From positions 1,116,001 to 1,180,000 of the forward strand of contig NZ_CP028913.1 in NCBI RefSeq assembly GCF_003070885.1: a stretch of DNA of 64,000 nt, in the 5' to 3' direction. Below the pieces are notes generated by a model. That model did not search any database. It had not been told where the DNA came from and worked only from the letters and a program-made list of their open reading frames with translations. Source of the stretch: Agromyces badenianii (GTDB lineage Bacteria; Actinomycetota; Actinomycetes; Actinomycetales; Microbacteriaceae). Both the position numbers and the translations under genes were made by a program. Of the stretch, positions 1 through 64,000 are shown in pieces. Within the stretch, counting starts at the first letter, position 1; each line of letters starts with the position of its first letter.

Positions 1-186
1 GCCGAACTCGAGACGATCCGATCGATGACGACCCGGGAACGGACGGATCGCGTCCGTGGCGGGTCGTTCGCGGCGATAAGCTCGATGGTGAGATCGAGCG
101 CGGTGAACCCCCGCGCTGACCCATGGCGATGGAGCCGGCTGCGGTGGCGGCGACGCCCACTCGAGCACGACTCCGTGGAGGAAGAG
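1..186. other. 5' flank of aspA, no gene supported
   Basis: No convincing coding signal is seen here. Reading frames extend upstream of aspA but lack a ribosome site and do not resemble the family N-terminus. A purine-rich GGAGGAAG ends just before the aspA ATG at 187. Confidence 0.4.
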
Positions 187-1704
187 ATGCACGAGCCCGA
201 GATCACCGACGACACGTACACCGACCCGACGCTCGTCACCGTCGGGGTGACCGGCGCACAGCCGCCGACTCGCACCGAGACCGACTCGCTCGGCTCGGTC
301 GAGGTGCCGGCCGATGCGTACTGGGGCGTGCACACGATGCGCGCGCTCGAGAACTTTCCGATCTCGAAGCGCCCGATCTCGGTCTACCCCGACCTCATCG
401 TCGCGCTCGCCTCGGTCAAGCAGGCCGCCGCCCGAGCCAACCGCGAGGTCGGAGTGCTCACCGAGCAGAAGGCCGCTCTGATCGACGAGGCCTGCCAGCG
501 CATCATCGACGGCGAGCTGCACGACGAGTTCGTGGTCGGCGTGATCCAGGGCGGGGCCGGCACCTCGACGAACATGAACGCCAACGAGGTCATCGCCAAC
601 CTCGCTCTCGAGATCGCCGGCTACCCCAAGGGCCGCTACGACGTGCTGCACCCGATCGACGATGTCAATCGCAGCCAGTCGACGAATGACACCTACCCGA
701 CCGCGCTCAAGCTCGCGATGACCTTCTCGCTGACCACGATGCTGCGCGAGCTCGACCTGCTGCGCGTCTCGTTCGGCCGCAAGGGCCACGAGTTCCACGA
801 GGTGCTCAAGGTCGGTCGCACCCAGTTGCAGGACGCCGTGCCGATGACGCTCGGGCAGGAGTTCCACGGCTTCGCGACGACCCTCGGCGAAGACCACGAG
901 CGACTCAGCGAGACCATCAAGCTGCTGTCGGAGGTCAACCTCGGAGCGACCGCGATCGGCACCGGCATCACCGCGGATCCCGGCTATGCCGCGGCCGCCG
1001 TGCGGCACCTCAGCGCGATCACCGGTCTACCCCTCGAGTCGGCACCCGACCTGATCGAGGCGACGAGCGACACCGGCGTGTTCATGACGTTCTCGAGCGC
1101 GCTGAAGCGCAGCGCGATCAAGCTCTCGAAGATCTGCAACGACCTGCGCCTGCTGTCGTCGGGGCCCCAGGCCGGATTCGGCGAGATCAACCTGCCGCCG
1201 CGACAGGCCGGGTCGAGCATCATGCCCGGCAAGGTGAACCCCGTCATTCCCGAGGCGGTCAGCCAGGTCGCCTACGCGGTGGCCGGGGCGGATGTCACGG
1301 TGATGATGGCGGCCGAGAGCGGCCAGTTGCAGTTGAACGCGTTCGAACCGGTCATCGCGCACTCGCTGCTGCAGTCGATCACGTGGATGCGACAGGCGTG
1401 CTGGACCCTGCGGGTCAACTGCGTCGACGGCATCACGCCGAACTACGAGCGGCTCGGCGCCATGGTCGCCTCGAGCGTCGGTGTCATCACGGCGCTCATC
1501 CCGTTCATCGGCTACACCGAGGCATCCACGATCGCCAAGCTCGCGCTGAAGACGGGCCGACCCGTCGCCGATCTCGTCGTCGAGGCGAATCTCATGAGCC
1601 GGGAGGCCGTGATCGCCCAGTTGCAGCCCTCGAAGCTCTCGGGCATTCGTCCGATCACGATGGCGATCCCGCTCATCGACCTGCAGGGTGAGCCGTCGGA
1701 GTGA
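187..1704 (+). CDS. aspA: Aspartate ammonia-lyase
   Basis: Cytosolic lyase of the fumarase/aspartase superfamily that splits L-aspartate into fumarate and ammonia, linking amino-acid catabolism to the TCA cycle. The product is about 505 residues, slightly long because of a roughly 40-residue acidic N-terminal extension before the conserved TRTETDSLGSVEVP start of the family. The superfamily signature GSSIMPGKVNP lies near residue 341, and the substrate-binding stretches GGAGTSTNMN and RSQSTNDTYP are intact. The start at 187 is chosen for the GGAGGAAG ribosome site just upstream; a longer frame from 25 has none. Fumarase class II is the main alternative, but the ENFPISKRPI and TADPGYA segments favour aspartase. 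It converges on the FAH-family gene, with a hairpin between them. Confidence 0.93.
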   Translation: MHEPEITDDTYTDPTLVTVGVTGAQPPTRTETDSLGSVEVPADAYWGVHTMRALENFPISKRPISVYPDLIVALASVKQAAARANREVGVLTEQKAALIDEACQRIIDGELHDEFVVGVIQGGAGTSTNMNANEVIANLALEIAGYPKGRYDVLHPIDDVNRSQSTNDTYPTALKLAMTFSLTTMLRELDLLRVSFGRKGHEFHEVLKVGRTQLQDAVPMTLGQEFHGFATTLGEDHERLSETIKLLSEVNLGATAIGTGITADPGYAAAAVRHLSAITGLPLESAPDLIEATSDTGVFMTFSSALKRSAIKLSKICNDLRLLSSGPQAGFGEINLPPRQAGSSIMPGKVNPVIPEAVSQVAYAVAGADVTVMMAAESGQLQLNAFEPVIAHSLLQSITWMRQACWTLRVNCVDGITPNYERLGAMVASSVGVITALIPFIGYTEASTIAKLALKTGRPVADLVVEANLMSREAVIAQLQPSKLSGIRPITMAIPLIDLQGEPSE

Positions 1705-1716
1705 AGCTCGCGCGAC

Positions 1717-1747
1717 GCGCGGTGCCCGGCTACGCCGGGCGCCGCGC
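1717..1747. terminator. Bidirectional hairpin between aspA and FAH gene
   Basis: GCGCGG, T, GCCCGGC, loop TAC, GCCGGGC, G, CCGCGC: a 13-bp stem with one internal G/T mismatch position, placed 12 nt after the aspA stop and 11 nt from the stop of the opposing gene. No U-run follows on either strand, as is usual in high-GC actinobacteria. Confidence 0.65.
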
Positions 1748-1758
1748 GGTCGGCAGGC

Positions 1759-2634
1759 TCAGACGACCCGGCAGTGGGTCGTCAGCGAGCCGATGCCCTC
1801 GATCGTCACGGTGACGGTCGAGCCGTCGCACAGGAAGACCTGCGGGTTGCGAGAGTAGCCCGCGCCGCCGGGGCTGCCGGTGGAGATGAGCGTGCCGGCC
1901 GGGATCGTCGCCGAGCGCGAGAGGTACGAGATGATCTCGGCGACCCCGCGCACCATCTCGCTGGTCGAGGCGTCTTGCAGGATGCGGCCGTCGAGGTTCG
2001 TGGTGAGCCACAGGTCTTGCGGGTCGGCGACCTCGTCGGCGGTCACGACGACCGGGCCCGTGGGGGTGAAGCCGTCGAACGACTTGCAGCGCGACCACTG
2101 CGCCTCGCTGAACTGCAGGTCGCGGGCCGTGATGTCGTTGACGACGGTGTAACCCCACACGTGGTCGAGGGCGTCGCGCACGTGCACGTCGCGGGCGGTC
2201 CGGCCGATGATGACGCCGAGTTCAGCCTCGTAGTCGACCTGCGTGGTGAGGTCTTCGGGCCAGGTCGTGGTGGCTCCGTGGCCGGTCAGGGAGTTCGGCC
2301 AGAGCGAGAAGATCGTCATCGCCGTCTCGGAGCGGAGCTTCAGCTCTGAGGCGTGCGCGGCGTAGTTCGCACCGATTGCGATGACCTGCGCAGGGCGCAG
2401 CACGGCCGAGGAGTGCCGCAGGTCGGCCACGGGTGCCAGCTCAGCGCCGAGCGCGACCGCCGAGTCGACGACCTCCCGAACCTCGCTGAGGCCCTCGGGC
2501 CCGCGCTCGATGAGGTCTTGCAGGTCGCGGGGCGGGCGCTCCATGAACTCGTCGAGGAAGATCGCGGACTCGGCGATGACCGCCGCGAGTCGAGGGGTGG
2601 TCTGGCCTTCGACTCTCAGGTGCGCGAACTTCAC
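1759..2634 (-). CDS. Fumarylacetoacetate hydrolase family protein
   Basis: A 291-residue FAH-superfamily enzyme: cytosolic, metal-dependent hydrolases, decarboxylases or lyases acting on acylpyruvates and related aromatic or sugar-acid breakdown products. The core is recognisable: IAIGANYAAHASE near residue 90, the metal-binding VDYEAELGVIIG near 132, GYTVVNDITARDLQ near 160, and the TGSPGGAGYSR loop near the C-terminus. The start is GTG at 2634, since a TAGCCT box ends 6 nt upstream and fits a leaderless transcript. The substrate cannot be told from sequence. The remnant of a GntR/FCD regulator just upstream suggests that the gene was once under metabolite-responsive control, probably in sugar-acid or aromatic catabolism. 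Confidence 0.85.
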   Translation of the reverse strand: MKFAHLRVEGQTTPRLAAVIAESAIFLDEFMERPPRDLQDLIERGPEGLSEVREVVDSAVALGAELAPVADLRHSSAVLRPAQVIAIGANYAAHASELKLRSETAMTIFSLWPNSLTGHGATTTWPEDLTTQVDYEAELGVIIGRTARDVHVRDALDHVWGYTVVNDITARDLQFSEAQWSRCKSFDGFTPTGPVVVTADEVADPQDLWLTTNLDGRILQDASTSEMVRGVAEIISYLSRSATIPAGTLISTGSPGGAGYSRNPQVFLCDGSTVTVTIEGIGSLTTHCRVV

Positions 2635-2646
2635 GTCTTCAGGCTA
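2635..2646 (-). promoter_or_regulatory. -10 box of FAH gene (leaderless)
   Basis: On the minus strand TAGCCT (2646-2641) is followed by six bases and then the GTG start at 2634, so transcription should begin at the start codon. Further upstream, TTGTACA next to a GTGCAC (about 2671-2687) could be a relic operator for the decayed GntR regulator. That second point is weak. Confidence 0.5.
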
Positions 2647-2763
2647 TCGGGCGCCACGGCGAACACCCTGTGCACGATGTACAACGAACGTCGCCGACTG
2701 CACCGCCCCGTCGACAAACGAGTGCCTGGGGCGTCAGGTCGACGCCGGCCGGAGGTGGGGTGA

Positions 2764-2839
2764 TCGCGCGGGAGGACGGTTCTCGCGTCGGAGGCACCGG
2801 ATCCGCGTCCTCCGACGCGAGAACCGTCCTCCGGCGCGA
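2764..2839. repeat. Very long near-perfect palindrome
   Basis: Two 24-base arms (2771-2794 and 2809-2832) are exact reverse complements around a 14-base loop. After one mismatch the pairing continues for six more bases on each side (2764-2769 with 2834-2839). The resulting 30 of 31 bp stem is far longer than the intergenic terminators in this window. It lies inside decayed sequence, not directly after an intact gene. It could be a strong terminator, a REP-like element or a cruciform-forming scar. Confidence 0.85.
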
Positions 2840-2882
2840 CGACCTCGGAGGGCTGAGAGCAGCCAGTGCTCGACGCCGCTGA

Positions 2883-3075
2883 CGGTCGTCGTGGAGGTCG
2901 GCGACGAACGACATGGCCTCGAACAGCAAGTGCGGTTCGTCGAGCACGCGGATCACCTCGAGCGCCTCGACGGACTCGCGAAGCGAGGAGCGCGAGAGGC
3001 CGAGCCGTTCGCTCAGCTCCTTCGCTGGAGGCAGCCGGTCACTAGACGCGAGCGCGCCGGGCCAGACATCAGACC
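2883..3075 (-). pseudogene. Remnant of GntR/FCD-family regulator
   Basis: Reading the minus strand from about 3057, one frame gives SSDRLPPAKELSERLGLSRS followed by SLRESVEALEVIRVLD, a clear GntR winged-helix N-terminal domain. It then jumps to EPHLLFEAMSFVADLHDDR, which matches the start of the FCD effector domain. The segment normally between them (the wing, usually like DVRQGDGTYV) is missing and nothing recognisable follows. The 5' end runs into the 3' end of the Ada-AlkA gene and no start codon is preserved. I read this as an internally deleted and truncated regulator, probably the former regulator of the adjacent FAH gene. Confidence 0.75.
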
Positions 3076-4655
3076 TTCGTGCCGGCGGCGCGCCAGAGAT
3101 GCATCGAGGCGTAGCTGCGCCAGGGCGCCCACCGCCCGCCTCGGTGCGCGAGCTCGGTCGCGGTCGACGGCAGCGCCAGCCGCTCAGCGCCGTTGCGGAG
3201 CGCCAGATCGCCCGTGAGCAGCACGTCGGGCGCCCTGGTCACCCGCATCGCGACATACCCGGCCGTCCACGGGCCGATGCCGGGCACGGCGAGGAGCTCG
3301 GCCTGCAACTCGTGGCGCTCGCGCTCGGCCGCGACGACGAGGGCGCCCGTCTCGAGCCGGGCAGCGACGTCGAGGATGGTGCGCACGCGCGCCACGGGCC
3401 CCTTCAGCACCGCGCGACCATGCTCTGCGATCGCCGCCGCCGACGGGAAGAGCACCGACGGTGCGCCGTCGTCGTGCGGCACGACGCGCTCGCCGAGCTC
3501 GGCCGCGAGCCGTGCGAGCGAGGTGCGTGCCGCCTTCACCGACACCTGCTGCCCGACGAGCGCGCGGAACACGAGTTCGTGCGGATCGAGGCATCCTGGC
3601 ACCCGGATGCCCGGAGTCTCGGCGACGGATGCCGCGAGCGCCGGGTCGCGGGCGAGCACGGCGTCGATGGCGACCGCATCGGCGTCGAGGTCGAAGAGCC
3701 GCCGAACGCGCGCCACGAGCGGGGGCAGGTCGGCGAGGGTGGCGAGGCGGGCCTCGACGTCGATGGCGGGCGCCGCGGCATCGCCTGTGGCGGCGAAGGC
3801 GACGACGGCCGTTCCGCCGGGCAGCCGCAGCGTGCGCTCGTAGCGGTCGTCGCCGGCCCGCTCGACACCGTCGAGGGCGCGGGCTGCGAGCCAGGCGAAG
3901 ACGCCCGCGGCATCGAACGGCGGCCGCGCGGGCAGGCGCAAGCGCACGACTCCGCCCACGGCAGGGGCGTCGGGAACGTCGGGAACGTCGGGCAGGCTCG
4001 AGGTCGGCGCCGCGGACGCACGCGACGGACCCCGCTCGCGCTCGCGCACCCGGGCTGCGGCCCGCAACTCGAGCGGGCTGCGCTCGTAGACCTCGCGGAT
4101 CGTGTCGTTGAACTGTCGGATGCTGCCGAAACCCGAGGCGAATGCCACGTCGGCCGCCGGCAGCCCGGTCGAGGTGAGCAGCGCCCTCGCCGTCTGGGCG
4201 CGATGCGCGCGGGCCAGGGCGAGCGGACCTGCGCCGAGTTCGGCCGTGAGCACACGCGTGAGGTGACGCGGCGTGTAGCCGAGACGTGCCGCGAGCCCGG
4301 GCACGCCCTCGCGCTCGACGACGCCGTCGGCGATGAGTCGCATCGCCCGGGCGGCGAGGTCGTCGCGCAGGTCCCACTGCGGCGAGCCCGGCACGGCGTC
4401 GGGCAGGCAGCGCTTGCACGCCCGGAGTCCGGCCTCGTGCGCGGCGGCGGCCGTGAGGTAGAAGCTGACGTTGCCGGGCTTCGGCGCGACCGCCGGGCAA
4501 CTCGGGCGGCAGTAGATGCCGGTGGAGTGGACGCCCGTGATGAACTGGCCGTCGAAGCGGGCGTCTCGAGCCTGCATCGCCCGGTAACGCTCGGCGAACT
4601 CGGGGTCGTCGAGCGGATCGCTCGGTCGTCGACGGGTGCTCGCGGTCGTGGTCAT
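3069..4655 (-). CDS. alkA: Ada-AlkA fusion: methyl-phosphotriester sensor, AraC HTH and 3-methyladenine glycosylase
   Basis: A 528-residue DNA alkylation repair protein. Residues 1-90 form the Ada zinc domain with Cys49, Cys53, Cys80 and Cys83 (GIYCRPSCP and ACKRC); the first cysteine is the expected acceptor of methyl groups from phosphotriesters. Residues about 95-195 are an AraC-type helix-turn-helix. A proline/alanine linker is followed by an AlkA N-domain and an HhH-GPD glycosylase domain with [15 protein letters not shown] and the catalytic aspartate in LLTGDLALR. It should excise alkylated purines and self-activate on DNA damage. The Ada O6-methylguanine transferase (PCHR) module is absent, and no ogt gene lies beside it. 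This arrangement is known in actinobacteria. Confidence 0.9.
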
Positions 4656-4719
4656 GTGCCCAGCCTCGCACGCCGTACCGACATCGACCAGCGGAAATCG
4701 GACACGAGCGGCGCCCGCT

Positions 4720-4731
4720 TAGAGTGGAGGG
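4720..4731 (+). promoter_or_regulatory. -10 box, leaderless start of FAD oxidase
   Basis: TAGAGT at 4720-4725 ends six bases before the ATG at 4732. The intervening GGAGGG is too close to the ATG to act as a normal ribosome site. Confidence 0.5.
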
Positions 4732-6138
4732 ATGCCGCACGCTGTCGTGACCCTTCTGCAAGACGCTCTCGGGGCCGCCGTCTCGATCGAGCCGGCCGAT
4801 CTCGAAGCCTCCCGAGAAGACCGATCCGGGTGGCGGAGCGCCACCGCGCCGCTCGCTGTCGTGCACGCGACATCCATCGACGAGGTGCAGGCGGTCATGC
4901 GCATCGCCCACGACACGGCGACGCCGGTCGTGCCGCGCGGCGCCGGCACGGGCCTCGCCGGGGGCGCCATCGCCAGCCCCGGCGCGATCGTGCTCGACCT
5001 GTCCCGCATGAACCGGGTGCTCGAGATCTCCGAGGCCGATGAGCTCGCCGTGGTCGAGCCCGGGGTGCTCAACGGCGCGCTGAACGACGCCCTCGCCGAG
5101 CGCGGGCTCTGGTTCGCGCCCGATCCCGCGAGCCGCGCGATCTCCACGATCGGTGGCAACATCGCCACGAACGCCGGCGGCTTGCTCTGCGCGAAGTACG
5201 GGGTGACCCGCGAGGCCGTGCTCGGACTCGCCGTGGTGCTCGCCGACGGCCGGCTCCTGCGCACCGGGCACCGCACCGTGAAGGGGGTCACCGGCTACGA
5301 CCTCACCGCGTTGTTCACCGGCTCCGAGGGCACGCTCGGCGTCATCGTCGAGGCGACCGTGCGGCTGCAGCCGATCATCCCCGGTGCGACCGTCACCGTC
5401 GCCGCGGTGTTCCCCGACATCGAGGCGGCGGCCGCGGCATCCGCTGCCGTCACCGCAGCTCGGCTGAGACCGGCCGTGCTCGAACTCATCGATGCCGCGG
5501 GGCTGGCCCGCGTGGCGGCCTTCCTCGGTGCCGACGAACTCGCCGGCACGCCGCTCGAGTCGCTCGCGCCGCACGAATCGTTCCTGCTGGCGCAGTGCGA
5601 CGATGCGGGCGCCGCCGACGAGGCCGCCGAGATCGCTCGCCTCTTCGCCGCCGCGGGCGGGCGCACGACCCTGTCGACGGATGCCGCGACGGGCGAGCGT
5701 CTGCTCGGCATCCGCCGGGCCGTGCATCCCGCGTTCGCCGCATCGGGCCAGGTGCTCATCGAAGACGTGGCGGTGCCTCGCTCGCGGCTGCCCGAGATGT
5801 TCCGGGCGATCGAGGAGATCGGCCGGCGCCACGGCATCGAGATCCCGACCATCGCGCACGCCGGCGACGGCAACCTGCACCCGAACTTCGCGTTCTCGGG
5901 CGACGAGGTGCCGGCGCACGTCTGGGCGGCCGCCGATGACATGTTCCGCGCGGCGGTCGCACTCGGGGGCACGCTCACGGGGGAGCACGGCGTCGGCATC
6001 CTGAAGCGACGCTGGCTCGCCGCTGAGCTCGGCGACGACTCGTTCGAGCTGCAGCACGGCATCAAGGCGCTCTTCGATCCGACCGGCATCCTGAACCCCG
6101 GTGTCATGTTCGAGTCGTCGGCAGCCCCTGCTCGATAG
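4732..6138 (+). CDS. FAD-binding 2-hydroxyacid oxidase/dehydrogenase (GlcD type)
   Basis: A 468-residue flavoprotein of the VAO/PCMH family, the same family as glycolate oxidase subunit GlcD and D-lactate dehydrogenase. It should oxidise a D-2-hydroxyacid to the 2-oxoacid. The FAD-binding half shows PRGAGTGLAGGA, the hallmark IGGNIATNAGG and GSEGTLGVIVEATVRL. The C-terminal cap shows HAGDGNLHPNF and GEHGVGILKRRWL, which include the conserved metal-binding and catalytic histidines. No iron-sulfur or GlcE/GlcF partner is nearby, so it probably works alone. Its TAG stop codon forms the first three bases of the TAGGCT box that appears to drive the next gene. Confidence 0.87.
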   Translation: MPHAVVTLLQDALGAAVSIEPADLEASREDRSGWRSATAPLAVVHATSIDEVQAVMRIAHDTATPVVPRGAGTGLAGGAIASPGAIVLDLSRMNRVLEISEADELAVVEPGVLNGALNDALAERGLWFAPDPASRAISTIGGNIATNAGGLLCAKYGVTREAVLGLAVVLADGRLLRTGHRTVKGVTGYDLTALFTGSEGTLGVIVEATVRLQPIIPGATVTVAAVFPDIEAAAAASAAVTAARLRPAVLELIDAAGLARVAAFLGADELAGTPLESLAPHESFLLAQCDDAGAADEAAEIARLFAAAGGRTTLSTDAATGERLLGIRRAVHPAFAASGQVLIEDVAVPRSRLPEMFRAIEEIGRRHGIEIPTIAHAGDGNLHPNFAFSGDEVPAHVWAAADDMFRAAVALGGTLTGEHGVGILKRRWLAAELGDDSFELQHGIKALFDPTGILNPGVMFESSAAPAR

Positions 6139-6147
6139 GCTGCCCGG

Positions 6148-7317
6148 GTGACCTCCGTGTCCCCGAATCCGAGCTCGAATCCGACCCCGAACCCGTCGCC
6201 GGCGCCGCCGATCTGGAACGCCCCGCCGACGGCGCGCCGGGGCGGATTGGTGTTCGCGATCATCGGCATCGTCGTCGCCGGCCTGGTCGGGCTCCTCGTC
6301 GTCGCCTACCTCGCGAGCGGGCTGGGGGTGCCGACGCTGCTCATCGGCTCGCTGCTCGCACTCGTGCCGCTCGCCCTCGTGCTGCTCGCGGTGCGCTGGG
6401 TCGACCGCTGGGAGCCGGAGCCTCGCTGGGCGCTCTGGTTCGCGTTCCTCTGGGGCGCTGCCGTCTCCGTTGCGATCGCCCTGGTCGTCGACCTGGGGCT
6501 CCAGCTCGCGATGGCCTTCGCCGAGCCCGGGGGCACTCCCGATGAGGCGTTGCAGGCGGTCGTGCAGGCGCCGATCGTCGAAGAGCTCGCGAAGGGCATC
6601 GGCGTGCTCCTGATCTTCGCGTTCTCTCGCTCGCACTTCGACGGCCCGGTCGATGGGCTCGTCTACGCGGCCACGGTCGCGGCCGGTTTCGCGTTCACCG
6701 AGAACGTGCTCTATTTCGGTGCGGCACTCGCCGAAGGGGGTGCCGAGACCCTCGGTGCCACGTTCGTCGTGCGCGGCCTGTTCTCGCCGTTCGCGCACGT
6801 GCTCTTCACCGCATGCACCGGGCTCGCGATCGGCATCGGCGCGCGCCGCGGCGGGGGAGCGGGGGTCATCGGCTGGTTCCTCCTCGGCCTCCTCGGCGCG
6901 GTGCTGCTGCACGCGCTCTGGAACGGCTCGCTCGCATTCGCCGACGACGCCATCGGGCTGTACTTCACCGTGCAGGTGCCGATCTTCATCGCCGCGATCC
7001 TCCTCACCGTGCTGCTCCGCCGCCAGGAGGAGCGCGTCACGCGGGCGCGCCTCGCGGAGTACGGCGCTGCGGGCTGGTTCAGCCCGGCCGAAGTGGAGAT
7101 GCTCGCGACGCAGGCAGGGCGCAGGCAGGCCCGCGCGTGGGCCCGCGCGCAGACGCCGCCCCGCACCGCGATCATGCGCCGGCTCATCGCCGATGCCACG
7201 CACCTCGCGTTCACGAGACAGCGGCTGTTGTCGGGGCGCAGCGGGCCGCAGGCCGCCGTCGACGAGCACGCACTGCTCCAGGCGGTCGTCGCCGATCGGG
7301 CCGAGCTCCTCCGCTGA
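6148..7317 (+). CDS. PrsW-family intramembrane metalloprotease
   Basis: A 389-residue polytopic membrane protein. A proline/asparagine-rich cytosolic N-terminus is followed by about eight hydrophobic segments and an arginine-rich C-terminal tail. The PrsW signatures are present: VEELAKG near residue 143 (glutamate pair), FAFTENVLYF near 182 and the metal-ligand histidine in SPFAHVLFT near 213. In Bacillus PrsW cleaves an anti-sigma factor; whether this homologue does so is unknown, and no sigma/anti-sigma pair is nearby. Translation starts at GTG 6148, six bases after TAGGCT (6136-6141), so the mRNA is probably leaderless and independent of the oxidase gene even though they are only 9 bp apart. 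Confidence 0.85.
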   Translation: MTSVSPNPSSNPTPNPSPAPPIWNAPPTARRGGLVFAIIGIVVAGLVGLLVVAYLASGLGVPTLLIGSLLALVPLALVLLAVRWVDRWEPEPRWALWFAFLWGAAVSVAIALVVDLGLQLAMAFAEPGGTPDEALQAVVQAPIVEELAKGIGVLLIFAFSRSHFDGPVDGLVYAATVAAGFAFTENVLYFGAALAEGGAETLGATFVVRGLFSPFAHVLFTACTGLAIGIGARRGGGAGVIGWFLLGLLGAVLLHALWNGSLAFADDAIGLYFTVQVPIFIAAILLTVLLRRQEERVTRARLAEYGAAGWFSPAEVEMLATQAGRRQARAWARAQTPPRTAIMRRLIADATHLAFTRQRLLSGRSGPQAAVDEHALLQAVVADRAELLR

Positions 7318-7404
7318 TCCGGAGAGGTGCGAGCCGTGAACCGGACAACACCGGGCGACGGATCGTGCATTCGACCGGGCTTCGCCAGTAAACACGCGCT
7401 CTAC

Positions 7405-7440
7405 TAGGATGGCGATAATCCGGACTCGCCGGCGATCGGA
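7405..7440 (+). promoter_or_regulatory. Promoter and RBS of GAF regulator
   Basis: TAGGAT at 7405-7410 is the only good -10 candidate. A GGAG about six bases before the ATG at 7447 is the ribosome site. Unlike many neighbours this transcript would carry a leader of about 30 nt. Confidence 0.4.
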
Positions 7441-7446
7441 GACGGC

Positions 7447-8733
7447 ATGAACGTGCCGCAGCACCCGCAGCACGAACTGCGTGATCAGCTCCTGCGTGCG
7501 CAGCAGTCGGCGATCGCCACCGGCACCGTCCCGCCCGTGCTGCGCCCGGTCATCCGGGAGTCGTGGGAACGCGCCATCCGCGGCTCGATCGACCCCGACC
7601 GGGCCCTGCCGAGCCTCGAGCTCGACGAGGACGCCTTCCGCGAATACCGTGCCGCCCATGCGCTCGCGCCCGTGCTGCCGGTCATCCGCCGCCTCCTCGT
7701 CGACGGGGCGGATGACGCCGGGCTCGTGGTCGCGGTGGGCGACTCGCGAGGTCGGCTGCTGTGGGTCGAAGGCGACGCGGGCCTGCGCCGTCGTGCGGAG
7801 GACATGCTGTTCGTCGCGGGAGCCGACTGGTCGGAAGCGCGCGTCGGCACGAGCGCCCCGGGCACCGCCCTCCAGCTCGACCGTGCGATGCAGATCCGGG
7901 GGGCCGAGCACTACAACCGCATCGCGCACCCGTGGAGTTGCACGGCCGCGCCCGTGCACGACCCCGTCGATGGTGCGCTGCTCGGCGTCATCGACATCAC
8001 GGGCACCGATCACGCCGTGGCCCCGCACACGCTCTCGCTCGTCTCGGCGACGGTCGCCGCAGTCGAGGCGGAGCTGCGCATCGTGAGCCTCGAATCCACC
8101 GTCCGGGCCGCCCGTCGCACGTCCCGGACGACGGCGATGCCCACCGCGAAGCCGGTCCGCACCCCGCTCAGCGTGCTCGGCGGGCGCCGGCCGCAACTCG
8201 GCTCCCGGGAGCTGAGCCGGCGTCACGCCGAGATCCTGGTGCTGCTGGCCTGGCACCGGCAGGGGCTCGGCGCCGAGCGGCTCGCATCGCTCGTCTACGA
8301 GTCGGATGCCTCGCCCGTCACCCTGCGCGCCGAGATCGTGCGGCTGCGCCGCGTGCTCGAGGCCGCCGGGGAACCGCCGCTGGAGTCGCGCCCGTACCGG
8401 CTCGGCCGCGAGCTCGACCTCGATGCGGCATCCGTCGCGAAGCTGCTCGGACAGGGTGCGCTGCGTCGCGCCGCCGAGCGGTACGCGGGCCCGGTGCTGC
8501 CCGATTCGACGGCTCCGGGCGTCGTCGAGCTCCGCGACGACCTCGCGGGGCGGCTCCGCGAGTCGATGCTGTCGGATGCCTCGCCGGAACTGCTGCTCGC
8601 CTACGCCGACCGCGACGAATGCCGGTACGACACGGAGGTCTGGCGGGCGCTCCTCGGCATCCTCCCGCCGCGCTCGCCACGGCGGGCCTCGGTCGTCGCC
8701 CACCTCGAACGCATCGAGTCCGCGCTGCGCTGA
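7447..8733 (+). CDS. GAF-domain transcriptional regulator of the adjacent aldehyde dehydrogenase
   Basis: A 428-residue cytosolic regulator. The N-terminal half (about 20-215) is the sensory region of AcoR-like activators: VIRESWERA start, a GAF domain with WVEGDAGLRRRAEDM, and GTSAPGTAL and HPWSCTAAPVHDP segments. The central AAA+ ATPase of AcoR is absent. Instead, residues about 245-330 look like a winged-helix domain (LSRRHAEILVLLAWH, SPVTLRAEIVRLRRVL), followed by a helical region. Family knowledge: this actinobacterial architecture is often encoded next to aldehyde or alcohol dehydrogenases and senses their substrates. Here the dehydrogenase starts 120 bp downstream with four phased GCAAC repeats between, so the regulator most likely controls it. 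Confidence 0.82.
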   Translation: MNVPQHPQHELRDQLLRAQQSAIATGTVPPVLRPVIRESWERAIRGSIDPDRALPSLELDEDAFREYRAAHALAPVLPVIRRLLVDGADDAGLVVAVGDSRGRLLWVEGDAGLRRRAEDMLFVAGADWSEARVGTSAPGTALQLDRAMQIRGAEHYNRIAHPWSCTAAPVHDPVDGALLGVIDITGTDHAVAPHTLSLVSATVAAVEAELRIVSLESTVRAARRTSRTTAMPTAKPVRTPLSVLGGRRPQLGSRELSRRHAEILVLLAWHRQGLGAERLASLVYESDASPVTLRAEIVRLRRVLEAAGEPPLESRPYRLGRELDLDAASVAKLLGQGALRRAAERYAGPVLPDSTAPGVVELRDDLAGRLRESMLSDASPELLLAYADRDECRYDTEVWRALLGILPPRSPRRASVVAHLERIESALR

Positions 8734-8750
8734 GCCGCGGCATCCGCGTT

Positions 8751-8788
8751 GCAACCCGACTGCAACGTTCGGGCAACCCTGCCGCAAC
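8751..8788. promoter_or_regulatory. Four GCAAC direct repeats at exact 11-bp spacing
   Basis: GCAAC occurs at 8751, 8762, 8773 and 8784, i.e. once per DNA turn on one face of the helix. It lies between the GAF regulator and the aldehyde dehydrogenase, 66 bp before the dehydrogenase start. Such phasing is expected for cooperative binding by an activator. The 11-mer GACTGCAACGT at 8758 recurs once, at 10791. Confidence 0.7.
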
Positions 8789-8853
8789 CCCCGCGCGCCT
8801 ACCGTGACGATCGCCCCTCAACGGGGATGACGACGACGTCACGAGGAGACACG

Positions 8854-10377
8854 ATGACCGTGTATGCCGCGCCCGGCACCGCCGGCGCATTGATCGAGTT
8901 CAAGCCCCGCTACGAGCACTTCATCGGGGGAGAGTGGGTGAAGCCGAAGGAAGGTGCCTACTTCGAGAACATCTCGCCGGTGAACGGCAAGCCGTTCACC
9001 GAGGTCGCCCGCGGCACCGCGGCGGACATCGACGCCGCCCTCGACGCCGCCCACGCCGCGGCGCCCGCCTGGGGGCGCACGAGCGCTGCGCACCGCGCCG
9101 GAATCCTGAACGCCGTCGCCGACCGCATCGACCAGAACCTCGAACTGCTCGCGGTCACCGAGACGTGGGACAACGGCAAATCGATCCGCGAGCCGCTGAA
9201 CGCCGATCTGCCGCTCGCGAGCGACCACTTCCGCTACTTCGCGAGCCTCATCCGCGCGCAGGAGGGCAGCTTCACGCAGCTCGACGAGGACACCGTCGCC
9301 TACCACTTCACCGAGCCGCTCGGCGTCGTCGGCCAGATCATCCCGTGGAACTTCCCGATTCTCATGGCTTCGTGGAAGCTCGCGCCCGCCCTCGCCGCCG
9401 GCAACTGCGTAGTGCTGAAGCCGGCGGAGCAGACGCCGACATCGATCCTCGTGCTCGCCGAGCTCATCGCCGACCTGCTGCCCGCCGGCGTGCTCAACAT
9501 CGTCAACGGATTCGGCGTCGAGGCCGGCAAGCCGCTCGCATCGTCGAACCGCATCCGCAAGATCGCGTTCACGGGCGAGACCTCGACCGGCCGGCTGATT
9601 CTGCAGTACGCGTCGAACAACATCATCCCGTCGACCGTCGAGCTCGGCGGCAAGAGCCCGAACCTCGTGTTCGAGTCGGTCGCCGACCGTCGCGACGGCT
9701 TCTACGAGAAGACCCTCGAGGGCTTCAGCCTCTTCGCGTTCAACCAGGGCGAAGTCTGCACCTGCCCGAGCCGCTCTCTCATCCAGAAGTCGATCTACGA
9801 CACGTTCCTCGACGACGCGATCGAGCGCACGAAGCTCGCGAAGCAGGGCAACCCGCTCGACACCGAGACGCAGGTCGGCGCACAGGCGTCGAACGAGCAG
9901 CTCGAGAAGATCCTCGGATATATCGACATCGGCAAGGAGGAGGGCGCGAAGCTGCTGCTCGGCGGCGATCGCGTCGACCTCGGCGGCGACCTCAGCGGGG
10001 GCTACTACGTGGCACCGACGATCTTCGAGGGCGAGAACCGCATGCGGCTCTTCCAGGAGGAGATCTTCGGGCCGGTCGTCGCGGTCACGAGCTTCCAGGA
10101 CTACGACGAGGCGATCTCGATCGCGAACGACACGCCCTTCGGGCTCGGCGCCGGCGTCTGGAGCCGCAACGGCAACGAGGCCTACCGCGCCGGTCGTGAC
10201 ATCCAGGCCGGTCGCGTGTGGGTGAACAACTACCACGCCTATCCGGCGGGGGCGGCATTCGGCGGCTACAAGTCGTCGGGCATCGGCAGGGAGAACAACA
10301 AGCTGGCGCTCGACCACTACCAGCAGACGAAGAACCTGCTCGTCAGCTACAGCGAGAACCCGCTCGGGTTGTTCTGA
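8854..10377 (+). CDS. NAD-dependent aldehyde dehydrogenase (ExaC/AldB type)
   Basis: A 507-residue cytosolic ALDH that oxidises an aliphatic aldehyde (probably acetaldehyde or a similar short aldehyde) to the acid. It has the full family core: [24 protein letters not shown], the catalytic glutamate in VELGGKSP, and the nucleophile Cys302 in [10 protein letters not shown] with a second cysteine at 304. The N-terminal [14 protein letters not shown] is typical of the ExaC/AldB subgroup. The ATG at 8854 follows GAGGAG; the frame extends upstream to 8749 but that would run through the repeat operator. Expression is probably set by the upstream GAF regulator. The usual small DUF779 partner gene is present downstream only as a broken copy. 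Confidence 0.92.
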
Positions 10378-10390
10378 TCGAGAGCTGGAG

Positions 10391-10596
10391 ATGTCTGTCG
10401 TCGAATTGGCCCGCCGCATCGCCGGCTCGGCCATGCCCGCCGGGGAGGCGCCGCTCGTCATGAGTACGAAGCGGTTCGCCCACCGGCGGCACACAGAACT
10501 GGTCGTGGACGTCGTGCCCGGCCGGGGGAGCGGATTCTCAGTCGAAGCACCGGGGGGCTGCGCTTACTGATCCGCTCCCGGCTCACGGGGGGATGA
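10391..10596 (+). pseudogene. Broken DUF779 gene
   Basis: DUF779 proteins normally follow this aldehyde dehydrogenase. From ATG 10391 the frame gives MSTKRFAHRRHTELVVDVVP then GRGSGFSVEAPGG, clearly the C-terminal third of DUF779, but then runs to a TGA at 10568. Adding one base to the six-G run at 10552-10557 restores LRLLIRSRLTGG and a stop at 10594-10596, the expected family ending. The central cysteine-rich segment (HQSGGCCDGSSP type) is also missing, so the gene has both an internal deletion and a one-base frameshift. A sequencing error could explain the frameshift but not the deletion. Confidence 0.75.
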
Positions 10597-10878
10597 GCCG
10601 CGGGGTCGGTGCCGCTGGGGGCGGTGCCGACTCCGCAAATCACGCGGCACGCGCCGCGCGCGGCGTGTGCCGCGTGCGCGTTGCCGGTCGCGGGCGGTTT
10701 GCACCCCCCGTGCCCCGACACGAAGAAACTCGCCGCCCTGTGGTGTGGCACTGCCGACATCTCTACCAGGCGGCGAGTTCTCGAATTCCAGACTGCAACG
10801 TGTTCGCAGTCAGCGCAAGGGCCGGGTGGACGGTTGTCCGCGATTGCGGCTGCGCCGCGAACCTGTTTGGCTTGACGC
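10597..10878. other. Non-coding stretch with two inverted repeats
   Basis: No gene is supported between the DUF779 remnant and the FKBP gene. Two structures stand out. One is a near-perfect 36-bp palindrome at 10641-10676 (17-bp arms with one mismatch). The other is AACTCGCCGCC (10727-10737) with its exact complement at 10769-10779 around a 31-base loop. These could be a terminator and a structured RNA or operator, or debris from the same event that damaged DUF779. Confidence 0.5.
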
Positions 10879-11250
10879 ATGACCGATACGAACAGCAAGC
10901 CCGAGATCGACGCCCCCGAGGGTCCGGCTCCCGTCGACCTGGTGATCGAAGACCTCGTCGTGGGCGACGGCGCCGAGGCGCAGCCCGGCTCGACGGTCGA
11001 CGTGCACTACCTCGGCGTCGAATACGACAGCGGCGAGGAGTTCGACTCCTCGTGGGGTCGTGGCCAGTCGATCAACTTCCCGCTCCAGGCGCTCATCAGC
11101 GGCTGGCAGGAGGGCATCCCCGGCATGAAGGTCGGCGGCCGGCGCAAGCTCACCGTGCCCCCGCAGAAGGCCTACGGCCCCGCCGGCGGCGGCCACCAGC
11201 TCTCGGGCAAGACGCTCATCTTCGTGATCGACCTGCTCGGCGTGAGCTGA
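10879..11250 (+). CDS. FKBP-type peptidyl-prolyl cis-trans isomerase
   Basis: A 123-residue single-domain FKBP that speeds proline isomerisation during protein folding. It has no signal peptide or lipobox, so it acts in the cytosol. The FKBP core is complete: VDVHYLGVEYDSGEEFDSSW, GWQEGIPGMKVGGRRKLTVPP, AYGPAGGG and LIFVIDLLGV. A short acidic lead of about 30 residues precedes the domain. The start ATG lies six bases after TTGGCT, a weak version of the leaderless promoter pattern seen elsewhere in the window. A strong hairpin follows the stop, so the gene is probably monocistronic. Confidence 0.93.
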   Translation: MTDTNSKPEIDAPEGPAPVDLVIEDLVVGDGAEAQPGSTVDVHYLGVEYDSGEEFDSSWGRGQSINFPLQALISGWQEGIPGMKVGGRRKLTVPPQKAYGPAGGGHQLSGKTLIFVIDLLGVS

Positions 11251-11267
11251 GTCCCGACATACGCAGC

Positions 11268-11297
11268 GAAGGCCGCCGGCTCGTGCCGGCGGCCTTC
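11268..11297 (+). terminator. Rho-independent type hairpin after FKBP gene
   Basis: A 13-bp perfect stem, GAAGGCCGCCGGC with GCCGGCGGCCTTC, around the loop TCGT, followed by a short pyrimidine stretch. It starts 17 nt after the stop codon. Confidence 0.85.
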
Positions 11298-11349
11298 TCG
11301 CGTTTCCGGCCGGATAGCATCGAGGCACCCGACCGAGAGGCACGACGAC

Positions 11350-12093
11350 GTGACCGAACCGATTGCCGCCATTCCCGCCCCGCTCCAGGCTCGCCGCCGC
11401 GTGCTGTCGGCGTTCGCGCCCTACCTCCTGCTCTCGGCGGCCCATCTCGTGTTCCAGTACGTCGGACCGGCCTGGACCGACACGGCGACCAAGGCGTTGC
11501 TCATGCCCGCCCTGCTCTTCGCGGTGCTGGTCGCGGCACCGTCGTTCCGCGGCGCTCTCGTGCTGCTCAGTGCGGGCATCGTGTTCTCGTGGGGCGGCGA
11601 CGTGCTGCTGACCTTCCGCGGCGACGGATGGTTCGTTGCCGGCCTCTGCTCGTTCCTCCTCGCGCACGTCGCCTACATCGTGCTCTTCCTCCGGATGCCT
11701 CGTGCCCGGCGCCGGCCCCCGCTCTGGTCGTACCTCTACTGGGCGTGGATGATCGTGCTCCTCGGCCTGCTGCTGCCCCATGCCGGCGTGCTCGCCGCGC
11801 CGATCGTGCTGTACGCGGCCATCATCGGCACGATGGCGATGTCGGCCTCGATGCACGGCGGCTGGATCGCGCTCGGAGGCGCGCTGTTCGTCGTGTCGGA
11901 CTCGGTGCTCGCGCTCGGCCGGTTCCTGCCGGGCTACGAGTTCTTCGGGCATGACTTCGCGGTCATGTCGACCTACCTCGCCGCCCAGGGCCTCATCGCG
12001 TGGGGCGTCGTGTCGGCGTCGGGCGCTGCCCGGGCCGCTCGGGCTCGGATCGCTCCTGCACGAGATCGACGAGTTTCCGCCACGGCCCCGTGA
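11350..12093 (+). CDS. YhhN-family membrane protein (lysoplasmalogenase-like)
   Basis: A 247-residue integral membrane protein with about eight hydrophobic helices. The YhhN/TMEM86 family pattern is visible: ALLFAVLV, LSAGIVFSWGGDVLLTF, FLLAHVAYIVLF, GGALFVVSDSVLALGRF and the final STYLAAQGLIAWG. Some family members hydrolyse the vinyl-ether bond of lysoplasmalogens; in bacteria the true substrate is mostly untested. Start GTG 11350 follows GAGAGG, with TAGCAT (11315-11320) as a probable -10. The last 34 codons, which are basic and poorly conserved, overlap the end of the opposing emfourin gene by 101 bp. Confidence 0.8.
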   Translation: MTEPIAAIPAPLQARRRVLSAFAPYLLLSAAHLVFQYVGPAWTDTATKALLMPALLFAVLVAAPSFRGALVLLSAGIVFSWGGDVLLTFRGDGWFVAGLCSFLLAHVAYIVLFLRMPRARRRPPLWSYLYWAWMIVLLGLLLPHAGVLAAPIVLYAAIIGTMAMSASMHGGWIALGGALFVVSDSVLALGRFLPGYEFFGHDFAVMSTYLAAQGLIAWGVVSASGAARAARARIAPARDRRVSATAP

Positions 12094-12304
12094 GTTGACG
12101 TTCGGCGAGCGTCGCCTCGTGCGGCTCGCACCGGATGCGGTACACGAATCGGTCGGGCTCGGGCGGCACGGGCGGTGGCGCGGTCCACGGGATCTCCTCG
12201 ATCAGGAGATACCAGTCGGCGGAGTCGGGCTGCTCGTCGACCCGCACGTGCCAGGTCAGGCGCAGGCCGGCCAGCCCACCTGATCGCGACACGATGACGT
12301 CCAT
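11993..12304 (-). CDS. Emfourin-like inhibitor of the adjacent M4 protease
   Basis: A 103-residue soluble protein without a signal peptide. The start MDVIVSRSGGLAGLRLTW and the FVYRIRCEPHEATLAERQLTGPWRKLVDLV segment fit the emfourin family, the small inhibitors of protealysin-like metalloproteases. It lies 105 bp downstream of such a protease on the same strand, the usual pairing. It should bind and hold the protease inactive inside the cell. The proline/arginine-rich last 15 residues overlap the opposing YhhN gene and may not be part of the inhibitor fold. The gap to the protease gene holds nothing obvious, so the two are probably co-transcribed. Confidence 0.8.
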   Translation of the reverse strand: MDVIVSRSGGLAGLRLTWHVRVDEQPDSADWYLLIEEIPWTAPPPVPPEPDRFVYRIRCEPHEATLAERQLTGPWRKLVDLVQERSEPERPGQRPTPTRRPTR

Positions 12305-12409
12305 GCCCGCGATGCTACTCCGGGCGGCGTGCCGCAGACAGGCACGGGGCGCCGCCGCAGACCGGCACGGCCCACCGCTGCCGCTCTGGGGCCGGGATGT
12401 CGCCGCGGC

Positions 12410-13459
12410 TCACGGCGCCGCGGGAGGAACCTCGATGCCCACCGCCGACCAGCCGCGGGCGACCGCGCGAACCTCGTCGCTGTCGCGGCCGTAGCGCTCC
12501 TGCGCGGCACGCACGGTCTCGGCCGCGAACCGGGCGAAGTCGGCGTCTGCGGGCAAGCGCCCCGAGGTGAGCACGTCGTACCAGATGCGGCCGACGTGCT
12601 CCCACGCGAAGCCGCCCAGCTCGACGGCCGCGAGAGCGAACGCCCGGTTGGGAATGCCCGAGTTCAGGTGCACGCCGCCGTTGTCGTCGTTCGTCTCGAT
12701 GTAGTCGCGCATGTGGCCGGGCTGCGGATCGCGCCCGAGCACGTCGTCGTCGTAGGCGGTGCCGGGCTCGAGCATCGACCGCAGGGCCCGCCCCTGCACC
12801 TCATCGGTGAAGATGCCCTCGCCGATGAGCCAGCTCGCGGCGGCGGCGTCTTGGCCGAGCGAGTACTGCTCGACGAGCGCGCCGAACGCGTCGGAGACGT
12901 GCTCGTTGAGCGCCCCCGATTGACCCCGGTAGCGCAGCTTCGCCGTGTGCTCGATGACGCCGTGCGTGAGCTCGTGGCCGATCACGCTCAGCGAGTCGGT
13001 GAACCCGCGGAAGACCTCGCCGTCGCCGTCGCCGAACACCATGCGCTCGCCGTCCCAGAAGGCGTTGTCGTAGCGGTCGCCGAAGTGCACGGTGGCCTCT
13101 AGGGGCATGCCGGCGCCGTCGATCGAGTCGCGGCCGAAGACCCGGTCGAACATGCGGTGCGTGTCACCCAGCCCGTCATACGCGTCGTCGACGGCCTCGT
13201 CGCCCGTGGCGCGCTCGCCCTCGCGGCGCACGAGCCGGCCGGGCAGCACCTCGCGGCCCTCGGCATCGGAGATGCGGCGGTCGGGGTGCGACGGGGCGTC
13301 GGGCAGCACGCTCGGAAGTTCGGGCAGCGCCTCGGTGCCGAGGCGCGCCGAGGGTGCACGCAACAGCGCGCGCCGCGCGGCCTCGGCAGCGAGCGGGAAC
13401 CGCGGACCGGCGGCTTGGGCGATGCGGTCGAGCAGGTAGGGGGGCACGATCTGCTGCAT
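12410..13459 (-). CDS. Protealysin-like M4 metallopeptidase
   Basis: A 349-residue zinc protease of the thermolysin family. Residues 1-60 contain the short protealysin propeptide with the PPYLLDRIA box that caps the active site before self-cleavage. The catalytic HELTH is at 162-166 with the third zinc ligand Glu186 in NEHVSD, and the active-site histidine lies in the conserved NGGVHLNSGIPN loop. There is no signal peptide, which is typical of this subgroup and leaves its route out of the cell unclear. The start at 13459 gives the normal N-terminus and has GGGAGC upstream. The emfourin-like gene follows. Mature size should be about 300 residues. Confidence 0.92.
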   Translation of the reverse strand: MQQIVPPYLLDRIAQAAGPRFPLAAEAARRALLRAPSARLGTEALPELPSVLPDAPSHPDRRISDAEGREVLPGRLVRREGERATGDEAVDDAYDGLGDTHRMFDRVFGRDSIDGAGMPLEATVHFGDRYDNAFWDGERMVFGDGDGEVFRGFTDSLSVIGHELTHGVIEHTAKLRYRGQSGALNEHVSDAFGALVEQYSLGQDAAAASWLIGEGIFTDEVQGRALRSMLEPGTAYDDDVLGRDPQPGHMRDYIETNDDNGGVHLNSGIPNRAFALAAVELGGFAWEHVGRIWYDVLTSGRLPADADFARFAAETVRAAQERYGRDSDEVRAVARGWSAVGIEVPPAAP

Positions 13460-13506
13460 GGCTCGATGCTCCCATCTGCCGATGACATTGGCGGGGCGCC
13501 GCGCCA

Positions 13507-13518
13507 TAGGCTGGAGGG
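13507..13518 (+). promoter_or_regulatory. -10 box, leaderless start of HAD gene
   Basis: TAGGCT at 13507-13512 ends six bases before the GTG start at 13519. Confidence 0.5.
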
Positions 13519-14409
13519 GTGACCACCACCCCACTCCTCGGTCTGCTGCTCGATGTCGACGGCCCCATCGCGAGCCCCGTCACCCGGTCGATCGCGATCC
13601 CGTCGATCGCCCGCGACCTCGCGGCGCTCGCGAACGCCGGCAACCCCGTGATCTTCAACACGGGCCGCTCCGACGCGTTCATCGCCGAGCAGGTCGTGCC
13701 GCCGCTGCTCGCCGCGGGCCTCGAGCCGGGCGCGCCCGTCTGGGCGATCTGCGAGAAGGGCGCGGTCTGGGCCGAGATCGACCGCGACGGGCTGGGCGAG
13801 GTGTTCGTCGACCTCGACCTCGCGATGCCCGCCGACTTCGCCGCCGACATGCGCGCCTACGTCGAGGCGCACTTCGACGAGTTCGGGTTCTTCGACGGCA
13901 CGAAGCGCGCCATGGTCTCGGTCGAGCAGCACGTGCACTTGGCATCCGATGCCTATCTCGCAGCCCGGCCGCGCTTCGACGCGCACGCGCACGAGACGCT
14001 CGCCTCGCGCGGGTTCGGCACGGTCCGCGAGGGCGATGAACGACCGGATGCCGCCGGGCGCGTGCACTGGCGCATCGACCCGACGATCATCTCGACCGAC
14101 GTCGAGTCGGTGCGGCTCGGCAAAGACCTGGGCGCCGAGCGCGCCGTCGAGCTGCTCGCCCAACGCGGCATCCGCCCGCAGCACTGGCGCACGATGGGCG
14201 ACTCGCGCGGCGACTACCGCATGGCCGACTGGCTGGCCGAGCGCGGCGAGAGCGTGCGCCATGTCGACGTGCGCCCGGCCGAGGGCATTCCGGCGACCGC
14301 GTATCGGGTGCTCACCGCCGCAGACCTCATCCACGACGAGGCCGGTGCCGTGTTCCTCTCCCGATGGGTCAGGGCCTCGCGTCGCGGCGAGCTCGGAGAC
14401 GACGACTGA
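13519..14409 (+). CDS. HAD-superfamily hydrolase
   Basis: A 296-residue cytosolic phosphatase-like protein. Motif I is LLLDVDGPI (nucleophile and acid/base aspartates near residues 13 and 15), motif II is IFNTGRSD, the motif III lysine lies in VRLGKDLGAERAVELL, and motif IV is TMGDSRGDYRM. The pattern and the cap between motifs II and III fit the Cof/sucrose-phosphatase type (IIB) group, which dephosphorylates sugar phosphates or phosphorylated cofactors. The substrate cannot be assigned. A CPBP-like membrane gene starts 11 bp downstream on the same strand, so the two are probably one transcript. Confidence 0.8.
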   Translation: MTTTPLLGLLLDVDGPIASPVTRSIAIPSIARDLAALANAGNPVIFNTGRSDAFIAEQVVPPLLAAGLEPGAPVWAICEKGAVWAEIDRDGLGEVFVDLDLAMPADFAADMRAYVEAHFDEFGFFDGTKRAMVSVEQHVHLASDAYLAARPRFDAHAHETLASRGFGTVREGDERPDAAGRVHWRIDPTIISTDVESVRLGKDLGAERAVELLAQRGIRPQHWRTMGDSRGDYRMADWLAERGESVRHVDVRPAEGIPATAYRVLTAADLIHDEAGAVFLSRWVRASRRGELGDDD

Positions 14410-14420
14410 GGAGGGAGCAG

Positions 14421-15296
14421 ATGCCGCGCACAGACGACGACCAGACACCAGACGCCCGCGACACGGCGCCCGGTGCTCCGGCCGCGCTGCGGACGCATCC
14501 GATCGCCGTCGTGCCCGCGCTGCTCGTCTGCGGGGCCGCGGTGCTGCTGTTCGGGTTCATGGTGCCGATCGCGGGCTACGCGATGCTCGCCGCGGGCCTC
14601 CTCGCCGCGTGGCTCTGCGACCGTTCGGGCCGCACCGAGCGACTGCTCGCCGACCTCGCGCTCATCGCCGTCGGCCAGATCATCATCTCGACGGTGTCGC
14701 TGAAGGCCGATCTCAGCAACGAGGGCATGGTGCGATTCGCCGTCGTGCTCGGGCTCGCCGTGCTCGTGCCGTACCTCATCTCGAGGTACGTCTACCGCGA
14801 GCACGTCATCCGATTCCCGTGGCGCACCGGCAGGCGCTGGAATCGCACGCAGTGGCTCTACCTGATCTTCGTGACGCTCGCCGGATGGCTCATCCTGCCG
14901 TTCTACTTCATCACCTCGGGTGTCTACGAGAACTGGCCGACGGTGACCGAGCCCGACACGATCGCGCGCCTCTTCGTCGGCGTCGCCGCCGTCGGCACGT
15001 GGGACGAGTTGTTCTTCGTCTGCACCGTCTTCGTGCTGCTGCGCCGGCACTTCCCGTCGTGGCAGGCGAACCTGCTTCAGGCGATCGTGTTCGTGTCGTT
15101 CCTGTGGGAGCTCGGCTACCAGTCGTGGGGGCCGCTGCTCACGATCCCGTTCGCGTTGATCCAGGGCTACACGTTCAAGCTCACGAAGTCGCTCACCTAC
15201 GTGTTCGTCGTGCACATGCTCTTCGACGCAGTGGTGTTCGCCGTCATCGTCTATGCGCACACGGGGTGGCCGGCGATCTTCCTGCTGGCGCCGTAG
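14421..15296 (+). CDS. Polytopic membrane protein, CPBP/Abi-like
   Basis: A 291-residue protein with a charged N-terminus of about 25 residues and roughly eight membrane segments. The C-terminal half has TWDELFFVCTVFVLLRR, FVSFLWELGYQSWG and a late VFVVHMLFDAVVF. These are placed like the EExxxR, FxxxH and HxxxD motifs of CPBP intramembrane proteases, though the first motif has Asp-Glu instead of Glu-Glu and the second lacks a clear histidine. It may be a divergent protease-like protein or have lost activity. Start 14421 is preceded by GGAGGGAG. It follows the HAD gene closely. Confidence 0.6.
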   Translation: MPRTDDDQTPDARDTAPGAPAALRTHPIAVVPALLVCGAAVLLFGFMVPIAGYAMLAAGLLAAWLCDRSGRTERLLADLALIAVGQIIISTVSLKADLSNEGMVRFAVVLGLAVLVPYLISRYVYREHVIRFPWRTGRRWNRTQWLYLIFVTLAGWLILPFYFITSGVYENWPTVTEPDTIARLFVGVAAVGTWDELFFVCTVFVLLRRHFPSWQANLLQAIVFVSFLWELGYQSWGPLLTIPFALIQGYTFKLTKSLTYVFVVHMLFDAVVFAVIVYAHTGWPAIFLLAP

Positions 15297-15314
15297 CGGT
15301 CACGGTCGCGCCGG

Positions 15315-15686
15315 TCAGCCGATCGGCTCGACGGATGCCCCGTGCGCGCCGAGCCACTCGAGCAGCACCGCAGCGTGGTTGACCTGTTCGTCGCGGGCGC
15401 CGAAGAGCAGCGTGACCCGATCGTGTTCGGTGCCGAGCGCGAGGAGCGCCCGCGCTGCCTCGCTCGCGTCGAGCTCGTCGCGGTACCGCGACGCGAACTC
15501 CTCGAAGCGCTCGCGGTCGTGGTGCCACTCGGTGCGGAGTTCGGGGGAGGGCGCGACGTCCTTGTCCCACAGCTCGAGCTCGGCGCGCTCCTTCGAGACG
15601 CCGCGCGGCCAGAGCCGGTCGACGAGCACGCGGTAGCCGTCGGATGCCTCGGCCGGCTCGTAGACCCGCTTGATGACGAACCCCAT
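15315..15686 (-). CDS. DUF488 family protein
   Basis: A 123-residue soluble protein with the DUF488 signature: IKRVYEP, DGYRVLVDRLWPRGVSKE, LWDKDVAPSPELR, and LLFGARDEQVNHAAVLLEWL. No biochemical role is established for the family, although its fold and conserved arginines suggest binding of an anion or nucleotide. The start at 15686 is set by conservation; CAGACT lies six bases upstream and may be a variant leaderless promoter. It converges on the CPBP-like gene with only 18 bp between stops. Confidence 0.85.
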   Translation of the reverse strand: MGFVIKRVYEPAEASDGYRVLVDRLWPRGVSKERAELELWDKDVAPSPELRTEWHHDRERFEEFASRYRDELDASEAARALLALGTEHDRVTLLFGARDEQVNHAAVLLEWLGAHGASVEPIG

Positions 15687-15755
15687 GCGGCCAGTCTGCC
15701 CCGGGGCATCCGCCGCGCCAAGCACGCCGAGTCGGCGGCCGTCGAAGTGGTCTAC

Positions 15756-15956
15756 TCACTCCCGGCTCGTCGGGCCGCCGCGCAACCCGACGACGATGAG
15801 CGCGATGCCGACGAGTGCGATGATCGGCCCGACGACCGCCCACACCGCGGAGCCCGTCATGGCGCTGCCGCCGATGAGTCCGAACCCCTGGAACATGAAG
15901 ACCAGGCCCATGACGGCGAGCAGGGCGCCGATCGTGACGAACACGGGCTTTCGCAT
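15756..15956 (-). CDS. Small two-helix membrane protein
   Basis: A 66-residue protein with two strongly hydrophobic segments (PVFVTIGALLAVMGLVFMF and VWAVVGPIIALVGIALIVVG) separated by a glycine-rich turn, and a short polar tail. It resembles small conserved actinobacterial inner-membrane proteins of unknown function. A longer start at 15974 is possible, but the shorter one places a lysine/arginine directly before helix 1. It is separated from the DUF488 gene by 69 bp on the same strand. Confidence 0.6.
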   Translation of the reverse strand: MRKPVFVTIGALLAVMGLVFMFQGFGLIGGSAMTGSAVWAVVGPIIALVGIALIVVGLRGGPTSRE

Positions 15957-16005
15957 GCGGGCAGCATCCCGCACCTCGGGTCGTGCCGCAAGCGAGGTCT
16001 CCCGC

Positions 16006-16037
16006 TAGCCTCGGAGCACGCGGAACCCGAGGAGAGG
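16006..16037 (+). promoter_or_regulatory. Promoter and RBS of MDR oxidoreductase
   Basis: TAGCCT (16006-16011) is the probable -10, and GGAGAGG (16031-16037) is a clear ribosome site before the GTG at 16048, giving a leader of about 30 nt. Confidence 0.45.
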
Positions 16038-16047
16038 TGGCGACTCC

Positions 16048-17064
16048 GTGATGCGTGCGATCGTGCTCGACCGATACGGCCCGCCCGAGCGGGTCCTGCG
16101 CCTCGCCGAGCTGCCCGAACCGGTGCCCGCTCACGGGGAGGTCGCCGTGCGCATCGCTGCGGTGTCGCTCAACTCGTGGGACGTCGACCTCGCGATCGGC
16201 GCGATGCTGACGCGTCTCGCGGCGCCGTTCAGTCCGAAGCATCGGGTGATCGGTTCGGATGTCTCGGGCGTGGTCGTCGCCGTGGGGCCCGGCGTCACCC
16301 GCCACCGTGTGGGCGATCCCGTCTTCGGCGAACTCTCGGCGTCGGGCTGGGGCGGTTTCGCCGAGATCGTCGTCGCGGCCGAGGGTGCGCTCGTGGCCAG
16401 GCCGCGGGGACTCGACGACATCACGGCCGCCGCGCTGCCGCAGGCCGCGAGCATGGCCTGGCAGGCGCTAAGCGGTGCAGAGGCCATCGCCCCCACCGAG
16501 GCCATCGCCCCCACCGAGGCCATCGCCTCAGGAGGCCCGCTGCACGCGCGACGCGTGCTCGTCGTCGGTGCCGGCGGGGGAGTCGGCACGTTCGCGATCC
16601 AGCTCGCGATCCTCGGCGGGGCGCACGTGACGGCGGTCGAACGGGCGGCATGGAAGCTCGACGCGCTCGCCGAGCTCGGTGCGGGCGCCGTCGGCACGAG
16701 CATCGACGACACGGCGACCTCGTCCGGGCGCTTCGACCTCATCCTCGACGTCGTCGGCGCACTGCCGCCGGCCCGAGCTCGAGCGCTGCTCGCGCCGGGC
16801 GGGCGCGCCGTCACGATCGGCGGCAGCCCGCGTCGCATCGCCCAGGTGCTCGGCGCGAGCGCGAGACCCGGTGGCACCGCGGCGCGGGTCGGGCTGCTCG
16901 TCGCCGTGCCCAACCGCGACCTGCCCGAACTCGCCGCGCTCGCCGTGGCGGGCGAGCTGCGGGCACTCGTCGACGGCCCGCACCCGCTCGAACAGGTTCC
17001 GCGTCAGCTCGCGCGGCTCCGCGCCGGCGACGTGCTCGGCAAGGCCGTCATCGAGATCGGCTGA
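16048..17064 (+). CDS. MDR-family NADPH:quinone reductase-like oxidoreductase
   Basis: A 338-residue medium-chain dehydrogenase/reductase of the zinc-independent quinone reductase group. The GroES-like half shows IVLDRYGPPERVLRL, GSDVSGVVVAVGPGVTRHRVGDPVFG and the PQAASMAWQAL segment. The Rossmann half carries VLVVGAGGGVGTFAIQLA. It should reduce quinones or enones using NADPH in the cytosol. An unusual insertion just before the Rossmann fold, EAIAPTEAIAPTEAIASGG, is encoded by an 18-bp tandem repeat and lies in a loop that tolerates change. GTG 16048 and ATG 16051 are adjacent alternative starts. Confidence 0.82.
   Translation: MMRAIVLDRYGPPERVLRLAELPEPVPAHGEVAVRIAAVSLNSWDVDLAIGAMLTRLAAPFSPKHRVIGSDVSGVVVAVGPGVTRHRVGDPVFGELSASGWGGFAEIVVAAEGALVARPRGLDDITAAALPQAASMAWQALSGAEAIAPTEAIAPTEAIASGGPLHARRVLVVGAGGGVGTFAIQLAILGGAHVTAVERAAWKLDALAELGAGAVGTSIDDTATSSGRFDLILDVVGALPPARARALLAPGGRAVTIGGSPRRIAQVLGASARPGGTAARVGLLVAVPNRDLPELAALAVAGELRALVDGPHPLEQVPRQLARLRAGDVLGKAVIEIG
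16480..16527 (+). repeat. 18-bp tandem repeat inside MDR gene
   Basis: The unit GAGGCCATCGCCCCCACC is present 2.7 times (16480, 16498, 16516). The unit length is a multiple of three, so copy-number change would keep the frame and add or remove six residues. Confidence 0.9.
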
Positions 17065-17126
17065 CCCCAGCGGGCGCTCGCCGGGTCGGGCGGCCGCAGG
17101 CGGCGTCCGCGCGGCATCCGCTCTGG

Positions 17127-17223
17127 TAGAGTATTGAGGTTGCCGTCATGACGGCCGCGCACAAAGAGAGCCCAGGCATTCGGCCACGGGCAGCGCGCAA
17201 CAAGGAGAAAGGGGATCCCATCT
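17127..17223 (+). promoter_or_regulatory. rpsO promoter and leader
   Basis: A TAGAGT -10 box (17127-17132) is followed by a perfect 14-bp palindrome, GCCGTCATGACGGC (17142-17155), and a ribosome site AAGGAGAAAGGGG ending about nine bases before the ATG. Leaders of rpsO in other bacteria bind S15 itself for feedback control. This leader could do the same, but I cannot show the fold. Confidence 0.5.
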
Positions 17224-17493
17224 ATGGCACTTGAAGCCGATGTCAAGAAGGCGATCATCGAAGAGTACGCGACGCACCCCGGTGACACTGGATCCCCCGA
17301 GGTTCAGATCGCGCTCCTCACGAAGCGAATCAAAGACCTCACCGAGCACCTGAAGGAGCACAAGCACGACCACCACTCGCGTCGTGGCCTGCTCCTCCTC
17401 GTCGGTCAGCGTCGTCGTCTGCTCGGCTACCTCGCCGACGTCGACATCAACCGCTACCGCAAGCTCATCGAGCGTCTCGGTCTGCGCCGCTAA
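17224..17493 (+). CDS. rpsO: Small ribosomal subunit protein S15
   Basis: An 89-residue primary binder of 16S rRNA that organises the platform of the 30S subunit. The sequence is standard and full length: [20 protein letters not shown], the conserved [11 protein letters not shown] stretch ([20 protein letters not shown]), and the closing [12 protein letters not shown]. It is followed by a strong terminator. In many actinobacteria rpsO sits directly upstream of pnp; here pnp is 16.5 kb away, so that pairing has been broken. Confidence 0.98.
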
Positions 17494-17536
17494 GCGTCGT
17501 TCCGACGCGGCTCTCGTTGAACCCGCGAACTTCTTG

Positions 17537-17566
17537 CGAAAGCCCCCGCCTCGGCGGGGGCTTTCG
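17537..17566. terminator. Bidirectional terminator after rpsO
   Basis: A perfect 14-bp stem (CGAAAGCCCCCGCC and its complement) with a minimal loop. It carries an A-rich left arm and a TTTCG right arm, so it can work for rpsO and for the convergent CGNR gene. Confidence 0.85.
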
Positions 17567-17580
17567 TCATTCCCGCGGTG

Positions 17581-18126
17581 CTACTCGGCGCGAGCCCGGT
17601 GCGCCCGCGCAGCCATGCGGTTGCCGCACCGCGTGCTGCAGAATCGGCGGGAGGCGTTCCTCGACACGTCGACGAAGACGCCTTCGCAGTCGTCGGCTTC
17701 GCAGGCGCGCAGACGGTCCATGCCGTCGGCGCGGATGACGTCGACGAACGCCATCGCCGCCTCGACGAGGATGCGCTCGGCGAGTGGAGCCTGCAGCGAG
17801 GTGGCGTGCACGTGCCAATCGATGTCGTCATGGCGCACGAGCCTCGGCACGGCCCTCGCCTCGGCGAGGATCGCGTTCACCTCGGTCACCGCGTCGTCAC
17901 GGTCGAGGCGCCAGAGCGCGCGCAGGCGGTCGCGCGCGGCGGCCACGGCTGCGACCTCAGCGGCGTCGCCGTCGCGTCGCCCGGAGTATCGCCAGGCGTC
18001 GAGGATCGCGGTGAGCTGCTGCGCTGTCGCGAGCTCGTCGGCGCCCGATTCGGATGCCTCGGGCACGGTGTCGCCGAGCGCTGCGACGAAGCCGAGTGCG
18101 GCGATGGTGTCATCGGTGAAAATCAT
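17581..18126 (-). CDS. CGNR zinc-finger (ABATE domain) putative regulator
   Basis: A 181-residue protein with an N-terminal ABATE domain and a C-terminal CGNR zinc finger: LRACEADDCEGVFVDVSRN then RRFCSTRCGNRMAARAHRAR. Two cysteine pairs and the CGNR box are intact. The zinc finger is thought to bind DNA and the ABATE domain a small ligand, so such proteins are annotated as stress-linked regulators. It is divergent from the EamA transporter gene 94 bp away, which makes that exporter a plausible target. The start at 18126 has AGGAGT seven bases upstream; the frame extends to 18165 without support. Confidence 0.82.
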   Translation of the reverse strand: MIFTDDTIAALGFVAALGDTVPEASESGADELATAQQLTAILDAWRYSGRRDGDAAEVAAVAAARDRLRALWRLDRDDAVTEVNAILAEARAVPRLVRHDDIDWHVHATSLQAPLAERILVEAAMAFVDVIRADGMDRLRACEADDCEGVFVDVSRNASRRFCSTRCGNRMAARAHRARAE

Positions 18127-18220
18127 TTGACTCCTGACGGCTGGTGCCGGTACAGTCACGAGCATAACGTCGTTCGGTCATGACATGGGCCTGACGCCCG
18201 AAGTGGACGAGGAGACGCGG

Positions 18221-19222
18221 ATGCGCGGTTCGAAGGGTGCCCTCGGCATCGCGCTCGGCCTCGGCGCCGGGCTCGCCTTCGGCGCGGGCGGTGCGGTGGT
18301 GAAGCCGCTCCTCGAGGCGGGGTGGTCGCCGGGCGCCGCCGTCTTCGCGCGCATCGGCATCGCGGCACTCGTGCTCGCCGTTCCCGGGCTCATCGCGCTG
18401 CGATTCGACCTCCGGCCGTTGTGGCGGGCCCGCTGGACGGTGCTCGCCTATTCGCTCATCGCGGTCGTCGGCACGCAGCTCGCCTTCTACGCCTCGATCG
18501 CGCTCATCCCCGTGAGCACGACCCTGCTCATCGAGTACCTCGCGCCGGTCGCCCTCGTGCTCTTCGCATGGGCGCGTCAGCGCCGGGCACCCCAGCTGGT
18601 CGTGGTCGCGGGCTCCGTGCTCGCGATCGGGGGCCTCGTGCTCGTGATCGGACCGGGCGGCGGCGGCCTCGACGTCGTCGGACTGCTGCTCGCCGGCATC
18701 GCGATGCTCGGCGTCTGCGTCTACTACGTCCTTGGTGAGCGGGCGGATGCCTCGGTGCCGCCGATCGCCCTTGCGGCGAGCGGCTTCGTGGTGGGCGCCA
18801 TCGTGCTCGGCGCCACCGGTGCGATCGGCCTCGTGCCGTTCACGGCGGCCTTCGTCGAGGTGCCCTATCTCGGCACCGTCGCGCCGTGGTGGGTGCCCGT
18901 GCTCACGGTCGGCGTCGTCTCGACGGCGTTCGCATACGTCGCGGGCATCACCGCCATCCGCCTGCTCGGCACGCGGCTCTCGTCGTTCCTCGGGCTCTCC
19001 GAGGTGATCTTCGCCGCGATCGTCGCGTGGTTCGTGCTCGGCGAGGCGATCGCACCGCTGCAGGCGCTGGGCGGGCTGCTCATCCTCGGCGGCATCGTGC
19101 TCGTGCGCTTCGAGCGCCCGAGCGGTGCCGCCGCCATCGCGCTCGACATCGATCTCGTGCCCGTGCCGGCCGACGCCCCGCGCACGGAGACGCGGCGTGC
19201 TGAGCGACGTTCGCCGTCATAG
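18221..19222 (+). CDS. EamA-family (DMT) transporter
   Basis: An inner-membrane exporter of about 333 residues with ten predicted helices in two EamA repeats. The first repeat includes GAGLAFGAGGAVVKPLLEAGWSP and LIEYLAPVALVLFAW; the second ends ALGGLLILGGIVLVRFERP. Family members export amino acids or other metabolites. A charged 30-residue tail follows the last helix. AGGAG at 18210-18214 supports the start at 18221; an ATG at 18185 in frame would add 12 residues. Divergent from the CGNR regulator gene. Confidence 0.85.
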   Translation: MRGSKGALGIALGLGAGLAFGAGGAVVKPLLEAGWSPGAAVFARIGIAALVLAVPGLIALRFDLRPLWRARWTVLAYSLIAVVGTQLAFYASIALIPVSTTLLIEYLAPVALVLFAWARQRRAPQLVVVAGSVLAIGGLVLVIGPGGGGLDVVGLLLAGIAMLGVCVYYVLGERADASVPPIALAASGFVVGAIVLGATGAIGLVPFTAAFVEVPYLGTVAPWWVPVLTVGVVSTAFAYVAGITAIRLLGTRLSSFLGLSEVIFAAIVAWFVLGEAIAPLQALGGLLILGGIVLVRFERPSGAAAIALDIDLVPVPADAPRTETRRAERRSPS

Positions 19223-19238
19223 TCGGCCGTGCAGGGCG

Positions 19239-19250
19239 TAGCGTCGAGGC
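19239..19250 (+). promoter_or_regulatory. -10 box, leaderless start of PLP enzyme
   Basis: TAGCGT at 19239-19244 ends six bases before the ATG at 19251. Confidence 0.5.
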
Positions 19251-20453
19251 ATGACCCGCGCCGATTGGACCCGACTCGCCGACACCACCCAGGCGGTGCA
19301 CGCCGGCAATGCCGTCGATGGCGGTTCGGGGGCGATCCGCACTCCGATCGTGATGGCGAACTCCTACGCGCTGCCCGACGATCCGTCGACGATGAGCTGG
19401 TCGGGCACCGAGGCGCCGCTGTACACGCGCAACTCGGGTGCGAACCAGATCGGCCTGCAGAAGAAGCTCGCGATCCTCGAGCACGGGGAGGACGCCGTCG
19501 TGCTCGCTTCGGGCGTCGCAGCGCTGCACGCCGTCTTCTTCACATTCCTGAAGTCGGGCGACCACGTGATCGTGTCGGATGTCTCGTACGAGGCGACGTA
19601 CCGGCTGTTCACGGAGCTCCTGCCCGACAAGTACGGCATCCACGCCGACTTCGTCGACACGAGCGACCTCGCGGCCGTGCGCGCGGCGCTGCGGCCGAAC
19701 ACCCGACTCGTGCACATCGAGGCGATCGCGAATCCGACGACGAAGGTGACGGATGTCGCCGGCGTCGCGGCGATCGCCCACGGGGCAGGCGCCCTGCTCA
19801 GCGTCGACTCGACGTTCACGCCGCCGCCGTTCTTCCGCCCGCTCGATCACGGCGCCGACCTCTCGGTGCACTCGCTCACGAAGTACATCAACGGGCACGG
19901 TGACGCCATGGGCGGCGCCGTGATCGGCCGCCGCGAACTCGTGGCCGAGCTGAAGTCCGACGCCATGGTCGACGTCGGCGGGGTGATCAGCCCGTTCAAC
20001 GCGTGGCTCATCATGCGCGGATCCGTGACGCTGCCGCTGCGACTGCGGCAGACCTTCGCGACTGCGCTGCGCGTCGCCGAGGCGCTCGAGTCCGACCCGC
20101 GCATCGCGTTCACGGCGTACCCGGGGCTCACGAGCCATCCGCAGCACGAGGTGGCGACCGAGCAGTTCGGCGGTGCATACGGCGGGGTGATGTCGTTCGC
20201 GGTCGATGGCGGCCCCGAAGTGCAGAACGCCTTCGTCGCGGCCCTGCGCATCGTGACCTCCGCGGTGTCGCTCGGGCACGACGAGTCCCTCATCGTGCAC
20301 GTCGGCACCACCGGGCCGCGCGTCGCGTTCTACCCCGATGGATTCAAGCGCTACGGACACCTGCGCTTCTCGATCGGGCTCGAAGACGCCGACGACCTCA
20401 TCGCCGACCTGCGTCAGGCCCTCGACGTCGCCGTCGGGCCCATCGAAGCCTGA
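19251..20453 (+). CDS. Cys/Met-metabolism PLP-dependent enzyme (trans-sulfuration family)
   Basis: A 400-residue fold-type I PLP enzyme of the cystathionine gamma-synthase/gamma-lyase/methionine gamma-lyase group. The PLP lysine is Lys211 in SVHSLTKYINGHGD, the phosphate-binding AVVLASGVAALHAV and the IEAIANPTTKVTD cofactor-stacking region are intact, and LRFSIGLEDADDLI is the usual family ending. It should perform beta- or gamma-elimination or replacement on sulfur amino acids. The exact member is unclear, because the usual SGMAA is SGVAA and the tyrosine-rich YTRNSGANQ segment is divergent. There is no methionine-pathway neighbour. Confidence 0.83.
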   Translation: MTRADWTRLADTTQAVHAGNAVDGGSGAIRTPIVMANSYALPDDPSTMSWSGTEAPLYTRNSGANQIGLQKKLAILEHGEDAVVLASGVAALHAVFFTFLKSGDHVIVSDVSYEATYRLFTELLPDKYGIHADFVDTSDLAAVRAALRPNTRLVHIEAIANPTTKVTDVAGVAAIAHGAGALLSVDSTFTPPPFFRPLDHGADLSVHSLTKYINGHGDAMGGAVIGRRELVAELKSDAMVDVGGVISPFNAWLIMRGSVTLPLRLRQTFATALRVAEALESDPRIAFTAYPGLTSHPQHEVATEQFGGAYGGVMSFAVDGGPEVQNAFVAALRIVTSAVSLGHDESLIVHVGTTGPRVAFYPDGFKRYGHLRFSIGLEDADDLIADLRQALDVAVGPIEA

Positions 20454-20464
20454 GCGGCGCTGCC

Positions 20465-20477
20465 TAGACTCGGGTTC
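20465..20477 (+). promoter_or_regulatory. -10 box, leaderless start of LLM gene
   Basis: TAGACT at 20465-20470 ends seven bases before the ATG at 20478, only 11 bp after the preceding stop. Confidence 0.5.
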
Positions 20478-21365
20478 ATGCGTTTCGGAATCGTCATCCT
20501 CCCGCAGCACGACTGGCCCGCCGCCGCCCGGTACTGGCGCGGCGCCGAAGAGCTCGGCTTCGATCATGCCTGGACCTACGACCACCTCTCGTGGCGAGGT
20601 CTCGCGGGCGAGCGGTGGCACGCGACGGTGCCCACGCTCACCGCGGCCGCGATGGTCACCGAGCGCATCGGGCTCGGCACCTTCGTGGCGAGCCCGAACT
20701 ACCGGCATCCGGTGCCCTTCGCGAAGGATGTCGCGACCCTCGACCAGATCTCGGGCGGCAGGCTGCTGCTCGGCCTCGGTTCCGGAGGAACCGGGTTCGA
20801 CGCGTACGTGCTCGGCCAGCCCGAGTACACGCCCCGGCAGCGCTTCGAGCGGTTCGTCGAGTTCAGCGAGGCCCTCGACGTGCTGCTGCGGTTCGAACGA
20901 CCGGGGTCGGGCGGCATCTCGTTCGAGGGGCAGTGGTTCACGGCGTCGGGGGCGCGCATGGTCGGCGAGCCGGCGCAGCGCCCGCGCATGCCGCTGCACC
21001 TCGCCGCCGACGGCCCGAAGGGAGTCGCTTTCGCGGCGCGCCTCGGCGACGGCTGGGTGACCACGGGCGGCGCCGACGACGGCACGGATGCCTGGTGGCG
21101 CCGCGTGGCGGAGCTGAGCGCGCGGCTCGACGAGGCCTGCGCGGCCGGCGACCGGGATCCGTCGAGCCTCGATCGCACGCTGTTGCTCGATTCCGAGGCG
21201 CGGTACAGCCTCGCGAGTGCCGCGGCCTTCGAAGACGCCGTCGGGCGGGCGGCCGAGGCCGGCTTCACCGACGTCATCTCGCACTGGCCGCGGGAGCACG
21301 GCCTCTACGCCGGCGACGAGTCGGTGCTCGACGAGGCCGCGCGGCTCATGAGCACCTGGCGGTGA
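20478..21365 (+). CDS. LLM-class flavin/F420-dependent oxidoreductase
   Basis: A 295-residue luciferase-like TIM-barrel enzyme. The N-terminal FGIVILPQHDW, the WTYDHLSWRGL strand with its active-site histidine, the TERIGLGTFVASPNYRHPVPFAKDVATLDQISGGR block and the GLGSGG turn are diagnostic. Actinobacterial members mostly use coenzyme F420, some FMN. Substrates range from alkanesulfonates to sugars and xenobiotics and cannot be inferred here. It has its own leaderless promoter and stands alone. Confidence 0.82.
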   Translation: MRFGIVILPQHDWPAAARYWRGAEELGFDHAWTYDHLSWRGLAGERWHATVPTLTAAAMVTERIGLGTFVASPNYRHPVPFAKDVATLDQISGGRLLLGLGSGGTGFDAYVLGQPEYTPRQRFERFVEFSEALDVLLRFERPGSGGISFEGQWFTASGARMVGEPAQRPRMPLHLAADGPKGVAFAARLGDGWVTTGGADDGTDAWWRRVAELSARLDEACAAGDRDPSSLDRTLLLDSEARYSLASAAAFEDAVGRAAEAGFTDVISHWPREHGLYAGDESVLDEAARLMSTWR

Positions 21366-21421
21366 AGCGGGCGGCGGCCGCCTCGAGCGGCCGTTGGTGC
21401 CGAGGCATCCGGTGCCCGAGG

Positions 21422-21434
21422 TAGCCTGACTCTC
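21422..21434 (+). promoter_or_regulatory. -10 box, leaderless start of membrane protein gene
   Basis: TAGCCT at 21422-21427 ends seven bases before the ATG at 21435. Confidence 0.5.
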
Positions 21435-22049
21435 ATGCCTGCGCCCCGTTCGAAGCCGTTGCTCGCCTGGGAGCCGCTCCCGTACCTCGTCGTGTTCGTG
21501 CTGCTGATCCTGACGGGCATCGTGCGACCGGATGCCGCGCCGTGGCTGCTCTGGCCCTTCCTCCTGCTGCTCGTCGCGGCCGTCGTCTGGCTCGTCGTCG
21601 GACTCGTGCGCGGGGCGCGAACGGCGAACCCCGATCTGTGGGGCGACCTCGCGAGCCTCGACGGCCTCGACATCGTCGAGGTGCCGCGGGTCGAACGCGA
21701 GGTGCGGGCGGTTGCGCCGGTGGCCGACACGCATCGCCACCAGCCGGCGATCGAGCTGGCACGCCTGTACGGCGGGCCCGAGCAGCAGGCCGTGCTCGTG
21801 CCGCGGGCGAGTCGCTGGCTCTCACGTCGGTACCGCATCGGGGTGCAGCTCGTCGGCGGCGATCGCCCTCGTCATGCCGGCTTCCTCGGCGAAGCGGTCG
21901 ACGACCGCTGGCGCGAGTTGCTCGACGAGCTGCTCGAGCGGGGCCGATTCGTGCGGGTGCCGGCGCTCATCACCGGTGACTCGCGCCCCTACGGGGTAGA
22001 GCTCGATCTCAGCGGCCTCGACCGCATGGGCGGCGCCGCCGACGGGTGA
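21435..22049 (+). CDS. Membrane-anchored protein of unknown function
   Basis: A 204-residue protein I do not recognise. Two adjacent membrane helices lie at about residues 15-60 (YLVVFVLLILTGIV and LLWPFLLLLVAAVVWLVVGLV). They are followed by a soluble domain of about 140 residues rich in charged and hydrophobic residues, with no cysteines and no obvious catalytic motif. The topology suggests a hairpin anchor with the domain in the cytosol. It has its own leaderless-type promoter and converges with the thioredoxin gene, 39 bp away. Confidence 0.6.
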   Translation: MPAPRSKPLLAWEPLPYLVVFVLLILTGIVRPDAAPWLLWPFLLLLVAAVVWLVVGLVRGARTANPDLWGDLASLDGLDIVEVPRVEREVRAVAPVADTHRHQPAIELARLYGGPEQQAVLVPRASRWLSRRYRIGVQLVGGDRPRHAGFLGEAVDDRWRELLDELLERGRFVRVPALITGDSRPYGVELDLSGLDRMGGAADG

Positions 22050-22088
22050 GGTACCTACCCGCCAGCACTGCGCGGGCGTTCGGCCGGC

Positions 22089-22466
22089 TCAGGCCGACGC
22101 TTCCTCGGCTTCCTGCTTGTCGAGGTCGGCGCGAACCTGTTCCATGTCGAGCTCCCGCACTTGCGAGATGAGTTCGTCGAGCATCGGCCGGGGCAGGGCG
22201 CCGGCCTGCGCGAAGACGCCGATGCCGTCTTTGAAGGCCATGATGGTCGGAATCGACGTGATGTTCATGGCCGCGGCCAGCTGCTGCTGGTCTTCGGTGT
22301 CGACCTTCGCGAAGGTGAGGTCGGGGTTCGCCTCGGCGGCGGCCTCGTAGTTCGGCGCGAACTGCAGGCACGGCCCGCACCACCCGGCCCAGAAGTCGAC
22401 GAAGACGGTGCCGCCCTCGAGGATGGTCTTCTCGAAGGTGTCCAGGGTGAGCGCCACGGTAGCCAT
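22089..22466 (-). CDS. Thioredoxin family protein
   Basis: A 125-residue cytosolic thioredoxin. The redox motif WCGPC has Cys30 and Cys33, preceded by VFVDFWAG, with the cis-proline in ITSIPTIMAFKDG. A 20-residue acidic C-terminal extension goes beyond the usual fold. It should reduce protein disulfides with electrons from thioredoxin reductase; no trxB is nearby. The transcript seems leaderless: TAGTCT on the minus strand (22478-22473) ends six bases before the ATG. Confidence 0.92.
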   Translation of the reverse strand: MATVALTLDTFEKTILEGGTVFVDFWAGWCGPCLQFAPNYEAAAEANPDLTFAKVDTEDQQQLAAAMNITSIPTIMAFKDGIGVFAQAGALPRPMLDELISQVRELDMEQVRADLDKQEAEEASA

Positions 22467-22472
22467 GCATCC

Positions 22473-22599
22473 AGACTAGGCGGGCTCGCTGTGGCCGCGC
22501 CCGGTGTTCGCTCAGCGCGAGCGATGCGGAATCACGACGGTGGGAAATCGTCGGCGGTGTTCCGTGCATGGGGCCGGTCGTCGCCGGTATCGTGAGGGC
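22473..22599. promoter_or_regulatory. Divergent promoter region, thioredoxin and alpha/beta hydrolase
   Basis: Two leaderless-type boxes face outward: TAGTCT for thioredoxin (minus strand, 22478-22473) and TATCGT (22588-22593) six bases before the GTG 22600 of the hydrolase. The rest of this interval shows no gene. Confidence 0.5.
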
Positions 22600-23568
22600 G
22601 TGGTCGCATTCGGAGGCGCACGCGGGTCATTCCGTCGGCGCGGCCCGGCGACCGAGGGGGCATCGGGGCCGGAGGCCGCCGTCGATTCCGCGCGCCTCGC
22701 CGACGAGGCCATTCCCGACATCGACTGGCGGATCTTCCCGGAAGACGCCGAGCACTCGATGTTCGAGGCGCCGAGCGGTGCGCTCGCCCGAGTCGCCGTG
22801 GGCCCATCGCACGGGCCGCGCGTCGTGCTCGTGCCCGGGGCCACGGGTTCGAAAGAGGACTTCGTGCTGATGATGCCGCTCTTCGCAGGGGCCGGCTATC
22901 GGGCGGAGTCCTTCGACCTCGCCGGGCAGTACGAGTCGTGGCGCGCCGGGCCGTCGAACCTCGACCCGCCGCGAAGCCGCTACGACGAGCGGCTCTTCCT
23001 CGACGACCTGCTCGCCGTGCTCGACGACGGGTCGGCTCCGGCGCACGTGCTCGGCTACAGCTTCGCCGGCACGCTCGCCGAGCTCGCGTTGCTCGAGCGG
23101 CCGGAGCTGTTCGCGAGTCTCACCCTCTTGAGCGCCCCGCCCGAGCCCGGGCAGGCGTTTCGCGGGGTCAAGCGCATCGGGCCGATCAGCGCCTTCACGT
23201 CGCCGCGTCAGGGTGCATCGCTCATGCTCTGGGGCATCCGGAACAACCTCAATCGGGTTCCGCCGCGTCGGCTCCGGTTCGTGCGCGACCGATTCGCCCT
23301 GACCCGCCGCGAGAGCGTCGACGACATCATCGCGCTCATGATGCGCACCCCCGATCTGCGCGCCGGGCTCACCGCCGCCCATGTTCCGAAGCTCGTCGCA
23401 GTCGGGGAGCACGACCTGTGGCCGCGAGAGCTGCACGAGCGGTTCGCGCGCGAGATCGGTGCGCGCCTGGCGGTGTATCCGACGGGACACAGCCCGTGCG
23501 AGACCGCGCCCCACCAACTCGTGCGCGACATGCTCGAGCTGTTCGCCGAGACCGACGCCACGCCGTAG
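22600..23568 (+). CDS. Alpha/beta hydrolase
   Basis: A 322-residue cytosolic hydrolase. The family layout is clear: strand VVLVPGATGSKEDF with the oxyanion loop, nucleophile elbow GYSFAGT (Ser), acid segment VAVGEHDLWPRELH, and the closing histidine in YPTGHSPCETAP, which is shifted but plausible. The substrate is unknown; esters or lactones are likely. The start at GTG 22600 is chosen because TATCGT lies exactly six bases upstream. A longer frame from 22504 would run through the divergent promoter and adds a low-complexity basic N-terminus. Confidence 0.78.
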   Translation: MVAFGGARGSFRRRGPATEGASGPEAAVDSARLADEAIPDIDWRIFPEDAEHSMFEAPSGALARVAVGPSHGPRVVLVPGATGSKEDFVLMMPLFAGAGYRAESFDLAGQYESWRAGPSNLDPPRSRYDERLFLDDLLAVLDDGSAPAHVLGYSFAGTLAELALLERPELFASLTLLSAPPEPGQAFRGVKRIGPISAFTSPRQGASLMLWGIRNNLNRVPPRRLRFVRDRFALTRRESVDDIIALMMRTPDLRAGLTAAHVPKLVAVGEHDLWPRELHERFAREIGARLAVYPTGHSPCETAPHQLVRDMLELFAETDATP

Positions 23569-23611
23569 CCCGCCATGGCCCGAGCGTCGCGCGGCCCGCG
23601 CGGCCGCGCGG

Positions 23612-24412
23612 TCAGGCCGGGACCGGCTCCTCGCCGTCGGCCTCGGGATTCGTCGGTGCAACGGGCGCCCCCTCCCAGACCCACGCGGCGGCGCTGCGGC
23701 GCTCGCTGCGCCGGGTCAGCGGCGGCCATTCGCGCGACTCCACCGACATCGTGTGGAAGGCCATCCGCACCCGCCGGGCGAGGCCGCTGAAACTGTCGAA
23801 CGGCCGCGCGGAGACGCCGACGAGGAGGTGACGGTCGCGCACGACCGTCATCCCGGGCTGCATCCACCAGGCGAGGTCGAGGTCGTCATGCAGGTCGGCG
23901 CGATCGCGGTGCACGATATCGCGCAGCCGGCTCCAGGCGTCGGCCCGGATCGCGTAGTTCGATCCGAAGATCGGCGGGTGGCCGAGCAGGGCCCCGATGA
24001 CCGTGAAGTAGCCGCCGATGTAGATGTTGCGGGCGATCCAGCGCACGAGCGCGTTCCTGCCGTAGAAGGTGCCGCCGTTGGTGACGACCGTCGGCCGGTC
24101 GGCCCGGTTCATGCGTCGCTCGACCTCGGCGAGCCAGTCGGGCGCGGGCACCGAGTCGGCATCGAGACGGGCGAGCAGCTCGCCGGATGCCGCGTCGAAG
24201 CCCGCCGCGGTCGCGGGCCAGATGCCGCGCCGCGGTTCGTGCACGACCCAGGCGCCCGCCGCTCGGCCGACGTCGGCCGTGGCATCCGTTGAACCGTTGT
24301 CGACGACGATGATCTCGTCGGCGCGCCGGGTCTGCTTCGCGAGCGCGTCGAGGCAAGCGGTGAGGAACTCCGCGTCGTTCAAGCTCGGAACGATGACCGA
24401 AATCGTGCGCAT
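23612..24412 (-). CDS. Glycosyltransferase family 2
   Basis: A 266-residue GT-A fold glycosyltransferase. The nucleotide-binding start TISVIVPSLNDAEFLTACLDAL, the IIVVDNGSTDATA motif and the DxD metal site in RLDADSVPAPDW are all present, followed by the acceptor-side FGSNYAIRADAW and DLHDDLDLAWWM. It probably adds a sugar to a cell-surface lipid or polymer from the cytosolic face of the membrane. There is no strong transmembrane segment. The start at 24412 lies seven bases after TAGACT, a leaderless pattern. There is no glycan cluster around it. Confidence 0.85.
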   Translation of the reverse strand: MRTISVIVPSLNDAEFLTACLDALAKQTRRADEIIVVDNGSTDATADVGRAAGAWVVHEPRRGIWPATAAGFDAASGELLARLDADSVPAPDWLAEVERRMNRADRPTVVTNGGTFYGRNALVRWIARNIYIGGYFTVIGALLGHPPIFGSNYAIRADAWSRLRDIVHRDRADLHDDLDLAWWMQPGMTVVRDRHLLVGVSARPFDSFSGLARRVRMAFHTMSVESREWPPLTRRSERRSAAAWVWEGAPVAPTNPEADGEEPVPA

Positions 24413-24511
24413 CACGGCGAGTCTAGCCATCGGGCCGCGTTGTGACGCAGGTTCCCCGCGTCATGTCGGCCGATTCGAATCAAGGGCTGTCGCGCATGGG
24501 AGACAAACTCA

Positions 24512-24568
24512 TATGCTAACCCCCGACCGGGGGTCGACGGAGACGAACCGGTGACGGAAGGCGAGACG
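24512..24568 (+). promoter_or_regulatory. Promoter and leader hairpin of M28 peptidase
   Basis: TATGCT (24512-24517) is a good -10. It is followed at once by a stem-loop ACCCCC-GACC-GGGGGT (24519-24534) at the likely 5' end of the mRNA, and then GGAAGG before the ATG at 24569. A 5' hairpin may stabilise the transcript. Confidence 0.5.
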
Positions 24569-26170
24569 ATGTACCCATCTGCAACACTTTCCAGGCGCGT
24601 CAAGACGGCGGTGATCGCGACCGCGGCGGTCGCCGGACTTGCGCTCGTGCCGACCACCGCCGCGATGGCAGCGCCATCGGGCAACGGCTGCGACAACCGC
24701 AACAACAACACCTACGAGAAGCTGCTCGAGTGCGTCCGCGTCGATGGCGTGCTCGAACACGCGCAGGCCCTTCAGGCCATCGCCGACGCCAACGACGACA
24801 ACCGCTCGGCGGGAACCTCGGGCTACACCGAGAGCGTCGAGTACGTCGTCGAGACGCTGCAGGCGGCCGGATGGAGCGTCGAACTCGACGAGTTCGACTT
24901 CACCTACGTGCCGCCGCCCGAGCTCGAGCAACTGACCCCGGCACCGGCCGCGAGCTACGAGACCGGCGTGTTCACCGGCACCGGGTACGGCGAGGTCACC
25001 GGCACGGTCATCCCCGTCGACATCGTGACCGCCCTGCCGCGCGACCCGGTCACGAGCGGCTGCGAGGCGTCGGACTTCACCGGGCTCGACTTCACCGGCA
25101 GTGCCGACATCGCGCTCATCCAGCGCGGTACCTGCGAGTTCGGAGTGAAGGCGGTCAACGCCCAGAACGCGGGCGCCGAGGCCGTGATCATCTTCAACCA
25201 GGGCAACACGCCGCTGCGCGAGGGTCTCGTCACCGGCACCCTGTTCGGCGTCAACACCGAGCCGCTCGACATTCCCGTGGTCGGCGCGAGCTTCGCCGAC
25301 GGCGTCGCGATGACGGCGGCCGGCTCGACGGCGAGGATCCTCGTCGATGCGCCCGAGCAGCGCCCGCAGGTCAACGTGATCGCCGAACTGCCGGGCAAGA
25401 ACGACGCGAACGTCGTGATGGCCGGTGCGCACCTGGATTCCGTGCAGGCGGGCCCGGGCATCAACGACAACGGCAGCGGCTCGGCCGCACTGCTCGAGAT
25501 CGCCCAGCAGATCTCGAAGGTGAAGCCCGAGAACACCTTGCGGTTCGCCTGGTGGGGCGCTGAGGAGAGCGGCCTGCTCGGTTCGCGCGCCTATGTCGCC
25601 GACCAGGTCGCCGCCGGTTCGATCGACGAGATCGCGCTGTACCTGAACTTCGACATGGTGGCCTCGCCCAACTACATCTTCATGGTGTACGACGGCGATG
25701 AGTCGGGCTTCCCGGCCCCGGTGGTCGTGCCCGAGGGCTCGGTGCAGATCGAGGACCTCTTCGAGAGCTACTTCACGAAGATGGGAATCCCGTACGACGA
25801 CGCGGAGTTCAGCGGCCGGAGCGACTATCAGGCGTTCATCCAGAACGGCATCCCGGCGGGCGGCCTCTTCACGGGTGCCGAGGTCGTGAAGACCGAGGAG
25901 CAGGCGGCCATCTGGGGCGGTGTCGCCGGTGAGCAGTACGACCAGTGCTACCACCTCGCGTGCGACACGATCGACAACCTCGCCCTCGATGCGCTCGACG
26001 TGAATACGGATGCGATCGCGACGGCGGTGCTGACCTACGCGTACTCCACCGAGACGGTGAACGGCGTCGTCGGCAAGAAGGTTCCCGGCGGGTTCACCCT
26101 GCCGGCGCCGGCCGGACCCGAGGGCACCGTCGGCAGCGACGGCGGTCACGAGCACCAACCGACCGACTGA
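24569..26170 (+). CDS. Secreted M28 aminopeptidase with PA domain
   Basis: A 533-residue exported zinc peptidase similar to Streptomyces aminopeptidase S. A Sec signal peptide covers about residues 1-38 (SRRVKTA, then a hydrophobic core ending TTAAMAAPSG). A protease-associated domain is inserted at about 150-260 (ALIQRGTCEFGVKAVNAQNAGAEAVIIFNQG). The M28 metal and catalytic residues appear in order: GAHLDSVQAGPGINDNGSG, WGAEESGLLGS, LNFDMVASPNYIFMVYDGD, and YHLACDTIDN. It should trim N-terminal hydrophobic residues from peptides outside the cell. The histidine/aspartate-rich last ten residues are low complexity. The start at 24569 is favoured over GTG 24551 by the ribosome site. Confidence 0.92.
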   Translation: MYPSATLSRRVKTAVIATAAVAGLALVPTTAAMAAPSGNGCDNRNNNTYEKLLECVRVDGVLEHAQALQAIADANDDNRSAGTSGYTESVEYVVETLQAAGWSVELDEFDFTYVPPPELEQLTPAPAASYETGVFTGTGYGEVTGTVIPVDIVTALPRDPVTSGCEASDFTGLDFTGSADIALIQRGTCEFGVKAVNAQNAGAEAVIIFNQGNTPLREGLVTGTLFGVNTEPLDIPVVGASFADGVAMTAAGSTARILVDAPEQRPQVNVIAELPGKNDANVVMAGAHLDSVQAGPGINDNGSGSAALLEIAQQISKVKPENTLRFAWWGAEESGLLGSRAYVADQVAAGSIDEIALYLNFDMVASPNYIFMVYDGDESGFPAPVVVPEGSVQIEDLFESYFTKMGIPYDDAEFSGRSDYQAFIQNGIPAGGLFTGAEVVKTEEQAAIWGGVAGEQYDQCYHLACDTIDNLALDALDVNTDAIATAVLTYAYSTETVNGVVGKKVPGGFTLPAPAGPEGTVGSDGGHEHQPTD

Positions 26171-26186
26171 CCCGGAGGCAGTGCGA

Positions 26187-26214
26187 GGCGGGGGTGCCGG
26201 TCGGCGCCCCCGCC
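26187..26214 (+). terminator. Terminator after M28 peptidase
   Basis: GGCGGGGGTGCC, loop GGTC, GGCGCCCCCGCC: a 12-bp stem with one G-T pair, followed by TTTCGTTCGTT. Confidence 0.85.
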
Positions 26215-26325
26215 TTTCGTTCGTTCGCCTTCCGCGCTGTCGGAGCCCCCCTCGCGCCCGACGAGACGCGGGCGTGCGCGGCGGGCGCCGATCGGGAATA
26301 GTGGGCGGGGGGCATCCGTTGCGCC

Positions 26326-26360
26326 AGATGTATGCATAAGCATGCAACTCGGAATCCTCA
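26326..26360. promoter_or_regulatory. Candidate operator/promoter of LLM-FMN reductase pair
   Basis: An AT-rich patch in a GC-rich intergenic region reads TGTATGCATAAGCATGCA. It contains overlapping TGCAT/ATGCA palindromes typical of MarR-type operators and a TATGCA -10-like hexamer. No regulator gene is adjacent, so assignment is tentative. Confidence 0.4.
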
Positions 26361-26383
26361 GAGGACGAGCCCAGGAGGGCACC

Positions 26384-27532
26384 ATGCAGTTCGGAATCTT
26401 CACCGTCAGCGACATCACGCAAGACCCGACGACGGGACGCACGCCGAGCGAGCACGAGCGCATCACCGATGTGCTGACCATCGCCCAGCACGCCGAAGAG
26501 GTCGGCCTCGACGTCTTCGCGCTCGGCGAGCACCACAACCCGCCCTTCTTCTCCTCCTCGCCGACCACGACGCTCGCCTACCTCGCCGCGAAGACCTCGA
26601 CGATCCAGCTCACGACCTCGACGACCCTCATCACGACGAACGACCCGGTCAAGATCGCCGAGGACTTCGCGATGCTCCAGCACGTGGCGGGCGGCCGCGT
26701 CGACCTCATGCTCGGGCGCGGCAACACCGGGCCGGTCTACCCCTGGTTCGGCAAGGACATCCGGCAGGGCATCAACCTCGCCCTCGAGAACTACAACCTG
26801 CTCCACCGCCTGTGGCGAGAGGACTTCGTCGACTGGGAGGGCCAGTTCCGCACGCCCCTGCAGGGCTTCCAGTCGACCCCGCGCCCGCTCGACGACGTGC
26901 CGCCGTTCGTCTGGCACGGCTCGATCCGCAGCCCCGAGATCGCCGAGCAGGCCGCGTACTACGGCGACGGCTTCTTCGCGAACCACATCTTCTGGCCCGC
27001 GTCGCACACGCAGCGCATGGTGGCGCTCTACCGCCAGCGCTTCGAGCACTACGAGCACGGCACCGCCGAGCAGGCGATCGTCGGACTCGGCGGCCAGGTG
27101 TTCATGCGCAAGAACTCGCAAGACGCGGTGCGCGAGTTCCGCCCGTACTTCGACAACGCGCCGGTCTACGGGCACGGCCCGAGCCTCGAGGAGTTCACCT
27201 CCCAGACCCCGCTCACGGTCGGCAGCCCGCAGGAGGTCATCGACAAGACGCTCGGCTTCCGCGACTACGTCGGCGACTACCAGCGCCAGCTGTTCCTCAT
27301 GGACCACGCGGGCCTGCCGCTGAAGACGGTGCTCGAACAGCTCGACCTGCTCGGCTCCGAGGTCGTGCCGGTGCTGCGCCGCGAGTTCGCGAAGAACCGC
27401 CCCGAGACGGTTCCGGATGCCCCGACGCACGAGTCGCTCGTCGCCGCACGCAACGCGGCGAAGGCCGCAGGCGGGGCGAACGACGCCACGAAGGGCGCGG
27501 CGTTCGGCGCCGCGGCCGTGAAGGGAGCCTGA
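26384..27532 (+). CDS. LLM-class FMN-dependent monooxygenase (CE1758 type)
   Basis: A 382-residue flavin monooxygenase of the bacterial luciferase superfamily. The start QFGIFTVSDITQDPTTGRTPSE, the active-site FALGEHHNPPFFSSSPTTTLAYLAAKT, VAGGRVDLMLGRGNTGPVYPWFGKD and the C-terminal LPLKTVLEQLDLLGSEVVPVLRREFA match the CE1758 group. It should receive reduced FMN from the reductase encoded 2 bp downstream and insert oxygen into an unknown substrate. The ATG at 26384 follows CAGGAGGG. The alanine-rich last 30 residues are low complexity. Confidence 0.88.
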   Translation: MQFGIFTVSDITQDPTTGRTPSEHERITDVLTIAQHAEEVGLDVFALGEHHNPPFFSSSPTTTLAYLAAKTSTIQLTTSTTLITTNDPVKIAEDFAMLQHVAGGRVDLMLGRGNTGPVYPWFGKDIRQGINLALENYNLLHRLWREDFVDWEGQFRTPLQGFQSTPRPLDDVPPFVWHGSIRSPEIAEQAAYYGDGFFANHIFWPASHTQRMVALYRQRFEHYEHGTAEQAIVGLGGQVFMRKNSQDAVREFRPYFDNAPVYGHGPSLEEFTSQTPLTVGSPQEVIDKTLGFRDYVGDYQRQLFLMDHAGLPLKTVLEQLDLLGSEVVPVLRREFAKNRPETVPDAPTHESLVAARNAAKAAGGANDATKGAAFGAAAVKGA

Positions 27533-27534
27533 CG

Positions 27535-28164
27535 ATGACCACCCGCACCCTCGCCGTCGTCTCGGCCGGCCTCAGCCAGCCCTCCTCGACGCGGATGCTC
27601 GCCGACAAGCTCAGCGACGCCACCGTCGCCAAGCTCGCCGAGCAGGGCATCGACACGACCGTCGAGACCTTCGAGCTCCGGGATGTCGCGACCGACATCA
27701 TGAACCACATGCTGACGGGCTTTCCGAGCCCGAAGCTCGAAGCGGTGATCGAAGCCGTGACCGGTGCCGACGGCCTGATCGCCGTCACGCCGATCTTCAC
27801 GACGAGCTACTCCGGGCTCTTCAAGTCGTTCTTCGACGTGATCGACAGCGGCGCGCTCGCCGAGCTGCCCGTCGTGATCGGCGCCACCGCCGGCACCCCG
27901 AGGCACTCGCTCGCGCTCGACTACGCGCTGCGCCCGATGTTCACCTACCTGCACGCGATCGTCGCCCCGACCGGCGTGTTCGCCGCGACCGGCGACTGGG
28001 GCGAGTCGGCCGACAGCGTGAAGACGCTGCCGGCGCGCATCGATCGGGCCGCCGGTGAACTCGCGGCGCTCGTCGCGGCGAGCGATCGCTCGGCGTCGGT
28101 TCGAGATCCGTTCGCGCTCGAACGCCCGTTCGGCCACCTCATCGGCGGTCTCACGGGGGAGTGA
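27535..28164 (+). CDS. NAD(P)H-dependent FMN reductase (CE1759 type)
   Basis: A 209-residue flavodoxin-like reductase. LAVVSAGLSQPSSTRMLADKL forms the phosphate-binding loop, DGLIAVTPIFTTSYSGLFKSFFD lies over the isoalloxazine ring, and VVIGATAGTPRHSLALDYALRPMF is a group signature. It reduces FMN with NAD(P)H and hands it to the monooxygenase encoded directly upstream. The two genes are 2 bp apart and form a two-component flavin monooxygenase operon that ends at a strong hairpin. Confidence 0.9.
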   Translation: MTTRTLAVVSAGLSQPSSTRMLADKLSDATVAKLAEQGIDTTVETFELRDVATDIMNHMLTGFPSPKLEAVIEAVTGADGLIAVTPIFTTSYSGLFKSFFDVIDSGALAELPVVIGATAGTPRHSLALDYALRPMFTYLHAIVAPTGVFAATGDWGESADSVKTLPARIDRAAGELAALVAASDRSASVRDPFALERPFGHLIGGLTGE

Positions 28165-28172
28165 CACCGCGG

Positions 28173-28218
28173 CCGAAACGGCCCAGGCCCGAGATGCTCG
28201 GGTCCTGGGCCGTTTCGG
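28173..28218. terminator. Bidirectional terminator between FMN reductase and DUF3618 operons
   Basis: A 15-bp perfect outer stem (CCGAAACGGCCCAGG with its complement at 28204-28218) encloses a second 6-bp stem CCCGAG/CTCGGG with a single-base bulge. It fills the 61-bp gap between two convergent operons. Confidence 0.9.
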
Positions 28219-28225
28219 CGGTCGC

Positions 28226-28852
28226 TCAGGGCAGCTTCGACGGGGACGCGCCCGACGGGGACGCGCCCGACGGGGCGTCGCCCGATGACGCATGCTGCTG
28301 CGCCGTGTGCTTCGCCTCGTTCTTCACGTCGGCCGCGGCCGACTCGCCTTCCTCGCGGACGATGTCGACGGCTTCCGCAGCCCGGTCCTTGACGGCATCG
28401 GCCGCCTCTTTCGCGGGTTCGCGGAGGTGGTCGGCGGTCTCGGCGGCGATGTCCTTGACCTGGCCGACCAGGGGAGCCGCGGCATCCTTCGCATGCTCGG
28501 CCGCGTCGCGCTCGACCTTCGACGCCGGCACCAGCGATGCCGCGAGCCAGCCGACGCCGAAGGCGATGAGGCCGACGGCGATCGGGTTGCCCCGTGTCGT
28601 CGAGGCGAGCTTGTGCGGAGAATCGGCCACCGCGTCGCCGGCGCCGCCGATCATGTCCTGCGCCGAGTCGGTGGCGCTGGATGCCGCGCCCATGACCCGA
28701 TCCTTCAGCGACGTCACCGCGTTGCGCATCCGCCGCGTCTGCCGTTCGGCCATCTTCGAGGGCGACACCTTGTCGGCCAGGGCGTCGACGTCTTGGCCGA
28801 ACTCTGCTCGGGTCCGTTCGATGTCATCACGGATCTCATCGGGATTGCTCAT
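28226..28852 (-). CDS. DUF3618 domain-containing membrane protein
   Basis: A 208-residue protein, third gene of a three-gene minus-strand operon. The N-terminal SNPDEIRDDIERTRAEFGQDVDALADKVSPSKM is the DUF3618 motif. A single membrane helix (NPIAVGLIAFGVGWLAASLV) follows near residue 88. A long alanine- and charge-rich region with helical, late-embryogenesis-like repeats (AKDAAAPLVGQVKDIAAETADHL) comes next. The C-terminus ends in short GASPS repeats. The function is unknown; the family regularly sits with the holin-like and apolipoprotein-like proteins encoded upstream here and is thought to be envelope-stress related. It overlaps the upstream gene by 4 bp. Confidence 0.83.
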   Translation of the reverse strand: MSNPDEIRDDIERTRAEFGQDVDALADKVSPSKMAERQTRRMRNAVTSLKDRVMGAASSATDSAQDMIGGAGDAVADSPHKLASTTRGNPIAVGLIAFGVGWLAASLVPASKVERDAAEHAKDAAAPLVGQVKDIAAETADHLREPAKEAADAVKDRAAEAVDIVREEGESAAADVKNEAKHTAQQHASSGDAPSGASPSGASPSKLP

Positions 28853-29286
28853 CGGTTCTCCTCATTCCTCTTCAGCGCATCTGGGATCTCCTTGACGGTG
28901 TCGACCGTCTGCGGGAGTCCCGAGATCTGCTCGATCTGCTTCTTTCCGGTCAACGCGAGCACGAGCGCGACGATGCCCCACAGCACCGCCACGATGACGG
29001 CCGACCAGGCGTTCCCCATCAGGTAGCCGAGCGCCCACCAGAGCGCCACGGAGAGGAACGCGAGCGCGAGGATCCCCGCGACGCTCGCACCGCCGAGCAG
29101 CCCCGCACCGCGACCGGCCCGCTTGGTGGTCTCCCGGATCTCGGCCTTCGCCAGCTCGACCTCCTGACGCATGAGCGTCGAGACGTCGCGGGAGACCTCC
29201 GCGAGGAGGTCGCCCAGCGACGTCGTCTCCGCCTGGCGCTCGGAAGGCGTCTGCGTTCCGTTGGGAAGATACGGCTCGGTCATCAT
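28849..29286 (-). CDS. Phage-holin-family (Phage_holin_3_6) membrane protein
   Basis: A 145-residue protein with an amphipathic N-terminus (TTSLGDLLAEVSRDVSTLMRQ, EVELAKAEIRETTKRAGRGAG) and two membrane helices (GASVAGILALAFLSVALWWALG and AVIVAVLWGIVALVLALTG). This is the chromosomal actinobacterial Phage_holin_3_6 family, not a sign of a prophage. It is translationally coupled on both sides: its ATG overlaps the upstream TGA and its TGA overlaps the next ATG. The role is probably in envelope or membrane-stress maintenance. Confidence 0.85.
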   Translation of the reverse strand: MMTEPYLPNGTQTPSERQAETTSLGDLLAEVSRDVSTLMRQEVELAKAEIRETTKRAGRGAGLLGGASVAGILALAFLSVALWWALGYLMGNAWSAVIVAVLWGIVALVLALTGKKQIEQISGLPQTVDTVKEIPDALKRNEENR

Positions 29287-30005
29287 GCACCACCGACCGT
29301 CGGAGCCGATCCGGCGGCGCCGACGGTCGTGGCCCGCGGCGGGGACATCTCGGGCGTGGGTGGCACCGGCCGTGCCGAGAAGCCGGCATCGTCCGACAGT
29401 CTGCCGGTCCGGGCGTTCGCGCCGGTCCCGCCGGCCACGCTCGACCTGCCGGAGGTGCTCGCGCCCGTTCCGGATGAATCGCCCGATGCCGTGATGGCGC
29501 GGGTCAGTCGCCCGGCGACCACGCCGACGCCGACGGCGATGGCGATGAACACGCCGGGGCGCCGTCGCGCGAAGCCCTTGACCTCCTCGACCAGCGACTG
29601 CGGGTCGCGATCCTGAAGCCAGCGGGCGGCGTCGCCGACGCGCTCACCGGCCCCGCGCACGAGTTGGCTCGCGTAGCCGGACTGCGTGGAGCCGCTCGCC
29701 ATGTCGGTGAACTCCGAGCCGACGGACTGCAGGCCCTCGGCGACCTTGGACTGCTGTGCGGCGGCCTGGCCCCTGAGCTCGTCGCCGACCTTTCCGAGGA
29801 ACTGGCGTGCTTGCTGCTTGGTCTCCGAGGCGACGGATCGCGTCTCGTCCTTGGCGACGTCGACCACTTGGCGGCCTGCCTGACCGGCATCCGAAGCGAG
29901 GGTCGAGACATCCTCTCGGACGTCTCCAGATCGCTTCGGCGTCGTGCCGTCGGCGAGCCCGCCCGCTTGGCCGGCACTGGTATTCGACAGAGATTGTTCG
30001 CTCAT
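29283..30005 (-). CDS. Low-complexity membrane protein heading the DUF3618 operon
   Basis: A 240-residue protein with no close family that I can name. The first 110 residues are glutamine/alanine/serine-rich amphipathic helix (VSTLASDAGQAGRQVVDVAK, SETKQQARQFLGKVGDELRG). Then come GDAARWLQDRDPQSLVEEVKGFARRRPG and one membrane helix (VFIAIAVGVGVVAGRLTRA), a common actinobacterial pattern. A disordered serine/glycine/proline tail of about 70 residues ends it. The start at 30005 has AAGGAGG ten bases upstream. It leads the holin and DUF3618 genes with 4-bp overlaps, so all three should be made together. Confidence 0.72.
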   Translation of the reverse strand: MSEQSLSNTSAGQAGGLADGTTPKRSGDVREDVSTLASDAGQAGRQVVDVAKDETRSVASETKQQARQFLGKVGDELRGQAAAQQSKVAEGLQSVGSEFTDMASGSTQSGYASQLVRGAGERVGDAARWLQDRDPQSLVEEVKGFARRRPGVFIAIAVGVGVVAGRLTRAITASGDSSGTGASTSGRSSVAGGTGANARTGRLSDDAGFSARPVPPTPEMSPPRATTVGAAGSAPTVGGA

Positions 30006-30258
30006 CGTTGGCACTCCTCCTTCATCTGCGACCGTCGGTGCCCGTCGTGATCCTGTCGTCAGGGGGCTGTCGCCGGTCGGTTCGCACCCACGCTAGGCAC
30101 CGGTTCGAACCGAATGAAGACCCTTGCCAGATTGGCCTGCTGCGCGTATAACCACGCGCGCCCACGGCAGCGCCATGACCACCCACTCGGCGCGGCAGCG
30201 CTGCTGCGGCGCGGCAGCACTCACTCGGCGCGGCAGAACCGCCTCGACGTCTCGCCGA
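30006..30258. other. Intergenic region with GGCGCGGCAG repeats
   Basis: No gene is seen. ACTCGGCGCGGCAG occurs twice (30185-30198 and 30223-30236) and its core GGCGCGGCAG a third time between them (30208-30217). The promoter of the minus-strand operon should lie near its right end, about 30030-30120, where the DNA is less GC-rich. Confidence 0.4.
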
Positions 30259-30894
30259 TCAGCTCGAGCGATCGGCCCCGGCGTCGGGAAGACCCTCGAT
30301 CGCGCCGCGGCGCGCGTCGAGCAGCGCGACGGCGCGATCGACCGTGACCCCGAGCGCGATGGCGATCGGGATGGACACCGCGATCGCGAGGAGCGGCGAG
30401 TCGCGGAGCACGTTGCCGACGATCGCGCCGATCGCGACGTTGTAGCAGGCCCAGGCGACACCCGCTGCGGCCGAGAGCGGCAGGTACCGTCGGAGCGGCA
30501 CGCGTCCGGCGCCGGCGGCGAGGTTCACCGCGATGCGGGCGAACGGCACGTACCGCGCCGTGAAGAGGAGTACGGCGGTGCGCCGGTGCACGGCGATGCG
30601 CATCTTCGCGATCGTCGCGCCGATGCGTCCGGTGCGCTGCCAGCGCCAGCGGTCGAGTCCGACCCGGCGCCCGATCAGGTAGCAGAGCGCGTCGCCGACC
30701 ACGGCCCCCGCAGCGGCGACCGGCAGGATCACACCGAGCGACGGCGATCCGGTCGTCGCCGACAATGCGCCGAGCGCGACCACTGCCGTCTCGCTGGGCA
30801 GCACGACGAAGAACGCATCACCGACGACGAGCGCGAACAGCAGCGGCACGAGCCAGTGCGACTCCGCGAGGTCGCGGATCCATGCGTCATCCAC
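30259..30894 (-). CDS. DedA family membrane protein
   Basis: A 211-residue inner-membrane protein with five to six hydrophobic segments. The DedA/SNARE-associated signature is present: GDAFFVVLPSETAVVALGAL, GDALCYLIGRRVG, AVLLFTARYVPFARIAVNLAAGAG (with the conserved arginines of the family FxRFxPxxR motif in altered form) and AAGVAWACYNVAIGAIVG. DedA proteins are now viewed as lipid scramblases or undecaprenyl-phosphate flippases that support envelope integrity. The start is GTG at 30894, with TAGAAC six bases upstream as a weak leaderless-type box. Confidence 0.85.
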   Translation of the reverse strand: MDDAWIRDLAESHWLVPLLFALVVGDAFFVVLPSETAVVALGALSATTGSPSLGVILPVAAAGAVVGDALCYLIGRRVGLDRWRWQRTGRIGATIAKMRIAVHRRTAVLLFTARYVPFARIAVNLAAGAGRVPLRRYLPLSAAAGVAWACYNVAIGAIVGNVLRDSPLLAIAVSIPIAIALGVTVDRAVALLDARRGAIEGLPDAGADRSS

Positions 30895-30944
30895 TCGCCC
30901 GTTCTAGTCGCGCGAGGTGAACAGCGGATGTCTCGGTGCCGTCG

Positions 30945-31151
30945 TCAGTCGTCGAGCACGAAGGTCACTTCGAGGGTGACCGACCACCCGGTGATCCTGC
31001 CGTCGGTGGCCTCGACCTTCTGCTCCTTGACCCAGGCGCCGCTCACATTGCGGAGTGTTTCCGACGCTCTCGCGACGCCTGCTGCGACGGCATCGTCGAA
31101 GCTGGTGTCGGAACGGACGGTGATGGTGGTGACACGTGCAACGGAAGCCAT
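30945..31151 (-). CDS. Dodecin family flavoprotein
   Basis: A 68-residue protein with the dodecin fold: beta strand VARVTTITVRSDTSFDDAV, one helix, then VKEQKVEATDGRITGWSVTLEVTFVLDD with the conserved tryptophan (GW) that stacks against bound flavin. Dodecins form hollow 12-mers that store riboflavin, FMN or coenzyme A and quench flavin photochemistry. Start ATG 31151 is preceded by AGGAGGA at six bases, a strong site. A longer frame to 31178 adds only a low-complexity lead. Confidence 0.9.
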   Translation of the reverse strand: MASVARVTTITVRSDTSFDDAVAAGVARASETLRNVSGAWVKEQKVEATDGRITGWSVTLEVTFVLDD

Positions 31152-31347
31152 GGCATTCCTCCTCGAATGATGGTGCATGCGTACCCTCCATCATCCGCTT
31201 CGCCCAGTGCGAGCGCGAGGCCTTGACGGATGCTGCCGCGACGTGCGGTCGCCGCACCGGGGAACGGGAGCCGACGAGTCGGTGAATCCTCGGCGTTCGA
31301 GGGCGTTTTCGTCGAACTGCGGGGTGCGCGGGCCTCACGCTGGAGGC
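31152..31347. other. Divergent intergenic region, dodecin and GT-SGNH gene
   Basis: No gene is supported. ATGATGG and CCATCAT face each other around 14 bases near 31163-31193, a possible operator for the dodecin gene. CACGCT lies six bases before the GTG at 31348, together with GGAGG. Confidence 0.35.
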
Positions 31348-33402
31348 GTGAAGGTCGTCCTCCTCGCAGAATCGTTCCTCCCCCACATGAACGGCGTGAC
31401 GCATTCGCTCCTCCAGGCGCTGCGACACCTCGAGCGTCGGGGGCACGACGCCCTCGTCATCGCTCCGCGTTCCGGCCCGATCGACCACTCGCTGTACGGT
31501 GCCCGTGCCGTGCTGCTGCCGTCGATGCCGCTGCCGAGCTACCCCGACGTGCGCGTCACCCTCGCGAGCGCGCAACGCCTCGCCTCGGTGATGCGGGAAC
31601 ACGACGCCGATGTGGTGCACCTCGCCTCGCCGTTCGTGCTGGGCTGGCGCGGCGTCCTCGCGGCCGAGTCCCTCGGAATTCCCACCGTCGCGGTCTACCA
31701 GACCGACATTCCGTCGTATGCCGAGCGGTACGGGGTGCCCGGCGCCGCGCCCGCGCTCACGCGGCACCTCGGGCGACTGCACCGGCGCGCGACGTTGACG
31801 CTCGCGCCGTCGACGTCGGCGGTCGAGCGATTGGAATCGGTCGGCGTCGAGCGGATCCGACTCTGGCGCCGCGGCGTCGACACGGAGCGGTTCTCGCCGG
31901 CCCGGCGCGACGAGGCATGGCGGCGCGAGATCGCTCCCGGCGGCGAGATCCTCGTCGGGTACGTCGGTCGTCTCGCGCCCGAGAAGCAGGTCGAAGACCT
32001 TCGGGCGATCGCCGAGTTGCCCGGGGTGAAGCTCGTCGTGATCGGCGAGGGCCCGGCGCGACCCGCGCTCGAGCGCATGCTGCCGACGGCCGCGTTCATG
32101 GGCTTCCTCGGCGGCGACGAGCTCGCGCGTGCGATGGCGAGCCTCGACGTGTTCGTGCATCCCGGTGAGAGCGAGACGTTCTGCCAGACCGTGCAGGAGG
32201 CGCTCGCCAGCGGCGTGCCGGTGGTGGCGACGGGTCGCGGCGGCCCGCTCGACCTCGTGCAGAACAGTGCGACCGGCTGGCTCTATCGCCCGGGCGACCT
32301 CGACGACCTCCGCGACCGCGTGCGCGACCTGACGGGCGACGACGCGAAGCGCCGCGCCTTCGGCGAGCAGGCTCGCGCCTCCGTCGCCGGTCGCGGTTGG
32401 GACCGGCTCGGCGACGAGCTCATCGGGCACTACGAGGAGGCGATGGGGCGGCGTCCGGCTCCGGTGGCGGAGGTCGCCGCACCTACGCCGGTCGCGGCGC
32501 CTGCGCCGTCGCCGTCGGCGGCATCCGCACCGCCGTCGCCCGCAGCCCCGCGCTGGACCCGCTACGTCGCGGTCGGCGACTCCTTGACCGAGGGCCTCTG
32601 CGACGAGTCCCGCATGCCCGCCGGCCAGTACCGTGGCTGGGCGGACCGGCTCGCGATGCTCCTCGCCGTCACGCGCACGACGGCCGAACCGGTGGCCTAT
32701 GCGAATCTCGCCGTGCGCAGCCGTCGCGTGCGCGACGCGGTCGAGGTGCAGCTTCCGCGGGCCGCTGCCCTCGACGCCGACCTCGTCTCAGTGCTGATCG
32801 GGGCCAACGACCTCGTCGGGCGTCGCGCCGACCCCCACGCACTCGCGACCGAGCTCGGCGATGCCGTGACCCGGCTCCGCATGACCGGTTGCGATGTGCT
32901 GCTCGTCACGGCGTTCATGCCGCGCCGCCCCGCCGCGCGCCTGTTCGCGCGTCGCTTCCGGATCTTCAACGCGCGGCTCCGTCAGCTCGCCGAGGCCACC
33001 GGTTCGATGCTCCTCGACGTCGACGCGCGCCCCGAACTCGCCGACGACGACCGCTGGGCCGAGGACCGCGTGCACCTGAACGCATCGGGACACCGGGGCA
33101 TCGCGTATGCGGCCGCCCGTGTGCTCGGTGTGCCCGATGCGCGCGAACTCGGCGCGCTGGAACTCGCCGTGCACGATCCGGCCGAAGATCGCGGTCGCAC
33201 GGTCGTGGGCGATGTCGAGTGGATTCGTCGGCACGCGGTGCCGTGGATGCGCCGGCGCCTCCAAGGGCGCACGGCCGGCGACGGCCTCGGGCCGAAACGT
33301 GCCGAGCTGCTGCCCGTCATCGTTCCGGCGTCGAACCCGGGCCCGGCCGCCCTCCCACCGACGAACGCGGCGCCGGCCGCCAGGCCGGCACCCGTCGAGT
33401 GA
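31348..33402 (+). CDS. Fusion of GT4 glycosyltransferase and SGNH/GDSL hydrolase
   Basis: A 684-residue two-domain protein. Residues 1-375 are a GT-B glycosyltransferase of family 4, similar to actinobacterial GDP-mannose alpha-mannosyltransferases: VVLLAESFLPHMNGVTHSLL at the start, RRGVDTERFSP, VGYVGRLAPEKQ, and the donor-site EX7E region in HPGESETFCQTVQEALASG. After a 40-residue proline/alanine linker, residues about 410-610 are an SGNH hydrolase with block I VAVGDSLTEGLCD, block III VLIGANDL and block V DRVHLNASGH. No signal peptide exists, so both act in the cytosol. It probably builds and edits a mannolipid or acylated glycan. The frame is continuous across the junction. Confidence 0.88.
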   Translation: MKVVLLAESFLPHMNGVTHSLLQALRHLERRGHDALVIAPRSGPIDHSLYGARAVLLPSMPLPSYPDVRVTLASAQRLASVMREHDADVVHLASPFVLGWRGVLAAESLGIPTVAVYQTDIPSYAERYGVPGAAPALTRHLGRLHRRATLTLAPSTSAVERLESVGVERIRLWRRGVDTERFSPARRDEAWRREIAPGGEILVGYVGRLAPEKQVEDLRAIAELPGVKLVVIGEGPARPALERMLPTAAFMGFLGGDELARAMASLDVFVHPGESETFCQTVQEALASGVPVVATGRGGPLDLVQNSATGWLYRPGDLDDLRDRVRDLTGDDAKRRAFGEQARASVAGRGWDRLGDELIGHYEEAMGRRPAPVAEVAAPTPVAAPAPSPSAASAPPSPAAPRWTRYVAVGDSLTEGLCDESRMPAGQYRGWADRLAMLLAVTRTTAEPVAYANLAVRSRRVRDAVEVQLPRAAALDADLVSVLIGANDLVGRRADPHALATELGDAVTRLRMTGCDVLLVTAFMPRRPAARLFARRFRIFNARLRQLAEATGSMLLDVDARPELADDDRWAEDRVHLNASGHRGIAYAAARVLGVPDARELGALELAVHDPAEDRGRTVVGDVEWIRRHAVPWMRRRLQGRTAGDGLGPKRAELLPVIVPASNPGPAALPPTNAAPAARPAPVE

Positions 33403-33408
33403 GCGGGC

Positions 33409-33600
33409 TCAGCCGCTCTTGCGACGGAACTCGCGCTTGTGCTCGGCGGGGCCCTGGGTGTGCTGTGCCGCGCCGCCGCCGTCGAGGTGGGCCTCTCCCT
33501 CGCGCTTCTTGGCGGCGTTGTTCTTGCGATCGAGCGCTTCGCGGAACTTGCGCTTCGTCTCGTCGGACGGGCCCGGTGTGCTCTGCTCGTCGGAACTCAT
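33409..33600 (-). CDS. DUF5302 family small basic protein
   Basis: A 63-residue, highly charged protein: SSDEQSTPGPSDETKRKFRE, ALDRKNNAAKKREGEAH, then a glycine-rich turn and HKREFRRKSG at the end. This pattern matches small actinobacterial proteins grouped as DUF5302, whose function is unknown. The start at 33600 is chosen because CAGACT lies seven bases upstream (leaderless type) and conserved residues begin there. It converges on the GT-SGNH gene, with stop codons 6 bp apart. Confidence 0.7.
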   Translation of the reverse strand: MSSDEQSTPGPSDETKRKFREALDRKNNAAKKREGEAHLDGGGAAQHTQGPAEHKREFRRKSG

Positions 33601-33708
33601 GCGTTCGAGTCTGGCATGGATGCCGCACGCCCGCGCACGCCGCGGCCCCCTGCGGCCGACGCGCCCAAGCGGCATCCGCTGTTCACGGGCGGAAAAGCGC
33701 TGCTCTGC

Positions 33709-34019
33709 TAGCATGGGAGCGGTTGCCCGATGGGTTGCCGGCGTCTGGAGTGCCGAGAAGCGGGAATCCGTTCCGGCAGGCGCACAACTGAATATCGAGC
33801 ACTGTGCTCATGTGGGGCTCTGTGCTCACGCGAGCACCTGGAGCAGGCCGGCAGGAAGCTGGTCCCCTGTGGTGGATTACCAAGCCGTGGCGGTTTGGTG
33901 GACTTCTACTGGTGGCCAGCGTGAACGCATCGACCGATGCGATTCGTATTGCCTGTTCCTGCTCCTCTGTATGAGTCGCGCCCACACGGGGTGCGACGGT
34001 AAACAAAGGAGACGACCTC
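33709..34019 (+). promoter_or_regulatory. pnp promoter and long structured leader
   Basis: TAGCAT (33709-33714) is a probable -10, giving an untranslated leader of about 300 nt, the longest in the window. It contains GAGCAC (33797), GTGCTC (33804), GTGCTC (33822) and GAGCAC (33832), four arms that can pair in alternative ways. A tight hairpin CGCATCG/CGATGCG follows (33926-33941). The ribosome site is AAAGGAGA (34005-34012). pnp leaders elsewhere are processed and used for autoregulation, and this one may be too. Confidence 0.6.
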
Positions 34020-36302
34020 TTGGAAGGTCCTGAAATCACGTTCGCCGAAACCGTCATCGACAATGGCAAGTTCGGCACTCGCACGATCCGCTTCGAGACC
34101 GGACGTCTCGCGCAGCAGGCGCAGGGCTCCGCCGTCGCCTACATCGACGAAGAGACCATGCTGCTCTCGGCGACCTCGGTCTCCAAGCAGCCGAAGGAGC
34201 ACTTCGACTTCTTCCCGCTCACGATCGACGTCGAAGAGCGCATGTACGCCGCGGGCCGCATCCCGGGCTCGTTCTTCCGTCGCGAGGGCCGCCCCTCGAC
34301 CGAGGCGATCCTCACCTGCCGTCTGATCGACCGGCCCCTGCGCCCCTCGTTCGTCGAGGGCCTCCGCAACGAGGTGCAGGTCGTCGTCACCGTGCTCGCC
34401 ATCGAGCCCGACGAGTACTACGACGTGCTCGCGATCAACGCCGCGTCGCTCTCGACCCAGCTCTCGGGCCTGCCGTTCTCCGGCCCCGTCGGCGGCGTGC
34501 GCGTCGCCCTCATCGACGGTCAGTGGGTCGCCTTCCCGAAGTACTCGCAGATCGAAGACGCCGTGTTCAGCATGGTCGTCGCCGGTCGCGTCGTCACCGA
34601 GGCCGACGGCTCGCAAGACGTCGCGATCATGATGATCGAGGCCGAGGCCACCGACAACGCGTGGAACCTCATCAAGGCCGGCGGGGTCAAGCCCGACGAG
34701 ACCGTCATCGCACAGGGCATCGAGGCTTCGAAGCCCTTCATCAAGCAGCTCGTCGAGGCGCAGCAGCAGGTCGCGAAGACCGCGGCGAAGCCGACCGCCG
34801 ACTACCCGACGTTCCCGCCCTACCAGGCTGAGACGAAGAGCGTCGTCGAGGCGCTCGCGCTCGAAGAGCTCAAGGGCATCTACCAGATCGCCGGCAAGGT
34901 CGAGCGCCAAGACGCCGACGACGCGCTCAAGGCTCGCGTCAAAGAGCACGTCGCAGCCAAGGTCGCCGCGGGCGAACTGCCCGAGTCCGCCAACGCCGAG
35001 GTCTCCGCGGCGTACAAGTCGGTCACGAAGCACGTCGTGCGTTCGCGCGTGCTCGAAGACGGCGTTCGCATCGACGGTCGCGGCCTCGCCGACATCCGCC
35101 CGCTCGACGCCGAGGTGCAGGTCGTGCCCCGCGTGCACGGTTCGGCCATCTTCCAGCGCGGTGAGACCCAGATCCTCGGCGTCACGACGCTGAACATGCT
35201 GAAGCTCGAGCAGTCGATCGACTCGCTGAGCCCGGTCACCAAGAAGCGCTACATGCACAACTACAACTTCCCGCCCTACTCGACCGGTGAGACCGGTCGC
35301 GTCGGGTCGCCGAAGCGTCGCGAGATCGGGCACGGCGCACTCGCCGAGCGCGCGCTCGTGCCCGTGCTGCCCACGCGCGAGGAGTTCCCCTACGCGATCC
35401 GCCAGGTGTCCGAGGCGCTCGGCTCCAACGGTTCGACCTCGATGGGTTCGGTCTGCGCGTCGACGCTCTCGCTGCTGAACGCGGGCGTGCCGCTGCGCGC
35501 ACCCGTCGCGGGCATCGCGATGGGCCTCATCTCCGACACCGTGAACGGCGAGACCCGCTACGCGGCGCTCACCGACATCCTCGGTGCCGAAGACGCGCTC
35601 GGTGACATGGACTTCAAGGTCGCCGGCACCTCGGAGTTCGTCACCGCGATCCAGCTCGACACGAAGCTCGACGGCATCCCCGCCTCGGTGCTCGCCGGCG
35701 CGCTGACGCAGGCGAAAGACGCTCGCACGACGATCCTCGCCGTGCTGAACGCCGCGATCGACGGCCCCGACGAGATGGCCCCGACCGCGCCCCGCGTGAT
35801 CTCGGTGCAGATCCCCGTCGACAAGATCGGCGAGCTGATCGGCCCGAAGGGCAAGACGATCAACGCCATCCAGGATGAGACCGGCGCCGACATCTCCATC
35901 GAGGAGGACGGCACCGTCTACATCGGCGCGACCGACGGCCCGTCGGCCGAGGCCGCCCGCGCCCAGGTCAACGCGATCGCGAACCCCACCAACCCCGAGG
36001 TCGGCGAGCAGTTCCTCGGCACGGTCGTGAAGATCGCCGCCTTCGGCGCGTTCGTCTCGCTGCTCCCGGGCAAAGACGGCCTGCTGCACATCTCCGAGGT
36101 GCGCAAGCTCGCCGGCGGCAAGCGTGTCGAGAACGTCGACGACGTGCTCGGCGTCGGCCAGAAGGTTCTCGTCGAGATCACGAAGATCGACGACCGCGGC
36201 AAGCTCTCGCTCGCCCCGGTGCTGGCCGAAGACGCCGACACCGAGGGCCGCGAGACCGCGGGCACGCACTCCGAAGAGCCCGCCGAGGGCGTCGACGCGT
36301 AG
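34020..36302 (+). CDS. pnp: Polyribonucleotide nucleotidyltransferase (PNPase)
   Basis: A 760-residue 3'-5' phosphorolytic exoribonuclease that forms a trimer and degrades mRNA. It has two RNase PH cores (first about 20-240, second about 345-580, with [33 protein letters not shown] and the active-site MGLISD and [13 protein letters not shown]), a KH domain at about 600-660 ([20 protein letters not shown]) and an S1 domain at about 670-740 ([29 protein letters not shown]). The start is the rare TTG at 34020, well supported by AAAGGAGA and by the conserved MEGPEI N-terminus. RNase J, a likely partner in RNA decay, is encoded at the right end of the window. Confidence 0.97.
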
Positions 36303-36319
36303 TCGCATGGTCTGAACCG

Positions 36320-36356
36320 CGGATGCCCCGCCCGATTCGTTCGGGCGGGGCATCCG
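36320..36356 (+). terminator. Terminator after pnp
   Basis: A perfect 16-bp stem (CGGATGCCCCGCCCGA and its complement) around the loop TTCGT, followed by TCGTTCT. Confidence 0.9.
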
Positions 36357-36414
36357 TCGTTCTCGTGGACGTCTCGGCCGGCGGCGGTGCTCCTCGGCCG
36401 TTGGCGCCGAGCCG

Positions 36415-36648
36415 TCAGCGCAGCGGCAGGAGGTCCGTTCGGCGCATGGTCGCCTCGTAGTCGGCGACCGCCTGCTGCGCCTCGCGCCGCACTGCGGCGG
36501 TGCGGAGGATCTCATCGCGCGTCGGGCGGGCCGCTGCGCGTCGTGATCCCCAGCGCTCGAGCGCGAGGCCGGCACGGACGGCGAGGCCGGCCACGCCGGT
36601 GGGGAACGCGGGGCGGGAGGTCGAGCCGCCCAGGGTCGCGGTGTTCAT
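36415..36648 (-). CDS. Small protein co-translated with the ArsR-type regulator
   Basis: A 77-residue protein I do not recognise. It has a flexible serine/threonine start, a short hydrophobic patch (GVAGLAVRAGLALERWG), then an arginine-rich helix (PTRDEILRTAAVRREAQQAV). Its ATG overlaps the regulator stop codon by 4 bp (ATGA), with GGAGG just upstream, so it is translationally coupled. It might be a partner or effector of the regulator. The gene lies downstream of pnp in convergent orientation. Confidence 0.65.
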   Translation of the reverse strand: MNTATLGGSTSRPAFPTGVAGLAVRAGLALERWGSRRAAARPTRDEILRTAAVRREAQQAVADYEATMRRTDLLPLR

Positions 36649-37307
36649 GGTGATGCCTCCTCGGATGATGGGGGAGTGATGTCGCCTCGCACGAGCGGGA
36701 ACGCGTTGATGTGCAGCTGCACCGGCCGAGAGCCCGGTGTCGGGGTGCGCTTGTAGGCATCGATGTACTTCTTCAGCACGACGTCGATGTCGGCGACGAG
36801 CGCGTGCAGCTGCGCGGGCGTCAGGCGCAGGTTGATCGTGTCGGAGGTGGCGACATCGAGCCACTCGCTGCCGAAGACGTGTTCGCCCTCGGTGACGTAC
36901 TCGCGGAAGTTCTGCTCTCGACTCCGGAACCACTCGTCCTCCACGAGTCGCACCGCGAGGCGGTCGGCGCTGCCCGGCGGCAGGTCGCGGGCATCGGGGA
37001 TGCTGATGGAGCCCGGCCGGCGTTCCCACCAGCGCTCGCGACCCTTGCCGCGAGACTCGTCTTCGCGCACCAGGCCGGCGCGCGCGAGCTGCCTGAGGTG
37101 GTAGCTCGTTGCGCCGCTCGACTCGCCGAGCCGGGCGGCGAGGGCGCTCGCGGTGAGCGGACCGTATGCCGAGAGCTCGTCGTAGATCCGAACGCGGAGC
37201 GGGTGGGCGAGGCTCTTCAGGCTCGAGCTCGTGAGCGTGTGGTCGATGCCGGGGTGCCGCGTGCTGCTCGGCTGCGACTCGAGGTCGTCGGGGGTCGTCT
37301 CGTCCAT
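36645..37307 (-). CDS. ArsR/HTH_20-family transcriptional regulator
   Basis: A 220-residue regulator. The winged helix covers about residues 25-100: SLKSLAHPLRVRIYDELSAY, LTASALAARLGESSGATSYHLRQLARAGLVRE, and the wing RGKGRERWWE. The C-terminal 120 residues (VRLVEDEWFRSREQNFREYV, LTPAQLHALVADIDVVLKKY) are a helical domain common in actinobacterial members that control drug exporters. No metal-binding cysteine motif is seen, so it is not an arsenic sensor. The start at 37307 lies inside an array of TTGCAAAGAA repeats that probably autoregulate it. Confidence 0.83.
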   Translation of the reverse strand: MDETTPDDLESQPSSTRHPGIDHTLTSSSLKSLAHPLRVRIYDELSAYGPLTASALAARLGESSGATSYHLRQLARAGLVREDESRGKGRERWWERRPGSISIPDARDLPPGSADRLAVRLVEDEWFRSREQNFREYVTEGEHVFGSEWLDVATSDTINLRLTPAQLHALVADIDVVLKKYIDAYKRTPTPGSRPVQLHINAFPLVRGDITPPSSEEASP

Positions 37308-37308
37308 G

Positions 37309-37356
37309 TTGCAAAGAATGCTCTGCAAAGAAATGTTTGCAAGCGTTTCTTTGCAA
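37309..37356. promoter_or_regulatory. TTGCAAAGAA operator array of the ArsR-type regulator
   Basis: TTGCAAAGAA (37309-37318) and TGCAAAGAAA (37324-37333) point one way, and TTTCTTTGCAA (37346-37356) points the other. The last two make a perfect 10-bp inverted repeat with a 12-bp centre. The array begins next to the regulator start codon and is strikingly AT-rich for this genome, so it looks like an autoregulatory operator. Confidence 0.75.
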
Positions 37357-37377
37357 CTGTGTTCTGCAACTCCGATG

Positions 37378-37836
37378 TCAGCGCTCGAGCAATGGTCCGA
37401 GTCGATAGGGGATGAGTTCGCCCATCGCGAGGGAGGTCTCGGTGCGCTCGACCCCGTCGATCTCGAGGATCTCGCCGTCGATGCGGAAGAGATCGTGCGC
37501 GTCGCGGCACACGACTCGCACGAGCAGGTCGATCGAGCCAGAGAGGCCGTGCCCCTGGATCACCTCGGGGATGCGCCCGATCTCGTCGACGACCTGGCTG
37601 AGCAGCTTCTGCTGCACGTGCACGGCGATGAACGCCTCGAGGGGGTAGCCGAGGGGCGCAGGGTCGATGCTCCGCTCGAAGGAGAGGAAGGCGCCGGATG
37701 CCTCGAGGCGTGCCATGCGAGCCTGCACCGTGTTTCGCGAGAGTCCGAGGCGATCGGCCAGCGCCACCACCGTCGCGCGCGGGTCGGGGGCGAGGGCGGC
37801 GAGGAGTGCCTTGTCGACGGCGTCGTAACCGGTCAT
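37378..37836 (-). CDS. Lrp/AsnC-family regulator, probably of the bkd operon
   Basis: A 152-residue regulator with an N-terminal helix-turn-helix (YDAVDKALLAALAPDPRATV, then ALADRLGLSRNTVQARMARLEASG) and a C-terminal RAM effector domain (YPLEAFIAVHVQQKLLSQVV, VIQGHGLSGSIDLLVRVVC, VERTETSLAMGELI). Family members bind amino acids and form octamers. It is divergent from the branched-chain keto-acid dehydrogenase operon with a palindrome between them, which matches the BkdR-type arrangement known in other bacteria. Leucine, isoleucine or valine are the likely effectors. The start at 37836 fits the family length; the frame extends to 37875. Confidence 0.87.
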   Translation of the reverse strand: MTGYDAVDKALLAALAPDPRATVVALADRLGLSRNTVQARMARLEASGAFLSFERSIDPAPLGYPLEAFIAVHVQQKLLSQVVDEIGRIPEVIQGHGLSGSIDLLVRVVCRDAHDLFRIDGEILEIDGVERTETSLAMGELIPYRLGPLLER

Positions 37837-37873
37837 AACGCCAGACGATAGCACTGGTGCGGCCGTCTTGACC

Positions 37874-37896
37874 ATGCAACATGCTCAATGCTGCAT
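37874..37896. promoter_or_regulatory. Palindromic operator between Lrp gene and bkd operon
   Basis: ATGCAACAT and ATGCTGCAT (8 of 9 bases complementary) flank GCTCA. The site is 38 bp from the Lrp start and 107 bp from the bkdA start, suited to control of both. Confidence 0.6.
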
Positions 37897-38002
37897 CCGT
37901 TGGTTGAGCTGTGTGCCACTCCGACGTACGCTCTCGGTAACCGGCAGTGCTGCCGGACGCGGGCAGCCCACGAAGCACGCCTGCCGAGAGCGAGGATCGA
38001 CG

Positions 38003-39154
38003 ATGACCCCATCCGACCGAGACGCCACCGGGCTCCTGACCAAGCCCGACGACTTCGTGCAGCTCGTCACCGCGACGGGCGAGCGCCGCCCCCACGCCGA
38101 CTTCGATCCGTGGGTCGCCGACGTCGACCTCGGGGCGCTCGGCCGCCTCTACCGCGACATGGCGATCATCCGGCGCATCGACGCCGAGGCCACCGCCCTT
38201 CAGCGCCAGGGCGAGCTCGGCCTCTGGCCGCCGCTCGCCGGCCAGGAGGCGGCGCAGATCGGCTCCGGTCGCGCACTCCGCGATGACGACTTCATCTTCT
38301 CCAGCTACCGCGAGCACGCGCTCGCCTGGTGTCGCGGGGTCGAGCCGGCCGAGCTGCTCTCGGTGTGGCGCGGCAGCGCGGCATCGGGATGGAATCCGTT
38401 CGAGCACGGCATGGCCGTGCCGCAGATCATCATCGGCGCCCAGGCGCTGCACGCCACGGGGTACGCGATGGGCGCCGCCTGGGAGGGCTCCGATGCCGCG
38501 GCCATCGCCTACTTCGGCGACGGTGCGACGAGCGAGGGCGACCTCAACGAGGCGCTCGTGTTCGCCGCGAGCTTCGACGCCCCCGTCGTGTTCTTCTGCC
38601 AGAACAACCAGTGGGCGATCTCGGAGCCGGTCGGCCTGCAATCGAAGCAGCATCTCGCCCGCCGAGCCGACGGCTTCGGCATGCCTGGTGTGCGCGTCGA
38701 CGGCAACGACGTGCTGGCCGTGCTCGCGGCGACCCGCATCGCCCTCGACCGTGCCCGGCGCGGCGAAGGACCCACGTTCATCGAGGCGGTCACCTACCGC
38801 ATGGGCCCGCACACGACCGCCGACGACCCCAAGCGCTACCGCACCGACGAGGAGCTCGCCGAATGGAGCGGACGCGACCCGCTCGCGCGAGTGCTCGCCC
38901 TGCTCGACGCGTCGGGGGTGGATGTCGCGGGGCTCGAGCGCGACGTGAAGTCGGAGGCCGACCGGGCCGCAGCCGAGCTTCGGGCCGCCCTCACGACGAT
39001 CACCGACCCCGAGCCCCTCTCGGTCTTCGACCACGTCTACGCGGAGCCGAACAGCCACGTCGACCGGCAGCGGGAGCACTACGCGCGCTACCTCGCGATG
39101 TTCGACGACACGGATGCCGCGGCATCCGCCACCGCCGAAGGAGGCGTGCGGTGA
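38003..39154 (+). CDS. bkdA: Branched-chain 2-oxoacid dehydrogenase E1 alpha
   Basis: A 383-residue thiamine-diphosphate subunit that, with E1 beta, decarboxylates the oxoacids of leucine, isoleucine and valine. The ThDP-binding motif is GDGATSEGDLNEALVFAASF followed by VVFFCQNNQWAIS (near residue 172). Other family blocks are the LWPPLAGQEAAQIGSGRAL substrate region and YRMGPHTTADDPKRYR, which carries the regulatory-loop histidine. It could be annotated as pyruvate dehydrogenase E1 alpha, but the neighbouring leucine-type degradation genes and the Lrp regulator favour branched-chain substrates. It overlaps bkdB by 4 bp. Confidence 0.87.
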   Translation: MTPSDRDATGLLTKPDDFVQLVTATGERRPHADFDPWVADVDLGALGRLYRDMAIIRRIDAEATALQRQGELGLWPPLAGQEAAQIGSGRALRDDDFIFSSYREHALAWCRGVEPAELLSVWRGSAASGWNPFEHGMAVPQIIIGAQALHATGYAMGAAWEGSDAAAIAYFGDGATSEGDLNEALVFAASFDAPVVFFCQNNQWAISEPVGLQSKQHLARRADGFGMPGVRVDGNDVLAVLAATRIALDRARRGEGPTFIEAVTYRMGPHTTADDPKRYRTDEELAEWSGRDPLARVLALLDASGVDVAGLERDVKSEADRAAAELRAALTTITDPEPLSVFDHVYAEPNSHVDRQREHYARYLAMFDDTDAAASATAEGGVR

Positions 39155-40161
39155 CCGCGCTGACGCTCGCCAAGGCACTGAACGCCGGGCTCCGCCGCGC
39201 GCTCGCCGACGACGACAAGGTCGTGCTGATGGGGGAGGACATCGGCACGCTCGGCGGCGTCTTCCGCGTCACCGACGGGCTGAAAGCCGAGTTCGGGCCG
39301 AAGCGGGTCGTCGACACGCCGCTCTCCGAGGCCGGCATCGTCGGCACCGCGGTCGGGCTCGCGTACCGGGGATTCCGCCCCGTCGTCGAGATTCAGTTCG
39401 ACGGATTCATCTACCCCGGCTTCGACCAGATCGTCGCGCAGGTCGCGAAGCTGCACTACCGTTCTCGCGGCAACGTGCGCATGCCGATCACGATTCGGGT
39501 GCCGTTCGGCGGCGGCATCGGTGCGGCGGAACACCACTCCGAGTCGCCCGAGGCGTACTTCGCGCACACCGCGGGCCTTCGGGTCGTCGCGTGCTCGAAT
39601 CCCGCCGACGCCTACGTCATGATCCGCCAGGCGATCGCGAGCGACGACCCGGTGCTCTTCTTCGAGCCCAAGCGGCGTTACCACGTGAAGGGAGAGGTCG
39701 ACGAGACGGCGAGCCTCGCCGACGCCCGGCCCATGGGCGTCGCGACCACGATCGCGGCGGGCACCGACGTCACGCTCGTGACGTACGGTGCCCTCGTGCA
39801 GACCGCGCGCGACGCGGCGATCGCGGCTGCGGAGGACGGCGTCTCGATCGAGGTCATCGACCTGCGCTCGCTCGCCCCGGTCGACTACGCGACGGTCGAG
39901 GCATCGGTGCGACGAACCGGCCGCATGGTGATCACGCACGAGGCCGGACAGCAGGGCGGCGTCGGCGCCGAGCTCGCCGCCGCCATCACCGAGCGCTGCT
40001 TCGAGTTCCTCGAGGCGGCTCCGGTCCGCGTCACCGGGCACGACATCCCCTACCCGCCGGCGAAGCTCGAGCGGCACCACCTGCCCGATCTCGATCGCAT
40101 CCTCGACGGCGTCGACCGCGTGCTCGGTCGACCGAACTCGATGAGCGGAGTGGAGGCGTGA
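39151..40161 (+). CDS. bkdB: Branched-chain 2-oxoacid dehydrogenase E1 beta
   Basis: A 336-residue partner subunit of E1, completing the alpha2beta2 tetramer and contributing to the ThDP site and the E2 contact. Family blocks seen: LMGEDIGTLGGVFRVTDGL, FGPKRVVDTPLSEAGIVGTAVG, PVVEIQFDGFIYPGFDQIVAQ, PFGGGIGAAEHHSESPEAYF, and EVIDLRSLAPVDYATV. The start is GTG 39151, overlapping the bkdA stop, with GAAGGAGG upstream. It is followed by bkdC. Confidence 0.92.
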   Translation: MTALTLAKALNAGLRRALADDDKVVLMGEDIGTLGGVFRVTDGLKAEFGPKRVVDTPLSEAGIVGTAVGLAYRGFRPVVEIQFDGFIYPGFDQIVAQVAKLHYRSRGNVRMPITIRVPFGGGIGAAEHHSESPEAYFAHTAGLRVVACSNPADAYVMIRQAIASDDPVLFFEPKRRYHVKGEVDETASLADARPMGVATTIAAGTDVTLVTYGALVQTARDAAIAAAEDGVSIEVIDLRSLAPVDYATVEASVRRTGRMVITHEAGQQGGVGAELAAAITERCFEFLEAAPVRVTGHDIPYPPAKLERHHLPDLDRILDGVDRVLGRPNSMSGVEA

Positions 40162-40166
40162 GCGCG

Positions 40167-41561
40167 ATGATCCGCGACTTCCCGCTGCCCGATCTCGGTG
40201 AGGGGCTCACCGAATCCGAGATCGTCGCCTGGCGCGTCGCGGTCGGCGACCGGGTCGAACTGAATCAGATCATCGCCGACGTCGAGACGGCCAAGGCGGT
40301 CGTCGAGCTGCCCTCGCCCTTCGCCGGGGTGGTGACGGCACTGCACGCCGCCGAGGGTGAGACGGTCGACGTCGGGGCGCCGCTCTTCTCCTGCGACACG
40401 GGTGACGGCGACGCCGGGGCCGACACAGGGGCCAACGCAGACGCCGATGCCGCCGCCGCTGCCGTCGCTGGCGCGGCGCCCGGCTCGACTGCGCACGCCG
40501 CCGAACAGCTCGAAGCGGATGCCTCGCCCGGGCCGAACCTCGTCGGCTACGGCGCCGCAGCTGAGACCGGGCCGACGCGTCGAGCCAGAAGCACCGCGCT
40601 CTCGGCCGATCTCGTGCCGCCGGCGCCCACGACGGCCGAGACCGAGAACGCCGCGCCGGTCGCCGTGCCCGCCGCACGCGGTTCGGAGCGTCCGCGTTCG
40701 ACACCGCCGGTGCGCAAGCTCGCTCGCGACCACGGCGTCGACCTCGAACGGGTCACCGGCACCGGGGAGCGCGGCCTCATCACGCGCGACGACGTCGAGC
40801 ACGCGGCCTCCTCGTCGCGCTCGGACGCCGAGCACGCCGAACACGCCGCGCTCGGCCGGCCCGCAGAGACCCGCATCCCCATCCGCGGCGTGCGCAGGCA
40901 CACCGCCGCTGCGATGGTGCGCAGCGCGTTCACCGCGCCGCATGTCACCGAGTTCCTCACGGTCGACGTGACCGGAACCATGGAGCTTCTGCGAAGCATC
41001 CGAGACGACCGTGCGTTCTCTGGCCACAAGGTCACGCCTCTCGCGGTCGTCGCGAAGGCGCTCTGCATCGCCGCTCGCCGCACCCCCGAGGTCAACGCCC
41101 GGTGGAACGACGAGGCCCAGGAGATCGTGCGGTTCGGCGGAGTCAACCTCGGCATCGCGGCCGCCACGGAACGCGGCCTGGTGGTGCCCAACGTCAAGGC
41201 TGCCGAGCGGATGACCCTCATCGAGCTCGCCGACGCCATCGCGGCGCTCGCCGAGACGGCGCGGGCGGGGCGCACGAGCCCGGGCGAGCTCGCCGGCGGC
41301 ACGATCTCGATCACGAACATCGGCGTCTTCGGCATCGACGCCGGCACGCCGATCCTGAACCCGGGCGAGGCGGCGATCCTCGCCATGGGCGCGGTGCGCC
41401 GGCAGCCGTGGGAACACCGCGGCGAGATCGCCCTGCGCGAGATCATGACCCTCAGCCTCTCGTTCGACCATCGACTGGTCGACGGGGCGCAGGGGTCGCG
41501 GTTCCTCGCCGACATCGGCGCGATCCTCCGGGAACCGGGAGTCGCGCTGACCATGGCGTGA
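40167..41561 (+). CDS. bkdC: Dihydrolipoyl acyltransferase E2 of the 2-oxoacid dehydrogenase
   Basis: A 464-residue core subunit that carries the acyl group on lipoyl-lysine and passes it to CoA. The lipoyl domain (1-80) has Lys43 in DVETAKAVVELPSP. A long alanine-rich linker follows. The subunit-binding domain lies near 185-220 (PPVRKLARDHGVDLERVTGTG). The catalytic domain from about 235 ends with LSFDHRLVDGAQG, containing the active-site HxxxD. There is one lipoyl domain. Start ATG 40167 has GGAGG ten bases upstream; GTG 40158, which overlaps the bkdB stop, is possible. No E3 gene is nearby, so a shared lipoamide dehydrogenase must be used. Confidence 0.93.
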   Translation: MIRDFPLPDLGEGLTESEIVAWRVAVGDRVELNQIIADVETAKAVVELPSPFAGVVTALHAAEGETVDVGAPLFSCDTGDGDAGADTGANADADAAAAAVAGAAPGSTAHAAEQLEADASPGPNLVGYGAAAETGPTRRARSTALSADLVPPAPTTAETENAAPVAVPAARGSERPRSTPPVRKLARDHGVDLERVTGTGERGLITRDDVEHAASSSRSDAEHAEHAALGRPAETRIPIRGVRRHTAAAMVRSAFTAPHVTEFLTVDVTGTMELLRSIRDDRAFSGHKVTPLAVVAKALCIAARRTPEVNARWNDEAQEIVRFGGVNLGIAAATERGLVVPNVKAAERMTLIELADAIAALAETARAGRTSPGELAGGTISITNIGVFGIDAGTPILNPGEAAILAMGAVRRQPWEHRGEIALREIMTLSLSFDHRLVDGAQGSRFLADIGAILREPGVALTMA

Positions 41562-41627
41562 GTCGCCCCCGGCGGTCCGGCAAGGGCGACCGTAGCGCGA
41601 TCACTGCTCTGGCGAGAGGATGGGCAC

Positions 41628-41939
41628 ATGAATGAACGCAGCATCCTCTCGCCGGCCGAGACCGCCGACGAACTCTCCGGTACGGCCTTCGTTCACATCG
41701 ACGAGCGGCTGATCGGCGCATACTCGACCGCCGACTTCACGAGCGCCGTACGGCTCCTCGACGCCGTGGCGGTGGCGGCGGAGGAGCTGAACCACCATCC
41801 CGAGGTGCAGGTCGGCTGGGGGCGCGTCGTGTTCGAGCTGAGCAGCCACGACGTCGGCGGCGTCACCTCGCGCGATCTCGCCCTCGCCCGGCGCATCGGG
41901 GGTATCGCCGCCGAGCAGGGAGCGCGCGTCGGCAACTGA
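41628..41939 (+). CDS. 4a-hydroxytetrahydrobiopterin dehydratase (PCD/DCoH)
   Basis: A 103-residue pterin-4a-carbinolamine dehydratase that recycles the pterin cofactor of aromatic amino-acid hydroxylases. The signature ELNHHPEVQVGWGRVVFELS is followed by SHDVGGVTSRDLALARRIGG, containing the paired active-site histidines. GAGAGGAT precedes the ATG. No pterin-dependent hydroxylase is visible nearby, and in bacteria without one the protein may have a moonlighting role. It lies 66 bp after bkdC and could be read through from it. Confidence 0.87.
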   Translation: MNERSILSPAETADELSGTAFVHIDERLIGAYSTADFTSAVRLLDAVAVAAEELNHHPEVQVGWGRVVFELSSHDVGGVTSRDLALARRIGGIAAEQGARVGN

Positions 41940-42010
41940 GCACAACGGCCGCCGGGCGACGGGTCGGTCGAACCTCGGGTTGCGGCCGCTGACGAAGCCT
42001 CCCTGCGCCG

Positions 42011-42493
42011 TCACCCGAGCGAGTAGATGAACTCCTCCATCTCGATGCCGCGGGCGTTCGCGAACGCGAGGTCGAGGCCCACCCGGCGAAAGCCGAGCTT
42101 GTCGAGCACGGCGATGGATCCGGCGTTGTCGACGGCGACCCTGGCCTGGAGCGGGCGCACCGTCAGCTCGTCGAGCACCAACCGCACAGCTCTGGTCGCG
42201 ATGCCGCGGCCCCAGTGCGCCCGGTCGATCCAGGAACCGAGGCACCAGCCGTCGTCGGCGTGCCAGACGACGACGTCGCCGACGATCTGTCCATCGGCCC
42301 GCACCGTGCGCAGCGCGACCTCGGGGTCGGCGATGAGCCGCTCCCATCGTTCGACGAACGCGGCCAGATCCGCGGGGTCCTCGGACGCGAACCCGGCCAT
42401 CTGCCGCGCTTCGGGATCCTGGCGGAATCGGAACAGTACGTCGAGATCTCCGGCGCGGGTCGCGCGCAGGGTCACGACATGAGGCTCGCCCAT
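42011..42493 (-). CDS. GNAT family N-acetyltransferase
   Basis: A 160-residue acetyltransferase of the RimJ/RimL-like subgroup. LRATRAGDLDVLFRFRQDPEARQMAGF starts the domain, GSWIDRAHWGRGIATRAVRLVLDE forms the acetyl-CoA pyrophosphate loop (R-G-x-G-x-A), and NAGSIAVLDKLGFRRVG is the typical ending. The substrate is unknown. Its start overlaps the end of the upstream TetR gene by 22 bp, so the two form one transcript and the enzyme should be under the same autoregulation. Confidence 0.86.
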   Translation of the reverse strand: MGEPHVVTLRATRAGDLDVLFRFRQDPEARQMAGFASEDPADLAAFVERWERLIADPEVALRTVRADGQIVGDVVVWHADDGWCLGSWIDRAHWGRGIATRAVRLVLDELTVRPLQARVAVDNAGSIAVLDKLGFRRVGLDLAFANARGIEMEEFIYSLG

Positions 42494-43170
42494 GCCATTT
42501 CCTCCAGGATGCCGCGGACGACGCCGTCGGCAGGTCGACGCCCGGGAATGCGGGCGCTGTGCGGAGTGGAGTTCAGGAGTCCGAAGGCGGCATGTGCCCG
42601 GAACCTGAGCTCCGTCTCGGCCCGGTCGGGCCGGAGTCTGGAGAGGGTGTCGACCCAGTGCTCGACGTAACGACGCTGCAGCAGACGCACCTCGTGCCGC
42701 GCCTCGACGTCGAGCTGTTCGAGTTCGCGGTCTTGCACGAGGATCACGTCGGCGTCGCCGAGGGCGAATTCGACATGGAAGGCGATGAGCGCACGCAGTG
42801 CGGAGGCCTGATCGGGGGCGCGGTCGAGCACGCGCTCGGCACCGTTGAGGAGGCTGCGGCTCGCGCCGGTCAGGATGGCGGCGAGCACGGCGGCCTTGCC
42901 GGGGAAGTGCCGGTAGACGGCCGGCCCGCTCACGCCGACCGCGGAACCGAGGTCTTCGATCGTGACGCCGGCGTAGCCGCGTTCGGCGAAGAGCGTCGCC
43001 GCGGCAGCGAGGATCGCCTGGCGCCGGTCGGCCTTCTGCCGGCTGCGCTCGGTGCCGAGGCCCGGCTCGGCACCGGCGCCCGTGCCGGCATCGGCGCTGG
43101 TGCCGGTGGATGCAGTAAGGGCGACGACGGCCGTGTCGGCGGCGTCGGCGGTGCTCGGAGTGGTTGCCAT
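42472..43170 (-). CDS. TetR-family repressor of the leucine-type degradation genes
   Basis: A 232-residue repressor. A disordered alanine/threonine/glycine lead of about 40 residues precedes the TetR DNA-binding domain at about 45-95 (QAILAAAATLFAERGYAGVT, EDLGSAVGVSGPAVYRHFPGKAAVLAAIL). The ligand domain (FALGDADVILVQDRELEQLD) is of the type found in regulators of acyl-CoA metabolism. It is divergent from the carboxylase gene, and two 16-bp palindromes lie between. By position and target it corresponds to BkaR (Rv2506), the TetR repressor beside the equivalent cluster in mycobacteria; the acyl-CoA effector is inference. Confidence 0.87.
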   Translation of the reverse strand: MATTPSTADAADTAVVALTASTGTSADAGTGAGAEPGLGTERSRQKADRRQAILAAAATLFAERGYAGVTIEDLGSAVGVSGPAVYRHFPGKAAVLAAILTGASRSLLNGAERVLDRAPDQASALRALIAFHVEFALGDADVILVQDRELEQLDVEARHEVRLLQRRYVEHWVDTLSRLRPDRAETELRFRAHAAFGLLNSTPHSARIPGRRPADGVVRGILEEMAWASLMS

Positions 43171-43174
43171 CTCG

Positions 43175-43190
43175 GTTAATGCTCGCTAAC
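43175..43190. promoter_or_regulatory. TetR operator copy 1
   Basis: GTTAATGCTCGCTAAC fits GTTARYGnnCRYTAAC, the motif shared by four sites in this locus. Confidence 0.8.
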
Positions 43191-43202
43191 ATCAGGAATC
43201 GA

Positions 43203-43218
43203 GTTAGTGCACACTAAC
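43203..43218. promoter_or_regulatory. TetR operator copy 2
   Basis: GTTAGTG, CA, CACTAAC: perfect 7-bp arms, 28 bp from copy 1 and 57 bp before the carboxylase start at 43275. Confidence 0.85.
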
Positions 43219-43274
43219 CGAAATCATGCGCCGGCCACAAGGGGGCGCGCCGTCGACGAGGACCGGTGGAACGC

Positions 43275-44882
43275 ATGTCCATCCTGCAGACGAGCATAGA
43301 TGCCACCGGTGACGCCGCGCGGCTGAACGCCGAGGCGCAATCCGCGCTCGTCGCCGAACTGCGCACCCGGCTCGCCGCCGCGGCCCAGGGCGGCTCCGAG
43401 GCATCCCGAGAGCGCCACGTCGCCCGGGGCAAGCTGCTGCCCCGCGCCCGGGTCGAGCGCCTGCTCGACGAGGGCAGTCCGTTCCTCGAGCTCTCGCCTC
43501 TCGCCGCCGACGGACTGTACGGCGGCGACTCCCCGGGCGCCGGCATCATCACCGGCATCGGGCTCGTGCACGGGCGTCCGGTCATGGTCGTCTGCAACGA
43601 CGCCACCGTGAAGGGCGGCACGTACTACCCGATGACGGTGAAGAAGCACTTGCGCGCGCAAGAGGTCGCGAAGGAGCATCGCCTACCGTGCGTCTACCTC
43701 GTCGACTCCGGCGGCGCGTTCCTGCCGCTGCAAGACGAGGTCTTCCCCGATCGCGATCACTTCGGACGCATCTTCTTCAACCAGGCCACCCTCTCGTCGA
43801 TGCGCATCCCGCAGCTGGCGGCCGTGCTCGGCTCCTGCACGGCCGGCGGCGCCTACGTGCCGGCGATGAGCGACGAGACCGTGATCGTGCGAAACCAGGG
43901 CACCATCTTCCTCGGCGGCCCTCCGCTCGTGAAGGCCGCGATCGGCGAGAGCGTGACGCCCGAAGAGCTCGGCGGCGGCGAGCTGCACGCGAGGGTCTCC
44001 GGAGTCACCGACCACCTCGCCGAAGACGACGAGCACGCCCTCGAACTCGTTCGCGACATGGTCGCGACCCTCCCGGCGCAAGCGCCGCGGGCGTGGGCCG
44101 TGCGGGAGCCCCGGCCGCCGGCCGTCGATCCGTCGACCCTCGCCGCGGTCGTGCCGGTCGACGTGCAACAGCCCTACGACGTGCGCGAGGTCATCGGGCG
44201 CCTCGTCGACGGCAGCGAGTTCGCCGAGTTCAAGCGCGAGTACGGCGACACGCTCGTGACGGGGTTCGCGCACCTCGACGGCCACCCGATCGGCATCGTC
44301 GCGAACAACGGCGTGCTGTTCAGCGAGTCGGCCATGAAGGGCGCGCACTTCATCGAGCTCTGCGACCAGCGCGGCATCCCGCTGCTCTTCCTGCAGAACA
44401 TCTCGGGCTTCATGGTCGGCCGTGACGCGGAGGCGGGCGGCATCGCCAAGCACGGCGCGAAAATGGTCACCGCCGTCGCGACGACCCGGGTGCCGAAGTT
44501 CACGGTCGTCATCGGCGGCTCCTTCGGTGCCGGCAACTACTCGATGTGCGGGCGGGCGTACTCGCCGCGGTTCCTCTGGATGTGGCCGAACGCCCGCATC
44601 TCGGTGATGGGCGGCGAGCAGGCGGCATCCGTGCTCTCGACCGTCAAGCGCGACCAGCTGGCGGTGAACGGCGAGGCGTGGCCGGATGCCGCGGAGCAGG
44701 CGTTCAAGGATCCGATCCGGGCTCAGTACGACGAGCAGGGCAGCCCGTACCACTCGACGGCCCGGCTCTGGGACGACGGGATCATCGCTCCCGAAGACAC
44801 TCGCACCGTGCTCGCGCTCGCCCTCGAACTCGCGAGCCGCACGCCCCTGCCCGAGCCGGCGTTCGGCCTGTTCCGCATGTGA
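43275..44882 (+). CDS. accD1: Acyl-CoA carboxylase beta subunit, methylcrotonyl-CoA carboxylase type
   Basis: A 535-residue carboxyltransferase that moves carbon dioxide from biotin to an acyl-CoA. The N-terminal lobe has LARGKL-like [19 protein letters not shown], then [20 protein letters not shown] and [20 protein letters not shown], and [18 protein letters not shown]. These are diagnostic for methylcrotonyl-CoA carboxylase (leucine pathway) rather than acetyl- or propionyl-CoA carboxylase. The C-terminal lobe has [20 protein letters not shown] and [19 protein letters not shown] 43266 is an alternative start. The alpha subunit is encoded 1.6 kb downstream, beyond an unrelated divergent gene pair. 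Confidence 0.9.
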
Positions 44883-44907
44883 GCGTGCCGGGTGACCGTC
44901 TCGCCGG

Positions 44908-45630
44908 TCAGCGTGCGCGCGCGGCCGCCTGCTCGACCTCGCGCACTGCTTCGTCGACGCCGCGGTTCCACGGCCTGCCGTGCCCGGGCAGCACCCAGGT
45001 GGCCCGGAGCCCGTCGAGTCGTCGCAGTGATGCGAGGGCCTCGGCGGGGTCGTCGGTGAACGGCGCGGGCTGAGGGCCGAGTGCGCCGGTGAGCACGTGA
45101 CGGGTGGTCAGCGCGTCGCCGACGAAGACGGCATCGGCGGCGGGCACGTGGATCGCGATGCTGCCGGGGGAGTGGCCGGGCAGCCCGATCACCCTCGGGG
45201 CGCCGGGCAGCGCGAGCACGTCGCCGTCGTTCACCGGCACGACCTCGGTCAGCGGCGTGGTGCGGAGCCCCTTGTGGGTGAGCGCGTACCAGAGGAACCT
45301 CACCGTCGCGCCGAGTTTCATGCTGCCCCATCCGGGCTTCGTCGACACTTCGCCGCGAGCGCGCGCGGCGTCGGCCGCGTGCACGTGGACGGGAACGCCG
45401 TGGTCATGCCGAAGGCGCTCGGCGAAGCCGATGTGGTCGGAGTCGCCGTGGGTGAGCACCACTCCTCGGATGTCGCTGAGTGAACGGCCCATCGCGGCGA
45501 GCTCGGCCGTCAGCTCGCTCCACTGGCCGGCGAGCCCGGCGTCGATGACGGTGATGCCGTCGGGCGTCTCGACGAGGTAGACCGCGACGAGGTCGGAGCC
45601 GATGCGGTGGAGGGAGGGGCCGAGCTTCAT
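44908..45630 (-). CDS. MBL-fold metallo-hydrolase
   Basis: A 240-residue metallo-beta-lactamase-fold hydrolase. The metal motif is THGDSDHIG (HxDxDH, with Asp-Ser in place of the usual His-x), then GHSPGSIAIHV, the bridging VFVGDAL and the final LPGHGRPWNRG. Replacement of the first histidine pair (H-x-H becomes H-G-D) may affect the first metal site. Substrates of the family are thioesters, lactones and others. It is divergent from the second TetR gene with an elaborate palindrome between, so the pair forms a self-contained unit. It lies opposite to the carboxylase operon and splits it. Confidence 0.85.
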   Translation of the reverse strand: MKLGPSLHRIGSDLVAVYLVETPDGITVIDAGLAGQWSELTAELAAMGRSLSDIRGVVLTHGDSDHIGFAERLRHDHGVPVHVHAADAARARGEVSTKPGWGSMKLGATVRFLWYALTHKGLRTTPLTEVVPVNDGDVLALPGAPRVIGLPGHSPGSIAIHVPAADAVFVGDALTTRHVLTGALGPQPAPFTDDPAEALASLRRLDGLRATWVLPGHGRPWNRGVDEAVREVEQAAARAR

Positions 45631-45658
45631 GGAGTGCCTCGCTGGTGATGGTGGGAAG

Positions 45659-45702
45659 ATGATGGCTATGCTACATAGCCATCATGGCTACGCGCAATAG
45701 CC
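45659..45702. promoter_or_regulatory. Array of four alternating ATGGCTA half-sites
   Basis: ATGATGGCTATG, CTA, CATAGCCATCAT is a perfect 12-bp inverted repeat (45659-45685). A second palindrome, TAGCCAT-C-ATGGCTA (45676-45690), overlaps it, and GGCTA/TAGCC (45686-45702) adds a third. The half-sites alternate in direction. The array lies between the MBL gene and the second TetR gene, 30 bp from the TetR start. Confidence 0.85.
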
Positions 45703-45731
45703 TAGAGTCGGATCAACGAAAGGGCGGATGC

Positions 45732-46346
45732 ATGCCGACACCGGACCGGACCTCGCTCGACGCCATCGTCGGCGCCGGGCGCTCGATCCTCGAGGCCGAT
45801 GGGCTCGGGGGGCTGACGATGCAGGCGGTCGCCGAGCGCGTCGGCGTTCGCGCGCCGTCGCTCTACAAGCGGGTGCGGAGCCGGGGCGAACTCGTGCGGC
45901 TCATCGCCGCGGCGACCGTCGACGATCTCGCCGGCCGCCTCGATGGAGCGATCAGCGTGAACGGCCAGGATGACGGCCAGGGCGACGCGCTCGTCGACGA
46001 CGCGCTCGTCGACGACGCGCTCGTCGACGTGGCTCGGCTCGCCCGCGCCGTGCGCGAATTCGCCCATGAGCGGCCGGCGGCCTACGCGCTCGTGTTCACG
46101 CCGAGCGATGAGTCGGGGCTCGAGGTCGAGGCGCTTCGTGCTGCGAGCGCGCCCCTGCTGGCGGTCGCAGCCAGGATCGCCGGCCCCGAGCATGCGCTCG
46201 ACGCCGCGCGCACGCTCACCGCGTGGGTGACGGGGTTCGTCGCCATGGAACTCTCCGGGGCGTTCCGCCTGGGCGGCGACGTCGATCGGGCGTTCGAGTT
46301 CGGCGTCGAGCGCATCGCCGCCGCCCTCGTGTCGACGCGCGCCTGA
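45732..46346 (+). CDS. TetR-family regulator (WHG/TetR_C_33 type)
   Basis: A 204-residue TetR regulator with a helix-turn-helix at about 5-55 (LDAIVGAGRSILEADGLGGL, MQAVAERVGVRAPSLYKRV) and a C-terminal ligand domain of the WHG type (HERPAAYALVFTPSD, TLTAWVTGFVAMELSGAFRLGGDVDRAFEFGVE). An insertion, DALVDDALVDDALVD, is encoded by three exact 15-bp repeats between helix 4 and the ligand pocket. It should repress itself and the divergent metallo-hydrolase. The start at 45732 is the first conserved methionine; the frame opens at 45684 inside the operator. Confidence 0.85.
   Translation: MPTPDRTSLDAIVGAGRSILEADGLGGLTMQAVAERVGVRAPSLYKRVRSRGELVRLIAAATVDDLAGRLDGAISVNGQDDGQGDALVDDALVDDALVDVARLARAVREFAHERPAAYALVFTPSDESGLEVEALRAASAPLLAVAARIAGPEHALDAARTLTAWVTGFVAMELSGAFRLGGDVDRAFEFGVERIAAALVSTRA
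45984..46028 (+). repeat. Three 15-bp tandem repeats inside second TetR gene
   Basis: GACGCGCTCGTCGAC at 45984, 45999 and 46014, identical copies. They encode repeated DALVD and are in frame, so slippage would change protein length by five residues at a time. Confidence 0.92.
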
Positions 46347-46407
46347 GCGGCCGGTTGGGCCGAGGCATCCGCTGCTCTCGATCTCGCGCGCCGGCCTTGT
46401 GATTTCA

Positions 46408-46423
46408 GTTAACGAGCACTAAC
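46408..46423. promoter_or_regulatory. TetR operator copy 3
   Basis: GTTAACGAGCACTAAC, matching the motif upstream of accD1. Confidence 0.8.
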
Positions 46424-46433
46424 ATCGAATCCA

Positions 46434-46449
46434 GTTAGTGCGCGTTAAC
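46434..46449. promoter_or_regulatory. TetR operator copy 4
   Basis: GTTAGTGCGCGTTAAC, 26 bp from copy 3 and 34 bp before the accA1 start. The pair repeats the layout found 3.2 kb upstream. Confidence 0.8.
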
Positions 46450-46482
46450 TGATGTTCGCGCGTCGAGCGCAGGGAGGCGCGG

Positions 46483-48516
46483 ATGGGCACGGGCGACGGC
46501 CGCAGCGAGGCACGACTGCCGCGCCCGTTCGAGCGCGTGCTCGTCGCCAACCGCGGCGAGATCGCGGTGCGCGTCATCCGCACCCTCCGCCGGCTCGGCA
46601 TCCGCTCGATCGCCGTCTACTCCGACGCCGACGCGGATGCCCCGCACGTGCGCCTCGCCGACGAGGCCGTGCGCATCGGTCCCGCCGCGGCCGCCGCGAG
46701 CTATCTCGATCCGGCCCGCATCATCGACGCAGCGCGAGCGAGCGGCGCCGAGGCGATCCACCCCGGCTACGGTTTCCTCTCGGAGCATGCGGGATTCGCC
46801 GAGGCATGCCGCGACGCCGGCATCGTCTTCGTCGGCCCGGGCGTTCGAGCCCTCGAGATCATGGGCGACAAGATCAAGGCCAAGCGGCACGTCGCGGCCT
46901 CCGGGGTGCCCACCGTTCCCGGCATCGCCGACGCCTCGCTCGACGACGTCGCCCTCGCTGCCGCGGCCGAGTCCGTCGGCTATCCGCTGCTCGTGAAGCC
47001 GAGCGCCGGCGGCGGCGGCAAGGGCATGCACATCGCCCGTGACGCAAGCGAACTCGCGGCCGCCCTGCCCGCGGCGCGCCGCGTCGCGCTCACGGCGTTC
47101 GGCGACGACACCCTCCTGCTCGAACGGCTCATCGAACGGCCGCGGCACATCGAGGTGCAGGTGCTCGCCGACGAGTTCGGCGAGGTGATCCACCTCGGCG
47201 AGCGCGAGTGCTCGTTGCAGCGGCGCCACCAGAAGGTCATCGAAGAGGCTCCGTCGCCGTTGCTCGACGCCGAGACCCGCGCCCGCATCGGGCAGGCGGC
47301 GTGCGATGCCGCACGCAGCGTCGACTACCGCGGCGCCGGCACCGTCGAGTTCCTCGTGTCGGACACCGCGCCCGACGAGTTCTTCTTCATCGAGATGAAC
47401 ACCCGGCTGCAGGTCGAGCACCCGGTCACCGAACTCGTGACGGGCATCGACCTCGTCGAGCAGCAGTTGCGCGTGGCCGCCGGCCAGCCGCTCGGGCTGA
47501 GCCAGGCCGAGGTGCGCCTCCGCGGTCACGCCATCGAGGCGAGGGTGTACGCCGAGAGCCCTGCGCGCGGGTTCCTCCCATCGACCGGCGAGCTGCTCGT
47601 GTGGCGCGAACCCGTCGCAGCGGGCGTGCGGGTCGACGGCGGCATCCGCTCGGGGCAGCGGGTCACCGCCGACTACGACCCCATGCTCGCGAAGGTCATC
47701 GCGCACGGCGCAGACCGTGCCGAGGCCCTCGCCCGGCTCGATGCCGCGCTCGCCGACACCGTCGTGCTCGGCGTCGAGACGAACCTCGGCTTCCTGCGCC
47801 GTCTGCTCGCCGACCCCGCCGTGCAGCGCGGCGATCTCGACACAGGACTCATCGATCGGCTGCCCGCCCCCGAGACGGATGCCGCTCCGCCCGCGGTGCT
47901 CGCCGAGGTTGACGCGTTCCGCGCCGAGTCGCAGATCGAGGCCGCTCGCGCTGCGGGCGAGCACGCCTGGCGGACCGCCCGTGGCTGGCGTCTGGGCAGC
48001 AGCTCGGAGCCGGTGCCCGATCGCGACGGCGAGGCCGTCTTCGCGACCGACGACGACGGCACGGTCTGGGTGCACACGGGTGCGGGCAACTGGGGCGTGC
48101 CGGCCGTCGATCGCCGCGTCGCACTCGACGCCCGCCTCGCCACGATCGAGCGTGGCGGTCATGCCGACCCCGAGCTGCGCGCGCCCATGCCCGGCACCGT
48201 CACCGCCGTGCTCGTCGCAGACGGCGATGCGGTCGACATCGGCGATGCCGTCGTCGCGATCGAGGCCATGAAGATGGAGCACCGCGTCACGGCGTCGGTT
48301 GCCGGCATCGTGCGACTCGCCGTCGCCGTGGCACAGCAGGTCGCTCGCGACCAGTCCGTCGCCCGCATCGAGCCGCACCCCGAGACATCCCCCGAGGCGT
48401 CCGCCGAGACATCCGCCGAGGCACCGGCCGCAGTGCCCGCCGCCGCATCGCCGACCGCGCCGCACGACGGCGCGCGCCGGACCGAAACCCACGAACAACG
48501 AGGAGCACGACCGTGA
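46483..48516 (+). CDS. accA1: Acyl-CoA carboxylase alpha subunit (biotin carboxylase plus BCCP)
   Basis: A 677-residue biotin-loading subunit. The biotin carboxylase domain spans about 15-460 ([34 protein letters not shown], the ATP-grasp loop [13 protein letters not shown], and [14 protein letters not shown]). The biotin carrier domain is near 560-635, with Lys597 in EAMKMEH as the biotin site. An alanine-rich tail follows. It pairs with the beta subunit encoded at 43275 to carboxylate a branched acyl-CoA, probably 3-methylcrotonyl-CoA. GGGAGG precedes the ATG. Its TGA overlaps the GTG of the next gene. Confidence 0.93.
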
Positions 48517-49679
48517 ACTACGAACTGAGCACCGAGGAGCAGGGGCTCTTCGACCGCGTCAAGGACTTCGCCGACACCGTCGTCGCCCCTGCCGCCTACG
48601 AGTACGACACGAAGCGCCGCCTGCCCATGGAGATCATCGCCCAGATGGGCGAGCTCGGCCTCTTCGGGCTGCCGTTCCCCGAGTCGGTCGGCGGGCAGGG
48701 CAAGAGCTACTTCCAGCTCTGCCTCGCGGTCGAGGCGCTCGGCCGGGTCGACCAGTCGATCGGCGTCACCCTCGAGGCGGGCGTCGGTCTGGGCGTCATG
48801 CCGATCTACCGGCACGGCACGCCCGAACAGCAGGCCGAATACCTGCCCGACCTCGTCGCCGGCCGCGCGCTCGCCGGATTCGGACTCACCGAGGCGAAGG
48901 CCGGCTCCGACGCCGGGGCGACGCAGACGACCGCGGTGCTCGACGGCGACGAGTGGGTGATCAACGGCTCCAAGCAGTTCATCACCAACTCGGGCACGCC
49001 CATCACGCGATTCGTCACGATCACGGCCGTCACGGGTGAGAAGACCGCACCCGACGGCAGCGTGAAGAAGGAGCTCTCGACGATCATCGTGCCGAACGGC
49101 ACTCCGGGCTTCACCGTCGAGGAGGGCTACGACAAGGTCGGCTGGCACACCTCCGACACGCACCCGCTGACCCTCACCGATGTGCGGGTTCCCGCGACGA
49201 ACCTCCTCGGTGCGCGCGGCCGCGGCTACGCGAACTTCCTGCAGACCCTCGACGAGGGGCGTGTCGCGTTCGCGGCGCTCGCGACCGGCGCCGCCCAGGG
49301 CTGCCTCGAAGAGGCGCTCCGCTACGCGAAGGAGCGGGTGGTCTTCGGCGAGCCCATCGGATCGAACCAGCACATCGCGTTCAAGATCGGCCGTATGCAG
49401 GCGCGGGTGCACCAGGCGCGCCTCGCGTGGCACGACGCAGCACGCAAGCTCGATGCAGGCAAGCCCTTCAAACTCGAGGCCTCGATCGCCAAGATGGTCT
49501 CAGGAGAGGCCGCGATGGACAATGCCCGCGACGCCACGCAGATCTTCGGCGGCTACGGATTCATGAACGAGAACACCGTGGCGCGTCACTACCGCGATTC
49601 GAAGATCCTCGAGATCGGCGAGGGCACCACCGAGGTGCAGCTCATGATCATCACCCGCGAGCTCGGCCTCGCCGCCTGA
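48513..49679 (+). CDS. Acyl-CoA dehydrogenase, isovaleryl/branched-chain type
   Basis: A 388-residue FAD enzyme that introduces the alpha-beta double bond into an acyl-CoA, the step before carboxylation in leucine breakdown. Family blocks: [67 protein letters not shown], and [20 protein letters not shown]. The catalytic base appears as Glu370 in [10 protein letters not shown], i.e. the position used by short/medium-chain enzymes; classical isovaleryl-CoA dehydrogenases have GAGT there. Position in the operon (fadE19-like) supports a branched substrate. GTG start, 4-bp overlap with accA1. Confidence 0.91.
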
Positions 49680-49722
49680 CGAGGGGATGCCGCGGGCCAC
49701 CGCACGACACGAAGGAGCCGAG

Positions 49723-50286
49723 ATGTCCGGTGACGCCGTACCACCCGTGTACCGCGAGGTCGTCGAGCGCGGGCTCTGGTTCGAGGAGTTCGAACCCGGC
49801 ACCCGGTACCTGCACCGCCCGGGCCGCACGGTGACCGAGGCCGACAACGTGCTGTTCACGACGCTCACGATGAACACGCAGGCCTTGCACCTCGACGCGG
49901 CCTGGTCTGCGACGCAGCCCTTCGGCGAGCGGCTCGTGAACTCGATGTTCACCCTCGCGACGATCGTCGGGGCATCCGTCGCCCAGCTCACGCAGGGCAC
50001 GATCGTCGCGAACCTCGGCTTCACCGAGGTCGTGTTCCCGGCGCCGCTCTTCCACGGCGACACGCTGTACAGCGAGACCGTGGTCGTCGAGACGCGGCCG
50101 TCGGCATCACGACCGGGGCAGGGCATCGTGACCCTGCGCCACACGGGCCGCAATCAGCGCGGCCTCGAGGTCGCGCACGCGACGCGTTCGGTGCTCGTGT
50201 GGTTCCGCGAGGCGGGCGAGCGGCAGGCGGCCATCGCCGACGCGGCGACGGTCGCCGGGGCGGCCGACGAGGAGGCGAACGGATGA
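49723..50286 (+). CDS. MaoC family dehydratase
   Basis: A 187-residue hot-dog-fold hydratase that adds water to an enoyl-CoA. WFEEFEPGTRYLHRPGRTVTEADNVLFTTLTMN carries the MaoC start and the aspartate of the active site; FGERLVNSMFTLATIVGASV and VVFPAPLFHGDTLYSETVV are the other family blocks. In the equivalent mycobacterial cluster a MaoC gene holds the same place between fadE19 and citE. The ATG at 49723 follows AAGGAG. It overlaps the CitE-like gene by 4 bp. Confidence 0.87.
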   Translation: MSGDAVPPVYREVVERGLWFEEFEPGTRYLHRPGRTVTEADNVLFTTLTMNTQALHLDAAWSATQPFGERLVNSMFTLATIVGASVAQLTQGTIVANLGFTEVVFPAPLFHGDTLYSETVVVETRPSASRPGQGIVTLRHTGRNQRGLEVAHATRSVLVWFREAGERQAAIADAATVAGAADEEANG

Positions 50287-51098
50287 CGCATCAGCCCTTC
50301 CGCTTCGGCCCGGCCCTGCTCTTCTGCCCCGCCGACCGGCCGGACCGCTTCGCGAAGGCCCTCGAACGCGCCGACGCCGTGATCCTCGACCTCGAAGACG
50401 CGGTCGGCGAGGAGGCCAAGCACGCCGCCCGGCTGGCGCTGCTCGGCACCCCTCTCGACCCCGAGCGCGTGGTCGTGCGGGTCAATCCGGCATCGAGCAC
50501 CCACTTCGACGACGATCTCACCGCGCTCGCCGAAACGGGGTATCGCACGGTGATGCTCGCGAAGTGCGAGGGCACCGCCGACGTCGTCGATCTCGCCGGG
50601 TACGAGGTCATCGCGCTCTGCGAGACCGCTCGGGGCGTGCTCGCGGCGCCCGAGATCGCGAAACTGCCCAACGTCTCGGCGCTCATGTGGGGGGCCGAAG
50701 ACCTGGTCGCCTCGCTCGGCGGATCGTCGAGCCGGTTTCCAGACGGTCGTTACCGCGACGTCGCGAGGCACGCCAGGTCCCAGGTGTGCCTCGCTGCGGC
50801 GGCGCACGACATCGCCGCGGTCGACGCGGTGCACCTCGCGATCGACGACGTCGACGGACTGCGGGCCGAGGCCGAAGACGCCGCCGCGCTCGGCTTCAGC
50901 TCGACCGCGTGCATCCACCCGCGCCAGGTCGACGTCGTGCGCGAGGCGTACCGTCCCGACCCCGATCGACTCGAGTGGGCCCGCGCCGTGCTCGCCGCGG
51001 CCGAGGACGGGCCGGGGGCATTCGCCTTCCGTGGGGGAATGGTCGATGCTCCGGTGCTCCGGCAGGCCGCTGCGCTCGTGCGCCGGGGCGGCGGCTGA
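50283..51098 (+). CDS. HpcH/HpaI aldolase/citrate lyase family (CitE-like) CoA-ester lyase
   Basis: A 271-residue TIM-barrel lyase related to citrate lyase beta. ALLFCPADRPDRFAKAL, AVILDLEDAVGEEAKHAAR (magnesium ligands), VVVRVNPAS, MLAKCEGTADVV, CETARGVLAAPEIAKL and the CIHPRQVDVVREAY ending are all present. Such stand-alone CitE-like proteins cleave or hydrolyse malyl-, citramalyl- or 3-hydroxy-3-methylglutaryl-type CoA esters. The place at the end of the operon suggests cleavage of the hydrated product of the leucine route. It is translationally coupled to maoC. Confidence 0.88.
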   Translation: MTHQPFRFGPALLFCPADRPDRFAKALERADAVILDLEDAVGEEAKHAARLALLGTPLDPERVVVRVNPASSTHFDDDLTALAETGYRTVMLAKCEGTADVVDLAGYEVIALCETARGVLAAPEIAKLPNVSALMWGAEDLVASLGGSSSRFPDGRYRDVARHARSQVCLAAAAHDIAAVDAVHLAIDDVDGLRAEAEDAAALGFSSTACIHPRQVDVVREAYRPDPDRLEWARAVLAAAEDGPGAFAFRGGMVDAPVLRQAAALVRRGGG

Positions 51099-51189
51099 GC
51101 AAACGATTCGGTAACGGTTCGCACGTCGTTCCGGAGAAGGCATACCCCGAGCACGTATTCTCGGAATCAATCCTGGGGAGGAGGGGAAG

Positions 51190-52260
51190 GTGGCACGACG
51201 ACACGTCTACCGGGCGGGCGCGGCGAGCACTGCGGGGGCAGCACTCGCCGACTCGATGACGCACGAGCAGCCCGCTGAGACGTTCGACGACCTCCAGCCC
51301 GAAGTGATGGCATCCAACCCGCTGTCCGGCCCCATCAGCGTCGCCCGACGTGTGCCGATCGGCGACACCGGACTCGAGATCCACCCCCTCGCACTCGGCG
51401 GCAGCACCTTCGGCTGGACCCTCGGCACCGAGCAGGCCTTCGACGTGCTCGACCGCTTCGCCGGCGTCGGCGGTTCGTTCCTCGACACCGCCGACAGCTA
51501 CGCGGCCGGTCGCAGCGAGTCGATCATCGGCAAGTGGATGGCGGCGCGGCGCACACGCGGCCGCATGGCGATCGCGACGAAGATCGGCCACCACCCCGAT
51601 CATCGCGGACTCTCGCCGGCAGACATCGCCGCGTCCGTCGACGCTTCCCTCGAGCGGCTCGGCATCGAGCGCATCGACCTCCTGTACTTCCACGGCGACG
51701 ACGTCGCAGTGCCGCTCGAAGAGAGCCTCGGCGCCGTCGACGCCCTGATCACCGCCGGCAAGGTCGGTGCGATCGGCGCCGCCGACTTCACCCCCGAACG
51801 ACTGATCGAGGCGCGGGTGCTCGCCGCCAACGGGTTGCCGCGCTTCCAGGCGTTCACCACGAAGTACAACCTCATGGAGCGCCGGCCCTTCGAGGGGGCG
51901 CCCGAGCTCGTGGCGCACGCCCAGGGCCTCGCGGTGATGCCGTACTTCGGGCTGGCGAACGGATTCCTCGGCGGCCAGGTGCGCCGTCGCGCCGACGTGC
52001 GCCACGACGCCAGGGGTGAACGACAGGCGCGTCACCTCGGCCGCCGCGGCCACCGCGTGCTCGCCGCGGTCGACGAGGTCGCATTCGCCCACGGCGTGCA
52101 GCCGGCGACGATCGCCCTCGCGTGGCTGCTCGCCAAGCCGACGGTCGTGGCACCGGTCGTCAGTGCGAGCCGGCCCGATCAGGTCGATGCGCTGGTCGCC
52201 GCGGCATCCGTCGAACTGCAGCGTTCTGAGATCGTCGAACTCGACCGCGCCTCCGAGTGA
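51190..52260 (+). CDS. Aldo/keto reductase
   Basis: A 356-residue NADPH-dependent oxidoreductase with an added 50-residue N-terminus. The AKR core shows VPIGDTGLEIHPLALGGSTFGWTL, the catalytic Asp and Tyr in FLDTADSYAAGRSESIIGKW, the lysine in AIATKIGHH and histidine in IDLLYFHGDD, then ALAWLLAKPTVVAPVVSASRPDQ for cofactor binding. The substrate is unknown; the subgroup acts on sugars and aldehydes. GTG 51190 has a strong GGAGGAGGGG site, and TATTCT (51156-51161) is a likely -10. A shorter start inside the extension cannot be excluded. Confidence 0.86.
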   Translation: MARRHVYRAGAASTAGAALADSMTHEQPAETFDDLQPEVMASNPLSGPISVARRVPIGDTGLEIHPLALGGSTFGWTLGTEQAFDVLDRFAGVGGSFLDTADSYAAGRSESIIGKWMAARRTRGRMAIATKIGHHPDHRGLSPADIAASVDASLERLGIERIDLLYFHGDDVAVPLEESLGAVDALITAGKVGAIGAADFTPERLIEARVLAANGLPRFQAFTTKYNLMERRPFEGAPELVAHAQGLAVMPYFGLANGFLGGQVRRRADVRHDARGERQARHLGRRGHRVLAAVDEVAFAHGVQPATIALAWLLAKPTVVAPVVSASRPDQVDALVAAASVELQRSEIVELDRASE

Positions 52261-52345
52261 TCGCGTCGCAGCAGTCGTCGCGGCGCCGGCGTCGATGAGC
52301 GGTGCGCAGCGATGCGATCACCCGGGCGTTCGCGAGCGTGTGGCA

Positions 52346-52358
52346 TAGGCTGGGCAGG
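52346..52358 (+). promoter_or_regulatory. -10 box, leaderless start of M16 protease
   Basis: TAGGCT at 52346-52351 ends seven bases before the ATG at 52359. Confidence 0.5.
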
Positions 52359-53744
52359 ATGAACGGCGCCGTCGACCTCCCACTCGGCCAGGCCGAGCTC
52401 TCCTTCACCGCCGCAGGCGACGCGCGAGTTCGGCGCAGCGTGCTCCCGTCGGGTGTGCGGGTGCTCAGCGAACAGGTGCCCGGCAGTCGCAGCGCGACGA
52501 TCGGATTCTGGGTCGCGGTCGGTTCGCGCGACGAGCAGCGAGCGGATGCCGCGCATCCCGCGACGTACGGATCGACGCACTTCCTCGAGCACCTGCTCTT
52601 CAAGGGCACGCCGACCCGCACCGCCCTCGACATCGCCATCTCCTTCGACGCGGTCGGCGGCGAGCACAACGCGCTCACCGCGAAGGAGTACACCTGCTAC
52701 TACGCCAAGGTGCAAGACAGGGACCTGCCGATGGCGGTCGCCGTGCTCGCCGACATGTTCACCTCGTCGCTCCTCGACCCGGTCGAGTTCGAGAGCGAGC
52801 GCGGGGTCATCCTCGAAGAGCTCTCGATGGCCGGTGACGATCCCGGCGACGTCGCGAACGAGCGGTTCTTCGATGCGGTGCTCGGTGCGCACCCGCTCGG
52901 CCGGCCCATCGGAGGCAGCCCCGAGACGATCCGCGCCGCCACCCGTGACGGAGTGTGGGAGCACTACCGGGCGAACTCCCGCCCGCAAGACCTCGTCGTC
53001 ACCGTCGCCGGTGCCGTCGACCACGACGTGCTGCTCGCCGAACTCGACCTGGCGCTCGCCGCGGCCGGGTGGGATCCCTCGGTCGCCGGGCGGCCGGTCG
53101 ACCGCCGTCCGGTCGAGCCGGCCGAGCTCGAGACCGGTGCCGAGATCACCGTCGTCTCACGCCCGACCGAACAGGTGAACCTGTTGCTCGGCGTGCCCGG
53201 ACTCGTCGCGACCGACGACCGGCGCCCCACGATGAGCGTGCTGAACGCGATCTTCGGCTCGGGCATGTCGTCGCGACTCTTCCAGCAGGTGCGCGAGCGT
53301 CGCGGCCTCGCCTACTCCGTCTACTCCTTCGCGCCCGGATACTCCGATGCCGGCCTCTTCGGCATGTACGCCGGCTGCGCACCGGCGAAGGCCGGCACGG
53401 TCGCCGCCCTCATGCGCGAAGAACTCGAGCGCCTCGCCGAGCACGGCGTCACCGCCGACGAACTCCGTCGGGCCGCCGGCCAGCTCGCCGGCGCGTCGGC
53501 GCTCGCCCTCGAAGACTCCGACACGCGGATGTCGCGGCTCGGCCGCGCCGAACTGACCCTCGGCGAGTTCGCCGATCTCGATGAGGCCCTTCGGCGCATC
53601 GCACTCGTCACCGCCGACGATGTGCAGCGGCTCGCCGGTGACCTCGTCGCCCGACCGTTCTCGCTCGTCGCCGTCGGCGCGATCGACGAATCGGCCTTCA
53701 CCGGAGCGGCCGACGCGGTCGCCCCCAGCTCCGACGTCGCCTGA
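52359..53744 (+). CDS. M16 family zinc metallopeptidase (processing-peptidase type)
   Basis: A 461-residue pitrilysin-family peptidase. The inverted zinc motif THFLEHLLFKGT gives His74, Glu77 and His78, with the distal glutamate in the block after NALTAKEYTCYYAKV (LEELSMAGDDPGD region). The second, inactive-like half starts near residue 180 and includes GSGMSSRLFQQVRERRGLAYSVYSF, the R/Y substrate motif. It is cytosolic and probably degrades peptides. The start at 52359 follows the leaderless promoter; the frame opens 19 codons earlier without support. In many actinobacteria this gene lies between pnp and dapB; here dapB follows 1.2 kb later. Confidence 0.93.
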   Translation: MNGAVDLPLGQAELSFTAAGDARVRRSVLPSGVRVLSEQVPGSRSATIGFWVAVGSRDEQRADAAHPATYGSTHFLEHLLFKGTPTRTALDIAISFDAVGGEHNALTAKEYTCYYAKVQDRDLPMAVAVLADMFTSSLLDPVEFESERGVILEELSMAGDDPGDVANERFFDAVLGAHPLGRPIGGSPETIRAATRDGVWEHYRANSRPQDLVVTVAGAVDHDVLLAELDLALAAAGWDPSVAGRPVDRRPVEPAELETGAEITVVSRPTEQVNLLLGVPGLVATDDRRPTMSVLNAIFGSGMSSRLFQQVRERRGLAYSVYSFAPGYSDAGLFGMYAGCAPAKAGTVAALMREELERLAEHGVTADELRRAAGQLAGASALALEDSDTRMSRLGRAELTLGEFADLDEALRRIALVTADDVQRLAGDLVARPFSLVAVGAIDESAFTGAADAVAPSSDVA

Positions 53745-53782
53745 TCGCGGCACCCACCCTGCACCCAGAGGAACCGATACCC

Positions 53783-54385
53783 GTGGCCCACCATCTCTAC
53801 CTCGTCCGGCACGGCGAGCAGCTCGACGCCGAGCACGGCCTGCCCGACGGACCGCTGTCACCGCGCGGACGTCGGCAGGCCGAGCTCCTCGCCGAACGCC
53901 TCGGCGGGGTGCCCTTCGATCACGCGTGGCATTCGCCGTTGCAGCGGGCCGAGGAGACGGCGAAGATCATCGCGGCGAAGATGCCGGCGCTCCGCCCCGA
54001 GCCCTCGCCCCTGCTCTTCGACTGCATCCCGTCGGGCCCCGCGCCTGAGACTCCGAAGACGTACGACGCCTTCTTCGGCTCGGTGACCGAGGCCGAGATC
54101 GAGGCGGGCAGTGCGCAGATGGAGGACGCCGCTGCGGAGTTCCTCCGCTCGCACCGCGAAGACCGGCACGAGCTGCTCATCACGCACAACTTCGTCATCG
54201 GATGGTTCGTGCGCGAGGTGCTCGGGGCGCCCGACTGGCGATGGGTCTCGATCAACCAGGCCAACTGCGCGCTCACCGTGCTCACGCAGAAGCCCGGCCG
54301 GCCGTGGAGCCTCGTGACGCACAACGACATCGCCCACCTGCCGCCCGAGCTGCGCACGGGGCTGCCCGAGCCCTACGCGATCTGA
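53783..54385 (+). CDS. Histidine phosphatase (phosphoglycerate mutase-like)
   Basis: A 200-residue member of the branch-1 histidine phosphatase family. The phosphohistidine motif is LVRHGEQ at residues 7-13, with the second histidine in LLITHNFVIGWFV and the acid Glu in the LQRAEETAK segment. The substrate is not predictable: small phosphomonoesters or phosphoproteins. Start GTG 53783 follows AGAGGAA. It is 38 bp after the M16 gene and probably co-transcribed. Confidence 0.88.
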   Translation: MAHHLYLVRHGEQLDAEHGLPDGPLSPRGRRQAELLAERLGGVPFDHAWHSPLQRAEETAKIIAAKMPALRPEPSPLLFDCIPSGPAPETPKTYDAFFGSVTEAEIEAGSAQMEDAAAEFLRSHREDRHELLITHNFVIGWFVREVLGAPDWRWVSINQANCALTVLTQKPGRPWSLVTHNDIAHLPPELRTGLPEPYAI

Positions 54386-54407
54386 CGCGTCCGGTCGGCG
54401 CCGCAGG

Positions 54408-54890
54408 TCAGTCCAGGTGCTTGCCGAACCAGTGCGTCGCGTTCGGGTTGTCGTTGTACGGATCGATCTCTGCGTAGCCGCTCGAGCGGTAGAGGCCGCC
54501 GGCCGCCTCGAGACTCGCGTTCGTGTCGAGCACGACCTCGCGCGCGCCGAAGGCCGCTGCTCGCCGCTCGAGCTCGCCGAGCAGCCTGCGTCCCTCGCCG
54601 GCTCCTCGTGCCGCGGGTGCGAGCCAGAGGTGCTTCACCTCGAAGCGCACCTCGCCACTGCCGTCTCGTGGCGGGATGCGTCGCACGCCGCCGCATCCGA
54701 CCGCTGCACCGGACGCATCGACCGCGACCACGAAGACGCCGGCCGGCGGCGTGAACTGCTCGGCTGCCGGCCACGTCGGGCGGTAGGCGCCCTGCGCTGC
54801 CGGGAACCCGGCGGCGCGCTCGGCGAAGTAGTCGCCGAGCAGCGCGTGCGCGTCGGCGTCGGTCACTGAGGCGTCTCGGAAGCGCAGCAT
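54408..54890 (-). CDS. GNAT family N-acetyltransferase
   Basis: A 160-residue acetyltransferase. VKHLWLAPAARGAGEGRRLLGELERRA is the acetyl-CoA binding motif A, FGAREVVLDTNASLEAAGGLYRSSGY is motif B, and the N-terminal half includes FVVAVDASGAAVGCGGVRRI. It acts in the cytosol on an unknown amine. The mRNA appears leaderless: TAGTGT on the minus strand (54902-54897) ends six bases before the ATG at 54890. Confidence 0.86.
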   Translation of the reverse strand: MLRFRDASVTDADAHALLGDYFAERAAGFPAAQGAYRPTWPAAEQFTPPAGVFVVAVDASGAAVGCGGVRRIPPRDGSGEVRFEVKHLWLAPAARGAGEGRRLLGELERRAAAFGAREVVLDTNASLEAAGGLYRSSGYAEIDPYNDNPNATHWFGKHLD

Positions 54891-54974
54891 GCATCCACAC
54901 TATGACGGGCCCTGCAGCGGATGCCGCGGTGCCGGCGCCCGGCAGAGGCATCCGTCGCCCGGCGTCGCGCTTGC

Positions 54975-54986
54975 TAGGGTGAAGCC
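54975..54986 (+). promoter_or_regulatory. -10 box, leaderless start of dapB
   Basis: TAGGGT at 54975-54980 ends six bases before the GTG at 54987. Confidence 0.5.
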
Positions 54987-55739
54987 GTGACGATACGGGT
55001 CGCCGTGGCCGGAGCCACGGGCAAGATGGGGCAGCTGGCGGTTCGACTGATCGAGGAGGCCGACGACCTCGAGCTCCACGCCGCACTCGACTCGCGATCG
55101 AGTCTCGACCTCATGCTCGGCGCCGACGTCGCGCTCGATGTCACGCATCCCGGTGCGAGCGCACAGATCGTCGAGTTCGCCGCCGGTGCCGGCATCCCGA
55201 TCGTCGTGGGCACCTCGGGCTGGTCGAGCGACCGCATCTCCGACATCTCCGCCTTCGTGCGCGGGCACGCCGATGCCGGCCCGGTGCTCTTCATCCCCAA
55301 CTTCTCGATCGGCAGCGTGCTGGGCAGCGCCTTCGCGGCGCTCGCCGCACCGTACTTCGACTCGATCGAGATCGTCGAGGCGCACCATGCCGGCAAGGTC
55401 GACTCGCCGTCGGGCACCGCCGTTCGCACGGCCGAGCTCATCGGCGACGCCAGGGGCGAGAGCGGCCCGGTCGCCGCGCCGCATGCCGACCAGCGTGCCC
55501 GCGGGCAGCTCGTGAGCGGCGTGCCCGTGCACAGCCTGCGCCTGGCCGGCATCGCGGCCGAGCAGCGGGTCGTCTTCGGCGGCGACGGCGAGACCCTCAC
55601 GATCACGCACTCCACGCTCTCGTCGAGCTCCTACGAGGCCGGCATCCTGCTGGCGCTGCGCAGCGCCCCCGCGGCATCCGGCGTCACCGTCGGACTCGAC
55701 TCGCTGCTCGATCCCGGCCTGCCCGGCACGGCCCGATGA
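54987..55739 (+). CDS. dapB: 4-hydroxy-tetrahydrodipicolinate reductase
   Basis: A 250-residue enzyme of lysine and diaminopimelate synthesis, reducing the DapA product with NAD(P)H. The nucleotide loop is VAVAGATGKMG, the central strand is DVTHPGASAQIVEFA with GTSGWSS, and the catalytic region is IEIVEAHHAGKVDSPSGTA, containing the His-His pair and the lysine. The protein is full length. The DapA gene lies 5.7 kb downstream on the same strand, so the two pathway genes are close but not in one operon. It overlaps the next gene by 4 bp. Confidence 0.96.
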   Translation: MTIRVAVAGATGKMGQLAVRLIEEADDLELHAALDSRSSLDLMLGADVALDVTHPGASAQIVEFAAGAGIPIVVGTSGWSSDRISDISAFVRGHADAGPVLFIPNFSIGSVLGSAFAALAAPYFDSIEIVEAHHAGKVDSPSGTAVRTAELIGDARGESGPVAAPHADQRARGQLVSGVPVHSLRLAGIAAEQRVVFGGDGETLTITHSTLSSSSYEAGILLALRSAPAASGVTVGLDSLLDPGLPGTAR

Positions 55740-56176
55740 CCACCAGGCTCGGCGCGCTCATCATGGCCGCGCTCCTCGTGCTCTACCTCGCCCTCGTGGG
55801 CTGGCGCGCAGTGCAGTTCATGGCGACGGGTGAACCGATCGCGATCGCCATGGGAATCGCGTTGCTCGTGCTGCCGCTCATCGCGCTCTGGGCGCTGTGG
55901 CGCGAGCTGTCCTTCGGCATCCGCTCCCAGGAGCTCGTGCGGCGGCTCGACGCCGAGGGCGGACTCGATCTGCAGTTGCCGCTCATGCCGAGCGGGCGCC
56001 CCGAGCGAGCTGCCGCGGTCGCCGCCCTCGACGGGTTCCGTGACGCGGCCTCGGCCGAGCCCGACTCCTGGCGGGCCGCCCTGCGTCTGGGCCTCGCCTG
56101 CGACGCCGCCGGAGACCGGCGGAGCGCCCGCCAGGCCGTGCGGCGGGCGATCGAACTGGAGCGCGCGAAGCGCTGA
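55736..56176 (+). CDS. Membrane protein with TPR-like tail, coupled to dapB
   Basis: A 146-residue protein with two N-terminal membrane helices (LGALIMAALLVLYLALVGW and IAMGIALLVLPLIALWALW) and a cytosolic helical tail. The tail's last 60 residues (AALDGFRDAASAEPDSWRAA, LRLGLACDAAGDRRSARQAVRRAIELERA) look like one or two tetratricopeptide helices. The function is unknown. Its ATG overlaps the dapB stop, so it is translationally coupled. The same gene order is typical for related actinobacteria as far as I recall. Confidence 0.75.
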   Translation: MTTRLGALIMAALLVLYLALVGWRAVQFMATGEPIAIAMGIALLVLPLIALWALWRELSFGIRSQELVRRLDAEGGLDLQLPLMPSGRPERAAAVAALDGFRDAASAEPDSWRAALRLGLACDAAGDRRSARQAVRRAIELERAKR

Positions 56177-56182
56177 TCGCTC

Positions 56183-56210
56183 GGGCGGTGCCGTTCGAGC
56201 GGTGCCGTTC
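56183..56210. repeat. 14-bp tandem duplication
   Basis: GCGGTGCCGTTCGA is repeated exactly at 56183-56196 and 56197-56210, in the short gap between two convergent genes. Confidence 0.85.
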
Positions 56211-56219
56211 GAAGGGGCG

Positions 56220-57125
56220 CTAGCGAACGGCGGTCGGCGGGGCGCTCAGCATCGCGTCGAGGGCCGACTCCACCGTGGGGTGCTTGAACCGGTAGCCGTC
56301 GTCGATGAGTCGCTGCGGCCGCACCTTCTGGCTCGCCAGCAGCAGCTCGTCGGCCGCACGACCGAGGGCGGCCTCGAGCATGCGCTCGGGCACGGCGAAG
56401 GTGTAGGGCCGGTGCATCCGCTCGGCCATCCCCGTCATCACCCGATCGGCCGTCGCCGGCGTCGGGCCCGCGATGTTGACCGGCCCCGTCAGGTGCGAGT
56501 CGAGCAGGTGCACGAGCGCGCCGACCTCGTCGTCGAGTGCGATCCACGGCCAGTGCTGACCGCCGGTGCCGAGCCGGCCCGAGACTCCCAGCCGGGTGAG
56601 GGTGCCGACGCGCTTCAGCGCGCCGCCATGGCCCACCACGACGCCCGTGCGGAAGACGACCGTGCGCGTCTCTTCGGGCGCGAGCTGCGCGGCCGCCTCC
56701 CACCGGCTCACGACGTCGGCGAGAAAGCCGCTGCCCGCGCTCGAGTACTCGGTGAGGAGTTCGCCGGGCCGGTCGCCGTAGTAGCCGACCGCTGAGGCGT
56801 TCAGGAACACGGCGGGCGGCCGGCGGGCCTTGCGCATCGCATCGCAGAGCGTGCGCGTGGCCGTGATGCGGGAATCGAGGATCTCGCCGCGGTACGACCT
56901 CGTCCACGGCAGGCGGGCGAGCGAGGCGCCCGAGAGATTGACGACCGCGTCGACGCGGTCCATGACGGTGAAGTCGATGATGCCGGCCGCCGGCGACCAC
57001 GCCGCCTCGTCGGCACCCTGTGCGCGGCGGCGCACGAGACGCACGACCTCGTGCCCGTCGGTGGTCAGTGCAGCGACGAGCGCGGTGCCGATGAATCCGG
57101 AGGCGCCGGCGAGGAGAACCCGCAT
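56220..57125 (-). CDS. TIGR01777 family NAD-dependent epimerase (YfcH-like)
   Basis: A 301-residue short-chain dehydrogenase-like protein. The nucleotide loop is VLLAGASGFIGTALVAAL, followed by VVNLSGASLARLPWTRSYRGEILDSRI, then FLNASAVGYYGDRPGELLTE with the Tyr-x-x-x-Lys region altered, as in this family. The C-terminal DUF1731-like segment is ALGRAADELLLASQKVRPQRLIDDGYRFKHPT. The physiological substrate is unknown; related proteins have been linked to cell division control. It starts 3 bp after the OsmC stop, so the two form an operon. Confidence 0.88.
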   Translation of the reverse strand: MRVLLAGASGFIGTALVAALTTDGHEVVRLVRRRAQGADEAAWSPAAGIIDFTVMDRVDAVVNLSGASLARLPWTRSYRGEILDSRITATRTLCDAMRKARRPPAVFLNASAVGYYGDRPGELLTEYSSAGSGFLADVVSRWEAAAQLAPEETRTVVFRTGVVVGHGGALKRVGTLTRLGVSGRLGTGGQHWPWIALDDEVGALVHLLDSHLTGPVNIAGPTPATADRVMTGMAERMHRPYTFAVPERMLEAALGRAADELLLASQKVRPQRLIDDGYRFKHPTVESALDAMLSAPPTAVR

Positions 57126-57128
57126 GGG

Positions 57129-57554
57129 TCAGGCGAGTTCGGCTTCGATCGTGATCGGGATGCCGGTGAGCGCCTGCGAGATCGGGCAGTTCTTCTTCGC
57201 GTCATCGGCGAGCGCCTCGAACTGCTCTTCCGAGAGGCCCGGCACCCGTGCACTCACGAGCAGGTGGCTGCCGAGCACGCCCTTGCCGGCCTCGAACGTG
57301 ACCGCGGCCGTCGTCTGGATGCTCTCCGCCGGGGTGCCCGCCTGTGCGAGGGCGAGCGAGAGGGCCATCGAGAAGCACGAGGAGTGCGCTGCAGCGAGCA
57401 GCTCCTCGGGATTCGTCGTGCCGGCCGCACCCTCGGCGCGCGCCTTCCAGTTGACGGGGAACGTGGCGAGGCCGGAGGAATCGAGGGCGACGTCGCCCGA
57501 TCCCTCGAACAGCGTGCCCTTCCAGACTGTGGTCGCTTCGCTCGTGACTGCCAT
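57129..57554 (-). CDS. OsmC/Ohr family peroxidase
   Basis: A 141-residue cytosolic thiol peroxidase of the OsmC branch. The resolving pair lies in EELLAAAHSSCFSMALSLAL (first cysteine) and DDAKKNCPISQALTG (second cysteine), and the N-terminal WKGTLFEGSGDVALDSSG is typical of OsmC. It detoxifies organic hydroperoxides. A strong GAGGAGGA precedes the ATG. Followed by the epimerase gene at 3 bp. Confidence 0.92.
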   Translation of the reverse strand: MAVTSEATTVWKGTLFEGSGDVALDSSGLATFPVNWKARAEGAAGTTNPEELLAAAHSSCFSMALSLALAQAGTPAESIQTTAAVTFEAGKGVLGSHLLVSARVPGLSEEQFEALADDAKKNCPISQALTGIPITIEAELA

Positions 57555-57608
57555 GTGGTCCTCCTCGTCGAGCCGGAATCCCAGCCTATCGGCGAGCGGC
57601 GCGCACGG

Positions 57609-58100
57609 TCAGGTTCCGGGGAGGATCCGAGCGCGCGCGAGCAGCAGGTAGATCTGGCAACCGAGGCAGAAGCCGAAGACGGCGTTGAGGAATGCGGCGA
57701 GGAAGGCGATCGCCGCGGCGATCGGCACCGCGGCGCTCACGCCGAGGAGTGCGAGGATCACGCCCGCGAAGGCGACCGCGAAACCGACCCCCTGTGCGAA
57801 GGTCGGCGGCCGGGGGTCCTCGAGTTCGGCGGGCGGCGCGAGCCGCGGGCGCACGAGCTTCGCGAAGAGCAGGCCGAACGGGTGGCGCCGGATGCCGGCG
57901 ATCGCACCCCAGGCGAAGAGCAGGGTGATGGCGACGAGCAGCCAGAACGCCGCCGGGGTGACGCCGGCGACCGCGAGCACCACGACGAGGAGGAGCAGCG
58001 TCGCCGTGATGGCGGCGCCGAAGCGCGGGCCACGGGGGTCGATGCCCTGCCGGGCGGATGCCGCGGGGCCGGCGGTGACCGGTGCGTGATCAGATGACAC
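57609..58100 (-). CDS. DUF4395 membrane protein
   Basis: A 163-residue inner-membrane protein. DPRGPRFGAAITATLLLLVV starts the DUF4395 domain, with about four helices in total and the conserved ending FLNAVFGFCLGCQIYLLLAR, which contains two cysteines (C-L-G-C). The cysteine pair in a membrane helix region and the overlap by 11 bp with a thioredoxin-like gene suggest that it passes electrons across the membrane or is a redox partner. The start is GTG at 58100. Confidence 0.85.
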   Translation of the reverse strand: MSSDHAPVTAGPAASARQGIDPRGPRFGAAITATLLLLVVVLAVAGVTPAAFWLLVAITLLFAWGAIAGIRRHPFGLLFAKLVRPRLAPPAELEDPRPPTFAQGVGFAVAFAGVILALLGVSAAVPIAAAIAFLAAFLNAVFGFCLGCQIYLLLARARILPGT

Positions 58101-58524
58101 TGGAACTCCTCAGAAGGTCGTCGAGCCGCTGCCGCACGGCCGCGGCACGGGGCAGGCCCGCGATGCGGGCGCGGATCGCACCCTCGCCGTCGAGCACGAG
58201 CGTCGTCGGCGTCTCGGTCACGTGGAAGCGGCCGGCGAGGTCGGGTCGGTGCGTGAGGTCGACCTCGACGTGGGTCGCCCCGTCGTGCTCGTGCGCGAGT
58301 CGCGTGAGCAGGCGCCCGGTCGCGGGGCAGCGGGCGCAGAACTCGGTCGAGAACTGCACGAGGGTGGCCCGCTCGCCGAACGCGGCGACGCCGAGCTCGT
58401 CGGGCCGCACCAGGTCGCCGGAACCGCGTCGGGCGACGCCCTGCCGAGCGCGCCAGAGCAGACCGATCGCCGTCGCGCCGAGCAGCAGCGCGGCGCCCGT
58501 CGCGAGTGCGGTGATCCAGTCCAT
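58090..58524 (-). CDS. Membrane-anchored thioredoxin-like protein
   Basis: A 144-residue protein with one N-terminal membrane helix (ITALATGAALLLGATAIGLLW) and a thioredoxin domain. The redox motif FCARCPA has Cys63 and Cys66, and the cis-proline is in TETPTTLVLDGEG. The positive stretch RARQGVARR after the helix suggests that the domain faces the cytosol, although the opposite topology is possible. It overlaps the DUF4395 gene; the two probably form a redox pair. The start at 58524 is chosen because it begins directly before the helix. Confidence 0.83.
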   Translation of the reverse strand: MDWITALATGAALLLGATAIGLLWRARQGVARRGSGDLVRPDELGVAAFGERATLVQFSTEFCARCPATGRLLTRLAHEHDGATHVEVDLTHRPDLAGRFHVTETPTTLVLDGEGAIRARIAGLPRAAAVRQRLDDLLRSSSVI

Positions 58525-58666
58525 GGCGTCGAGCGTACGCAGCGCTCGCCACGGGCAGGGGAGTGTGACCACTGATGACAGGGCCGGGGCATCCGCTCGC
58601 CCGCGAAGTCGGCCGACGCGCCGATTCGCACTGAAGGGCTTCCGCCGCCATGTCGCCGGCTCGCGT

Positions 58667-58679
58667 TAGCCTTGACGCG
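58667..58679 (+). promoter_or_regulatory. -10 box, leaderless start of thyA
   Basis: TAGCCT at 58667-58672 ends seven bases before the ATG at 58680. Confidence 0.5.
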
Positions 58680-59489
58680 ATGGCCGAGACGATTCCCACT
58701 CCGTACGAAGACCTGCTTCGCGACGTGCTCGAGCACGGTGCGGTCAAGACCGATCGCACGGGCACCGGCACGCGCAGCGTGTTCGGGCGGCAGCTGCGCT
58801 TCGACCTCTCGCAGGGCTTCCCGCTCATCACGACGAAGCGCGTGCACTTCAAGTCGATCGCCTACGAGCTGCTCTGGTTCCTGCAGGGCTCGTCGAACGT
58901 CGGCTGGCTGCGCGAACACGGCGTCACCATCTGGGACGAATGGGCCGACGCGGCGGGCGAACTGGGCCCGGTCTACGGCGTGCAGTGGCGCTCATGGCCG
59001 ACGCCGTCGGGCGAGACGATCGACCAGATCAGCGAGGTCGTCGAGCAGATCCGCACGAACCCCGACTCGCGCCGCCTCATCGTCTCCGCGTGGAACCCCG
59101 CCGACATCCCCGACATGGCGCTCGCGCCGTGCCATGCGCTCTTCCAGTTCTACGTCGTCGACGGCAAGCTGTCGTGCCAGCTCTACCAGCGCAGCGCCGA
59201 CCTCTTCCTCGGCGTGCCGTTCAACATCGCCTCCTATGCGCTGCTCACGCACATGATCGCGGCGCAGACCGGACTCGAGGTCGGCGACTTCGTCTGGACC
59301 GGCGGCGACTGCCACATCTACGACAATCACGTCGACCAGGTGCGACTGCAGCTCGAACGCGACCCGTATCCCGCCCCGACCCTGCGCCTCGCGCGCACGC
59401 CCGAGTCGGTGTTCGACTATGAGTACGACGACATCGTCGTCGAGGGCTACCAGCACCACCCGCCGATCCGCGCGGCCGTCGCCGTATGA
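58680..59489 (+). CDS. thyA: Thymidylate synthase
   Basis: A 269-residue enzyme that methylates dUMP to dTMP, with methylene-tetrahydrofolate as carbon and hydride donor, yielding dihydrofolate. The catalytic nucleophile is Cys151 in [12 protein letters not shown]; other conserved blocks are [62 protein letters not shown] and [12 protein letters not shown]. It is full length. The start at 58680 follows the leaderless promoter; the frame opens ten codons earlier. It overlaps folA by 4 bp, coupling production and recycling of dihydrofolate. Confidence 0.97.
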
Positions 59490-60010
59490 GCGAAGCGGAT
59501 GCCGCGGTGCCCCAGCTGGGCCTCATCTGGGCCGAAGCCCATCACGGGGTCATCGGGGCCGGCGGCGTGATGCCCTGGCACCTGCCCGAAGACCTCGCCC
59601 ATTTCAAGGCCGTGACCCTCGGCAGCCCCGTCGTGATGGGCCGCAAGACCTGGGACTCGCTGCCCGAGCGGTTCCGTCCGCTGCCGGGCCGCGCGAACAT
59701 CGTCGTCACCCGCAACGAGGAGTGGGCGGACGAGGGGGCGATCCGCGCCGGCTCGATCGACGACGCGCTGGCGTTGGCCGCGGCATCCGACCCCGAATGG
59801 ATCTGGGGCATCGGCGGCGGCGAGCTCTACGCCAGGCTCATCGATCGCGCAGACCGTCTCGAGGTCACCGAACTCGACCTCGACATCCCCGGTGACGCCT
59901 ACGCCCCGTCGATCGACCTGAGTTGGCGGCTGGTCGACACCGACGAGGCCGGAGCGAAGGTCTCGCGCGAGGGTGTCGGCTACCAGTTCCGCCGCTACGA
60001 GCGGCCCTGA
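59486..60010 (+). CDS. folA: Dihydrofolate reductase
   Basis: A 174-residue enzyme that reduces dihydrofolate with [33 protein letters not shown] has the substrate-binding Trp and the catalytic acid region; [21 protein letters not shown] and [10 protein letters not shown] bind NADPH, and [26 protein letters not shown] completes the fold. Its ATG overlaps the thyA stop (ATGA). This pairing is the classic thyA-folA operon. Confidence 0.96.
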
Positions 60011-60020
60011 CGCCTGCCCC

Positions 60021-60065
60021 CCTGACCCGTGGCGCCTACCCCTGACCCGTGGCGCCTACCCCTGA
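60021..60065. repeat. 20-bp tandem repeat after folA
   Basis: CCTGACCCGTGGCGCCTACC is present twice exactly (60021-60040 and 60041-60060) with five further matching bases. It lies 11 bp after the folA stop, in non-coding sequence. Confidence 0.92.
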
Positions 60066-60114
60066 TCATCGGCGCGCCCGGGCGCTCCGGCGCCGGACGC
60101 GCGACGCCCATGTC

Positions 60115-60192
60115 GTTCCTGCGGATATACGATCCGCCGCGCCGCAGGTGCCCACGATGTCCCGGCGTGGCAGATCGCATATCCGCAGGAAC
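60115..60192. repeat. Palindromic element A (left of endonuclease gene)
   Basis: Arms at 60115-60134 and 60173-60192 are complementary at 19 of 20 bases around a 38-base loop that itself contains an imperfect stem. The core GCGGATATACGATCCG (60121-60136) is repeated exactly in element B at 61278-61293. AT-rich ATATA in the arms is unusual for this DNA. Confidence 0.88.
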
Positions 60193-60315
60193 GGCCTCGG
60201 AAAGGGGTTGAGCCAGCCGAACGGACCCGTCCTCCACATGGCGCTGTCCGTCGACTCGGACACCGATCCTGCACGCGACGTGCCCGTGTCATCCGCACGA
60301 CGGCATGCTCGCCCG

Positions 60316-61212
60316 ATGGCGACGATTTCCCCGAGAACGGTCCACTCCGTCTGCGCTCTTCTCGGAGGGCTGGCCAGCGCCCGTGAGCTCGCGGCGCACG
60401 GCATCGGGCGGGCAGCGATCGCGCATGCGCTGCGTTCCGGCACGATCGAACGCGCACGTCGCGGTGTCTAAGTGGCGAGCGATTCGCCCGACGAACTCCG
60501 CATCGCGGTCGCCCACGGTGGTGTTCTCGGCTGTGCCTCGGTGGTACGCGAGGCCGGGCTGTGGGTGCTCCCGCTCGACGACCACGTGCATGTGGCGCTC
60601 CAGCCGCATGGCCATGTGTCTCCTCACGGCGGCTGCACGTGCGTGAGTCATTGGGGCGAGGCGGATGTCTCGGCGGGCCGAGTCTGCCTCGTCGATGCTC
60701 TCGCGCAGTTGCTGCTCTGCCTCGGTGAGGATGCCTTCTTCGCCGCGCTCGAGTCCGCCCTCCGGCTGCGGCGGCTGACGCGAGCAGAGCTGTCCCGGTT
60801 GAAGTCGCGCATCGCCGAGTCCAGATCCTGGCTCGTCGAGCTGGCCGGTGCCGAGTCGGAGAGCGGGCTCGAATCTCTGATGAAAGTGCGAATGCACCGA
60901 CTCGGGATCGCACTCGCGGCGCAGGTCGAGATCGTCGGGGTCGGTCGCGTCGACTTCGTTCTCGGCGACCGTCTGATCATCGAGGTCGACGGTCGTCCGG
61001 GACATGAGGGCGGTGAGAGTCGCCACAAGGACCGGGTGCGTGACGCAGCGGCTGCCGGTCTCGGATTCGACACCCTTCGGTTCGACTACGCCCTCGTCGT
61101 GCACGACTGGCCCCTGGTCGAAGCAGCGATCCTCGAGAAGTGCCGTCGGGGGTTGCATCTCGACAGCTGGGCCGAAGGCGTCCGCGAGGCGGCAGGGGCA
61201 GGGGCAGTCTGA
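60316..61212 (+). pseudogene. DUF559-type endonuclease gene interrupted by an in-frame stop
   Basis: The frame from ATG 60316 gives an N-terminal helical domain (SARELAAHGIGRAAIAHALR, SGTIERARRGV), as in AbiEi-like/DUF559 proteins of actinobacteria. A TAA at 60469-60471 stops it where the family has a tyrosine (RRGVY). A GTG follows at once, and the same frame continues for 246 codons: GGVLGCASVVREAGLWVLP, a middle helical part, and an endonuclease-like domain VDFVLGDRLIIEVDGRPGHE with the PD-(D/E)xK residues. One base change (TAC or TAT to TAA) explains the break. The second part might still be made from GTG 60472. The gene lies between two related palindromes. Confidence 0.75.
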
Positions 61213-61277
61213 GGCCGAGCTGAAGCCAGTCGCGGCAACCGCACGGCAGCGACCCGTGCCGTCTGCGCTGCAGTAGC

Positions 61278-61343
61278 GCGGATATACGATCCGACACCCT
61301 GATGATTCCGTGCTGTGAGCGGCGTGCCGGATCGTATATCCGC
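61278..61343. repeat. Palindromic element B (right of endonuclease gene)
   Basis: GCGGATATACGATCCG (61278-61293) and its exact complement (61328-61343) flank a 34-base loop. The left arm is identical to the core of element A, and the right flank CCGCAGGA is also shared, so the two elements, 1.15 kb apart, belong to one repeat family. Confidence 0.9.
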
Positions 61344-61420
61344 AGGAGAGTTTGAGTGGTGGAGGCGGAGGCCGGCGCGAGGCGGCGGCCGTGGTGACCA
61401 TCGTCGCCGGGTCGAACCGT

Positions 61421-61433
61421 TACGCTGGAGGGC
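61421..61433 (+). promoter_or_regulatory. -10 box, leaderless start of dapA
   Basis: TACGCT at 61421-61426 ends seven bases before the GTG at 61434. Confidence 0.5.
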
Positions 61434-62408
61434 GTGACTTCTGAGAATCCCTTCGGACAGGTGCTCGTCGCGCTCGTCACGCCGATGACGGCGGACGGCG
61501 AGGTCGATTGGCCTGGAGTCGAGAAGCATATCGACGACGTCATCTCGGCGGGCGCCGACGGCATCGTCGTCACCGGCACGACGGGCGAGACGTCCACGCT
61601 CACCGACCCCGAGAAGATCCGTCTCGTCGAGGTCGGCAAAGACGTGGCGGCGGGCCGCGCGAAGATCATCACGGGCGGCGGCTCGAACGAGACCGCGCAC
61701 GCCATCGAGCTGTACAAGCACAGCGAGCAGGCCGGCGCCGACGGCATCATGATCGTCACGCCGTACTACAACAAGCCCACGCAGGCGGGCATCCTCACGC
61801 ACTTCCGGCTCGTGGCCGACGCCACCGACCTGCCGGTCATCGTCTACGACATCCCCGGCCGCACGGGCGTGCCGATCAAGTACGAGACGATCCTGCGGCT
61901 CGCCAAGCACCCGAACATCCTCGCCGTGAAAGACGCCAAGGGCGATTTCTCCGAGGTGAGCCGGGTGCTGAACCAGACCGACCTCATGTACTTCTCGGGC
62001 GACGATGCGAACGTGCTTCCGCACCTCGCGATCGGCGCCTCGGGCCTCATCGGCGTCACCGCGAACATCGCGCCGGCGCCGTACCGCCAGATGATCGACG
62101 CCGTCAACGCCGGCGACCTCGCGACGGCGACCGCCGCGCACCAGCAGCTCGAGCCGCTCGTGCGCGCCGTCATGACCCACGTTCCCGGCACGGTCGCGGC
62201 GAAGTACATCCTGCACGGACTCGGCCGCATCGGGAGCCCCCGCGTGCGGCTGCCCCTCGTCGGACCCGAGGAGTGGGAGGCCGCGCTCATCGAAGACGAG
62301 ATCGACCACGTGCAGGGCATTCCGGGCGTCGACTTCCACAGATTCCGTCCCGACCGCAACGCCGCCGCCGGTGGTGCGTTGCCGAAGGTCGCGGGCACCA
62401 CGCGCTAG
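61434..62408 (+). CDS. dapA: 4-hydroxy-tetrahydrodipicolinate synthase
   Basis: A 324-residue TIM-barrel aldolase that condenses pyruvate with aspartate semialdehyde, the first step of lysine and diaminopimelate synthesis. The Schiff-base lysine is Lys166 in ILAVKDAKGD, and Tyr138 in IVYDIPGRTG is the proton relay. VTGTTGETSTLTDPEK is the substrate loop, and GADGIMIVTPYYNKPTQ holds the interface tyrosine. Length is normal with a 20-residue tail. RNase J follows 87 bp downstream, an order that is conserved widely in actinobacteria. Confidence 0.96.
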   Translation: MTSENPFGQVLVALVTPMTADGEVDWPGVEKHIDDVISAGADGIVVTGTTGETSTLTDPEKIRLVEVGKDVAAGRAKIITGGGSNETAHAIELYKHSEQAGADGIMIVTPYYNKPTQAGILTHFRLVADATDLPVIVYDIPGRTGVPIKYETILRLAKHPNILAVKDAKGDFSEVSRVLNQTDLMYFSGDDANVLPHLAIGASGLIGVTANIAPAPYRQMIDAVNAGDLATATAAHQQLEPLVRAVMTHVPGTVAAKYILHGLGRIGSPRVRLPLVGPEEWEAALIEDEIDHVQGIPGVDFHRFRPDRNAAAGGALPKVAGTTR

Positions 62409-62495
62409 GCGCGTGCGAACGAACCACGCGCCCCCGAGACATCCGCGGCCCTGAATGGCCGCACCGAACTGAACACCGCAACAGAAGGAGGGCAC

Positions 62496-64000
62496 ATGCC
62501 CGACGTCGTCATCGATCCTGCTCCGCTCGAAGCCGGAACGCTCCGCATCATCCCCATCGGCGGCCTGGGGGAGGTCGGCCGCAACATGACCAGCTACGAG
62601 ATCGACGGCAAGATCCTCATCGTCGACTGCGGCGTGCTGTTCCCCGAAGAGCACCAGCCCGGCGTCGACCTGATCCTGCCCGACTTCGGCTTCCTCAAGG
62701 AGCGCCTCGACGATGTGGTCGGCGTCGTGCTCACGCACGGTCACGAAGACCACATCGGCGCGGTGCCCTACCTGCTGAAACTGCGCGGCGACATCCCCCT
62801 GCTGGGTTCGCAGCTCACGCTCGCGCTCGTGGAGGCGAAGCTCAAGGAGCACCGCATCCAGCCCTACAGCCTCACGGTCAAAGAGGGCCAGCACGAGCAG
62901 ATCGGCCCGTTCCGGCTCGAGTTCATCGCGGTCAACCACTCGATCCCCGACGCGCTCGCCGTGGCGATCAAGACCGATGCCGGCACCGTGCTCGCGACCG
63001 GCGACTTCAAGATGGACCAGCTGCCGCTCGACGGCCGCCTCACCGACCTGCGCGAGTTCGCGCGGCTCGGCGAAGAGGGCGTCGACGTGTTCATGGTCGA
63101 TTCCACGAACGCGGATGTCCCGGGCTTCACCCCGCTCGAGCGCTCGATCGGTCCCGTGCTCGACGAGGTCATCAACCGTGCGCCCCGCCGGGTCATCGTC
63201 GCGAGCTTCTCGAGCCACGTGCACCGCGTGCAGCAGGTGCTCGACGCCGCGTGGGCGAACCACCGCCGGGTCGCCCTCCTCGGCCGGAGCATGGTTCGCA
63301 ACATGACGATCGCAGCCGACCTCGGCTACCTGAATGTGCCCGAGGGTGTGCTGATCGACTACAAGAAGGCCGGCAACATCCCCGACGACCAGATCGTCTA
63401 CATGTCGACGGGATCGCAGGGCGAGCCGATGGCCGTGCTCTCGCGCATGGCCAATCGCGACCACCAGATCGAGATCGGCGAGGGCGACACGGTCATCCTC
63501 GCGTCGAGCCTGATCCCCGGCAACGAGAACGCGGTCTACCGGGTGATCGACGGCCTCACGAAGCTCGGCGCGAACGTCGTGCACAAGGCGAACGCGAAGG
63601 TGCACGTCTCGGGTCACGCGGCGGCCGGCGAGCTGCTCTACTGCTACAACATCCTGAAGCCGAAGAACGTGCTGCCGATCCACGGCGAATACCGCCACCT
63701 CTTCGCGAACGCGAAGCTCGCGCAAGACACCGGCATCCCCGCGAAGAACACCTTCATCGGCGAGAACGGATCGGTCTACGACCTGCGCGACGGCCGGCTC
63801 CGCGTCGTCGGACAGCTCGACCTCGGGTTCGTCTACGTCGACGGGTCGACCGTCGGCGAGATCACCGACGCCGACCTGAAAGACCGCCGCATCCTCGCCG
63901 AAGAGGGCTTCATCTCGATCATCGTCGTCGTCGACGCGTCGACGGGCCGGGTCATCACCGGGCCCGAGATCCACGCGCGCGGCTTCGCCGAAGACGCGTC
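62496..64000 (+). CDS. rnj: Ribonuclease J (3' end beyond window)
   Basis: The first 501 codons of an RNase J, a beta-CASP metallo-nuclease with endonuclease and 5'-3' exonuclease activity, used in mRNA decay and rRNA maturation. The MBL motifs are VVLTHGHEDHIGAVPYLL (HxHxDH, near residue 79), NHSIPDA, VLATGDFKMD, and later VHVSGHAAAGELL and NVLPIHGEYRHL. The beta-CASP part has VASFSSHVHRVQQVLDAA and STGSQGEP. The start has AGAAGGAGGG. No stop is reached before 64000, so the C-terminal domain is cut off by the window edge. Confidence 0.97.
   Translation, partial: MPDVVIDPAPLEAGTLRIIPIGGLGEVGRNMTSYEIDGKILIVDCGVLFPEEHQPGVDLILPDFGFLKERLDDVVGVVLTHGHEDHIGAVPYLLKLRGDIPLLGSQLTLALVEAKLKEHRIQPYSLTVKEGQHEQIGPFRLEFIAVNHSIPDALAVAIKTDAGTVLATGDFKMDQLPLDGRLTDLREFARLGEEGVDVFMVDSTNADVPGFTPLERSIGPVLDEVINRAPRRVIVASFSSHVHRVQQVLDAAWANHRRVALLGRSMVRNMTIAADLGYLNVPEGVLIDYKKAGNIPDDQIVYMSTGSQGEPMAVLSRMANRDHQIEIGEGDTVILASSLIPGNENAVYRVIDGLTKLGANVVHKANAKVHVSGHAAAGELLYCYNILKPKNVLPIHGEYRHLFANAKLAQDTGIPAKNTFIGENGSVYDLRDGRLRVVGQLDLGFVYVDGSTVGEITDADLKDRRILAEEGFISIIVVVDASTGRVITGPEIHARGFAEDA

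Follow-up and report, generated by a model that had tools for sequence, protein, structure and literature searches.

The window analyzed here comprises 64,000 nucleotides of Agromyces badenianii DNA (contig NZ_CP028913.1, positions 1,116,001 to 1,180,000); coordinates refer to its first nucleotide as position 1. A gene at 60316-61212 (+) lies between folA upstream (59486-60010, +; PF00186) and dapA downstream (61434-62408, +; PF00701), and its start codon at 60316 was set by comparison with the orthologs in genomes G018 and G021. Based on its translation, orthologs, and Pfam matches, this gene encodes an AbiEi-like part followed by a DUF559 (Vsr/EDxHD-like) nuclease. An in-frame TAA at 60469-60471 (+) splits it into two open reading frames (ORFs), of which the one 3' of the stop (60472-61212, +; 246 aa) shares 87% identity over 240 aa with the intact ortholog in G018. 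DUF559 (PF04480) scores 27.7 bits, above the gathering cut-off of 20.6, and AbiEi_4 (PF13338) scores 29.9 bits in the preceding ORF (cut-off 25). The nuclease domain occupies residues 139-224 of the 246-aa ORF (60886-61143, +; Pfam and alignment A3) and retains the D, E, D, H, D, and R residues that are invariant in A3. Because the G018 and G021 orthologs read Y at the position of the TAA, the window copy is, judged by its sequence, a pseudogene. Its loss looks recent since Y is found in the two closest orthologs read and the base changes after the stop relative to these orthologs are mostly at third codon positions.

The gene is bracketed by two palindromes of ∼78 bp, neither assigned to a strand. 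Palindrome A (60115-60192) consists of half-sites at 60123-60144 and 60163-60184 around a nonconserved 18-nt center (60145-60162), and palindrome B (61272-61349) of half-sites at 61280-61301 and 61320-61341 around an 18-nt center (61302-61319). An earlier note on this DNA had described two elements that share a 16-base core, fold back on themselves, and flank a DUF559-type gene at ∼1.15 kb, and all three points are borne out: (i) the core GCGGATATACGATCCG is exact in one arm of A (60121-60136, +) and both arms of B (61278-61293, +; 61328-61343, −) and recurs with two mismatches at 60171-60186 (−), these being the four occurrences with at most two mismatches in the window (mean 0.02, maximum 1 in 100 shuffles); (ii) the ungapped arms of A (60107-60144 and 60163-60200, 18 nt apart) are 84% complementary and those of B (61278-61297 and 61324-61343) 95%; and (iii) the starts of A and B are separated by 1157 bp, with the PF04480 match between them. 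RNA-fold z values are −6.8 (+) and −7.2 (−) for A, and −2.6 (+) and −5.6 (−) for B. An Rfam search of 60111-60192 and 61272-61349 returned only mir-5595 and MIR4380, both well short of the respective gathering scores; an RNA family was therefore rejected, and these microRNA matches are taken as a false signal of a long hairpin stem. Between folA and palindrome A, CCCCTGACCCGTGGCGCCTA is present as two exact tandem copies (60019-60058).

The protein is predicted to join an AbiEi-like fold to an EDxHD/Vsr-type nuclease domain. Residues 27-203 are similar to AbiEi by predicted-fold comparison, and the N-terminal part is also AbiEi by Pfam and PADLOC profiles. When structures were compared with VIA-align, the homing endonuclease I-Bth0305I ranked first for the nuclease domain, nearly tied with 3hrl, while the EDxHD homing endonuclease profile matched the domain weakly (E 0.022 and 0.0059). 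None of three proteins searched matched NCBIfam, and Pfam detected no transposase domain in the bracketed gene. The related nuclease domain of MTES_1575 is described in PMC3710099 as Vsr-family, there as part of a different, fused protein.

Among 60 genomes of the genus, 32 have a DUF559 gene between folA and dapA, 18 have a gap of <200 bp, eight have other content, and two were unreadable. The sites without the patch, for which the earlier note had suggested looking, thus exist, and in one of them (G005) a single degenerate palindrome seems by eye to have been kept. The idea that the patch is a small nonautonomous unit interrupting a thyA-folA-dapA-rnj run fits less well, as the gene is resident in these 32 genomes and the unit encodes a predicted nuclease. 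A simple insertion sequence or MITE of one locus was likewise set aside because the 32 genomes carry several palindrome types. The window type, here called type A, is present in seven of them; of 23 scored folA-dapA units with other arms, nine have matching repeats on both sides, e.g., TGCGAGTCGTCGGGA in G074 and GTAGGA in G004. Where recognizable, these other repeats have a common inner end near ACRCGCCG and centers of 8 or about 18 nt, i.e., one helical turn apart. In some Agromyces genomes (L116, L107, and L127, and the same locus in G076, G026, and G032), folA-dapA contains an AbiEi-like ORF without a nuclease and has ACTCCTGAAAA-type repeats nearby; AbiEi_4 matched two of the three such ORFs tested at E ≤ 0.01, one of which exceeded the cut-off of the Pfam model. 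In G010, the 1581-bp gap includes a highly repetitive ORF (L117, 1534-2496), and therefore holds an array of near-identical repeats.

The genome of the window strain contains six two-arm copies of the type-A palindrome, i.e., A, B, and four lone copies, so that the core does occur elsewhere in the genome, another point on which the earlier note had proposed a search. Using an exact search for the 12-base arms, we found copies in nine of 60 relatives (own genome included); all nine are among the 37 same-genus genomes searched, with 25 copies in G036. A type-A arm was present in all seven genomes whose folA-dapA locus has a type-A bracket, and in 6/53 others (the reversed-pattern control gave zero), and lone copies were present in six of these seven, with none in G075. 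G034 and five other genomes have type-A copies and no type-A bracket at folA-dapA, the one locus inspected, and count against a simple rule linking copies to bracket.

Across 45 type-A copies, two 22-base half-sites surround a center that is free in sequence and fixed at 18 nt (n = 40) or 19 nt (n = 5). In 12 pairs judged orthologous by their neighbors, the inner arm, which is outside the search pattern, was identical at 216/240 positions, compared with 113/217 in the center and 386/720 in the flanks. The left and right inner arms of the 45 copies were equal at a fraction of 0.450 (0.529 after shuffling), and their pairing was 0.589, below the shuffled mean of 0.632; compensatory changes in a covarying RNA stem are therefore unsupported. 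Because the left and right inner arms match and pair no better than chance, the constraint looks like that on two protein-bound DNA half-sites rather than on a paired stem. At inner positions 13-19, left and right half-sites are unequal beyond shuffling (1960/2000 shuffles reached at least the observed equality), as if the palindrome had a distinct left and right end.

These data bear on the reading that the palindromes are ordinary bidirectional terminators or insulators around a gene, which the strong predicted stems would suit. Of 43 type-A copies, 32 are outside and 11 inside ORFs called by a crude method, which also suits terminators; yet, by the same method, seven of these 32 have divergent ORFs on either side, erroneously in two cases, since folA or thyA was missed at these two loci. 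A terminator would not need a shared sequence, the inner-arm changes are noncompensatory, and control genes (see below) lack shared flanking repeats. The copies are not confined to terminator positions at unrelated genes, the outcome that the earlier note had held against its own proposal; rather, they also flank cargo. We consider this reading very improbable.

The same arrangement recurs at other DUF559 genes, supporting the suggestion in the earlier note of a palindrome family that carries an endonuclease or is its target. We counted 25 DUF559 genes over seven genomes, and those elsewhere than folA-dapA are bracketed, each by its own arms, as exemplified by the CGTCGATCTTCGCCC arms around G000:776666. 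For scoring, the upstream flank of a gene was compared with its downstream flank for shared repeats, and no motif was supplied. Away from folA-dapA, 12/18 scored units pass. Among 48 Agromyces units, 25 have a flank score of ≥20 compared with 0/89 control genes, and 27 a score of ≥17.6 compared with 2/89. The 48 units remained after leaving out 17 of 65, i.e., seven duplicates and 10 whose chosen ORF was not DUF559, the latter including G012 and G025, in which a DUF559 gene exists and the wrong frame was chosen. The score is insensitive at G027, where two plain type-A palindromes yield only 12.6. In a second DUF559-subfamily set of 63 loci, of which two repeat genes within the 48 units, 44 loci score above the 95th percentile of 588 mismatched pairs, and 34 above the 99th (12 of 600 pairs were dropped for sharing neighbor genes), while 0/85 controls did so. 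Those passing were 11/16 loci from Agromyces and 33/47 from Subtercola, Naasia, Schumannella, Cryobacterium, Gulosibacter, Buchananella, and others. Pfam was run on ten more loci: six encode DUF559, and the four Mycobacterium/Mycolicibacterium loci of the second set match AbiEi_4 only. The repeats are measurably palindromic in 23 of the 27 passing Agromyces units and in 25 of the 44 passing loci of the second set, the criterion being a value higher, on one or both sides, than the 95th percentile of 220 control windows. Altogether, the flanks show that DUF559 genes are associated with repeats in Agromyces and make this likely beyond it.

At one DUF559 gene (L172, G004:C1:737995), the flanks have in common an inverted stretch of ∼112 bp (score 87.8), which is longer than that of other units and fails the palindromicity test. 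Carriage by phages or plasmids was rejected: the protein was matched in 3/72,556 plasmid records, all from Tsukamurella, and in 0/50,697 phage records, and the exact type-A pattern was found in none of the viral contigs.

Arm type follows the protein. Over 66 units scoring ≥18 (two of the 63 loci were dropped as duplicates of Agromyces units), arm similarity correlated with protein identity (rho 0.183; reached in 0/2000 permutations). The fraction of pairs with an arm score of ≥17 was 0.00 below 50% identity, 0.10 at 50-60%, 0.50 at 60-75%, and 0.75 above. In these flanking sequences, repeat type is thus shown to go with protein relatedness.

Lone sites come and go among related genomes. One is present in G034 (1099739) and G000 (1841029), and G018 keeps one exact arm; at the same site, the palindrome is absent in G065, G081, and G073, where the two genes nearly abut, and unrelated sequence is found in G068 and G021. 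A second lone site (G018 1282842, G000 2948036, and G036) is degenerate in G081, and G034, G065, and G021, among others, lack it. At a third site, type-A arms are found in G034, G021, and G018, G065 and G068 have GAGTCGCAGGA-type arms at the same place, and G000 and G081 have no arms; GAGTCGCAGGA-type arms also flank the nuclease gene of G065 itself. Because a partner threshold of 17/28 discriminates poorly in the third family (79/530 random positions reach it), calls in this family rest on an offset of 46-48 that recurs; several single-arm matches have no partner at this offset. The intergenic DNA at the compared lone sites is too diverged for a target-site duplication to be readable.

The module is also found in both orientations between the same neighbors. 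Among pairs of the 63-locus set that share both neighbors, the module is reversed in 34 and in the same direction in 126, and two groups of 11 and seven loci hold both orientations free of conflict. When Schumannella L311 is aligned with Amnibacterium L312, the gene matches forward, while the flanks (up to 2217 and from 3507) match in reverse; the repeats of L311 are at 2266-2353 and 3364-3451. The arrangement of flanks and repeats is the same between Agreia L296 and Cryobacterium L325. From these alignments, inversion in place and independent insertion in the opposite direction cannot be told apart.

One reading of these sites is that the palindrome is the target of a homing gene, such that lone palindromes are vacant targets, while the bracketed gene occupies a target whose duplication gave the two flanking copies. 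The top-ranked fold match, I-Bth0305I, for which a target of nearly 60 bp is reported, fits this reading, as does the existence of folA-dapA loci that hold the module, that are empty, and that perhaps keep a single palindrome. However, both flanks of the gene are complete palindromes, whereas a homing gene normally interrupts its own target, and at the few sites compared we saw no place occupied by the module in one species whose ortholog in another species held an intact lone palindrome of matching type. We regard this reading as improbable.

A second reading is that the palindromes are operator sites, bound by an AbiEi-like winged helix that regulates its own gene, with the lone copies forming a small regulon and nothing moving. 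We kept this reading because the AbiEi-like part (residues 27-203) should bind DNA and versions without a nuclease are maintained at folA-dapA in some genomes; moreover, two half-sites at a fixed spacing suit a dimeric DNA binder. An operator would not explain why bracketed units have a second palindrome copy downstream of the gene, why the module is found flipped, why lone sites come and go among related species, or why the nuclease domain is kept with its invariant residues. We think it unlikely, if still worth weighing.

As far as the sequences go, one nuclease gene lies between two palindrome copies, other DUF559 genes often lie between two copies of another palindrome, some palindromes also stand alone in the chromosome, and the module is found in either orientation relative to shared neighbors. 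We suggest a nuclease-palindrome module, with A and B as its ends, that resembles a REPtron with an unrelated enzyme, a proposal to which we give an even chance and in which binding, cutting, and movement are inferred. In this plausible but unproven mechanism, a dimer of the protein would bind both half-sites of its own palindrome across the sequence-free center of fixed length and would cut in or near this center. Repair or recombination at the break could then copy palindromes into new intergenic places, convert old palindromes to the resident arm type, and occasionally lead to insertion, inversion, or loss of the module as a whole. The logic would be that of the REPtron (RAYT plus REP palindromes), with an EDxHD/Vsr-type nuclease replacing the HUH tyrosine transposase. 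According to this model, because the window gene is broken, the palindromes of the window strain would now be stranded.

More broadly, we tentatively propose, at somewhat short of an even chance, a second class of mobile nuclease-palindrome modules that evolved independently and is spread across Actinobacteria, in which each AbiEi-DUF559 protein would be a site-specific nuclease with a private palindrome, would spread this palindrome through the chromosome, would convert existing palindromes to this type, and would move or flip between two copies of it. The class would be new if the mechanism holds; among open-licence papers, mostly judged by title and the opening of the abstract, we found no description of a DUF559-palindrome link. 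DUF559 is a Pfam domain of unknown function, and its own target beside each gene, if true, makes this function directly testable. If the mechanism is true, nucleases that spread palindromes evolved on two or more occasions from unrelated folds, and the protein-palindrome pairs would be a natural catalog of long-target DNA specificities.

The module was compared with several known systems. With regard to insertion sequences and MITEs, Pfam matched no transposase domain in the bracketed gene and no duplication is readable at the sites compared, transposases elsewhere having been sought only as Y1_Tnp. Unlike the Vsr mismatch endonuclease, it has palindrome brackets and an AbiEi-like part. It shares with the type IV toxin-antitoxin system AbiE the AbiEi-like N-terminal part (by Pfam, PADLOC, and fold), but the window gene has no adjacent AbiEii, its neighbors being folA and dapA, and a nuclease domain is added. 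With the EDxHD homing endonucleases, the protein shares the predicted EDxHD/Vsr-type catalytic domain, and the 62-63 bp core of two fixed-spaced half-sites appears compatible with a dimeric target of ∼60 bp such as that of I-Bth0305I; in contrast to these enzymes, it has an AbiEi-like part and is absent from the 50,697 phage records, and its gene is free-standing, with folA and dapA as neighbors, a complete palindrome on either side, and no interrupted target, intron, or intein.

The closest parallel is the REP/RAYT system. The RAYT gene is described as single-copy and inherited vertically, REPINs are more frequent in the presence of a RAYT and number at least 69 per E. coli genome (PMC8049555), and REP palindromes flank the RAYT gene (PMC3733652). 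The DUF559 module is not a member of this system because Y1_Tnp (PF01797) was matched in 0/60 Agromyces genomes at E ≤ 0.001, in a search that was positive in 5/14 control genomes, and because the enzyme has a different fold, namely a Vsr-fold nuclease with an AbiEi-like part instead of an HUH tyrosine transposase; a RAYT origin was rejected on the same Y1 result. The elements also differ, as those of DUF559 genes have two half-sites with a fixed 8- or 18-nt center and reach about 30 copies at most here, fewer than the REPINs of E. coli. What the two systems have in common is a chromosomal enzyme gene between palindromes that also occur dispersed and alone, which applies to the window family and, in part, to other DUF559 genes.
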